A DNA stretch of 37,129 bases. Origin: an uncultured Selenomonadaceae bacterium. Its GTDB lineage: Bacteria > Bacillota > Negativicutes > Selenomonadales > Selenomonadaceae. The stretch is from assembly GCA_905234195.1 (NCBI GenBank), contig CAJOFR010000026.1, positions 1 to 37,129 of the forward strand, given 5' to 3'. The notes beneath the pieces were generated by a model, which searched no databases, was not told where the DNA came from, and saw only the letters and a list, made by a program, of their open reading frames with translations. The position numbers were made by a program, and so were the translations under genes. Positions within the stretch are counted from its first letter, which is position 1. Each line of letters opens with the position of its first letter. This document shows positions 1 to 37,129 of the stretch, in pieces.

Positions 1-133
1 CGAAAGGTAACAGTGTAGAGGCAACTTGGCATTGCCATTGAGAATAAGGGCGCACGTCAGCGAATAAGGACTGACCTCTACAGAGTTCAAACTTCTCAAT
101 AATCCCCCCCCTTTTAGGCGTGGGGAGTGTCAA
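1..133 (+). mobile_element. Right end of an IS200/IS605-family element (5' part outside window)
   Basis: The segment ends in a hairpin-like motif (104-125: a C run, TTTTA, then GGCGTGGGG) followed by GTGTCAA. This is the usual layout of IS200/IS605 right ends, whose subterminal hairpin is read by the Y1 transposase. An FkbH-type reading frame begins immediately after base 133, so the junction is sharp. A second, diverged copy of the same layout occupies the other window end (37004-37129, minus strand). The two share GAGAATAAGGG, CAAACTTCTCA and the TTTAGGCG hairpin arm. No target duplication is expected for this family. The first 39 bases could hold the last dozen codons of tnpB in one frame (TGA at 37-39), but that is too short to claim. 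Confidence 0.7.
14..133 (+). ncRNA. TnpB guide RNA (omegaRNA/reRNA)-like segment
   Basis: TnpB guide RNAs are known to be transcribed from the 3' end of tnpB through the element's right end, with the guide lying just outside the element. The folds visible here fit that: TGTAGAGG (14-21) pairs with CCTCTACA (75-82), enclosing a TGGC/GCCA hairpin near 27-37 and a GTCAG (56-60)/CTGAC (71-75) hairpin. TGAGAA (near 39-44) can pair with TTCTCA (near 93-98). If functional, the guide would begin at base 134 in the FkbH-like gene. This is inferred from structure and position; transcription is unknown, and no tnpB is visible in the window. Confidence 0.5.
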
Positions 134-1213
134 GAATCGGACTACAACAAATTTTTTGAGGACGCCGTTTTTGAAAATCCCGCGCTGGAAAATTTTCAGC
201 CCGAAATTATTATCGTCTTCACGAGCGTTGTGAATATTTTAAACCTTCCCCAACTGGACGACACGCCGGCGGAAGTCGACGAAAAATTATCTGCGGAGTT
301 TCAGAGATTCAAAATCATTTGGGAAAATCTTTCGTCGAAGTACAACGCGATAATCGTGCAAAATAATTTCGACGCGCCCTGCACGCAACCCGAAGGAAAC
401 TTGGATTCTTTCTTGCCGCAGAGTTTGTCGAGATTTGTTGCGCGGCTGAATGAAAAATTTGCTGACTACGCCACAAGCCACGCGGGATTTTATTTGAACG
501 ATATTAATCGTCTTGCGGCGGAAGTCGGCTTGAGTCGCTGGCACAATCGCGCGCAGTATCACGCCTACAAATTCGCGATGGACTACGATATTTTTCCCGC
601 CGTCGCCAAAAATCTGAAGCGCGTCATTTGCGCCGCCTTAGGCAGGGTGAAAAAATGTCTCGTGCTGGATTTGGACAACACACTTTGGGGCGGGGTTATC
701 GGCGAAGACGGCGTCGCGGGTATTTCTCTCGGCAACGAAACTGCGGAGGGCGAAGCTTACACCGAATTTCAGAAGTACGTTAAGCGGCTGAAGAATCGCG
801 GGATAATTTTGGCGGTGTGCTCGAAAAATGATGAGGACGTCGCGAAAAGCGGGTTCAGTCATCCCGACAGCGTTTTGACTCTCGAAGACTTCGCGATTTT
901 CCTTGCGAACTGGGAGCCAAAAAATTTGAACGTCGCAAAAATTTCGCGCGAACTTAATATCGGATTGGACAGCCTGGTTTTTCTGGACGACAGCCCCGCC
1001 GAACGCGAGATTGTCCGAAAAAATTTGCCCGAAGTCGCCGTGCCGGAAATTGATTCGGCGGATGTTTTTTCATATATTCGCGCGCTGGAGGCGGAAGGTT
1101 ATTTCGATACGCTTGCCATTTCTGCGGACGACAAACGGCGCGGGGATTTTTATCGGGAAAATCAGAATCGGATTGCCGCGCGCGAAAATTTTATCGTCGT
1201 TGGAGGTGATTGA
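134..1213 (+). pseudogene. FkbH-like HAD-IIIC protein, 5'-truncated by an IS end
   Basis: FkbH-like proteins are HAD-superfamily (subfamily IIIC) enzymes that load glyceryl or similar three-carbon units from a phosphorylated precursor onto an acyl carrier protein. The frame is open from the IS junction and reads ESDYNKFFEDAVFENPALEN, typical of the family's SGNH-like N-terminal region, well before the first possible GTG start at 230. The HAD core is intact: DLDNTLWGG near 667-690, CSKND near 820, and VFLDDSPAERE near 980-1010. The protein stops at 1213 shortly after the HAD domain, so it lacks the C-terminal acetyltransferase-like region of full FkbH proteins. The MaoC gene's Shine-Dalgarno site lies over its last codons, so this 3' end looks natural. 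The missing 5' end marks it as broken, although a shortened product from GTG 230 remains possible. Confidence 0.75.
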
Positions 1214-1214
1214 G

Positions 1215-1733
1215 TTGCAGGAGGTAAAAATTTTCGGCTACGACGAACTTTTTGTCGGGCAGAGTGCAAATTTTTCCCGCGAAGTCACGAACGAGATGCT
1301 TGAAAGTTTTCGCGCTTTGTCCGGTGACGAAAATCCTCTGCACAGCGACGAAAATTTTGCGAAGGCGAGCGGTTTTAAATCGCGCGTGGTTTACGGCATG
1401 TTGACGGCGTCGCTTTATTCCTGCTTGACCGGCGTCTATCTGCCCGGCAAGTATTGTTTTTTGCACAGCGTCCGCGCGGATTTTTTGTCGCCGGTTTTTG
1501 TCGGAGATATTTTGACTTGCGAGGCGAAGATAATCGAAAAGCGGGATCTCTTCCAACAAATTGTCATCAAGGCGTACATTCGCAACCAGGACGGCAAAAA
1601 AGTTTCGCGCGCGATTATCGAAGCGGGCGTCAAGAAAAAATGGGGGGGGGTAGCTCGTGAGCAAATTTTTATTTTTGGGCGCGTCTTCGGAAATATGTTT
1701 GGAGTTTATCCGGCGGCATGCGTGGCGGGCTGA
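1215..1733 (+). CDS. MaoC-like (R)-specific enoyl-acyl hydratase with a G9 tract near its 3' end
   Basis: This is a hotdog-fold hydratase of the MaoC/PhaJ type, which hydrates or dehydrates enoyl or 3-hydroxyacyl thioesters. The hydratase-2 signature SGDENPLHSDENFAKASGF is intact, followed by VVYGML. I chose the TTG start at 1215 because GGAGG (1202-1206) lies 8 bases upstream; the FkbH-like frame stops at 1213. The family-like sequence ends near residue 143 at KKKW. There a run of nine G (1642-1650) decides the terminus. As written, translation runs 27 codons further to 1733, overlapping the next gene. Eight G would give an immediate TAG; ten G would stop at the TGA overlapping the SDR GTG start. 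The tail after the tract does not look like family sequence. Confidence 0.8.
   Translation: MQEVKIFGYDELFVGQSANFSREVTNEMLESFRALSGDENPLHSDENFAKASGFKSRVVYGMLTASLYSCLTGVYLPGKYCFLHSVRADFLSPVFVGDILTCEAKIIEKRDLFQQIVIKAYIRNQDGKKVSRAIIEAGVKKKWGGVAREQIFIFGRVFGNMFGVYPAACVAG
1642..1650 (+). repeat. G9 homopolymer tract (candidate slippage site)
   Basis: Nine consecutive G follow codons for KKK and a T. Changing the count by one moves the MaoC stop codon from 1733 to just after the tract (G8) or onto the GTG start of the SDR gene (G10). It could therefore alter translational coupling. Homopolymer miscounting in the assembly would look the same. Confidence 0.7.
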
Positions 1734-2388
1734 AGATGAAATTATGGCGCAGTATTTTCGGAACAAGGACAGATTATGCGAACTGCAAAGTAAAATTCCC
1801 GCGCAGATGAAAATTTTTCAGGCGGATTTTAATTCCGAATCGGACACGAAAAATTTTGTCGACGTCTTGCTTGCAGAAAATTTTGTGCCGACGCATATTT
1901 TGCACGCGCCGGCTGTTCCGGTGAATTACCTGCGTTTCAGCGAAATGACGTGGCTGGATTTTGAAATTCAAATTAACGTGCAGTGCCGCTCAATTGTCGA
2001 AGTGCTCGGAAAATTAATCAAACCAATGGCGAAAATCGAGCGCGGGAAAATAATTTTGGTGTTGTCGTCGTGCTCAATGAACGTGCCGCCAAAATTTTTG
2101 TCCACGTACGTCACGGCGAAATACGCGCTCATGGGATTGGGCAAGGCGTTGGCGGCGGAGTACGCGCCGAAAAATATCCAGGTCAATATGATTTCGCCTT
2201 CGATGATGGAAACAAAATTTCTGCAAAATATTCATGAATCAATCGTCGAAAAAAGTGCGGCGGCAAATCCGACGAAACGCAACGCCGCGCCGAAGGACGT
2301 CGCAAATTTGGCGGAATATTTGTTTTCGGAAAAAAATTCTTTCGTGACCGGCGCGAACATTCCGGTTGCGGGCGGGGAGGTTTTTTAA
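1657..2388 (+). CDS. Short-chain dehydrogenase/reductase (FabG-like)
   Basis: A 243-residue NAD(P)-dependent short-chain dehydrogenase/reductase. The N-terminus MSKFLFLGASSEI is a slightly diverged dinucleotide-binding loop. The active site shows the serine region VLSSCSMN and the catalytic YVTAK (YxxxK) near residue 150, followed by the usual NMISPSMMETKF and C-terminal TGANIPVAGG. The GTG start at 1657 lies 6 bases beyond the G tract ending the MaoC frame; there is little Shine-Dalgarno sequence other than the G run itself, so expression may depend on coupling to the MaoC gene. The neighbouring ACP and MaoC genes suggest a 3-ketoacyl-ACP or 3-hydroxyacyl-ACP substrate; the actual acyl chain cannot be read from the sequence. 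Confidence 0.85.
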   Translation: MSKFLFLGASSEICLEFIRRHAWRAEDEIMAQYFRNKDRLCELQSKIPAQMKIFQADFNSESDTKNFVDVLLAENFVPTHILHAPAVPVNYLRFSEMTWLDFEIQINVQCRSIVEVLGKLIKPMAKIERGKIILVLSSCSMNVPPKFLSTYVTAKYALMGLGKALAAEYAPKNIQVNMISPSMMETKFLQNIHESIVEKSAAANPTKRNAAPKDVANLAEYLFSEKNSFVTGANIPVAGGEVF

Positions 2389-2631
2389 ATGGACGAGGCA
2401 AAAATTTTTGAGGAGCTGACACCGATTTTTCATGACGTCTTCGACGACGAAGAAATTATTCTCAAGCCGGAGACGAACGCCGCCGATATTCCCGATTGGG
2501 ATTCCGTCGCGCAGATTCGGCTGGTCGTCGCGATTGAAAAACGTTTCAAGATTAAATTCAAGACGAAAGACCTGGAGGATTTAAAAAATGTCGGCGATAT
2601 GGTGGAGCTGATTAAAATTAAAACAGCTTGA
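2389..2631 (+). CDS. Acyl carrier protein
   Basis: An 80-residue acidic acyl carrier protein. The phosphopantetheine attachment serine lies in DWDSVAQIRLV, equivalent to the DSL motif of ACPs, and predicted helices flank it. The start codon directly follows the SDR stop (2386-2388), with GGGGAGG 8 bases upstream, so the two are translated together. Together with the FkbH-like, MaoC and SDR genes it forms a compact acyl-thioester cassette, of the sort found in surface-polysaccharide acylation loci and in polyketide-like pathways. It is probably a dedicated carrier rather than the housekeeping AcpP, since it is not next to fabD, fabG or fabF. The rib promoter -35 hexamer overlaps its stop codon. 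Confidence 0.88.
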   Translation: MDEAKIFEELTPIFHDVFDDEEIILKPETNAADIPDWDSVAQIRLVVAIEKRFKIKFKTKDLEDLKNVGDMVELIKIKTA

Positions 2632-2656
2632 AGTTTTTCCGATAATCTGCTAGAAT
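2628..2656 (+). promoter_or_regulatory. Sigma-70-type promoter of the rib operon
   Basis: TTGAAG (2628-2633) and TAGAAT (2651-2656) are separated by 17 bases. The predicted start of transcription, about 2663, coincides with the first base pair of the FMN riboswitch, which supports the assignment. Confidence 0.65.
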
Positions 2657-2663
2657 TAGGAGA

Positions 2664-2776
2664 CTCTTGGGGCGAGGTGAAATTCCTCACCGGCGGTAAA
2701 AGTCCGCGAGCCAAAAATTTTTCAGCAAGACCCGGCGAAATTCCGGGACCGACGGTAAAGTCCGGACGGGAAAGAG
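2664..2776 (+). promoter_or_regulatory. FMN riboswitch (RFN element)
   Basis: The conserved RFN core is clear: GGGGCGAGGTGAAATTCC, ACCGGCGGTAAA, CCGCGAGCC, then GGGACCGACGGTAAAGTCC and GGACGGGAAAGAG. The closing stem pairs CTCTT (2664-2668) with AAGAG (2772-2776). It lies between its own promoter and an intrinsic terminator ahead of ribE. FMN binding should therefore stop transcription early, shutting the operon down when flavin is plentiful. Confidence 0.95.
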
Positions 2777-2802
2777 CATTTTGAGTTGGCGTAGAAAATT
2801 TG

Positions 2803-2835
2803 CCGCCCGAAGTGGTTTGCTTCGAGGCGGTTTTT
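2803..2835 (+). terminator. Riboswitch-controlled intrinsic terminator
   Basis: CCGCC plus CGAAG (2803-2812) pairs with CTTCG and GGCGG (2820-2830) around a TGGTTTG loop with one bulged A, followed by TTTTT. It lies between the RFN aptamer and the ribE Shine-Dalgarno site, the position of an expression-platform terminator. Confidence 0.85.
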
Positions 2836-2852
2836 GGTTGAGGAGGAAGATT

Positions 2853-3479
2853 TTGTTCACGGGGATTATTGAAGAAATTGGGCGGCTGAAAAATTTTGAC
2901 GGCGGGCGCATCGAAATTTCTTGCGCGAAAATTTTGGACGATATGAAAATCGGCGACAGCATTTCGACGAACGGAATTTGTTTGACTGTCACGGATTTTG
3001 GGGAAGATTTTTTCGCGGCGGACGTCATGCCCGAAACTCTGCGGCGGACTTCCCTTGCGGAAATTCACGGCGGCGGCGGCGTCAACTTGGAGCGCGCGCT
3101 GAAAATCGGCGACAGGCTCGGCGGGCATATCGTCAGCGGGCACATTGACGGCGTCGGGAAAATTATCAGAGTTCGTCCCGAAGGCAACGCGATTTTTTTT
3201 GACGTGGCGGCGGAAAATTTTTTGTTGCGACAAATCGCCGCGAAAGGTTCTGTTGCCCTTGACGGGATAAGCTTGACCGTCGTCGACGCGACCGCCGAAA
3301 ATTTTAGCGTGTCCATGATTCCGCACACGCGCGAGGTTACGAATTTTGGCGGCAAGCGCGCCGGCAGTCTTGTCAACATTGAAACGGACGTCCTTGCAAA
3401 ATATGTCGACCGGCTGATAAATTTCAAAGCCGCGTCGCAAAATTTGACACGAGATTTTTTAATTGAGAATGGATTTTAA
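2853..3479 (+). CDS. ribE: Riboflavin synthase alpha subunit
   Basis: Riboflavin synthase dismutates two molecules of 6,7-dimethyl-8-ribityllumazine into riboflavin and a pyrimidinedione, the last step of riboflavin synthesis. The 208-residue protein has two lumazine-binding repeats: the first begins MFTGIIEEIG and contains GDSISTNGICLTV; the second begins near GGHIVSGHIDGVG and contains KGSVALDGISLTVVD. The TTG start at 2853 is chosen because AGGAGG (2841-2846) lies 6 bases upstream and the protein then starts with the canonical MFTGII. In many firmicutes ribD precedes this gene; here nothing lies between the riboswitch and ribE. A capA-like gene follows 12 bases downstream. Confidence 0.95.
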   Translation: MFTGIIEEIGRLKNFDGGRIEISCAKILDDMKIGDSISTNGICLTVTDFGEDFFAADVMPETLRRTSLAEIHGGGGVNLERALKIGDRLGGHIVSGHIDGVGKIIRVRPEGNAIFFDVAAENFLLRQIAAKGSVALDGISLTVVDATAENFSVSMIPHTREVTNFGGKRAGSLVNIETDVLAKYVDRLINFKAASQNLTRDFLIENGF

Positions 3480-3491
3480 AGGAACGGTGCC

Positions 3492-4556
3492 ATGCGAAAA
3501 ATTTTTCAAGCCCTTTTTCTGATTACGTTGACTTTATTAAATTCGAGTTGCGCCAGTCAAAACGACGTCGGGGCGGCTAAAAATCCTCCCGCCGAAAAAA
3601 TTGAGACCGCTCCCGCTGAAGAAGTCAAGCCCGAAGAAAAATTCAAGCCGGTTGTGATTTCTTTCGCCGGAGACTGTACGCTGGGAAGTTTTTCCGGCGC
3701 GGAAAGTGACTTTGAATATTATTGGCGGCACGGTCCGGAATATTATCTCGGCAACGTCAAACCGATTTTCGCGGCGGACGATATAACCTTCGTGAATTTG
3801 GAGGGACCTTTGACGAACAATCCGCAGACCGCGATTAAACAATTCACTATTCGCGGCGAACCGAAGTACGTAGAAATTTTGACCGCCGGCTCTGTGGAAA
3901 TGTGCAACCTTTCCAACAATCACATTTACGATTGTGGCGCAATTGGTTTCAAAGACACGGTTAATCTTTTGATTGAGAACGGGATAAATTTTTGTGGGGA
4001 AGGTTATTCAGATTTAGTTGAAGTGCGCGGCATGAAGATTGGTTTTCTCGGCTATCAGGGCTGGGAAAATACTCCCGACCTGCGCGAAAAAATTTCAGCG
4101 GACATAAAAAATTTGCGCGACAAAAAATCTGCTGAAGTCGTCGTCGTGGAATTTCATTGGGGCGGGGAAAAGGAATACTTCAGCGACGAGATTCAAGACG
4201 CCATTGCGCATTTCACGATAGACAGCGGCGCAGATATTGTCGTGGGCGCACACCCGCACGTTATGCAGGGTATCGAACTCTACAAGGGGAAAATTATCGC
4301 GTACAGTCTCGGCAATTTCTGTTTCGGCGCGAATGTTAATCCCAGCGACAAGGAAACTTTTATTTTGCAGGCGTCGATTGACAGGCGAGGCGAAAATATT
4401 TTTATCACGCCGAAAATTATTCCCTGCAGAATTTCTTCGACGGCGGCTTACAATGATTTTTGCCCGACGTTCGTCACCGGACAGGAGGCGGAACTGATTT
4501 TGGAACACCTTGCCAAATCTTCTAAGATTTATCCGAAGACGATTGACTTTGAATAA
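3492..4556 (+). CDS. CapA-like (PgsA-type) metallophosphatase-fold lipoprotein
   Basis: A 354-residue protein of the CapA/poly-gamma-glutamate synthesis family, which has a calcineurin-like fold. A hydrophobic leader ends at NSSC (Cys about residue 20), a plausible though non-standard lipobox because the -3 position is Asn, then a Pro/Glu-rich linker to about residue 52. The catalytic-fold motifs follow in order: [43 protein letters not shown] and [11 protein letters not shown] with YSLGNFCF. The Shine-Dalgarno AAAGGA is 8 bases before the ATG. It lies inside the rib operon between ribE and ribBA, an unusual place for this family. No capB/capC partners are visible, so poly-glutamate synthesis is not implied; an envelope role is likely, with unknown substrate. 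Confidence 0.85.
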
Positions 4557-4574
4557 AATGGAAGGGAAATTTTT

Positions 4575-5786
4575 ATGAGCGAATTTGCAACGATTGAACA
4601 GGCGATTGACGATATTAGGAGCGGCAAGATGATTGTCGTTATTGACGACGAAGACCGCGAAAACGAAGGCGATTTAATTTGCGCGGCGGAAAAAGTCACG
4701 CCCGAACACATTAATTTTATGGCGACTTATGCGAAAGGGCTGATATGCACGCCGATTATCGGCAAGCGGCTTGACGAACTCGGCATAAGCCAAATGGTAA
4801 TGAACAACACCGATAATCACGAGACGGCGTTCACGGTTTCCATTGACGCCTTCGACACGGAGACGGGTATTTCTGCTTACGAACGATGCCGCACGATTAA
4901 ACTTATGTTGGATCCGAATGCAAAGGCGGCAAGTTTCAGAAAACCCGGTCACGTTTTTCCTTTGCGTTCCGTCGAAGGCGGAGTGCTTCGGCGCGCAGGA
5001 CACACCGAGACGACGACGGACTTGGCGCGGCTTGCCGGACTTTATCCCGCCGGACTTTGTTGCGAGATTATGGACGACGACGGGCACATGATGCGCACCG
5101 AAAAGCTGAAAAAATTTGCCGCGCAACACGGGCTGAACATTATCACCGTTCGCGGGCTGATTGAGTACCGCAAAAACACTGAAAAGTTTGTCAAGCAGAT
5201 TGCCGACGCCGATTTTCCGAGCAAGTTTGGACATTTCAGGCTGAAGGCTTACGAAAATTCTCTTGACGGAAAATGTCATCTGGCTATCGTCAAGGGCGAC
5301 GTTGCCGGCAAGGAAAATGTTTTGGTTCGCGTTCATTCGGAGTGCTTGACGGGCGACGCGCTCGGCTCTCTTCGTTGCGATTGCGGCGAACAACTTCAGA
5401 CTGCCTTGAAGAAAATCGAGAAGGAGGGTCAAGGCGTCGTCCTGTACATGCGGCAGGAGGGGCGCGGTATCGGGCTGGCGAATAAAATCCGCGCTTACGT
5501 TTTGCAGGACGAGGGCAAGGACACCGTCGAGGCGAATGTTCTTTTGGGATTCAAGCCCGATTTGAGGGATTACGGTATCGGCGCGCAGATTCTTGCGGAT
5601 TTGGGATTGACTTCGATCCGGCTGATGACGAACAATCCCGCAAAACGCGCGGGGCTTGAAGGACACGGCTTGACGATAACCGAGCGCGTGCCAATAGTCG
5701 TGGCTCCAACAAAATTCGACAAAAAATATTTAACCGTCAAAAAAATAAAGATGGGTCATATTTTCGGGGAGGACAAAAATTCATGA
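4575..5786 (+). CDS. ribBA: Bifunctional DHBP synthase / GTP cyclohydrolase II
   Basis: A fused enzyme of 403 residues making both riboflavin precursors. The N-terminal half (about 1-200) is 3,4-dihydroxy-2-butanone 4-phosphate synthase with [10 protein letters not shown] and [17 protein letters not shown]. The C-terminal half (about 208-400) is GTP cyclohydrolase II, with zinc ligands in [20 protein letters not shown] and the RQEGRGIGL and [11 protein letters not shown] motifs. All key residues seem present, and the length is normal for RibBA. A good GGAAGGGAA ribosome site precedes the ATG at 4575. Its TGA overlaps the ATG of ribH (ATGA), so the two are translationally coupled. Expression should be under the FMN riboswitch at 2664. 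Confidence 0.96.
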
Positions 5787-6250
5787 ACGTTTACGAAGGA
5801 AACATGAGCGGGCGCGATTTAAAAATTGCTATCGTCGTCGCGCGGTTTAACGAATTTATCACGAGCAAGCTTTTGGGCGGCGCACTGGACGTTTTGAAAA
5901 GACACGAGGTCGCTGACGAAGATATTTCCGTTGCGTGGGTGCCCGGCTCTTTTGAAATTCCTATTGTCGCAAAAAAAATGGCGTCGAGCAAAAAATTCGA
6001 CGCGGTGATTTGTCTCGGCGCAGTCATTCGCGGCTCCACTACTCACTACGATTATGTTTGCAACGAAGTTTCAAAAGGCGTCGCGCAGGTCGGCTTGACG
6101 ACGGGCGTACCCACGATTTTTGGCGTCGTCACGACAGAAAATATTCAGCAGGCGATTGAGCGCGCGGGTACGAAGGCGGGCAACAAAGGTTCCGACGCGG
6201 CAATGTCTGCTATCGAAATGGCGAACCTTCTAAAAATTTTCCCGCAGTAA
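5783..6250 (+). CDS. ribH: 6,7-dimethyl-8-ribityllumazine synthase
   Basis: Lumazine synthase joins 3,4-dihydroxy-2-butanone 4-phosphate to the pyrimidine intermediate, giving the substrate of riboflavin synthase. The 155-residue length is typical of this icosahedron-forming enzyme. Visible motifs are [48 protein letters not shown] with the catalytic His, and [23 protein letters not shown]. It starts inside the ribBA stop codon and is the last gene of the rib operon. It runs towards the GT8 gene ending at 6258, with only seven bases between and no convincing intrinsic terminator; the A/T-rich TTTTTTTT after the stop lacks a stem. Confidence 0.97.
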
Positions 6251-6257
6251 TTTTTTT

Positions 6258-7485
6258 TTAAATCATGTGTACCAGCGGGTATGAATTGAGCGGAATGCTG
6301 TGCGCGTCTGACAAAAATGCAAGCGCGTTCAGAAAATCTTTCCCTTCGACGAACCCCGCCTTTGTCAATTCAAATCCTAACGTACGGTAATCCGCAACGA
6401 GTATGAAAAAAATTTTTTTGCCGCGAGATTTTTTCATGGAGTCTATTAAATTTTGGAAAGACCCCTGCGCGCCGGCGGCAATTATTTCTTCGCTGTCACT
6501 TATGGCGAAGATTTTTTTTGCCGTGTCGAGATTTTCCGGCGGTATGAAGAAAGCGCGCTCCTTGCCGGACATTGCCGCAGAAACTTGTATCGCGAAATTT
6601 TGCCGCTCAATAAAAATCTGCCGTGTGCCCTCGTAAAGGTGACTGATTGTCTCGACGCTGAACCATGGAGTTTTCGCGAAATACCCCAGCCAAAGCCTAT
6701 TAAATTCGTTGTGAATATCGAGTGTCAAGGAAGCACCGACATAATGATAAATTTTTTTCTCAACAATATTTTCGCCGGTCTCTTGTGCAAAATTTACAAA
6801 CCTGTTGAATTTTCGCGGCAACTTCACGTAGTCATTCGAGAAACAATAATTCAAAACATCTTGGTCAAAAGATCTGTACCTTAAATCCGAAGCGATAAGA
6901 TTCATTCCTTGACATATATGTTCATTTTCATTTCTCATCTTTTCCAAATTTATGACGAGTACACCGGCGTTGAAATAGTCTTCGATTTTTACAAAATTAT
7001 TTCTGCACAAGAAAAAAGAATCATTCGTATCTACGCCGTTTGAAAATTCAGGAACGGCCGCCAAAATATGATCGCCAATACAAATTTGCCAAAGCTCGTT
7101 TATATTTAAGTCTACTATCGTATCAGCGTCGAGATAAATAAATTTTTTTATATCCTTGTCAAATACGAAAGGAGCCAAGAGCCTGTAAAGTGAGGCAACG
7201 CTGTAAGCAGTACTGGTTATTGATGGCATCAGTTGCAGAAATTCTTTAATCTTATCCGCGCAAATTTTTTCGACGTTGTAAAATTTTACGACCTGCCCAT
7301 AACGCCCCGCAATGTAAACAAATTTTTCGCGGTTATCTTGCGTCAAAGTGTTGTCGTGCAAAATATGTATCGTAACCGACGGGGGGGGGGTTAGAAACAT
7401 TCTCAAATAGAGATAACATAGAAGTGCCGGTAAATTTCGAGTACCGCCCGAATTTATCGTAGAGCCCGTAGCAAACGTGAATCAT
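6258..7485 (-). CDS. GT8-family glycosyltransferase, phase-variable, OFF as written (C10 tract)
   Basis: The GT8 family includes LPS core galactosyl- and glucosyltransferases. The best start is the ATG at 7485, with AAAGGAGA 5 bases upstream; it begins MIHVCYGLYDKFGRYS, the standard start for this family. After SLFENVSN the coding strand has ten C (7381-7390), which shift the frame; translation stops after about 47 residues. Nine C would join this N-terminus to SVTIHILHDNTLTQDN and give a 408-residue enzyme. The rest is intact: DAD metal-binding motif in YLDADTIVDLN, and a conserved C-terminal extension shared with its neighbour. An internal ATG just before the tract (7406) could give a shortened product without the first beta strand, probably inactive. 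It is the last gene of the operon with the GT8 copy and FtsA-like gene upstream. Confidence 0.85.
7381..7390 (-). repeat. C10 coding-strand tract (G10 on the plus strand), phase-variation site
   Basis: Ten C encode prolines between SLFENVSN and SVTIHIL. Only 9 (or 6, 12) C keep the gene in frame; with 10 it is OFF. It lies at the same codon position as the C8 tract in the neighbouring copy. Confidence 0.8.
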
Positions 7486-7496
7486 AAAAATCTCCT

Positions 7497-8710
7497 TTAC
7501 ATTATTTTTACCAGCGGGTATGAATCGAAATGAATGCCGTGCGCGTCTGACAAAAATGCAAGCGCGTTGAGAAAATCTTTTCCTTCGACGAACCCCGCCT
7601 TTGTCAATTCAAATCCTACCGCCTGAAAATCTCCAACGAATATGAAAAAAATTTTTTTGCCGCGAGATTTTTTCATGGAGTCTATTAAATTTTGTAAGGA
7701 CTCCTGCGTGACGGCGGCAATTATTTCTTCGCTGTCACTTATGGCGAAGATTTTTTTTGCCGTATCGAGATTTTCCGGTGGTATGAAGAAAGCGCGTTCC
7801 TTGCCGGACATTACCGCAGAAACTTGTGTTGCGAAATTTTGCCGCTCAATAAAAATTTGTCGTATGCCCTCATAGAGACGACCAATTATATCAGAATTGA
7901 ACCAGGGAGTTTTCGCGAAACACTTTACCCACAAACGATTGGGAGCCTCGTCCATATTCAGCTGCAAGGTGCCGCCCGCGTAGTGGCAAATTCTGTCTTC
8001 AGCATGCAGACTGCCGTTGATACGTTTGCTGCCGACAAGCCTGTTAAATTTTCTCGGCAACTTCACGTAGTCATTCGAGAAACAATAATTCAAAACATCC
8101 TGGTCAAAATGAATGTATCGCGGGTGTTGACTTTGAAAGGTAAATCCTTTTTTCAAGGTCTCTTCTTCCCTGCGCAACCTCTCCAAATTCATTACCATGA
8201 CTCCGGAATTAAAATAATTTTCCCCCTTCACGAAACCTTCTCGACAAATCGGGAAAAATAATTGCGGATCAATCGACTCGTTTGCAATTTCGGGAACAGC
8301 CGCCAAAGGTTTATCGCCTATATCAATTTCCCACAAAGTTTTTATATCCAAATTAATGATAACGTCCGAATCCAGGTAGATAATTTTTTCTATCTCCTTA
8401 GGAAATAAATTTAAAATCATAAAACGAAAAATCGAACCCACCGTGTAAGCCAGATTCATTTCCTTGAAATACGAAATTTCATTCGCGCAGAGCTGTTCGA
8501 CGTTATAAAATCTTACAGCTTGCCCATAACGCCCCGCAATGTAAACAAACTTGTCGCGGTTATCTTGCGTCAAGGTGTTGTCGTGCAAAATGTGCACCAC
8601 AACCGACGGGGGGGGTTAGAAACATTCTCAAATAGAGATAACATGGAAGTGCCGGTAAATTTCGAGTACCGCCCGTCTTTGTCGTGGAGCCCGTAGCAAA
8701 CATGAATCAT
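7497..8710 (-). CDS. GT8-family glycosyltransferase, phase-variable, OFF as written (C8 tract)
   Basis: A tandem paralogue of the gene at 6258-7485. It has the same leader (AAAGGAGA, then ATG at 8710, protein start MIHVCYGLHDKDGRYS). The coding-strand C run is eight long (8608-8615) and again out of frame; one extra C would give a 404-residue protein continuing SVVVHILHDNTL. The DxD motif is DSD in YLDSDVIINLD. Both termini are nearly identical to the neighbour's, while the middle (about residues 80-250 of the full protein) differs clearly, so acceptor or donor specificity may differ. Its stop overlaps the neighbour's Shine-Dalgarno site, and its own Shine-Dalgarno overlaps the stop of the FtsA-like gene, giving one tight operon. 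The sugar and acceptor are unknown; an LPS or surface glycan is the likely target. Confidence 0.85.
8608..8615 (-). repeat. C8 coding-strand tract (G8 on the plus strand), phase-variation site
   Basis: Eight C at the same codon position as the C10 tract of the adjacent paralogue. The gene needs nine C to be in frame. Flanking bases are the same in both copies. Confidence 0.8.
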
Positions 8711-8722
8711 AAAAATCTCCTT

Positions 8723-11206
8723 TCAGTCGTTGCGAATAAAATCTTGAATGGTGAGTTTACGGCGCGTAGTCAATTCTCGCATGGGTGTGCTGTTCGCCGG
8801 AATTTTTACGCTTGGCAAAATCGTTTCGTTAATATCTTTTTTTATCGGGACTTCAACGCCGCTGGTCGAAGGCAAAATCGTACCGTCCGGAGCCTTCAAA
8901 ATAATTTCGAGGGTATCGCCGTCGCGCATGGGTGAGGCAAAATCTGCGGGGAGGTCGTTTACTTTTATGGAAAAACTTATGCGGCTTTTCGGTGGCGGCG
9001 GCTGAAAATCAACGGCAAGCAACGCATCCGAAACAGTCACCGCATTATTTTCAATCTTCCTGTAATTAATCGTCGCGCCGTCATTAATCAGCGTGTTCAT
9101 GTTCGCGGGGCGGTTGTTGACGGTCAAAGTTATGCTTGCCATCGTCGGAATTTTGAACTCTTGCCCGCCGTAGAAAATTTTTATCGAAGAATTAATCTCG
9201 GAAATTTTTATAATGTCCGCCGCCTTCGGGCTGTCGTTCGCGTAGTACTCAATTTTGTCGCCGTCGTGAACGGGCAGGGAAATTTGAACTTCGCCGTCGT
9301 CCATTAAAATTTTCGGCGTGCAAGTGTAGCTGTACTTCTTCCCGTTCAGCGTGTAAGAAATTTTTCGTCCGGTGGGAGGATAGCCGGTCAGACGAAGTAC
9401 CTCGCCAATCGTGCGCGGCATAACCGTTTGAATAACGTCGCCGTCTTTCAGCAGACGAGTAGGCAGGCTGACTTCGTCGTTGACGGTGATTTTCGGCGAA
9501 ATAATTTCTTCAAGCCCGTTAATTTCGACGGTAATACCTGGTTCAGGCGTCACGACGTCGCCGAGCCGCAGTTCGGGGATTTTTCCGTCCTTGCCGCGCT
9601 CAATATTTATGAAACATTTATTTTTAATCGGCGTCTCCAGCGTCGCGGGTTCCCCGTCGACAGTGACTTCAGCCAGCGTGCCCATGCTCCCGCGAAAAAA
9701 TTTCCTCTCGCCGTCGACAGTGATCATTAAGCCGAGCCCGGGTTTGCCATTCCATTTGCTCAGCCGAATCCCCGCGTTCAAGAAGGCGTCGCCAATCGTC
9801 AAATCTTTGAAATGGAAGAGGCTGTATTCCACGTCGTTTATGTAGACCGTCAAAAAATGTAGCGTATGAATCGACGCAACCTTCAAAATTCCCAGCGGGG
9901 TTATCGCGTCCGGCGAATAAAGTTCGCGGGGAATATTGACAATCCCTTCGACGACGTCGGGCTTGCGAACACCAACGCGCGGTTCGGGAATACTCAACGC
10001 GGCGGCAACATGCTTTTGCAAATTCGGAGTCAGCGCACCGCCACCCACGAGCATCACCGCTTGAGGAACTTCACCGCCGTTCAATTCGAGCACGGTTTTT
10101 GAAATCGCTTCGGCAAGACGAATAATGCTGTCGGTTATCGCGGTGACAATCTCCTCCGCCGTCAAATCGTGACTGCCGCCCAAAATGTCCGTGAACTTAG
10201 ATTTTTCGCCGAGCGCGGATTTTCTTTTTATGTCTTCGGCAACATTGAAATCGAGCAGAAATTTTTGGCTCAACGCCTCTGTAATTTCGTCGCCGGCAAC
10301 CGGAACCATTCCATAGGCGATAACCGAACCGTTCTTCGTAATGGCGACGTCCGAAGTGCCCGCGCCAATATCGACGAGCACCAAATTTAAATGGCGCATC
10401 GTCGGCGGAATCAAAACATTAATCGCGGCGATAGGCTCCAGTGTCAGCGCGCGCATCTCCAGACCGGAATATTTCAGCGCGCTCTGCATTGAATCGATAA
10501 CTTGACGCGGCAAAAAAGTTGCAATGACCCTCGCTTTGGCAATCCTCCCGCGCTGACCGACCAAACTTTTTAAGCGACTGCCGTCGAGTTCGTAATTTAT
10601 CACGCTGAAGCCGACGCAGTAATAACTCATCTCGTCCGGAACTGCCCGCGACTCCGAAAGTTGAGATTGAGCAAGCTGCACGCCCGCGAAGTCCAAATTA
10701 CTCTGCTGCTCCGCCGTAACAAGCCCGTGCACTTCCGTTTCAGCAACTGCCGTCATTGTGTAAAGAGCACGCCCCGCCGCCGCCACCGCCGCGCTGGTGA
10801 GTTTGCCCACTTTCTCCTCCAGCTCGTCACGTACTTGATTGATCACTGCGGCGACTTGCGGCACGTCATGAATCTGTCCGTCAAGCATCGCGCGGGTGGT
10901 GTGCTCCCTGCGTCTCGTTGCAATGATTGTCAGCCGCCCGTCCTCTTCCTGCTCGGCAACAATCCCGATAACACTGCGCGTACCAATATCGAGGGCGAAA
11001 ATTTTTTCACGCCCGTCGTTTTTGTAATCAATCTTAGGAATTTCTTCGACTTCCGTAACTTTTGGTTCTTCAGAAATTTTTTTTGCGCGGGTGCGTTTCG
11101 GTTTTTCAACAACAGGAGTTTCAGAATTTTTTCTCCTTCTGCCGCGCCTGGGTTTTGGTTCTTCAGCAGAAATTTTTATTTCGTCGTCCATTTTTATTCT
11201 GGGCAT
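8723..11206 (-). CDS. FtsA/PilM-like actin-fold ATPase with long C-terminal repeat region
   Basis: An 827-residue protein. Residues 1-65 are a charged Lys/Arg/Glu-rich tail. Residues about 68-440 form an FtsA-like actin-fold ATPase: phosphate-1 motif FALDIGTRSVIG, phosphate-2 LVDIGAGTSDVAI, and adenosine motif MLVGGGALTPN. FtsA tethers FtsZ to the membrane; PilM organises pilus assembly. Residues about 450-790 are extra and hold imperfect repeats with the recurring pattern hydrophobic-VN followed by (N/R/H)DG(D/A)xI, for example LTVNNRPANMNTLINDGATI and IKVNDLPADFASPMRDGDTL. These may be beta-grasp-like modules. The start has GGGAGGAA 6 bases upstream. It ends LTIQDFIRND, perhaps a membrane- or partner-binding tip. 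It heads the operon carrying the two phase-variable GT8 genes. FtsA itself is normally about 420 residues, so the role here is uncertain. Confidence 0.75.
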   Translation of the reverse strand: MPRIKMDDEIKISAEEPKPRRGRRRKNSETPVVEKPKRTRAKKISEEPKVTEVEEIPKIDYKNDGREKIFALDIGTRSVIGIVAEQEEDGRLTIIATRRREHTTRAMLDGQIHDVPQVAAVINQVRDELEEKVGKLTSAAVAAAGRALYTMTAVAETEVHGLVTAEQQSNLDFAGVQLAQSQLSESRAVPDEMSYYCVGFSVINYELDGSRLKSLVGQRGRIAKARVIATFLPRQVIDSMQSALKYSGLEMRALTLEPIAAINVLIPPTMRHLNLVLVDIGAGTSDVAITKNGSVIAYGMVPVAGDEITEALSQKFLLDFNVAEDIKRKSALGEKSKFTDILGGSHDLTAEEIVTAITDSIIRLAEAISKTVLELNGGEVPQAVMLVGGGALTPNLQKHVAAALSIPEPRVGVRKPDVVEGIVNIPRELYSPDAITPLGILKVASIHTLHFLTVYINDVEYSLFHFKDLTIGDAFLNAGIRLSKWNGKPGLGLMITVDGERKFFRGSMGTLAEVTVDGEPATLETPIKNKCFINIERGKDGKIPELRLGDVVTPEPGITVEINGLEEIISPKITVNDEVSLPTRLLKDGDVIQTVMPRTIGEVLRLTGYPPTGRKISYTLNGKKYSYTCTPKILMDDGEVQISLPVHDGDKIEYYANDSPKAADIIKISEINSSIKIFYGGQEFKIPTMASITLTVNNRPANMNTLINDGATINYRKIENNAVTVSDALLAVDFQPPPPKSRISFSIKVNDLPADFASPMRDGDTLEIILKAPDGTILPSTSGVEVPIKKDINETILPSVKIPANSTPMRELTTRRKLTIQDFIRND

Positions 11207-11299
11207 GAAAATTTCCTCCCTCTTTTAAAGGTGATTTTAGTTATTTCGCGAATTACATACGATAATCCTTTTAATTTTACAAAAAAAGGCGGTGTGGAT

Positions 11300-12535
11300 A
11301 TGACGGGTAGCAGGGAAGTTATCACCGGCGGAGATTTTAAGCGCATGGTCTCCGGAGCGTACAGCGAATTTTTGCTTGAGTACGAAAATATAAATTCACA
11401 GAACGGCGCGGGGACTCTGCCGGGGACGCACATTTTAAGGACGATGGGTGCCGCCGTGATGCCGCTCGCCGACGCAAAAGACGACAGTATCGGCGGCTTG
11501 AGTCGAAGAGTTGCAACTGCGGCGGTCTTCGGCGCAAGGGGAAATGCCGGCGTCGTTTTGGCGCAGATGTTTCGAGGAATTTCGACGGGCTTGACAGGAA
11601 AATACGACGCCACCGGTTCAGAGTTCGGCAAGGCTTTTCAATATGGTATCCTCTACGCGCAACGTTCGATACCCGAAGAGCCGGAAAGCCCTTTTATCAC
11701 TGTGGCGAAGGCGGTGGCGAAGGGAGCTTATCACGCAGTTCGTGATGGGATGCCTATTTCTGAAATTTTGGAAAGGGCAATCTCTTCCGGCGAAAATATT
11801 ATCAACGACGCGGGAAAAGATAATGCCGGCGCAAATATCATGTTGAGTTTTTTGAAAGGCTGCCTTAAAGGTCTGGACGGGAATTTTGTTTCGCCGGCGG
11901 TAAGTCTGTCGCTCGGTCTCGGTATCCACAAAAATATGCCCGACCCGCGAAATGACCGCGTCCGCCCGTATTGCATTCGCCTGCGCGTGAAAAGTATCAA
12001 GGCCAGCGTTTCCGAACTCGAACGGCAAATGAAAGACTTCAGCAGTTTTTCGATTGTCGAGAGGATGAGCGGCGGCGTCGACGTCCATTTGCACACTGAC
12101 CACGTCGGCAAGGCGTTGGACCAGGCGTTGGGCTGGGGTCCGCTCCGCGATATAAAAATCGTCAACATGAGCGAAAGTCACGTGCTCCCTACCGGTGATA
12201 CGCTGATGAAAGTCGCGGCGTTGGCAGTCGCAAGAAATTCCGAAGAGGCGCAAAAACTTCAGGACGCGGGCGCATCGATTTTGGTTTCGGGCAGCGAAGA
12301 ATCTTCCCCGTCGACGGCGGAAATTGTCGGCGCGGCTCACTCAGATTTGGCGGCAAATTATGTTTTGGTTTCGTCGAGTCCAGATTACCGTTTGGTCTTC
12401 AGGCAGGCGAAAAAACTTTTGGGCAACCGCGTCGAACTCGTCTTGAAAAATTCTTTCGAGGAAGCAGTTGCCGCTTTGAAAAAATTTTCCGCCGGCTTAT
12501 CCGCAGCAGAAAACGCAAAAATTATGTCGGAGTAG
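11300..12535 (+). CDS. FakA/DAK2-like protein with diverged kinase-site motif
   Basis: A 411-residue protein related to the fatty-acid kinase FakA (DhaL-type nucleotide domain plus C-terminal part). FakA phosphorylates fatty acids bound by FakB. Matching segments are FGARGNAGVVLAQMFRGIS (like GARGNSGVILSQ), ITVAKAVAKGA, KDNAGANIMLSFLKGCLKGL, and the C-terminal VDVHLHTDHVGKALDQAL with IKIVNMSES. The segment that should read PVPDGDTGTNM is NSQNGAGTLPGTHI, so the Mg-binding aspartates appear missing. The ATG at 11300 follows GGCGGTG; the frame stays open upstream to 10661 only because it lies opposite the FtsA-like gene. No degV/fakB gene is visible nearby. It may be a non-kinase or altered paralogue. 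It is divergent from the FtsA-like gene, with about 93 bases between holding no convincing consensus promoter. Confidence 0.75.
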   Translation: MTGSREVITGGDFKRMVSGAYSEFLLEYENINSQNGAGTLPGTHILRTMGAAVMPLADAKDDSIGGLSRRVATAAVFGARGNAGVVLAQMFRGISTGLTGKYDATGSEFGKAFQYGILYAQRSIPEEPESPFITVAKAVAKGAYHAVRDGMPISEILERAISSGENIINDAGKDNAGANIMLSFLKGCLKGLDGNFVSPAVSLSLGLGIHKNMPDPRNDRVRPYCIRLRVKSIKASVSELERQMKDFSSFSIVERMSGGVDVHLHTDHVGKALDQALGWGPLRDIKIVNMSESHVLPTGDTLMKVAALAVARNSEEAQKLQDAGASILVSGSEESSPSTAEIVGAAHSDLAANYVLVSSSPDYRLVFRQAKKLLGNRVELVLKNSFEEAVAALKKFSAGLSAAENAKIMSE

Positions 12536-12546
12536 AGGTTTTTATT

Positions 12547-12912
12547 TTGGCTGAAAAAAATTTTATGTATGGCGCGGCGGAGAATCTGCGCACGAAAATG
12601 AGCGATTCAATCGACGCGGGGAAAAACCCTTTTGAAATTTTGTTGGAGCTTGCAAAAATGCTCGGAGAAATTTCCGGCGAAAAATCTTTTTACCAAACGA
12701 CGCACGAAAAAATTAACGCCGTGTACGGTCTCGCGCTGAACGACGATTTTGTTTTGGAAAAGGAGATTGCCGAAGTTGCCGCGCGCCTGAAAAAAATCGA
12801 AGCGGCGTACGAAAATCCGGACTTCACCGAAGACGAACGCAAGCGCATTGGTTTCGCGCTGGCTCGTCACAAAAAAGAACTCGAACGCCTGAATTTGATG
12901 CGCGCGCAATGA
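12547..12912 (+). CDS. Small helical protein of unknown function
   Basis: A 121-residue protein that I do not recognise. It is charged and predicted helical, with a Lys/Glu-rich C-terminal half (AARLKKIEAAYENPDFTED and ALARHKKELERLNLMRA) that could form a short coiled coil. No signal peptide, membrane segment or metal-binding motif is visible. I chose the TTG at 12547, preceded by AGAGG; an ATG at residue 7 is an alternative. The gene starts 11 bases after the FakA-like gene and overlaps the ABC permease start as ATGA at 12909, so it is probably co-translated with the exporter genes. Confidence 0.7.
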   Translation: MAEKNFMYGAAENLRTKMSDSIDAGKNPFEILLELAKMLGEISGEKSFYQTTHEKINAVYGLALNDDFVLEKEIAEVAARLKKIEAAYENPDFTEDERKRIGFALARHKKELERLNLMRAQ

Positions 12913-13667
12913 AAAATTTCTCTTCGTTTTTTTTCGACGTTCAAACTGTCATGTGGCGCGATTGGATCGTTTTGCGCCGCCGCCTGAAAAAATTTATCCT
13001 GTCGCGGCTGGTGACGCCCGTGCTGTATCTCGTCGCCTTCGGCTGGGGTCTCGGAAAAAATATCTCGCTCGAAAGCGGAACTTACCTGGATTTTCTCGTA
13101 CCCGGCATTATCGCGCTGAACACAATGAACGTCAGCTACATGAGCATTATCACCGTCCACACCGAAAAAATTTATCACAAAAGCCTTGAAGAATATCTTA
13201 GCGCGCCGATTTCGCCGGTTGCCTACGTCGTCGGCAAAATAAATTCGGCAGTCCTGCGCGCGCTGATTTCGACGGCGTTGATTTTGGGCGTGGCAATAAT
13301 TTTCGGCGCGGAGCTGAAATTTTTCTCAAGCTTCGGTCGGGCGGCAGAATTTTTTTTCGTGGTTGTACTCAACTCAATAATTTTCGCGGGCGTGGGATTC
13401 TGCGCGGCAATGCGCGTGCAAACCTACGAAGAACTTGCGCAAGTCAACACGTATTTTTTGATGCCGATGAGTTTTTTGTGCGGAACATTTTTTTCTGCGC
13501 AACAGCTCCCCGAAATTGTCCGCGTCGTGATAGAAATTTTGCCGCTGACTCACACGAGCGAACTTTTGCGCGCAGGATTTAACTTGCCGTCGATTTTCGT
13601 TTTGATATTCTACGCCGCCGCGCTGTTAAAATTTTCCTGCCGCGAATTTAAAAAGTTGGTGAACTGA
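12909..13667 (+). CDS. ABC-2 type transporter permease
   Basis: A 252-residue membrane protein of the ABC-2 exporter permease family. After an amphipathic N-terminus with WRDWIVLRRRLKKF come about six hydrophobic segments: near 33-48, 62-82, 112-136, 145-166, 178-196 and 230-242. The segment EEYLSAPISPVAYVVGKI is the typical cytoplasmic motif after the second membrane helix. Family members export polysaccharides, lipids, drugs or antibiotics. The start overlaps the previous gene as ATGA, and the ATPase gene follows with no gap. The two make a complete half-transporter pair for export; the substrate is unknown. Confidence 0.85.
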   Translation: MKNFSSFFFDVQTVMWRDWIVLRRRLKKFILSRLVTPVLYLVAFGWGLGKNISLESGTYLDFLVPGIIALNTMNVSYMSIITVHTEKIYHKSLEEYLSAPISPVAYVVGKINSAVLRALISTALILGVAIIFGAELKFFSSFGRAAEFFFVVVLNSIIFAGVGFCAAMRVQTYEELAQVNTYFLMPMSFLCGTFFSAQQLPEIVRVVIEILPLTHTSELLRAGFNLPSIFVLIFYAAALLKFSCREFKKLVN

Positions 13668-14393
13668 TTGAAAAAACATCACAAGGCAAAATTATGCGAA
13701 ACGCAAGTGGAAAATTTCGGCGTGCAAGTCGGCGAACTGACAATCTTTCAAGACGTGAACTTCACTTTGCACTGCGGGGAGCTGACGGCGTTAATCGGAC
13801 CGAACGGCGCGGGAAAATCGACGCTGTTAAAATCCATTCTCGGCGAAGTCCAACACACGGGCAAGCTGAATTATTTCGACGCGAAGGGAAAACATTTGCG
13901 CCCGATAATCGGCTACGTCCCGCAGACTTTAAAATTCGACACGACGTCGCCAACTTCGGTGCTGGATTTATTCATGGCGTGCTTGACGTGGCGGCCGGTG
14001 TGGCTGTGCCCGTCGAGTTTTATCCGCGAAAGAGTTTTGAAAAATTTGCGGCGCGTGCAAGCAGAATATTTAATCGACAGGAGGCTCGGCGCGCTTTCCG
14101 GCGGAGAACTTCAGCGCGTGCTTTTGGCTTTGGCTCTCGACCCGCTGCCGGATTTGTTGTTGCTTGACGAACCTGTCAGCGGCGTCGACAAAATCGGAAT
14201 GGAAATTTTTTACGAACTCGCGGCAAAACTCTGCGCTGAAGAAGATTTGGCGATACTTTTAATCTCGCACGATTTAGACATGGTTGAAAAATACGCTGAC
14301 AAAATTATTTTGCTCAACAAGCGCGTTTTGAAATTCGGCAATGTGCAGGAAGTTTTTCAATCTGACGAAATGAAACAAGTTTTTAGTGGTTAG
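13668..14393 (+). CDS. ABC transporter ATP-binding protein
   Basis: A 241-residue ABC ATPase. Walker A is GPNGAGKST (about residues 43-51), the Q-loop lies in YVPQTLKF, the signature is LSGGELQR, Walker B is DLLLLDEP and the H-loop is ISHDLDM. The sequence style, with DTTSPTSVLDLFMACL after the Q-loop, is closest to zinc/manganese ATPases of the ZnuC type, yet its partner here is an ABC-2 exporter permease rather than a metal-uptake permease. The TTG start at 13668 immediately follows the permease TGA. No substrate-binding protein gene is present. The first copy of the three-hairpin repeat lies 30 bases downstream. Confidence 0.85.
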   Translation: MKKHHKAKLCETQVENFGVQVGELTIFQDVNFTLHCGELTALIGPNGAGKSTLLKSILGEVQHTGKLNYFDAKGKHLRPIIGYVPQTLKFDTTSPTSVLDLFMACLTWRPVWLCPSSFIRERVLKNLRRVQAEYLIDRRLGALSGGELQRVLLALALDPLPDLLLLDEPVSGVDKIGMEIFYELAAKLCAEEDLAILLISHDLDMVEKYADKIILLNKRVLKFGNVQEVFQSDEMKQVFSG

Positions 14394-14420
14394 AGATTAG
14401 TAGTTAGTTTGAAGATGAGA

Positions 14421-14535
14421 GTAGCCGCCCAAGGATGGGCGGCTGCCCGCATTTGGTCGCGTGATGCGACCTCTGCGGGCAGTTTTCTTTTGCTTCTTTT
14501 CTTTTGCACCAAAAGAAAAGATTCAAAAGAAGGAA
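14421..14535 (+). repeat. Three-hairpin dispersed element, copy 1
   Basis: Hairpin A: stem AGCCGCCC/GGGCGGCT, loop AAGGAT (14423-14444). Hairpin B: outer stem GCCCGCA/TGCGGGC (14445-14480), inner stem GGTCGC/GCGACC, loop GTGAT. Hairpin C: CTTTTCTTTTG/CAAAAGAAAAG, loop CAC (14496-14520). It lies 3' of the ABC ATPase gene, in the same orientation. It fills most of the gap before radA. GTTAG-like short repeats flank it on both sides. Confidence 0.8.
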
Positions 14536-14558
14536 GAGATTAGGGGAAAGGGGTTAGT

Positions 14559-15944
14559 ATGGCTAAGAAAAAAACTAAATACGTTTGTCAAGAATGCGGC
14601 GCGGAGTCCGTCAAGTGGCTGGGAAAATGTCCGACTTGCGGAAATTGGAACACTCTCGTTGAAGAAACTTTCGAGGAAATAAAATCTCCTCACGCTTTGA
14701 CGACGGCATACGAAATTCCGCGCAGGATCGCCGAAGTTGATTTAACGGAACTGCCCAGATTTTCGACGGGCTCCGGCGAACTCGATAGGGTGCTCGGCGG
14801 CGGATTAATTCCAGGCTCGATTATTTTAATCGCGGGAGATCCCGGCGTCGGCAAGTCCAGTTTGACGCTGGCGGTCTGTGCTTTTGTCGCGAAAAATAAT
14901 CGGCGCGTCCTCTACGTCACCGGCGAAGAAAGTTCCAGGCAAATTCGCATGCGCGCCGAACGCCTCAACGCACTCGCCGACGAGCTTTTCATTTGCGCGG
15001 AAAATAATCTTGAACGGATTGTTCAGCACGTCGAAAAAATTGAGCCCGAACTTCTGATTGTCGATTCCATTCAGACGATTTATAAATCCGATATCGAAAG
15101 CGCGCCGGGCAGTGTTTCGCAAGTTCGCGAATGTTCGGCGGCATTAATGCGGCTGTCGAAAAGTCACGGCGTCACGACTTTTATAATCGGTCACGTCACG
15201 AAGGACGGCAACCTTGCCGGGCCGCGCGTCCTTGAACATATCGTCGACACGGTTTTGTTTTTCGAGGGCGAAAGAAATGCTGACTTCCGCGTTTTGCGCG
15301 CGATAAAAAATCGTTTCGGCGCGACTTCGGAAATTGGTCTGTTTGAAATGCGTGACAGCGGACTCGTTGACGTGCCCGACGCCTCCAAACTTTTCTTGCC
15401 GGAAAAAGCCGACGACATTGGCAGCGTGATTGTCCCGACAGTCGAAGGAACGCGCCCGTTGCTCGTCGAAGTTCAAGCACTCGTCGCGCCGACTCCCTTC
15501 ATGCCTCCGCGCAGAACAAGCGATTCAGTCGACATAAAACGAATCCAACTTTTGCTTGCCGTGCTGGAAAAAAGACTGCACCTTAGTATCGGTTCCTGCG
15601 ACGTCTACGTTAAGACGGCGGGCGGAATAAAAATCGACGAGCCGGCGGCAGATTTACCAATATCCGTTGCGCTGGCGTCCAGTTTCGCGAACAGAAAACT
15701 CTTGCCGCAATGCGCGATATTCGGCGAAGTCGGATTGGGCGGGGAAGTTCGCGCGGTGAGCAAGGCGCGGCAACGTGTGGACGAATCAATCAAAATGGGT
15801 TTCGCAAATATAATCCTGCCGAAAAAAAATTTCGCCGAAGTCTCAAAAATGCAGACTTCGACGAAAATAAATTTATTGCCCGTCGAAAATTTACGCGACG
15901 CGCTGAAAATCTCAATGCCGCGCGTCAAGGAGGGAGAATCATGA
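14559..15944 (+). CDS. radA: DNA repair protein RadA
   Basis: RadA (Sms) is a RecA-like helicase that extends branched intermediates in recombinational repair. The 461-residue protein has the full layout: an N-terminal zinc finger CQECGAESVKWLGKCPTCG, Walker A GDPGVGKSS near residue 100, Walker B LLIVDSIQT, the RadA-specific KNRFGATSEIG motif near 250, and a C-terminal Lon-like domain (from about 285) with GSCDVYVKTAGGIKIDEPAADL. All key motifs look intact. GGGGAAAGGGG lies just upstream of the ATG. Its TGA overlaps the ATG of cobO, so the two are coupled. Transcription probably starts between the repeat element at 14421 and the gene, or reads through from upstream. Confidence 0.97.
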   Translation: MAKKKTKYVCQECGAESVKWLGKCPTCGNWNTLVEETFEEIKSPHALTTAYEIPRRIAEVDLTELPRFSTGSGELDRVLGGGLIPGSIILIAGDPGVGKSSLTLAVCAFVAKNNRRVLYVTGEESSRQIRMRAERLNALADELFICAENNLERIVQHVEKIEPELLIVDSIQTIYKSDIESAPGSVSQVRECSAALMRLSKSHGVTTFIIGHVTKDGNLAGPRVLEHIVDTVLFFEGERNADFRVLRAIKNRFGATSEIGLFEMRDSGLVDVPDASKLFLPEKADDIGSVIVPTVEGTRPLLVEVQALVAPTPFMPPRRTSDSVDIKRIQLLLAVLEKRLHLSIGSCDVYVKTAGGIKIDEPAADLPISVALASSFANRKLLPQCAIFGEVGLGGEVRAVSKARQRVDESIKMGFANIILPKKNFAEVSKMQTSTKINLLPVENLRDALKISMPRVKEGES

Positions 15945-16483
15945 CGCAAGGGCTTTTAATCGTTCACACCGGCGACGGCAAGGGCAAAACTACTGCCGCG
16001 CTCGGTTTGGCACTGCGGGCTTTCGGCGCGGGCTTGAGGGTTTTAATTTTGCAGTTCATTAAAGGCGGGCAACGTCCCGGCGAAATCGACGCGCTTGACT
16101 TGCTCGCGAAAACTTCCGCCGCTCTTTCCGAAAAGAAAATCGAAATTCGACAGTGCGGGCTCGGTTTCACCAACAAGGGCGAAATTTCTCAACACAAGTC
16201 CGCCGCAAAAATCGCGCTCGAAACTGCGCGGCAAGAAATTATTTCCGGCGATTGGGATTTAATTATTCTCGACGAAATAAATTACGCCGTCAAGTTCGGA
16301 TTAATCGGCGAAGAAGAATTAATCGCGCTTATCGAAGACCGCCCGCCGCAACTCCATTTAGTTTTGACGGGACGCGACGCCACGCAAAAATTAATAGACA
16401 TTGCAGACCTCGTCACCGAAATGAAATTAATCAAGCACCCGTTTCAAAAAGGGATAGTCGCGCAGCGCGGAATAGAATTTTAA
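15941..16483 (+). CDS. cobO: Cob(I)alamin adenosyltransferase (CobO/BtuR type)
   Basis: This enzyme transfers the adenosyl group of ATP to cob(I)alamin or corrinoid precursors, forming the coenzyme B12 upper ligand. The 180-residue protein has the CobA/CobO-type nucleotide loop HTGDGKGKTTAALGLALRA, FIKGGQRPGEIDAL, WDLIILDEINYAVKFGLI and LVLTGRDATQKLIDIADLVTEM. The ATG at 15941 overlaps the radA stop (ATGA) and has GGAGGGAG upstream; the open frame before it is only a shadow of radA. No other B12 genes are nearby, so it may serve salvage. A weak ribosome site (GGGAGGA) and a 13-base gap lead to the next gene. Confidence 0.94.
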   Translation: MTQGLLIVHTGDGKGKTTAALGLALRAFGAGLRVLILQFIKGGQRPGEIDALDLLAKTSAALSEKKIEIRQCGLGFTNKGEISQHKSAAKIALETARQEIISGDWDLIILDEINYAVKFGLIGEEELIALIEDRPPQLHLVLTGRDATQKLIDIADLVTEMKLIKHPFQKGIVAQRGIEF

Positions 16484-16496
16484 GGGAGGATTCACC

Positions 16497-17054
16497 ATGA
16501 AAAAATTTTTTATCCTGTTGCCGATTTTTTTGCTGATGTTTTCTTGCACGACCTTAGCCGCTGAAAAAACTTACAGCAAAGTCGGCGTCGTAATAATCGG
16601 CGGCACGGAATTTAAGACCGAAGATTATTACAGGCGCGTCGAAAAAATTTTCAGTGCGCCCAAAGGTCCTTTCTGCAGAGTTGGCAAGGACATGCAGACG
16701 AAATATCAAAAGTTTTTGCTGAACAATGACATTATCGGAGAGACGACAATCCGCAGGCAAAATTTGGTGGGCTTCGTAAAAGAAAGCGGCTGTCAAAAAA
16801 TTCTCTTCCTCGTCGTCGAAGAAAATATCGACAGCCAAAATAATTCCGGCGGCCGCCAAAAAAATCGAATCACCGTTCAAGTTGACGGCTACCTTTGCAA
16901 CGATATGAGCGTCCTGGAAGTCACGACCTCCAGCCAGGATTTTAAATCGAAGACCAGCAACCTGCGCGCGCGTCGCGGGGCTTTTGAAAAATGTTTGGAG
17001 GAAATTGCACCGACGATTAATCCGTTAATTGGCGTACCCCTTCGCGAGGACTAA
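16497..17054 (+). CDS. Exported protein of unknown function
   Basis: A 185-residue protein with a clear export signal: MKKFF, a hydrophobic stretch to about residue 15, then SCTTLAA. Cleavage after the Ala pair by signal peptidase I, or lipidation at Cys 17, are both possible. The mature part starts EKTYSKVGVVIIGG and contains ILFLVVEENIDSQNNSGG followed by a predicted beta-rich segment NRITVQVDGYLCNDMSVLEV. I do not recognise the family; the layout resembles small periplasmic proteins that build stress- or envelope-related beta sandwiches, but that is only an impression. Its last 30 bases overlap the 3' end of the convergent aminotransferase gene. Confidence 0.7.
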   Translation: MKKFFILLPIFLLMFSCTTLAAEKTYSKVGVVIIGGTEFKTEDYYRRVEKIFSAPKGPFCRVGKDMQTKYQKFLLNNDIIGETTIRRQNLVGFVKESGCQKILFLVVEENIDSQNNSGGRQKNRITVQVDGYLCNDMSVLEVTTSSQDFKSKTSNLRARRGAFEKCLEEIAPTINPLIGVPLRED

Positions 17055-18320
17055 ATTTAGCGCGTTCAAAGTGTCGTCGACGTCCTGCGCGGTGATAATA
17101 AGCGGCGGCTGGAAGGCAAGAACATTTCGTCCGACGCCGTTTTTGCCGACGATAAAGCCGAGATCTTTTAACGCCTCAATAATCGCATCCGTTTCCCTGA
17201 CGGCGGGGGATTTGTCCGCGTGGACGAGTTCCGCGCCAATCATTAATCCGATACCGCGCACGTCGCCGATAATCGGATATTTTTTTTGCAGAGCCAACAA
17301 CCCGTTTTTAAGTTGCTTGCCGCGTTCAAAGGCATTGCGCATCAAATTTTTCGACGCAATGTAATCGAGCACGGCAAGCCCCGCCGTCGACGAAACAGGG
17401 TTGCCGCCGAGAGTCGACGCGCCCGGTCTTATGTAGTAGTCGGCAATTTCCGCCGTCGAAATAAACGCGCTAATCGGTTGTCCGTTGCCCAGAGCCTTAG
17501 CCATGCTCATTATGTCGGGGACGACGCCGAAATTTTCGATGGCGAACATTTTCCCCGTGCGCGCGAAACCCGTCTGAACTTCGTCGATAATCAAAAGCGC
17601 GCCGTACTTTTCCAGAATCTCCTTGACGCGCTTAAAATAACCGGGCGGCGGCACGACGATACCCGCGTTGCCCTGAATCGGCTCGGCAATCATCGCGGCG
17701 GGTCTGCCGCTCGTCGCCGTCTGAATAATCGTTTCAATTTTATTCGCGCATTCCAAATCACATTCGGGAAATTTTTTGCCGAGCGGACAACGATAACAAT
17801 AGGGATTCGGCGCAAAACTAATTCCGCCGACGGGATTAGGATCCGTCCTCCACATGCCAATACCCGTCAAGCTCATCGTGAGTTTCGTCCTGCCGTGAAG
17901 ACCGTTTTGCAGCGCGATAAACTCTGAACTGTTCGTGTAGATTGTCGCCAACAACAGCGCGCCTTCGTTCGCCTCCGTGCCCGTCGAACAGAAAAAACTT
18001 TTCTGCAAATTCCCGGGCGTGACTTCGGCAAGACGTTCAGCAAGATTAACAAAATGCTCCGTCAAATAAATATTGCACACATGCTGAAGTTTTTGGATCT
18101 GCTCGACGATGCGCCGCGTGATAAAAGGATTGCAGTGCCCGCAATTTATCACGGAAACCCCCGCGTACATATCGAGATATTTTTTGCCGGTGTCGTCGAA
18201 GAGAAATTGCATGCGCCCGCGCACAAATTCCGGCGGGTTCGCGTAAAAATGACCGAGACACGGCATGATATAATTTTTCTTTTTTTCCAAGACGCCCTGC
18301 GCGCCGATATATTTTTCCAT
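17025..18320 (-). CDS. Class III PLP-dependent aminotransferase
   Basis: A 431-residue class III (omega-type) aminotransferase. The motifs are [16 protein letters not shown] for phosphate binding, [17 protein letters not shown] around residue 245 with the cofactor-binding Asp, and the PLP lysine in [29 protein letters not shown] is also typical. The closest groups are 4-aminobutyrate, beta-alanine and alanine-glyoxylate type-2 transaminases; the sequence does not decide the substrate. The insertion [18 protein letters not shown] carries four cysteines and occurs in some of those relatives. It begins six bases after the FAD oxidoreductase gene, so the two are one operon. Its 3' end overlaps the exported-protein gene by 30 bases on the other strand. 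Confidence 0.88.
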
Positions 18321-18326
18321 ATTAAA

Positions 18327-19817
18327 TCAACCCTGACTAACGTAGCTCCTCTTGCTTGCGGGAATTTTATCCCACTCAATTTGGTTCGCCGCGATATTAT
18401 TTTTCAAACCGTAGGCGGCCGCAATTCCCGCCGCCTCACCGATACTCATGCACGTCGGCTGAATTCTCATGGACGCCTGCAAAATGAAACTCGCGCTTAT
18501 GCAGCGTCCGGTGACGATAAGATTTGAAATTTTGTCGGAGATTAAAGCGCGGTAAGGCACTTCGTAGAAACCGCCCGCCGGAAGTTTTTCCGAAACTTTT
18601 TCCCCGTGCGCGTCTATAAACCACGCGGTGCGAACGACAGCATCGGCAAAACGGCTCTGATTGTGGTAATCGTCTTCGACCATGTAATACTTGCCGATAA
18701 TTCTCCACGATTCACGCGCGCCGAGCATCACGGCCTCGCGGCTGATATACGCATTTTCAAAGCCGGGCAGGTGACGAATTAAATACTGCGCGGTATTTCT
18801 CATCATCTTTCTCCCGTAAGCAACCGCCCTGCTGTAATCAATCGGGTCTGTCGATTTAAACTTCACGGGAATTTCGGGGAAGTTCATGCTCATTACTCCA
18901 TTCTTGCCGATAATGGAATAAGCTTGCATGTACTCGGCTTCCTCTTGGGAAATTTCTCCGCTCTCGACTCCGCGCGCCATGAAATCTTCCAGCTTGTAGC
19001 GTTGAGTTCTGTGCATGGCTTCGGCAATTTCAAAGTAAGGCGGCTTGCTCTTGCACCAATCTTCTTTCAGCTCAATGGCAACGTACTGATAAAGCCGGTC
19101 AATATCTATGCCGCCCATTTCAAAACGAAAACTCAACGGCTGATTGTTGCCGGTCTTTTCGTAGCCGCGCTCGTGAGGAACTCCGACCGTTCTTGAAAGG
19201 TAAGCGTCGCCGGTTGAATCGATAAAAGTTTTTGCGTGGACTGCCGCAAGCCCCGCGATAGTCTGAACGATACAAGTTGTGATTTTTTTGCCGGAAGTCA
19301 AAGCGTCAACCAAAACAGTCTCGTACAAAATATTAACTCCGGCGTCTTCGCACATTTCGTCATAAATCAGCGTTAAAGTTTCGGGATTGTGCCAGGTCTG
19401 TTGAGTGACGCCGTCGAAAGGTTCAATTCCCTTTTCGCGAAGACGACTTTTAATTTCGGCAACGTAAGGCGTATCACTGTTTGGCGCGTGCGTATCCATA
19501 AACGGATAAACGCAACCCAAAGTTGCCAGCCCTCCGAGCGCGATACTGCGTTCAATCAAAACGACTTTCATTCCGTTTCGCGCGGCATTAATCGCCGCCG
19601 CCGTCCCCGAAGGTCCCCCGCCGCAAACACAAACGTCAACGTCGTAAAGCACGGGAATTTTTTTGCCGGCGTAGCTGATACTTTTGCCCGAAACTTTTTC
19701 TGCCGCTTCGGTCTTCGGCGAATCACCATTGCCGCTCAAAATAATTCCCGCCGTCGTCAAGCCGGCAATCTTCATGAAATCCCTGCGGCTTATAGGAATG
19801 GAAAAAGATTTTGTCAT
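18327..19817 (-). CDS. FAD-dependent oxidoreductase with Tat signal
   Basis: A 496-residue flavoprotein of the FAD-dependent oxidoreductase (fumarate-reductase-like) superfamily. It starts with a twin-arginine signal, ISRRDFMKIAGLTTAGIILSG, so it is probably exported folded with FAD bound. The FAD-binding loop is VDVCVCGGGPSGTAAAINAA (about residues 59-78), followed by VVLIERSIALGGLATLGCVYPF. Near the C-terminus NLIVTGRCISASFILQASMR and SIGEAAGIAAAYGL form the second FAD-contact region. GGAGGGAG precedes the ATG. No cytochrome or electron-transfer subunit is adjacent; the downstream aminotransferase gene is co-transcribed. The substrate is unknown. Confidence 0.85.
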   Translation of the reverse strand: MTKSFSIPISRRDFMKIAGLTTAGIILSGNGDSPKTEAAEKVSGKSISYAGKKIPVLYDVDVCVCGGGPSGTAAAINAARNGMKVVLIERSIALGGLATLGCVYPFMDTHAPNSDTPYVAEIKSRLREKGIEPFDGVTQQTWHNPETLTLIYDEMCEDAGVNILYETVLVDALTSGKKITTCIVQTIAGLAAVHAKTFIDSTGDAYLSRTVGVPHERGYEKTGNNQPLSFRFEMGGIDIDRLYQYVAIELKEDWCKSKPPYFEIAEAMHRTQRYKLEDFMARGVESGEISQEEAEYMQAYSIIGKNGVMSMNFPEIPVKFKSTDPIDYSRAVAYGRKMMRNTAQYLIRHLPGFENAYISREAVMLGARESWRIIGKYYMVEDDYHNQSRFADAVVRTAWFIDAHGEKVSEKLPAGGFYEVPYRALISDKISNLIVTGRCISASFILQASMRIQPTCMSIGEAAGIAAAYGLKNNIAANQIEWDKIPASKRSYVSQG

Positions 19818-19871
19818 TGAAGTACTCCCTCCTGTAAATTAAAATATATATCATCATAAAGCTCCGAGAAG

Positions 19872-19892
19872 CCCCCGCCTTTAGGCGTGGGG
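19872..19892. repeat. IS200/IS605-end-like hairpin remnant
   Basis: CCCC and CGCC (19872-19879) pair with GGCG and GGGG (19884-19892) around TTTA, with one bulged T. The core TTTAGGCGTGGGGA is shared exactly with the left-end IS hairpin (113-126). It sits two bases from the stop codon of the OstA-like gene. No T run follows on either strand, so a terminator is less likely than an IS-end scar. Confidence 0.5.
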
Positions 19893-19893
19893 A

Positions 19894-20469
19894 CTATGAC
19901 ACCGGATCGTTCACAACAATATTTGGAGCGTTATACTTTTTATCGAGCTTGAGGAATTTATTTTCAAAGACGTTGTAGCGGGCGTGAGCGTAATAAATAT
20001 TTTTGAGTTTCACGCCGCCGGAAAAAGTCACGTCGTTTTTCGCAACGACATGAACTTTGCCGTAAAAATCCGCGATGCCGTCATCCCAATTAAAAGTCGC
20101 GCTCTCGGCAGTGACCGTGACGCGCTGTTTGTTTTGAAATTTAATTGCGCCGACCGCCTCAACAGATTTATCGCGCGCCTGCAAAAAAGCCCTGTCGCAA
20201 GAAAAAACAATGTTCCCGTAATTAAAATCGACGTTGCCCAGCGCGTAACAACTTTGCGCCGAAAGATAGACCACTGCTTTATCGGCGTTGACCGTCGCTT
20301 GAAAGCCGTGATTGTCTATCCCGACGCGGACGTTATCGCGCAAAATATATCTGCCGTTCAGAATATCGAACTCCGTCGAGCCGGCTTGAATATCGGGAGC
20401 CGCCGCAAAGCTTTTCCCGAACGTGAAGAGAATCAAAAAAATCACCGGCAAAATTTTAATCAGTCTCAT
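19894..20469 (-). CDS. OstA/LptA-like periplasmic protein
   Basis: A 191-residue secreted protein of the OstA (LptA/LptC) beta-jellyroll family, whose members bridge the periplasm to carry lipopolysaccharide to the outer membrane. The signal peptide (MRLIKILPVIFLILFTFG to AA) is followed by repeating short strands: DIQAGSTEFDILNGRYILRD, VNADKAVVYLSAQSCYALG, IKFQNKQRVTVTAESATF and ADFYGKVHVVAKNDVTFSG. I chose the ATG at 20469 because AAAGGAGA (20484-20477) is 7 bases upstream; an ATG at 20490 would overlap the previous gene. The gene follows the phosphoethanolamine-type transferase, so both act on the outer membrane. Its stop codon lies beside the IS-like hairpin at 19872, so the C-terminus may have been altered. 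Confidence 0.82.
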   Translation of the reverse strand: MRLIKILPVIFLILFTFGKSFAAAPDIQAGSTEFDILNGRYILRDNVRVGIDNHGFQATVNADKAVVYLSAQSCYALGNVDFNYGNIVFSCDRAFLQARDKSVEAVGAIKFQNKQRVTVTAESATFNWDDGIADFYGKVHVVAKNDVTFSGGVKLKNIYYAHARYNVFENKFLKLDKKYNAPNIVVNDPVS

Positions 20470-20482
20470 TAAAAAATCTCCT

Positions 20483-22498
20483 TTACTCATTGTCTTCAGA
20501 AATTTTGTGCTGACCGAGCATAGTCGTTAAATTTTCGCGACTAAACCTGTACTGCGCGGAAGAAAAATCCTGCGTGGCGTCGTAGTTGTTCGATTCAGCG
20601 TTCATAACTCCGCAAATCGTATCATAAATCAAATCGTTCGTAAAGTATTCTTCGCGGCGGTCGGAAAGAATTTTCGCGCGCGCAGGGAAAATTTTTTCGT
20701 AGTCCTCCGAAAAATAAATGAACATTGGGATTCTTACCATGTCGAAGCTGAAAACGTCGGGGTTATGGGAAATTTGCAAGTTCTCCCCGTGATCCGAAAA
20801 GTAAATCATCGCCTGCAAGTTCAAATTTTTTTCGGCGTAGTCAAAAATTTTCGACAGCACAAAATCCGTGTAGAGTATCGTGTTCGCGTAGGCGGGGACG
20901 GAAGTCATCATGTCGGTGCCGTCCTTCGTCACCCACTTTTTAAAACTGCGCGGATAACGGTTGTTGTAATAAATGTGGCTGCCCATTAAATGCAACACGA
21001 CAAAATTATTTTCGGCGGGGTTGAGTTTTTCGAGGAACTTTATCAAAATTTCGTCGTCCTTGTCCGAAAAATCAAAGGTATCGTCCGTCCACTCGGCAAC
21101 GTCCGCAGTTTTCGCGACGAGTGTAATTGCGCTGTCATATTCCCCGTAACGCCCTTGATTGCTGAACCAAAAAGTTTTGTAGCCGGATTTTTTGGCGGCG
21201 TCGATAATCGAGATTGAATCATAAAATTCTTTTTCGTTGTACTGGCTTTGCTCGGTTAAGGCGCGCTGGAGCACGGGCACGGTTTGCGACCAGGAAGAAT
21301 AAGCGTGGGGGTAGACGATAAATTTTCCGGCGGTGTTTTCCAGGCGCGGGGTATTTTTTTCTGTAGCCTCGTAGTCTTCGTTCACTTTAACGAGGATGTC
21401 AAGCGGCTGTGTCGGGGGAATTTTTTCGGCGGCGGGGATTTTGCTTTCGAGCCACGTCGTATTTTCAAAAGGGAAGTTCGGATTAAAGCAATGCATATAA
21501 GTTCGGCTGGCGGATTCGCCAATGACAACGACGACAGTGCCCGGCAGTTTCGCGGCAAGCGTCTGACTTTTGTCTATCGTCAAATTTGCAAAGCGTTCGT
21601 CGTAAGTTTGGGAATACCTTTGAGTTTCGGCGACGTAGTCCGTGACGGTTTTCCATAGCCCCGCGATTGAAGTCTGCGGCAAAAAATATATCAGTGCCCA
21701 CGCCGCGCAGATTGACGTTACGGCCGCCGCGCAGATTTGTTTTGCGTCGAAGGTTTTCGCCAAAAAATTTTTGTGCACTCCGTAAGCCTTCCACAACAAA
21801 AATCCAATCGCCGCGAAAATTATCAACAAGACCGGCAATCCGAGATTCGCCTGGATAAAATTTATGCTCTCCTTCCAGTTCGTCAAGTACAGTGCCATGA
21901 GTGACGCCGGCGACAGGCAATGCCAAAACATGCAGTAATAGACGGCTTGAACGAAAGGGATTAAGCAAAACAAAAAATTCAGCGGACACATGAGCGCGGC
22001 GGTCAATCGTACCGGCAAAATTTTTGCGAACAATATTTCGACGCTCGACAAGAATAAAAAAATTGCCGTGCCCACGACGAAATCGTAGCAGATTAGCGAC
22101 ATGAACCACGGCTTTTCATAAGTCCACGTGTAAACCAAAATGAACGTCATGCACCACGCAAGCCCCGTCAATAAATTTGGGAGGAGGCGGCGCGAAAAAA
22201 TTGTTTCGCCGAAAGCAAATTGCCCCAGCGTCAGCGCGGCGACCATCGGCAAAATCGACGGCACAATATAAGTTGCGCCCATGACCTGCCCGATGTCGAT
22301 ATAGAACACGTTCATTAAATAAAAGTACAACAGCGCGAAGCCGCCGTACTTTTTTATTTGCGATATATGATTCGTAAGCTTAACCTTCTCAAAAATTACT
22401 GCGTGTCGATTATAACTTTTTCTCGTGGCGGTGTCAATTATTGTGTCGATTAATTTGCGAAAGTTGCCGAAAATTTGAGTAAAAAAATATTGCGGCAT
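20483..22498 (-). CDS. Lipid A/core phosphoethanolamine transferase-like sulfatase-fold membrane protein
   Basis: This resembles EptA/CptA-type phosphoethanolamine transferases, which modify lipid A or LPS core. An N-terminal domain of about five membrane helices (to residue ~285) leads to a periplasmic alkaline-phosphatase-like domain. The metal and nucleophile motifs are VVVVIGESASRTYMHCF, SSWSQTVPVLQRALTEQ (putative catalytic Thr), FWFSNQGRYGEYD, VVLHLMGSHIYYNNRYP and IYFSDHGENL. The start is unsure: a consensus promoter (22409-22437) lies inside the first 30 codons of the long frame starting at ATG 22498, and the downstream in-frame TTG (22330) and ATG (22309) have weak ribosome sites. 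The true protein is perhaps about 615 residues. The following OstA-like gene, one operon, supports an outer-membrane role. Confidence 0.8.
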   Translation of the reverse strand: MPQYFFTQIFGNFRKLIDTIIDTATRKSYNRHAVIFEKVKLTNHISQIKKYGGFALLYFYLMNVFYIDIGQVMGATYIVPSILPMVAALTLGQFAFGETIFSRRLLPNLLTGLAWCMTFILVYTWTYEKPWFMSLICYDFVVGTAIFLFLSSVEILFAKILPVRLTAALMCPLNFLFCLIPFVQAVYYCMFWHCLSPASLMALYLTNWKESINFIQANLGLPVLLIIFAAIGFLLWKAYGVHKNFLAKTFDAKQICAAAVTSICAAWALIYFLPQTSIAGLWKTVTDYVAETQRYSQTYDERFANLTIDKSQTLAAKLPGTVVVVIGESASRTYMHCFNPNFPFENTTWLESKIPAAEKIPPTQPLDILVKVNEDYEATEKNTPRLENTAGKFIVYPHAYSSWSQTVPVLQRALTEQSQYNEKEFYDSISIIDAAKKSGYKTFWFSNQGRYGEYDSAITLVAKTADVAEWTDDTFDFSDKDDEILIKFLEKLNPAENNFVVLHLMGSHIYYNNRYPRSFKKWVTKDGTDMMTSVPAYANTILYTDFVLSKIFDYAEKNLNLQAMIYFSDHGENLQISHNPDVFSFDMVRIPMFIYFSEDYEKIFPARAKILSDRREEYFTNDLIYDTICGVMNAESNNYDATQDFSSAQYRFSRENLTTMLGQHKISEDNE
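22409..22437 (-). promoter_or_regulatory. Perfect consensus sigma-70 promoter for the transferase-OstA operon
   Basis: On the minus strand, TTGACA (22437-22432), a 17-base spacer and TATAAT (22414-22409) match the consensus at all 12 hexamer positions. Transcription would begin near 22402, downstream of ATG 22498, which argues for a shorter transferase. Confidence 0.75.
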
Positions 22499-22518
22499 AA
22501 ACTTTTTTTGTGTAAAAT
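22490..22518 (+). promoter_or_regulatory. Likely promoter of the rph operon
   Basis: TTGCGG (22490-22495) and TAAAAT (22513-22518) are 17 bases apart, 39 bases upstream of the rph start codon. The match is moderate. Confidence 0.45.
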
Positions 22519-22556
22519 ATTGAAAATTAATTTCGGCAGCAGAGGAGGAAATTTTT

Positions 22557-23297
22557 TTGTTAAGACCTGATAAACGACAATCAAACGAAATGCGCGAAGT
22601 TTTTTTACAAAGACGATACCAAATTCATCCGGCGGGCTCGGCTCTAATCGAAGTAGGAAACACAAAAGTAATTTGCGCGGCAACAATCGAAGACAGAGTA
22701 CCGGCTTTTGCGCGGGCGAACGGCGGCGGCTGGTTAGGCGCGGAATATTCCATGATACCCAGCGCGACGCAAGTGAGGACTGCCCGCGAATATAAAAAGC
22801 CGAGCGGCAGAACTCAAGAGATTCAAAGATTAATCGGGCGAGCACTGCGCGCTGTGGTGGATTTATCGGCTTTGGGTGAAAGAACTATCACGATTGATTG
22901 TGACGTTATTCAGGCGGACGGCGGCACGAGAACCGCCGCAATAACCGGCGCGTTTGTTGCGCTGGTGGAGGCCTGCGAAACTATTTACGAGGTCGGCAAC
23001 GTTTTTCCCGTGAAAGATTTTGTCGCGGCAATTTCTGTGGGAATTTCTGAAGAGGGCGAAAAAATTTTGGATCTTTGCTACGAAGAAGACTCAACAGCTG
23101 TCGCCGATTGTAACGTTGTCATGACCGGCGCGGGTGAACTCGTCGAAGTGCAGATAACCGGCGAGCACAAAACTTTTTCCCGCGCAGATTTAAATGAACT
23201 TTTGGATTTGGCGGGCACAGGAATTGCCGAGCTTATCGAATTACAAAAAGACGCGCTCGGCAGAGATTTAGTTTGGCGTGTAGGGAGGGTTGGTTAG
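22557..23297 (+). CDS. rph: Ribonuclease PH
   Basis: RNase PH is a phosphorolytic 3'-to-5' exoribonuclease that trims tRNA 3' ends. The 246-residue length is normal. Motifs are [14 protein letters not shown] at the start, [53 protein letters not shown] with the phosphate-contact arginine, and [23 protein letters not shown]. The TTG at 22557 is chosen because AGGAGG lies 8 bases upstream and the protein then begins in line with the family. The stop TAG overlaps the GTG start of rdgB (TAGTG), so rph, rdgB and the next two genes form one translationally coupled operon. It runs divergently from the phosphoethanolamine-type transferase. Confidence 0.96.
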
Positions 23298-23890
23298 TGA
23301 GAAAAATTTTAATCGCAACTGGAAATAAGGACAAGCTAAAAGAAATTAAGCTTGCGTTCGACGGATTGCCGTTGGAAATTTTATCGTTGTCGGATTTTGA
23401 AAATCTGCCGGACGCTGTCGAGGACGGAAAAACTTTTGAAGAAAATGCTCGAATCAAAGCGAGATTTTTCAGCGAAAAAACCGGCCTTGCCTGTATCGCT
23501 GACGACTCCGGTCTTGAAGTCGACGCGCTCGGCGGAAAACCCGGCGTACATTCTGCGCGGTTCGCGGGCTATCACGCGGACGACGGCACGAATAATCAAA
23601 AGCTCCTTGACGAACTGAAAAAAGTTGGCGTGAAAGAATCCGCCGCCGATTATCGTTGCGCGCTGTGTTTTGTGGACGTGGACGGCGACGAAATTTTAAC
23701 GTCGGGGATTATCAAAGGCACAATCAAAAATATTCCGCGCGGCACCGGCGGCTTTGGTTATGATCCTTATTTTTACGTCGATGACTCCAAAACTATGGCG
23801 GAACTTACTCCGCAAGAAAAAGATAGAATAAGTCATCGCGGCGAGGCATTGCGAAAAATGATGGCGAAGTTGAAGGAGCGATTAACGTGA
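23297..23890 (+). CDS. rdgB: XTP/dITP diphosphatase
   Basis: RdgB/HAM1 hydrolyses non-canonical purine triphosphates (dITP, XTP) to monophosphates, keeping them out of DNA and RNA. The 197-residue protein begins KILIATGNKDKLKEI, with ADDSGLEVDALGGKPGVHSARFAG near residue 70, then GTGGFGYDPYF, MAELTPQEKDRISHRGEAL. All these are hallmark motifs. The GTG at 23297 overlaps the rph stop and has GGGAGGG 8 bases upstream. The downstream metallophosphoesterase starts inside its stop (GTGA). The rph-rdgB-phosphodiesterase order is common in firmicutes. Confidence 0.96.
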   Translation: MRKILIATGNKDKLKEIKLAFDGLPLEILSLSDFENLPDAVEDGKTFEENARIKARFFSEKTGLACIADDSGLEVDALGGKPGVHSARFAGYHADDGTNNQKLLDELKKVGVKESAADYRCALCFVDVDGDEILTSGIIKGTIKNIPRGTGGFGYDPYFYVDDSKTMAELTPQEKDRISHRGEALRKMMAKLKERLT

Positions 23891-24378
23891 ACATTGGAAT
23901 AATTAGCGACACTCACGGAAATTGGTCAGCTGTGGATAACGCCGTAAGCATCGCGCAAAAAATGGATATGTGGTTGCATCTGGGGGACTGCACGCCCGAC
24001 GCCGAATACCTTCAATCGCTGGTGGATGTTCCCGTTTACGGCGTGGCGGGGAATTGCGATTGGCCGACAGGTGACACTTGTTACGAAAGGGTTGTTGACG
24101 CGGCGGGGCACAGGATTTTCATGACGCACGGGCATAATTACGGCGTCCGCTACACGCAGGAATATGTTATGGAGGCGGCGGAATCACAGGGGGCGGATAT
24201 TGCGCTTTATGGTCATACGCACGTTGTTGAGTATTTACCGGGTCCGCCTTTAGTTTTGAATCCGGGTAGCGCATCTCGTCCGCGTGACGAAGATCGCGGC
24301 TCTTTTATGATAATGGAACTTTTAATTAACGTCGAACCCAAAATAACCGTTATAAGAATGGCTAATTCGCGCAGGTGA
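23887..24378 (+). CDS. YfcE-type metallophosphoesterase
   Basis: A 163-residue calcineurin-like phosphodiesterase of the YfcE/MJ0936 group. The metal-binding series is complete: GIISDTHGNW, WLHLGDC, GVAGNCD, FMTHGHNYG and LYGHTHV, followed by LNPGSASRPRDEDRGSF. Family members cleave phosphodiesters in vitro; the physiological substrate is usually unclear. The start codon GTG at 23887 overlaps the rdgB stop codon (GTGA), so it is coupled to rdgB. The stop TGA at 24376 lies within the ribosome-binding region of the glycerate kinase gene. Confidence 0.92.
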   Translation: MNIGIISDTHGNWSAVDNAVSIAQKMDMWLHLGDCTPDAEYLQSLVDVPVYGVAGNCDWPTGDTCYERVVDAAGHRIFMTHGHNYGVRYTQEYVMEAAESQGADIALYGHTHVVEYLPGPPLVLNPGSASRPRDEDRGSFMIMELLINVEPKITVIRMANSRR

Positions 24379-24383
24379 TTGAC

Positions 24384-25520
24384 ATGAACGTTATTATTGC
24401 GATTGATTCTTTCAAGGGTAGTCTGACTTCGTGGGACGCGGGCAATATTACCGCCGACGCTGTCCGTGAAGTTTTCAGCGACGCGGATATAAAAATTTTT
24501 CCTCTTGCCGACGGAGGCGAAGGGACTGTCGACGCGCTGATTAGCGGGCTCGGCGGAGAAATTGTTTCGACAAAAGTAACCGGTCCTCTCGGAGAAAAAA
24601 TTTCTTCCCGCTACGGAATTATTAAAACTTCTAAAACTGCAATTATTGAAATGGCGGACGCGGCGGGCATTACGCTCGTCCCGAAAAATAAATTGAATCC
24701 TCTCAACACCACGACTTACGGGCTGGGCGAATTGATTTTGCAGGCGGCGGAAAGTGGTTGCCGCGAATTTATTATCGGTATCGGCGGCAGCGCAACGAAC
24801 GACTGCGGGCTGGGTATGCTCACCGCTTTGGGCGCGAAGTTTTTCAAAAGCGACGGAACACCTGCGGGAATTTTCGGCGGCGACCTGAAAGACATTGCGT
24901 CAATCGATCTGAAAAATATTTCCCCCGCGATAAAAGATTGTCGTTTCAGAATTGCTTGCGACGTGACTAATCCTCTCTGCGGCGAAAAAGGTTGCTCGGC
25001 TGTCTATGGTCCACAGAAGGGAGCGACGCCGGATATTGTCACGGCGATGGACGGCTACATAAAAAATTTTGCCGCTCTTGCCGAAAACCAACTGCACTTG
25101 TCCGGCGCGGAAATACCCGGCGCAGGTGCCGCCGGCGGTCTCGGCTACGCTTTCCACACTTTTTTGCATGGTACTCTTGAATCGGGAATTAATTTGATTC
25201 TCGACGCGATAAACATTAAAAAATTTTTGCCGGCGGCTGATTTTGTCGTGACCGGTGAAGGTTGTCTCGATTTTCAAACGGCTATGGGCAAAACTCCCGT
25301 CGGCGTCGCGAAGCTTGCGAAAAATTTTAATCCCAACGTAAAAGTTATTGCCGTCTGCGGTTGCGCCACACGTGACGCCGTCGAAGTCAACCAAAACGGA
25401 ATTGATGCCTACTTCCCCATTTTGCACATGCCGTCTACCGTCGACGAGGCTATGGCTTTGGAAAATGCGAAGACCAATTTATTTCAGACTGTCGCGCAGA
25501 TTTTTAGACTCCTGCGCTGA
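24384..25520 (+). CDS. Glycerate 2-kinase (GlxK/GarK type)
   Basis: This kinase phosphorylates D-glycerate (to 2-phosphoglycerate in GarK-type enzymes). The 378-residue protein starts MNVIIAIDSFKGSLTS, the typical N-terminus, and has FPLADGGEGTVDAL, IIGIGGSATNDCGLGMLTALG, VTNPLCGEKGCSAVYGPQKGA, GAGAAGGLGYAF and VVTGEGCLDFQTAMGKTP. I chose the ATG at 24384, 6 bases after AGGTG; a GTG at 24375 would overlap the previous gene but adds only three residues. It is followed after 14 bases by a Gfo/Idh/MocA oxidoreductase, suggesting sugar-acid metabolism. The gene ends with the rph-rdgB operon upstream, in the same direction. Confidence 0.93.
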   Translation: MNVIIAIDSFKGSLTSWDAGNITADAVREVFSDADIKIFPLADGGEGTVDALISGLGGEIVSTKVTGPLGEKISSRYGIIKTSKTAIIEMADAAGITLVPKNKLNPLNTTTYGLGELILQAAESGCREFIIGIGGSATNDCGLGMLTALGAKFFKSDGTPAGIFGGDLKDIASIDLKNISPAIKDCRFRIACDVTNPLCGEKGCSAVYGPQKGATPDIVTAMDGYIKNFAALAENQLHLSGAEIPGAGAAGGLGYAFHTFLHGTLESGINLILDAINIKKFLPAADFVVTGEGCLDFQTAMGKTPVGVAKLAKNFNPNVKVIAVCGCATRDAVEVNQNGIDAYFPILHMPSTVDEAMALENAKTNLFQTVAQIFRLLR

Positions 25521-25534
25521 ACGGAGGGACTACC

Positions 25535-26500
25535 ATGAATATTGCCGCACTGGGCACCGGAAAAATTATCCCCGAAGCCATTGCCGCTATGCAAGCGTCA
25601 AAAAAGTTTAACGTCGTCACGATTTGGGCGCGTCCTCACAGCCGCGACAAGGCTCAAGCTCTGGCAGAAAAATTTCACGTCGAAAAAATCAGCACAGACC
25701 TTGACGAAGTTTTGAACGATAGGGCGATTGATTTTGTTTATGTCGGGCTGGTGAACAGCGTCCACTACGAATACGCGAAGAGGGCTCTCGACGCGGGCAA
25801 GAATGTTATTCTCGAAAAACCCTTCACCGTAACTTCTGAAGAGGCGCAAAATTTGATTGACCTTGCCACCGCGAAGAAACTCTATCTTTTTGAGGCGGTG
25901 ACTAACTTGCATATGCCGAACTTCTACGCTCTTCGTGACGCCGTGAAAAAAATTGGCGAGATTAAAATTATTCAGGCGAACTACTCCCAGTATTCCAGCC
26001 GCTACGACGCTTACAAGGAAAAAAAAGTTGCGCCCGCCTTCGACCCGAAAACTTACGGCGGCGCGTTGCGCGATTTGAACGTCTACAATATTAATTTGGT
26101 CGCCGCGCTTTTCGGGATGCCGAAGAAAATTAATTACACGGCGAACATTGGATTTAACGGCGTCGATACTTCGGGCGTTGCTGTCCTGGAATACGACGGC
26201 TTTGTTGTGAATTGTATTTGCGCGAAGGATTCGGCAAGCCCTTGTTATTTCGTGGTGCAGGGCGACAAAGGTTTTGTTCGCGTCGACGGCGGCTCTAATG
26301 AATTAAATTCCGTAGAGGTTGCCATTCGCGGCGAGGAAGTTCAGAAAATTAATCTGAATAATTTTGAACACCGCATGGTTCACGAATTTATAGAGTTCGG
26401 GGAAATTTTTGAGGCGGGCGATTATGAAAAAGTTGTTGCCGGCTTGAAAACTTCCCTGCTCGTCACGAAAATTATCGAGCAATTAAGTGGTAAGGGGTAA
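25535..26500 (+). CDS. Gfo/Idh/MocA-family oxidoreductase
   Basis: A 321-residue NAD(P)-dependent oxidoreductase of the Gfo/Idh/MocA family, which acts on sugars, inositols and related polyols. The dinucleotide loop is IAALGTGKIIPEAI. The family's EKP motif is present in KNVILEKPFTVTSEEAQ near residue 95, and the second domain has KTYGGALRDLNVYNINLVAALFG, where Asp and Asn lie near the expected catalytic position. The lysine of EKP is intact. The ATG has GGAGGGA upstream. It ends LSGKG at 26500, within a GTAAGGGG short tandem repeat. The substrate is unknown; co-transcription with glycerate kinase suggests a sugar-acid pathway. Confidence 0.88.
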   Translation: MNIAALGTGKIIPEAIAAMQASKKFNVVTIWARPHSRDKAQALAEKFHVEKISTDLDEVLNDRAIDFVYVGLVNSVHYEYAKRALDAGKNVILEKPFTVTSEEAQNLIDLATAKKLYLFEAVTNLHMPNFYALRDAVKKIGEIKIIQANYSQYSSRYDAYKEKKVAPAFDPKTYGGALRDLNVYNINLVAALFGMPKKINYTANIGFNGVDTSGVAVLEYDGFVVNCICAKDSASPCYFVVQGDKGFVRVDGGSNELNSVEVAIRGEEVQKINLNNFEHRMVHEFIEFGEIFEAGDYEKVVAGLKTSLLVTKIIEQLSGKG

Positions 26501-26551
26501 GGGGTAAGATTTTTTCTTTCTAAAAATTTTTCCTCTCTTTAAATTTAGCAT

Positions 26552-26649
26552 CTTCTTTTCTTTTGGCGCAAAAGAAAAGAAGCAAAAGAAAACTGCCCGC
26601 AGAGGTCGCATCACGCGACCAAATGCGGGCGGCCGCACATCCCTGTGCG
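26552..26649 (-). repeat. Three-hairpin dispersed element, copy 2
   Basis: In element orientation (minus strand): hairpin A, stem CGCAC/GTGCG, loop AGGGAT (26649-26634). Hairpin B, outer GCCCGCA/TGCGGGC, inner GGTCGC/GCGACC, loop GTGAT (26630-26595). Hairpin C, a perfect 14-bp stem with a 3-base loop (26582-26552). It lies 3' of the EF-G-like gene in the same orientation, in the convergent gap after the oxidoreductase. Confidence 0.85.
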
Positions 26650-26685
26650 TTTTTGGAGATATTAATTTTTTTGGAGATATTAATT
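26650..26685. repeat. 18-bp perfect tandem duplication at the EF-G stop
   Basis: The unit TTTTTGGAGATATTAATT occurs twice in a row (26650-26667 and 26668-26685); the second copy runs into the stop codon of the EF-G-like gene. It is probably a replication-slippage duplication. Confidence 0.85.
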
Positions 26686-28771
26686 ATTTTTCAGCGTTTG
26701 CAGCTTTGTTCTCTTCGATAATTTTTTCGGCAAGCTTATCCGGCATCGGGTCGTAGTGAGAAAACTTCAGGCTGTAGGAGCCGCGCCCTTGAGTCTGCGA
26801 GCGCAAATCTGTTGCATACTTGTAAAGTTCGGACGCGGGGATTAACGCCTTGACTTCAGTCATGCCTTTGCCCTTCGGATCCATTCCGAGAATCTTCCCG
26901 CGCTTTGAATTGAGTTTGCCGATAATGTCGCCCATGTATTCGGAAGGAACGAGCACGGTAATTTCGTCAATCGGTTCAAGCAAAATCGGTTCGGCGGCAA
27001 GGACGCCCTTCTTTATCGCGATAGCCGTTGCCATTTTGAACGCCGCCTCCGAAGAATCGACGGGGTGATAGGAGCCGTCATAAAGATTGACGCTGACATT
27101 AACGACGGGATAGCCCGCGATAATCCCCTGCGCCAAAGTTTCATAAGTTCCCTTCTCGACAGCGGGGAAATATTGGCGCGGAACACTGCCGCCGAAAACA
27201 CTTTCCGAGAACACGACGTTAAACGGCTTGTCGGTTTGCTCTTTGTTCGGACCGATTTTCAGCCAAACGTCACCGTACTGCCCGTGACCGCCGGATTGTT
27301 TCTTGTGCTTGCCCTGCACTTCGACGGACTTGCGAATAGTTTCGCGATAATCGACGCGCGGTTCGCCGAGTTTCATTTGCACGCCGAACTTGCGCTGAAT
27401 TTTGTCGCTGAGAATATCGAGATGAACTTCACCGACGCCGCTAAGAATCGTCTGTTTCGTCGCGGGGTCTTTCACAAGTTTAATCGTGGGGTCTTCGTCC
27501 TGCTGGCGGGTAATCGCGCCGATAACTTTATCCTCTTCGCCCTTCTTCGTGGAGCTGACTGCCATTGCGAGCATCGGTTCCGGATAATCAATGCGCTCGT
27601 ATTTAATCGCCGCGCCTTTTTCGCAGAGGGTGTCCGCAGTTTTCGCATTGGTGAGCTTAGACGTGACGACAATGTCACCGGCGTGAGCAACCTCAAGCGG
27701 AATTTGTTTCTTGCCCTGCATCGTGAAAAGCCCGCTGATTCTCTCCTGCCCTTCGGAATTTTCCCCGATAAGCTGATAAGTTGCGTCCGCCTTCATATCT
27801 CCGGTGAACACGCGAATATAAGACATTCTGCCAACGAAAGGATCGACGAGCGTCTTAAAAATCTGCGCGCTGAATGCGTCGGTGACCTTGCGCTCAATCG
27901 GTTCGCCGTCAGCGGGATTCGTACCGGTATAATTTTTTGCATTGGGCGCGGGCATATCTTCGACGACGCGATTCAAAAGTTTGTCGATGCCGATATTTTG
28001 AAGAGCAGAGCCGACGAACACAGGGAAAACTTTCGCTTGACGAACACCCTCCGCCAAAGCCTCCGCGATTTGTTTTTCGTCCAGGTCTTCGACTTCGCCT
28101 TCAAGATATTTTTCCATAAGCTCGTCGTTGTATTCGGCGATAATATCCAGCATCTCAAGGCGCGCGTTCTCCACTTCGTCTTCAAGGTCAGCGGGAACAT
28201 CATTTTTAACTGCGTCAGAAATTTTCGTGTACGCCGTAATTAAATCTATAACGCCCTTGAAAGAATTTTCCTTGCCGATTGGGAGCTGCACGGGTACGAC
28301 GTTATTCCCGAACTTAGCTTTTATATCGTCGAGTGTCTTTTGAAAATCGGCGTGCTCACGATCCATTTTGTTGATAAAAAATGCACGCGGCAAGTTCAAA
28401 TTTTCGGCAAGAGCCCACGCCTTTTCTGTTTCCACTTCCACGCCGGCATTTGCAGCGACAATTATCAGCGCGGAATCGGCGGCCTTCATCGCGCCCATGA
28501 CTTCCCCGACGAAATCGGGATAACCGGGCGTGTCAATGAAATTTATCTTGTAGTTTTTCCATTCAGTCACCGCGAGGGAATCGCCGATAGTCATTTTGCG
28601 TTTCGTTTCTTCCGCCTCGTAGTCAAGCAAGCTAGTCCCGTCGTCGACTTTGCCGAGACGTTTAACCGCGCCGCTGTTATAAATGCAAGCATCAAGCAAA
28701 CTCGTCTTGCCGGTTTTTCCGTGACCCGCAACCGCTACATTTCTGATAAATTCGCTTGTGTATTCTTTCAT
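26684..28771 (-). CDS. Elongation factor G-like GTPase (EF-G paralogue)
   Basis: A 695-residue translational GTPase with the EF-G domain order. The P-loop is GHGKTGKTSLLD, unlike the AHIDAGKTT of housekeeping EF-G, and matches the EF-G-like branch found alongside fusA in many firmicutes. G2/G3 are TIGDSLAVTEW and DTPGYPDFVGEV, and G4 is NKMDREHADF. The C-terminal half has SGVGEVHLDIL, GGHGQYGDVWLKIGPN and LVPSEYMGDIIGKLNSKRGKILGMD. No str operon genes (rpsL, rpsG, tuf) surround it, supporting a secondary copy. Its role may be in ribosome recycling or stress, but this is inference. GGAGGT lies 6 bases before the ATG. Its stop codon lies within an 18-bp tandem repeat next to the three-hairpin element. 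Confidence 0.9.
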   Translation of the reverse strand: MKEYTSEFIRNVAVAGHGKTGKTSLLDACIYNSGAVKRLGKVDDGTSLLDYEAEETKRKMTIGDSLAVTEWKNYKINFIDTPGYPDFVGEVMGAMKAADSALIIVAANAGVEVETEKAWALAENLNLPRAFFINKMDREHADFQKTLDDIKAKFGNNVVPVQLPIGKENSFKGVIDLITAYTKISDAVKNDVPADLEDEVENARLEMLDIIAEYNDELMEKYLEGEVEDLDEKQIAEALAEGVRQAKVFPVFVGSALQNIGIDKLLNRVVEDMPAPNAKNYTGTNPADGEPIERKVTDAFSAQIFKTLVDPFVGRMSYIRVFTGDMKADATYQLIGENSEGQERISGLFTMQGKKQIPLEVAHAGDIVVTSKLTNAKTADTLCEKGAAIKYERIDYPEPMLAMAVSSTKKGEEDKVIGAITRQQDEDPTIKLVKDPATKQTILSGVGEVHLDILSDKIQRKFGVQMKLGEPRVDYRETIRKSVEVQGKHKKQSGGHGQYGDVWLKIGPNKEQTDKPFNVVFSESVFGGSVPRQYFPAVEKGTYETLAQGIIAGYPVVNVSVNLYDGSYHPVDSSEAAFKMATAIAIKKGVLAAEPILLEPIDEITVLVPSEYMGDIIGKLNSKRGKILGMDPKGKGMTEVKALIPASELYKYATDLRSQTQGRGSYSLKFSHYDPMPDKLAEKIIEENKAANAEK

Positions 28772-28839
28772 TCAAAATTACCTCCATAACTTTTTACAAA
28801 CTCGAAGTTTAATTCTCTTAAAATTTACATTATCCTGCC

Positions 28840-28869
28840 TTGAAAAAGTTTATGTACAGGAATTAAAAT
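28840..28869 (+). promoter_or_regulatory. Possible speE promoter
   Basis: TTGAAA (28840-28845) and TAAAAT (28864-28869) are 18 bases apart, 44 bases before the speE ATG. Another TAAAAT follows at 28876. The match is moderate. Confidence 0.35.
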
Positions 28870-28912
28870 TTCTGCTAAAATTATCACGAAAAAATTTTCC
28901 GGAGGTTTTATT

Positions 28913-29770
28913 ATGGAGCTGTGGTTTTCTGAACAGCACACGCCGAACGTAAGATTTTCTATCAAAGTCGACCGACAACTTTTCAGCGAAGTCAGCGAAT
29001 TTCAGCGCGTTGATATTTTTGATTCGGCGGAGTTCGGAAGAATACTTGTCCTTGACGGTTGCGTTATGCTCACCGAAAAAGACGAGTTCATTTATCACGA
29101 AATGATCACTCACGTCGCAATGTGCGTCAATCCCGAAATAAAAAAAGTTCTTCTCGTCGGCGGAGGTGACGGCGGAACTGCCCGCGAGCTTTTGAAATAC
29201 GAGACCATTGAAAAAATTGACCTCGTCGAAATTGATGCCGTCGTCGTTCAAGCTTGCAGGAAGTTTATCCCACAAACCGCCGCCTGCCTCGATAATCCCC
29301 GCGTCAATATTTTTTTCGAGGACGGCTTGAAATTTATTCGCCGCGTCGAAAATGAATACGATTTAATTATCGTCGACTCCACCGACCCTTTCGGACCCGG
29401 CGAAGGGCTTTTCACCAAAGAGTTTTACGGAAATTGTTGCAACGCCCTGCGCGCCGAAGGTATCATGGTCAATCAGCACGAAAACCCCTACTACGCCAAA
29501 GACGCCTTCGCCATGCAGCGCGCCCACAAAAGAATTGTCAGCTCCTTCCCGATTAGCCGCGTCTATCAAGTTCATATCCCCACTTATCCTTCGGGGCATT
29601 GGCTTTTCGGTTTCGCGTCTAAAAAATTTCACCCGACCGCCGACGTCGATTTTAAAAGGTGGAAGGCTCTTAACCTGCAGACAAAATATTACAACACCAA
29701 ACTTCATCGCGGTGCCTTCGCCCTGCCAAATTATGTCGAAAAACTTTTGCGCGAAGTCGAAGAAATTTAA
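28913..29770 (+). CDS. speE: Spermidine synthase
   Basis: Spermidine synthase transfers an aminopropyl group from decarboxylated S-adenosylmethionine to putrescine. The 285-residue protein starts MELWFSEQHTPNVRFSIKV and has YHEMITHVAMCVNPEIKKVLLVGGGDGGTARELLKY (split by the usual nucleoside-binding loop) near residues 63-98, EIDAVVVQAC and the catalytic DSTDPFGPGEGLFTKEFY with YPSGHWLFGFASK later. All key residues are intact. GGAGG is 9 bases upstream of the ATG. In many firmicutes speE is followed directly by speB; here a broken DNA methyltransferase gene lies between them on the other strand. The stop codons of speE and that gene overlap tail to tail at 29767-29770. Confidence 0.96.
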   Translation: MELWFSEQHTPNVRFSIKVDRQLFSEVSEFQRVDIFDSAEFGRILVLDGCVMLTEKDEFIYHEMITHVAMCVNPEIKKVLLVGGGDGGTARELLKYETIEKIDLVEIDAVVVQACRKFIPQTAACLDNPRVNIFFEDGLKFIRRVENEYDLIIVDSTDPFGPGEGLFTKEFYGNCCNALRAEGIMVNQHENPYYAKDAFAMQRAHKRIVSSFPISRVYQVHIPTYPSGHWLFGFASKKFHPTADVDFKRWKALNLQTKYYNTKLHRGAFALPNYVEKLLREVEEI

Positions 29771-30833
29771 CGCCGCCTTATTAAAATTCTGTCGTACAAA
29801 CGTTTTGGCTTGCCGTCTTGCGTGACGTAAAAGCGACCTGGATTTTTTTTCAGCTTGCCTTCAATGACAATATCGCCCGCGAACATATCACTCTTGCCGA
29901 CAATTTCAAATTGAGTGGGACAATATTTATCGAGGAAAGTTATCGGCACGCCCATGACGCCAAAATAATCACAGGGAATTTCCGCCGTCCTTGAAACTTC
30001 TATCGCGTCGTAGTTATCATATTTCGGATATTTTTCCGGCGAATAATTGAACACCAAAAATATTTCTTCCTGCAATTTTTTTAGCGGGATATTCGTATAC
30101 CACAGGCATTGATTAGTTGCAACGATTCTTTTGCCGCGTTCGTCAATTCCCGCTTCAGTTCCGTAAAGCCCATAATATTTTGGAACTTTGAAACCGGAAA
30201 TTGCTCTACCCATTCCATAACCCAACCAAATTTTATTTTTCATAATCAGCGGAAAAATTTCTTTGTAGGTTAGCGAATTAATGTTGCCGATAATCACAAA
30301 CTTTTTATCGTAGTCCATTAGTTGCTTGACGTATTCGCGAAAGAGACTGAAGGGCGGATTGGTCACGACGACATCTGCTTGCTTTAAAATTTCGACACAT
30401 TCCGCCGAACGAAAATCCCCGTTGCCTTTCAGCGGCGTGATAATTTCGGGATGCCCTTCGATAAATTGCTTGACGTCTAATAAATCTTCGCGCCCGTCGC
30501 CATTCCAATCTTTCAGCTCGGAAATTTCGACCTTGTAGGCAATTTCGTTTCGGGGACGCGAATAAAATTCCTCCATGCCGGGCAAAACAAGCTCGTTGCC
30601 GGAAATGGGGGAGCCGGAATAACACGTGGCGATTAATTTTTTCAGCTCAAGCGCGTTAAAGTTCATGGCGAAGTATTTAAAAAAATCGCTCTCGTAAGGA
30701 TCGTCGCAGTTGCAGAGAATAATTTTGCCGCGAAAAAATTTTCGATAATCTTCGTGACGCAGTTCGCGCTCAATGTGTAGAACTCGTCCTTCTTGGCGCG
30801 CGCCGCCGCGTTGAGATTTTTATTTTTGTTCAA
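29767..30833 (-). pseudogene. Orphan EcoRI-type adenine-specific methyltransferase, frameshifted
   Basis: M.EcoRI-like enzymes methylate adenine in a palindromic site. The N-terminal part starts at TTG 30833 and reads NKNKNLNAAARAKKDEFYT. At 30774/30775 the frame breaks, then resumes as IERELRHEDYRKFF, CNCDDPYESDFFKYF and LKKLIATCYSGSPISG. Family proteins read KKDEFYTQLSDIERELR at this point, so about 13 bases encoding part of T-Q-L-S-D look deleted. The catalytic motif VVTNPPFS is intact, as are the later segments to the stop. The longest product without the N-terminus would start at ATG 30666 and lack the SAM-proximal first motif. No restriction partner is nearby. Its position between speE and speB suggests insertion into a polyamine operon. 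Confidence 0.8.
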
Positions 30834-30923
30834 AAGAAATCACCGCCCAAAAATTTTTTTCAGTTTACCAAAACGAAAAAGTTTTGTAAAATTTTGGCGG
30901 GAAAAATTTTTTGGAGTGATACG

Positions 30924-31781
30924 ATGCTGAAAAAAAATGTTGAAACTTTTTTGGGCTGTGACGCGGATTATGACGAGGCGCGGCTGGTGATTTTCGGCGC
31001 GCCTTTTGATTCGACGACTTCTTACAGACCCGGCGCGCGTTTTGCGAGTCGGGTGATGCGCGCTGAATCTTACGGGCTGGAAACTTATAGCCCCTATCAG
31101 AATCTTGACGTGACTGACTACAAAATTTTTGACGGCGGGGATTTGGAACTTTGTTTTGGCGATACCGAACTTGCGTTGGGGGACATAACGCGCCTTGCCG
31201 AAAAAATTTTGGGCGACGAAAAAATTCCGGTGATGCTTGGCGGCGAACATCTGGTGACGTTGGGGGCGATTCGCGCGGCGGTGAAAAAATTTCCTACGCT
31301 TGCCGTGATTCACTTCGACGCCCACGCGGATTTGCGCGACGATTATTTGGGCGCGAAACTTTCACACGCGACTGTTATGCGGCGGACTTATGATTTGGTT
31401 GGCGACGGGAAAATTTTTCAGTTCGGGATAAGGAGCGGCGATCGCGCAGAATTTCTTTTCGCGGAAAATCACACGCGCCTAAAAAAATTTGACTTCGGCG
31501 GGCTGGAAAAAGTTTGCGCCGAAGTCGGAGGGCTCCCGATTTATTTAACGATTGACCTGGACGTTTTGGATCCTGCGGTTTTTCCGGGCACGGGCACACC
31601 GGAGGCGGGCGGCGTGAATTTTTTGCAGTTGCTCCATGCCGCGCTGAAAGTTATCCGCAGTTGCGACGTCGTTGCGCTAGATTTGGTAGAGTTATCGCCG
31701 CCGTATGATCCCAGCGGAATTTCCACAGCGACTGCCCTAAAAATTTTGCGCGAGATTCTGCTCGCCCTGTCTTCAAAATAA
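30924..31781 (+). CDS. speB: Agmatinase
   Basis: Agmatinase hydrolyses agmatine to putrescine and urea; putrescine is the substrate of the nearby spermidine synthase. The 285-residue ureohydrolase has all manganese ligands: GGEHLVTLGAIRA, VIHFDAHADLRDDYLG, and TIDLDVLDPAVFPGTGTPE with SYRPGARFASRVMR upstream. I chose the ATG at 30924 because GGAG lies 8 bases upstream and the protein then starts MLKKNVETFLG; an open frame to 30894 lacks a ribosome site. The gene runs in the same direction as speE but is separated by the broken methyltransferase, so it needs its own promoter; none is obvious. A three-hairpin element follows its stop. Confidence 0.95.
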   Translation: MLKKNVETFLGCDADYDEARLVIFGAPFDSTTSYRPGARFASRVMRAESYGLETYSPYQNLDVTDYKIFDGGDLELCFGDTELALGDITRLAEKILGDEKIPVMLGGEHLVTLGAIRAAVKKFPTLAVIHFDAHADLRDDYLGAKLSHATVMRRTYDLVGDGKIFQFGIRSGDRAEFLFAENHTRLKKFDFGGLEKVCAEVGGLPIYLTIDLDVLDPAVFPGTGTPEAGGVNFLQLLHAALKVIRSCDVVALDLVELSPPYDPSGISTATALKILREILLALSSK

Positions 31782-31797
31782 CTCTGAAAAAAAAAGA

Positions 31798-31895
31798 GGC
31801 CGCACAAGGACGTGCGGTCGCCCGCATTTGATTGCGTGATGCAATCTCAGCGGGCAGTTTTCTTTTGCTTCTTTTCTTTTGCGCCAAAAGAAAAG
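31798..31895 (+). repeat. Three-hairpin dispersed element, copy 3
   Basis: Hairpin A: stem CCGCAC/GTGCGG plus a G-U and a G-C pair, loop AAGGAC (31798-31819). Hairpin B: outer GCCCGC/GCGGGC, inner GATTGC/GCAATC, loop GTGAT (31820-31855). Hairpin C: a 14-bp stem with loop CGC, within 31868-31898. It lies directly 3' of speB in the same orientation. The inner stem of B has two paired changes relative to the other copies. Confidence 0.85.
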
Positions 31896-31923
31896 AAGAG
31901 ATCCAAACTCTTTGGAAGAAATT

Positions 31924-32994
31924 TTAAAGTTGGAGTTCAGAAATTTTTTGATTCAATTCGTTAATACGAATATTTTGCGCGGCGTTGATAATCCTAAAAT
32001 GCGTCGTCTTCGTGAAAAAATAAGACAGCAACGAAACATTTTCAGCGGGATTAACCGAAAAAATAACTTTGCGGAAAAAGTCATCAATCTGAAACGGCTC
32101 AAGGTGATCAATCCCGTAAAGGCTTTGGCAAATCGTGTCGAGGCGGTTTTGAATGTACCAATCAAGAAAAATATAACGGAACTTCGGATTTCTGTTAAAG
32201 TACTCCGTTCTCGTCATGACCTTATCCATCGCGTTGACGGAACCTATCATATTTTGCGTCATCTCTACGGCGTCGCGCCCCTTGTGCGAAAGCGAACCGT
32301 CACGCAATCTGTAGAAATAAAAGACATTCGGGACGCGGAGATATTTTTTCGCCTTGAGCAAGCAAGTAAATGTAAAGACTAAATCTTCCCACGCGGTGAT
32401 ATTCGGGAATTTAATGTCGTGCTTGACGAGAAAATCCCTTCGGAAAAGTTTATTGGCCGCCCACCAAAGAGTTTGGAAGTTCACGAACCGCATGATACGC
32501 TCGCCAATGTCTTCAGTCTCGAACGTCGGTCTGTCGACGAAAGTGCCCCGCTGGAAAGTGTACACGGAAATATTTTCCACGTCGCCGTCTTTAAAGGAAA
32601 AACATTTTTCGGTAGCGATAACTTCGGCTTGAGTTTCCTCCGCGATATTGTAAAGTTCTTCAAGGGCTGTCGACGAAATAAAATCGTCGCTGTCAACAAA
32701 AGTTATGTACTTGCCGCGCGCAGATTGCATGGCGGTATTTCTCGGCAAACCCGGAAAGCCGCTATTTTTTTTCAGCTTAATTAATTTGAGTCTGCCTTCA
32801 AACTGCGGTGCCATTTCGGAAACTACGTCGACGGATTTATCGCTGCTGCAGTCGTCGACGACGATAATTTCAAAGTCCTTGAAAGACTGATTCAGCAGAT
32901 TGTCAAGACACAGTTTCACGTACTGTTCCGCGTTGTACATGGCGATTATCACGGAAATTGCTGGAGCTTTTTTTACGTCTTTTGGTTTTGCCAT
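31924..32994 (-). CDS. GT2-family glycosyltransferase
   Basis: A 356-residue inverting glycosyltransferase of family GT2. It begins AISVIIAMYNAEQYVKLCLD, followed by EIIVVDDCSSDKSVDV and YITFVDSDDFISS, with the metal-binding DSD at about residue 97, and ITAWEDLVFTFTCLL, which holds the catalytic-base ED motif. The C-terminal part is helical with NELNQKISELQL, probably coiled. No membrane segment is visible, so it is a cytoplasmic enzyme acting at the membrane. It follows the LCP gene after 14 bases on the same strand, which suggests a link with surface polysaccharide or wall glycopolymer assembly. The sugar and acceptor cannot be read from sequence. Confidence 0.9.
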   Translation of the reverse strand: MAKPKDVKKAPAISVIIAMYNAEQYVKLCLDNLLNQSFKDFEIIVVDDCSSDKSVDVVSEMAPQFEGRLKLIKLKKNSGFPGLPRNTAMQSARGKYITFVDSDDFISSTALEELYNIAEETQAEVIATEKCFSFKDGDVENISVYTFQRGTFVDRPTFETEDIGERIMRFVNFQTLWWAANKLFRRDFLVKHDIKFPNITAWEDLVFTFTCLLKAKKYLRVPNVFYFYRLRDGSLSHKGRDAVEMTQNMIGSVNAMDKVMTRTEYFNRNPKFRYIFLDWYIQNRLDTICQSLYGIDHLEPFQIDDFFRKVIFSVNPAENVSLLSYFFTKTTHFRIINAAQNIRINELNQKISELQL

Positions 32995-33008
32995 AAAAAT
33001 TGTCCTTT

Positions 33009-34490
33009 CTACCTTGTTCTGAAGGTGTCGCCGCGCGTCGGGGTATCGTCCTCGTAATTTTCGGGGACAGTCCTGCGCTCAATTCGCGGCGTGATACTTT
33101 CCGAGCGGCTTTCGTAATTCGAGCGGTCGTTATAATTTGACGTGCGGTCTTCCAAAGTCTGACGATTGTTTTCATAATTCGACGAACGATTATCATAATT
33201 CGAGCGGCTGTTCAAATTTGCGTCGTCATAATTTCTGCGCGTCGAGGAAGTTCTGTCGTCGCGGGAAGTTCTTTCGTCGTAGTAGGTTGAAGAATTGCGG
33301 CGGGCAGTCGAATTTTCACGAGAAGTTTCAGTTTCGCGGGAGCCACGAGAATTTTCGGAGCGGCGGGCATTTTCGCGGACGTCACGAAGAGTTTCGCCGG
33401 TGTCACGAGAATTTTCAGAGCTGCGATAAGAATTGCGCGGGTTGCCGATATTTTCCGCGCCTTTGGAAATTTCACCGGCACTCGAAGGAAGTGACTCCTT
33501 GTACTCGTTGTCGTCCTTTTCGGCGCGCTTTTTCAAATCGGAATTCATGGAAACGCCCAGCCCTTCGGCCATCATGAAACGCAACTCCTGCACGTTCGGA
33601 ATCCAATAACTTATCTCGTCGATATAGAGCGGATAACCGGGCACCATATCCGTCGTCAATCCGTTCTGTTGCGCCTCCTTCACCGCGCCGGCAATTTCCA
33701 GGAGCTGTTTAAAAGTCATGTCGGTATCGACGGCGGCAAGTACTTCGCGGAGAATGGAAGGGATATGAGTAATAATTTCCGGAGAAGTGACTTTATCCAT
33801 ACAAGCCGCCATAAATTTTTGCTGGCGTTTGATTCTGCCTATGTCGCCTTCGCTGTCACGGTAGCGGACGTAAGTCACAGCGGTTTTGCCGTCCATGTGT
33901 TGGAGACCGGGAAAAAGATTTATAAAAAGTCCGCCGTCGTCGTCCCAAGGATCTTCGTAACGCATTCTCTTTTCCACGTCAATATCCACGCCGCCAATCG
34001 CGTCAATAATTTTTACGAAACTGCGCGTGTTGATTATAACGTAGTGGTCAATATCGATGCCCAAAAGATTTTCGATAGTCCTTTCGGAAAGGGGCTCGCC
34101 GCCGTAAGCATAAGCGGCGTTAATTTTATCGAAGCCGTAGCCTGGTATTCTGACGCGGGTATCGCGCGGCACAGAAAGTATCGACGCTTGATCATATTCA
34201 GGGTCAACCGTCGCGACCATCATTGTATCGGAGCGACCGACGTCATCTTTTCGCACGTCGACGCCCATAATCAAAACCGTCGTCTTGTCTTTCGCCTTTA
34301 TGAGTTCGGTATCCATATTCTTCCGCTCGTCCGGAGTAATCACGGGCTTTTTAGAATCGAACAGCCCCGAAGACGCAAGCAATGCTCCTGCGGACGCGGA
34401 AACTACAAAACAAAAAATTAAAAATATTATCGGCAAGACACTGCGTTTTTTTTCATGTTGTTTATGCGGCATCATATTTGAATTCTCCAA
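33009..34490 (-). CDS. LytR-CpsA-Psr (LCP) family protein with long disordered tail
   Basis: LCP proteins transfer undecaprenyl-linked glycopolymers onto peptidoglycan in Gram-positive bacteria. The 493-residue protein has a short cytoplasmic N-terminus and one membrane helix (about 17-40). The LCP domain (about 70-270) shows TVLIMGVDVRKDDVGRSDTM, ILSVPRDTRVRIPGYGFDKINAAYAYGG, DAIGGVDIDVEKRMRYED and VTYVRYRDSEGDIGRIKRQQKF, with the phosphate-binding arginines and aspartate. Residues about 325-493 are low complexity, rich in Arg, Ser, Asn, Glu, Asp and Tyr, with repeats such as SRSNYDNRSSNYENN and NYNDRSNYESR. Such a tail is not part of the family core. The GT2 gene follows in the same transcript. 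Promoter at 34515-34543. Confidence 0.92.
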   Translation of the reverse strand: MENSNMMPHKQHEKKRSVLPIIFLIFCFVVSASAGALLASSGLFDSKKPVITPDERKNMDTELIKAKDKTTVLIMGVDVRKDDVGRSDTMMVATVDPEYDQASILSVPRDTRVRIPGYGFDKINAAYAYGGEPLSERTIENLLGIDIDHYVIINTRSFVKIIDAIGGVDIDVEKRMRYEDPWDDDGGLFINLFPGLQHMDGKTAVTYVRYRDSEGDIGRIKRQQKFMAACMDKVTSPEIITHIPSILREVLAAVDTDMTFKQLLEIAGAVKEAQQNGLTTDMVPGYPLYIDEISYWIPNVQELRFMMAEGLGVSMNSDLKKRAEKDDNEYKESLPSSAGEISKGAENIGNPRNSYRSSENSRDTGETLRDVRENARRSENSRGSRETETSRENSTARRNSSTYYDERTSRDDRTSSTRRNYDDANLNSRSNYDNRSSNYENNRQTLEDRTSNYNDRSNYESRSESITPRIERRTVPENYEDDTPTRGDTFRTR

Positions 34491-34514
34491 TTCGGCATCA
34501 CCTCTTGCGGTGTG

Positions 34515-34543
34515 ATTATATCAAAAGCAACTGCGATATTCAA
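34515..34543 (-). promoter_or_regulatory. Promoter of the LCP-GT2 operon (extended -10)
   Basis: On the minus strand, TTGAAT (34543-34538), a 17-base spacer and TATAAT (34520-34515), with TGA just before giving an extended -10. It lies 25 bases upstream of the LCP start codon. Confidence 0.7.
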
Positions 34544-34590
34544 ACTTATTTATTTTTTTTTGCAGGTTTTCGACAAATTTTTTTCGCAAG

Positions 34591-34623
34591 AAAAAAGCCG
34601 ACCGGATTTAAAATCCGACCGGC
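34591..34623 (-). terminator. Intrinsic terminator of gdhA
   Basis: On the minus strand, GCCGGTCGGAT and ATCCGGTCGGC pair around TTTAA with a two-pair mismatch, followed by TTTTTT. It lies 19 bases after the gdhA stop. Confidence 0.7.
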
Positions 34624-34641
34624 GGGAAATAATATCGAGTA

Positions 34642-35991
34642 TTATACGAGACCTTGAGCGGTCATCGCTTCCGCAACTTTTTTGAATCCGGCGATATTCG
34701 CGCCCATAACCAAATTGTCGGGGTCGCCGAACTCTTCCGCGTTTTTCTTCGCGTTCTTATAAATATTTTCCATAATCTCTGCAAGCTTGTTGTCTACTTC
34801 CTCAAAAGTCCAGCTAAGACGCTCGGAATTTTGGCTCATCTCCAGCGCGGAAACAGAAACGCCGCCTGCGTTCGCAGCCTTCGCGGGAGCAAACAAAACT
34901 TTATTCTTCAAGAAATAATCAATCGCTTCGAGCGTGGAAGGCATATTCGCGCCCTCGCCGACGACCTTACAGCCGTTGGCAACCAATTTTTTCGCGCTCT
35001 CCAAATCAATTTCACTCTGCGTCGCGCAGGGCAATGCAATATCGCACTTGACACCCCAAACGCCGAAACAGCCTTCGTGATATTCAGCGTTCGGACGGTA
35101 GTTGACATACTCTTTGATACGCCCGCGATGAATCTCTTTAATCTCTTTAACAGCCGCCAGGTCAATACCTTCAGCGTCGTAGACATAGCCGTTTGAATCG
35201 GAGCAGGTGACGACCTTCGCGCCGAACTGCTGCGCCTTTTCGATAGCGTAAGTCGCAACGTTACCGGAGCCGCTGATAACGACAACTTTATCTTTCAAGC
35301 TGATTCCCTTATCGTCGAGCATATTTTTCACGAAGTAGAGGAGACCGTAGCCCGTCGCTTCAGTGCGCGCCAAACTGCCGCCGTAAGTCAAACCCTTGCC
35401 CGTCAAAACTGCCGAGTCATAAGCGTCACGAATGCGCTTGTACTGCCCGAAAAGATAACCGATTTCACGACCGCCGACGCCAATATCGCCTGCGGGAACG
35501 TCGACGTGCGGACCAATGTGGCGATAAAGTTCCGTCATGAAAGCTTGACAGAATTTCATGACTTCGTTATCGGATTTGCCCTTCGGGTCGAAGTCGGAAC
35601 CGCCCTTGCCGCCGCCGATTGGCAGACCTGTCAGCGAATTTTTGAAGACCTGCTCGAAAGCCAAAAACTTCAAAATGCTAAGATTAACGCTTGGGTGAAA
35701 ACGAAGTCCGCCTTTGTAAGGACCTATTGCCGAATTCATTTGCACGCGATAGCCGCGATTGACTTGAGTTTCATTCTTGTCGTCCTGCCACGCCACGCGG
35801 AAAGTCACCACGCGCTCCGGCTCCACGATGCGCTCAAGCAATTTCTGCGCCTTGTACTGAGGATTCTTTTCCAAAAACGGCACGATTGAAGTCAAAACTT
35901 CCTTAACCGTATTTTGAAATTCGATTTGGTCGGGGTCACGCTGCTTAATCAATTCGAGAATATCATACACGTACTGTTTCATTTCAGACAT
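34642..35991 (-). CDS. gdhA: NADP-type glutamate dehydrogenase
   Basis: This enzyme reversibly aminates 2-oxoglutarate to glutamate and is the main ammonia-assimilation route in many anaerobes. The 449-residue length and sequence match the hexameric, NADP-dependent class. Signature segments are GPYKGGLRFHPSVNLSILKF, PIGGGKGGSDFDPKGKSDNE with the catalytic lysine, DVPAGDIGVGGREIGYLFG, and VVISGSGNVATYAIEKAQQFG for cofactor binding, then GEGANMPSTLEAIDYF and AANAGGVSVSALEMSQNSER. AAGGAGGAA is a strong ribosome site 5 bases from the ATG. A promoter (36017-36045), a palindromic operator candidate (36064-36075) and a terminator (34591-34623) frame it as a single-gene unit. Confidence 0.97.
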   Translation of the reverse strand: MSEMKQYVYDILELIKQRDPDQIEFQNTVKEVLTSIVPFLEKNPQYKAQKLLERIVEPERVVTFRVAWQDDKNETQVNRGYRVQMNSAIGPYKGGLRFHPSVNLSILKFLAFEQVFKNSLTGLPIGGGKGGSDFDPKGKSDNEVMKFCQAFMTELYRHIGPHVDVPAGDIGVGGREIGYLFGQYKRIRDAYDSAVLTGKGLTYGGSLARTEATGYGLLYFVKNMLDDKGISLKDKVVVISGSGNVATYAIEKAQQFGAKVVTCSDSNGYVYDAEGIDLAAVKEIKEIHRGRIKEYVNYRPNAEYHEGCFGVWGVKCDIALPCATQSEIDLESAKKLVANGCKVVGEGANMPSTLEAIDYFLKNKVLFAPAKAANAGGVSVSALEMSQNSERLSWTFEEVDNKLAEIMENIYKNAKKNAEEFGDPDNLVMGANIAGFKKVAEAMTAQGLV

Positions 35992-36016
35992 TTAAAATTC
36001 CTCCTTACTGTAGAGG

Positions 36017-36045
36017 ATTTTACCACAATATAATCTTTTTGTATA
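36017..36045 (-). promoter_or_regulatory. Likely gdhA promoter (extended -10)
   Basis: On the minus strand, TATACA (36045-36040), a 17-base spacer ending in TGG, and TAAAAT (36022-36017). The extended -10 compensates for a weak -35. It lies 26 bases upstream of the gdhA start. Confidence 0.5.
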
Positions 36046-36063
36046 GTACCTTTGCCGAAATAT

Positions 36064-36075
36064 ATTGTATACAAT
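36064..36075. promoter_or_regulatory. Palindromic operator candidate upstream of gdhA
   Basis: ATTGTATACAAT is a perfect 12-base palindrome 19 bases upstream of the predicted -35 hexamer. The pattern resembles operators of GntR-type regulators; the regulator itself is unknown. The rest of 36076-36242 shows no gene or clear site. Confidence 0.4.
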
Positions 36076-36242
36076 TTGGCGACTAGGGATTGGGGTACGT
36101 TCGTTGCCGGTCGACGATAGCCGCCGCCGAAGGGTAGCTCGTGACAGCGAAGGCAGAAATGGAAAAATATTTTTTTTAGACGGAATCGCGACCGAAGGTT
36201 ACAGCGTGGATTAAGCTTGCCGAAAGCCGAATCTGCAAATAC

Positions 36243-37003
36243 TTATTCGGAATCCAGAAATGCAGTCAAAAAATTGCCGTGAGCATCAATTCCCGTAGCC
36301 AAAAGTGATTTACAACGCCCGCTTTTTATAAAAGCCGCGCCCAATGACACGTTCAGCATATACCCGCCGCCGAGTGTCTCCCCGAAATATTTTTTCGCGT
36401 CAATCAGCTCCGCAGTCTTAAATTTTTCCTCAAGCACAGATTTTTCTACCTCGTCGAAGTAACTGCCGTTGCATTGCGGCAAAATAACTTCAGGCTCTTC
36501 GTAAACCGAAAAAATTTCCGATAAAACCTTCGCGCTGTCATTTTTATCTATTCTGTGAATATAAGGGTACGCCGACAGCGAATCCGAAGAGAATTTCGTC
36601 AGTCGGCAATAACTTTTTTCCGCGTCGGCAGAAAGAATTAACACCGCCGCGCCTTCAGAGATATTTTCTTGCAAAATTCCACACGATTTAATCGCGGTAT
36701 CCAGATCCTCGTTGTATTCATCTATCGCGCCGCAAAAAATTACGTCTGCTTTTCCGGTCGAAAGCAAAATTGAAGAATATTCCAAAGGATCTCCGGCAGT
36801 CAACATTGTGCCGAATCCCGTAAAGCCGTTCAAAATGCAAATTTGTCCGACGCCTGCATTGGCAACTGAATAGGAAAACAAAATCGGGCTTATCGAATCC
36901 GGTTTGCCGGGTGCCAGCGAATCCGAAATTTCTAAATCACTTTCCAAAGAACCAAAACTGCTCGCAAATATCGTTCCGATACGTGCTTTGTCGAGTTCGG
37001 CAG
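36243..37003 (-). pseudogene. Beta-ketoacyl synthase/chain-length-factor-like gene, 5'-truncated by an IS end
   Basis: The remaining 250 or so residues resemble the Ketoacyl-synt_2 type of thiolase-fold proteins, found as chain-length factors or partner subunits in aryl-polyene and related fatty-acid-like clusters. Typical segments are GTIFASSFGSLESDLEISDS, ILFSYSVANAGVGQICIL, ADVIFCGAIDEYNEDL, and the C-terminal GETLGGGYMLNVSLGAAFI. At the site where an active ketosynthase has Cys the sequence is NGFTGFGTML, so no nucleophile is visible. The coding sequence reads into the IS right end after 37003. The open frame continues through it from about 37100, so a fusion starting MYRALGQPFENKGS is theoretically possible but is not native. 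The left-end acyl cassette could belong to the same pathway; their genomic relation is not known. Confidence 0.65.
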
Positions 37004-37129
37004 TTGAACTACTCCCGCCTAAAGAGGCGAGAGATTCATGAGAAGTTTGATAGCCTAAGCTACCCTTATTCTCAAAGGGTTGTCCAAGAGCCCTATACAC
37101 AGTCGCTCTAAGTCGAGTCTCTGCTTACT
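37004..37129 (-). mobile_element. Right end of an IS200/IS605-family element with guide-RNA-like segment
   Basis: Read on the minus strand, it ends with the hairpin CGCCT/AGGCG around CTTT (37016-37029), then GGGAGTAGTTCAA and the interrupted ketosynthase-like gene. The inner part shares TTGAGAATAAGGG and TCAAACTTCTCA with the left-end element, and TGAGAA/TTCTCA can pair in both. The hairpin arms differ in sequence yet still pair, which supports a conserved structure. The remainder to 37129 would be the 5' part of the guide RNA or end of tnpB; it is too short to assign a protein. The window probably ends here because the repeated element stopped the assembly. Confidence 0.65.

Follow-up and report, generated by a model that had tools for sequence, protein, structure and literature searches.

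A family of extragenic elements, each about 105 nt long and made up of a hairpin A, a hairpin B, a pyrimidine linker and a hairpin C, occurs across the Selenomonadaceae and is amplified within genomes. Copies of the element covary in their stems, have fixed loops, carry a linker that matches one arm of hairpin C in parallel, and lie near stop codons. The element preserves its fold while its sequence varies, and so has the look of a genuine functional or mobile element. Three copies had been pointed out by a sequence-only reading of the window, a stretch of 37,129 nt that is the whole of contig CAJOFR010000026.1 (C26) in a 2.09-Mb genome of 47 contigs (GCA_905234195.1). The RadA protein encoded in the window shares 83-91% identity with homologs from mostly rumen and gut genome bins, two of which are named Quinella (86 and 87%), and such sequence likeness places the source organism in the Quinella group of rumen Selenomonadaceae. 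Quinella are described as rumen bacteria without cultures (PMC9585023), and a word search of the available text of that genome paper found no palindrome, intergenic or repetitive element.

Copies in the window and in its genome

Copy 1 spans 14424-14531 on the plus strand. Its hairpin A (14424-14443; stem GCCGCCC/GGGCGGC) carries an ANGGAN hexaloop (AAGGAT, 14431-14436) on a C-G closing pair and is followed by hairpin B (14444-14481), with a two-part stem and the inner loop GTGAT (14461-14465), by the pyrimidine linker TTTTCTTTT (14483-14491), put forward here as a Hoogsteen third strand and perhaps a U-tract behind hairpin B, and by hairpin C (14496-14520), the 5' arm of which is pyrimidine and the 3' arm purine. 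Copy 2 occupies 26551-26649 on the minus strand, with hairpin A at 26634-26649 (loop AGGGAT, 26639-26644), hairpin B at 26595-26630, the linker at 26584-26592, and hairpin C at 26552-26582; on the plus strand, hairpin A of this copy is followed by a terminator-like TTTTT. Copy 3 (31798-31900, plus strand) consists of hairpin A at 31798-31819 (loop AAGGAC, 31806-31811), a GATTGC-type hairpin B at 31820-31855, the linker at 31858-31866, and hairpin C at 31868-31898, and an A-run at 31787-31795 is a T-run after hairpin A on the minus strand. All three copies thus contain the three successive hairpins reported by the earlier reading, together with the constant loops C[A(A/G)GGA(T/C)]G and GTGAT on compensating stems, and each folds far beyond its dinucleotide shuffles on both strands (z -6.1 to -10.9).

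Copy 1 lies between a gene for an ABC transporter ATPase (13668-14393, plus strand), the stop of which is 28 nt from the model match, and a gene for a RadA-like protein with AAA ATPase and Lon-type C-terminal domain matches (14559-15944, plus strand). In its own orientation, copy 2 follows an elongation factor G type gene (26684-28771, minus strand), which converges with a GFO/IDH/MocA oxidoreductase gene (25535-26500, plus strand) that is antisense to the element. Copy 3 follows an arginase family gene (30894-31781, plus strand), convergent with a glycosyltransferase family 2 gene (31924-32994, minus strand) that is likewise antisense to the element.

The earlier statement that no named family matches was borne out. 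Across the whole window the element had no match in Rfam 15 at the gathering score, and the 67 matches to copy 1 below threshold (E up to 10) were mostly to microRNA families on the low-complexity hairpin C and were in no case credible. Judging from Rfam 15 and a non-exhaustive literature search, the element appears to have no existing name. The sole Rfam family in the window at the gathering score is an FMN riboswitch aptamer (2659-2781, plus strand). Elsewhere in the window, the region 6257-8723 looks like a tandem duplication, with adjoining minus-strand frames (6258-7406 and 7497-8600) and stretches that are 86-95% alike, flanking DNA included. Short direct repeats of about 36 bases lie within a reading frame at 33330-33425, and the contig ends possibly share related sequence, in the form of imperfect inverted repeats near both ends (10-50/37063-37103 and 87-115/37022-37050).

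A first covariance model was built from 35 selected copies of the window genome (mean column identity 91%), and 150 of 1826 candidates in that genome were scored with it. The search returned 126 match rows, 4 of which were weak opposite-strand matches of strong copies and were not counted, so that the genome holds at least 122 strong copies rather than the three first noticed. Matches reach the contig edge on C4 (end), C15 (start), and C7 (start), so that assembly breaks may have occurred at the element and 122 could be an undercount. Hairpin A combines a 7-8 bp stem with a loop of six bases, hairpin B has five bases in its loop and a stem in two parts, and hairpin C has the pyrimidine 5' arm and purine 3' arm seen in copy 1; the linker is T4CT4 or T5CT4 in most copies. 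The copies group into a few types, the inner B stem being GGTCGC in 84 of the 122, GATTGC in 26 (as in copy 3), one of two further types in 4 copies each, and something else in 4. Deletion variants are common, many of them within hairpin A, and by the criterion applied here an intact hairpin A is absent from 27 of the 122. A low-complexity intergenic repeat of the GGGATTAG / TTAGTGGTTAG type (TGACTAC on the other strand) stands beside many copies, for example at 14390-14415 and 14538-14558 of the window and at about 545-800 of locus L385. Right flanks in the window genome show recurrent tails after hairpin C (GATGCTAGATTTAAAGAGAG, GATGTTCATTCAAAAGAG, GAGCTCCAAACTCTTTGG, CCCCTTATCAAGGGG), some of which are small palindromes.

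Covariation, linker, and loops

An alignment of 65 copies drawn from many genomes shows changes on both sides of 34 of its 35 pairs, with 502 cells against 125 in shuffled alignments and at most 90 in slid ones; the sole pair that never changes is the C-G pair closing loop A. Among 29 copies outside the second model (see below), 29 of 35 pairs do so (238 cells against 62 shuffled and at most 48 slid), as do 18 of 35 among the 19 copies of G321, a genome of another genus (85 cells against 27 shuffled and at most 8 slid), where further pair types are no more numerous than in shuffles. Fitting the alignments to the structure biases such counts, but the slid controls still fall far below them. Covariation in the family is strong, and the outcome that would have counted against the earlier reading, three copies only and no covariation beyond them, is excluded. 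The earlier reading had taken paired changes as the mark of selection on structure, and that view stands as regards the covariation itself; the changes are nearly pure Watson-Crick, however, and alone are no proof of an RNA folded from one strand. DNA cruciforms, folding of both strands, or arm-to-arm copying could also be the source of the compensation.

Wobble pairs are rare in all five alignments counted, and both strands of the element fold in silico. Few wobble pairs are expected if both strands fold, because a pair that wobbles on one strand is mismatched on its complement. Raw ratios of G.T to A.C were 37:17 in alignment A4 and 18:7 in A5; omission of two poorly paired positions gave 26:1 in A4 (which has copies in common with A2 and A7), 14:1 in A5, 47:5 in A7, 3:6 in A2, and 2:1 in A6. 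In A7, 29 of the 47 G.T pairs fall at one position common to one subfamily, and a direct parse of hairpins A and B gives 7:4; the asymmetry therefore lends weak support to the forward strand as the folded one.

Base by base and in parallel, the pyrimidine linker fits the purine arm of hairpin C (T to A and C to G); read from its letters, it is the parallel (Hoogsteen) complement of that arm, a relationship that is new here, as is the pseudoknot helix described below. Symmetric T4CT4 linkers are uninformative in this respect, and the comparison therefore rests on 97 asymmetric linkers, of which 88 match in parallel only, 9 match both ways, and none match in antiparallel only. In 242 of the 244 copies parsed (from 254 sequences), the run that follows C is the same as the one that follows G; this holds for 70 of 72 distinct combinations of genome, linker, and arm, against a mean of 28 and a maximum of 44 in 5000 permutations (permutation counts, like the E-values given here, ignore relatedness). 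By a cruder longest-match-run score, for which 211 of 225 copies were parsed, parallel is better in 32 of 57 types, equal in 21, and poorer than antiparallel in 4. Linkers were recognised in 14 of the 19 copies of G321, and in all 14 the run after C equals the run after G of the arm; in three of the five remaining copies (L402, L409, and L415) an insert of the form CGCCTGTGCCC...GGGTATTTGG takes the place of the linker. These letters suggest that the linker can join the hairpin C stem as a Y.R.Y triple strand.

In some copies a stretch 5' of the linker is complementary to the hairpin C loop, allowing a pseudoknot helix (D). Such a helix of at least 4 bp occurs in 40 of the 244 parsed copies, from 17 of the 43 sampled genomes, and these 17 all fall in the same genus; it was not seen in copies of the window genome. 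Its letters vary (CGCCC/GGGCG, AAGCCC/GGGCTT, GCGTC/GACGC, GCGGC/GCCGC, and others), and it is present in 22 of 25 distinct long-loop cases, against a permuted mean of 13.3 and a maximum of 18 (1000 permutations). H-type pseudoknots with a triple helix are known from telomerase RNA and from the SAM-II and preQ1-II riboswitches. In the 17 genomes the topology is equal to theirs, with helix D, a pyrimidine loop, and a helix containing a purine strand; the element differs in that no ligand-gene context was seen around it and in that the window genome shows no helix D. What defines an intrastrand pyrimidine triplex, a Hoogsteen-parallel third block beside a Y/R hairpin, is present in the sequence. 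Intrastrand triplex motifs (PIT/BoxC/TMECO, ITxF database) form an established class among the repeats of bacteria, and the order of Hoogsteen pyrimidine, pyrimidine, and purine blocks on one strand has been described among them, as has their repetition in bacteria; TMECO, however, is a G/C-rich purine motif, whereas that of the element is an A/T-rich pyrimidine motif, and in the main text of that source the word Selenomonas is absent (PMC4666352, as far as its text was available). A further difference is that the element joins this motif with two hairpins of GGA type and, in 17 genomes, with a pseudoknot helix.

Loop A reads C[ANGGAN]G in all 95 window-genome copies with an intact stem, in all 175 correctly parsed copies of four genus genomes (185 of 203 were parsed, and 10 evident mis-parses to other hairpins were excluded), and in 18 of the 19 copies of G321. 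Its letters A, G, G, and A are invariant in the 65-copy alignment and in the 29 further copies, one of which lacks the closing C and one an N. Loop B is mostly C[GTGAY]G or C[NGGAN]G, with the overall form C[N(T/G)GAN]G. Moreover, C[ANGGAN]G was found in none of 47 other hairpins with 6-nt loops on either strand of 338 kb. An ANGGAX hexaloop placed directly on a stem is the proposed high-affinity site of CsrA/RsmE, and in RsmZ such a loop is closed by a C-G pair, according to the parts of the two sources consulted (PMC4005645, PMC7652899); in its letters, loop A is a match to this site. The window genome encodes a CsrA of 74 aa, adjoining FliW. FliW has been described as the protein antagonist in other bacteria with csrA beside fliW. 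Of the 25 genus genomes, csrA was found in 21, and its presence does not track that of the element: G003 has csrA and no element, and G005, G014, and G020 have the element and no csrA that was found, these genomes being incomplete.

Range among genomes and gene context

The first model gave matches in 20 of 41 genomes, all of them in the genus (20 of 25) and none among the 16 from other families of the class, and a second model gave matches in 58 of 66 genus genomes. Among 300 genomes of the class, at least 49 had a match to the second model: 20 belong to the genus and 21 to the family's other genera, where three matches are weak (E 4e-6 to 4e-4), and a further 8 lie elsewhere, with weak matches; among 299 genomes of the phylum there were at least 7, of which three were weak and outside the family. 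Both counts are lower bounds because 13 candidates per genome were scored. The best E-value of the weak matches beyond the family was 1.4e-6. Two loci, L379 from outside the family and L381 from inside it (G122), have a pyrimidine/purine hairpin without hairpins A and B at the place read; between linker and arm of L379 there is no parallel match. No match was found in 5 of the 25 genus genomes with the first model or in 8 of the 66 with the second, including one listed as 100% complete, and the element is therefore dispensable.

Applied to 64 loci around radA, the second model produced 12 rows from 8 loci, each belonging to the Quinella group; the loci titled Selenomonas, Schwartzia, or Megamonas had no match. 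When an orthologous empty site of copy 1 was sought, the RadA loci L187-L223, L229, L243, and L250 showed neither the upstream gene end nor the element. Plasmid and phage records held no match to one copy from G321. A motif of the hairpin C type, which we take to occur in other phyla, had one match in viral contigs, a locus that the element model scores weakly (31.7 bits); a variant linker of that motif had none there.

Genes around the copies were called with a home-made hexamer caller on stretches of about 3 kb. For the 122 copies of the window genome, 47 lie in convergent gaps, 34 are antisense to both neighbors, 21 are sense to both, 13 are in divergent gaps, 4 are inside a gene, and 3 were unresolved. 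Convergent gaps account for 47 of 115 resolved copies in this genome, 23 of 38 in G006 (best 40 of 101 copies), 12 of 21 in G019 (best 21 of 45), and 6 of 18 in G015 (best 20 of 72), against a background of 8 convergent among 74 gaps of at least 100 nt from few regions (the window and the RadA loci). Copies in G006 and G019 are thus mostly convergent, and those in G015 are mixed. Across the four genus genomes, co-directional copies number 32 sense and 53 antisense; a cruder caller gave 27 and 30 in the window genome, and in G015, with 6 sense and 4 antisense copies and a looser spacing, antisense is not preferred. The sequence-only reading had placed all three copies 3' of a gene in the orientation of that gene, which is true of the window but does not generalise to the family. 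The idea that the element belongs to sense-strand 3' UTRs was accordingly rejected: antisense copies outnumber sense copies, and sense copies are absent from G321.

G321 has a chromosome of 3,003,680 bp. All 18 of its resolved copies are antisense to both neighbors, with none sense and none convergent; in all 19, the gene whose stop codon lies near hairpin C is antisense, and in 13 of the 19 the C end is within 12 nt of that stop. Of 23 convergent copies in G006, 20 have the right-hand stop at -3 to +5 nt relative to the element, and in the window genome it is mostly 20-110 nt away. The closeness of hairpin C to the antisense stop in G006 and G321 indicates that in these genomes the element is anchored to the right-hand stop codon more than to the sense gene on its left. 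Additionally, the run of A on the left side of hairpin A, which reads as a U-tract on the reverse strand, contains more A where the right-hand gene is antisense (5.35 A per 10 nt in 63 copies) than where it is not (3.87 in 30 copies; p = 3e-4). In G321 the strand of the element follows the half of the chromosome, with 9 minus copies up to 1.26 Mb and 10 plus copies from 1.58 Mb; sampled GC skew stays positive as far as 1.55 Mb and is negative from 1.70 Mb onward, with two copies in the unsampled switch zone. The seven copies of G232 have their strands in blocks, and strands are mixed in G324, of another genus, and in the window genome (G000). The left flanks of G321 copies (L374, L398, and L400-L416) commonly have about 11 bases, roughly TATATCGTTGC, directly 5' of hairpin A.

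Possible roles and origins of the element

We tentatively favor a REP-like dispersed extragenic element that may act as a two-way 3'-end structure for genes, because of the convergent gaps, the nearness to stop codons, the A-runs facing antisense right-hand genes, and the scarcity of wobble pairs. Transcripts from either side would fold the element. In the forward direction, the GC-rich hairpin B and the U-rich linker after it could terminate transcription; in the reverse direction, hairpin C would come shortly past the stop codon, and hairpin A with its U-tract could terminate where the neighbor is convergent. We infer that the upstream message would be ended or protected and the neighbors insulated. 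Copies would have spread by some mechanism, and the fixed loops would be a protein binding site, for which CsrA is the best named candidate on the forward strand; termination leaves the conservation of the loops unexplained, and a protein presumably reads them. A terminator scan listed the reverse strand of copies 2 and 3; it did not list hairpin B with its linker in the forward direction, which was seen by inspection. Bidirectional intrinsic terminators resemble the element in their convergent gene pairs, GC-rich stems, and T-runs on both strands of part of the copies, but the element is larger and more conserved than such a role needs. Against the favored reading, G321 has no U-tract after any hairpin in the sense direction of its genes and none of its 18 resolved copies is convergent, and a plain terminator therefore does not fit there. 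The lack of antisense preference and looser spacing in G015, the more distant right-hand stops of the window genome, the mixed strands of G324, and the dispensability of the element also speak against it.

Turnover and strand bias leave room for a selfish origin, in which hairpin DNA without a host function, its hairpins and fixed loops being what a mobilising enzyme recognises, would have spread as single-stranded DNA or by recombination in the manner of REP/RAYT and would be tolerated only behind genes. We consider this possible though rather doubtful. It would account for copies that are similar within a genome and different between genomes, for the few copies in promoter-side (divergent) gaps (13 of 115 in the window genome), and for the switch of strand with the sign of GC skew in G321, although the strand there also follows the genes, which makes replication and gene direction inseparable, and strands are mixed in G000 and G324. 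Turnover is visible where flanks about 94% alike hold the element in G011 and, in G002, another repeat with only the last arm of hairpin C; a repeat of the GGGATTAG / TTAGTGGTTAG type stands in place of most of the element at that G002 site. REP sequences and BIMEs occur as numerous short extragenic palindromes downstream of genes, similar to one another within a genome. The element is likewise present as many extragenic palindromic copies (122 strong, 4 of them called inside a gene), but it has three hairpins and a linker, fixed ANGGAN and NKGAN loops, and no full RAYT match in the genus. A search of 25 genus genomes, many of them incomplete, for PF01797 (Y1_Tnp) gave partial matches only, in four (G000, G002, G007, and G014), one of these below the cut-off (G007) and one at a contig end; a RAYT as mobiliser is thus unsupported in the genus. 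Nor were terminal inverted repeats seen, as the two ends of the element are different hairpins, and no target duplications of the MITE kind were noticed by eye in the flanks inspected. The nearness to stop codons in G006, G019, and G321, moreover, is tighter than avoidance of genes requires.

Were the forward strand the active one, its transcripts might carry hairpin A as a CsrA hairpin, sometimes hairpin B as a second GGA hairpin, and a 3' U-tract or triple helix, and bind or titrate CsrA as a miniature RsmZ/CsrB present in more than 100 copies in 3' UTRs or as short RNAs. This seems unlikely, even though loop A is fixed in nearly all parsed copies while the stem letters vary, is matched by none of the 47 other hairpins, agrees with the proposed RsmE site down to its C-G closing pair (in the available parts of PMC4005645 and PMC7652899), and has csrA beside fliW in the window genome. 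Sense orientation is not favored and is absent from G321, the gene transcripts of which would carry the complement; the B loops are mostly GTGAY rather than GGA; element and csrA do not track each other in distribution; and no conserved promoter was noticed by eye in the flanks inspected. The Csr/Rsm RNAs CsrB and RsmZ share with the element the ANGGAN hexaloop on a C-G-closed stem and a U-rich stretch behind the hairpins, and differ from its dispersed pattern of about 100 copies near stop codons, more often antisense, with B loops that are mostly GTGAY. The fuller proposal of a portable RNA 3'-end module, in which two CsrA-type hairpins and a U.A-U triple strand or pseudoknot at about 100 gene ends would provide genome-wide CsrA control or titration, appears distinctly improbable. 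CsrA would fit the letters of the loop and not the orientation in G321, whereas a selfish single-stranded DNA element would fit orientation and turnover and is left without its enzyme in the genus. It is very improbable that the compensation is a mere by-product of DNA, through correction of palindromes at replication with no selection on structure. Nearly all changes are Watson-Crick and wobble intermediates are few, as arm copying would have it, but such copying should not make linker and purine arm agree in parallel (70 of 72 distinct cases, against a mean of 28 and a maximum of 44 over 5000 permutations), because that agreement is not a reverse complement, and it leaves the loops fixed across genera and the pseudoknot helix unaccounted for.

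In a structured repeat of a whole family, a third strand that co-varies with its stem by Hoogsteen and not Watson-Crick rules would mean that evolution itself reports a triple helix. Three separate themes, extragenic palindromes, intrastrand triplex motifs, and CsrA-type loops, are joined in one element. If the CsrA module is true, control or titration by CsrA would be a genome-wide 3'-end function in a lineage with csrA beside fliW. If the element is selfish, it would represent a hairpin family that spreads without the expected transposase. If it is functional, it would show how about 100 gene ends are organised in uncultured rumen bacteria.
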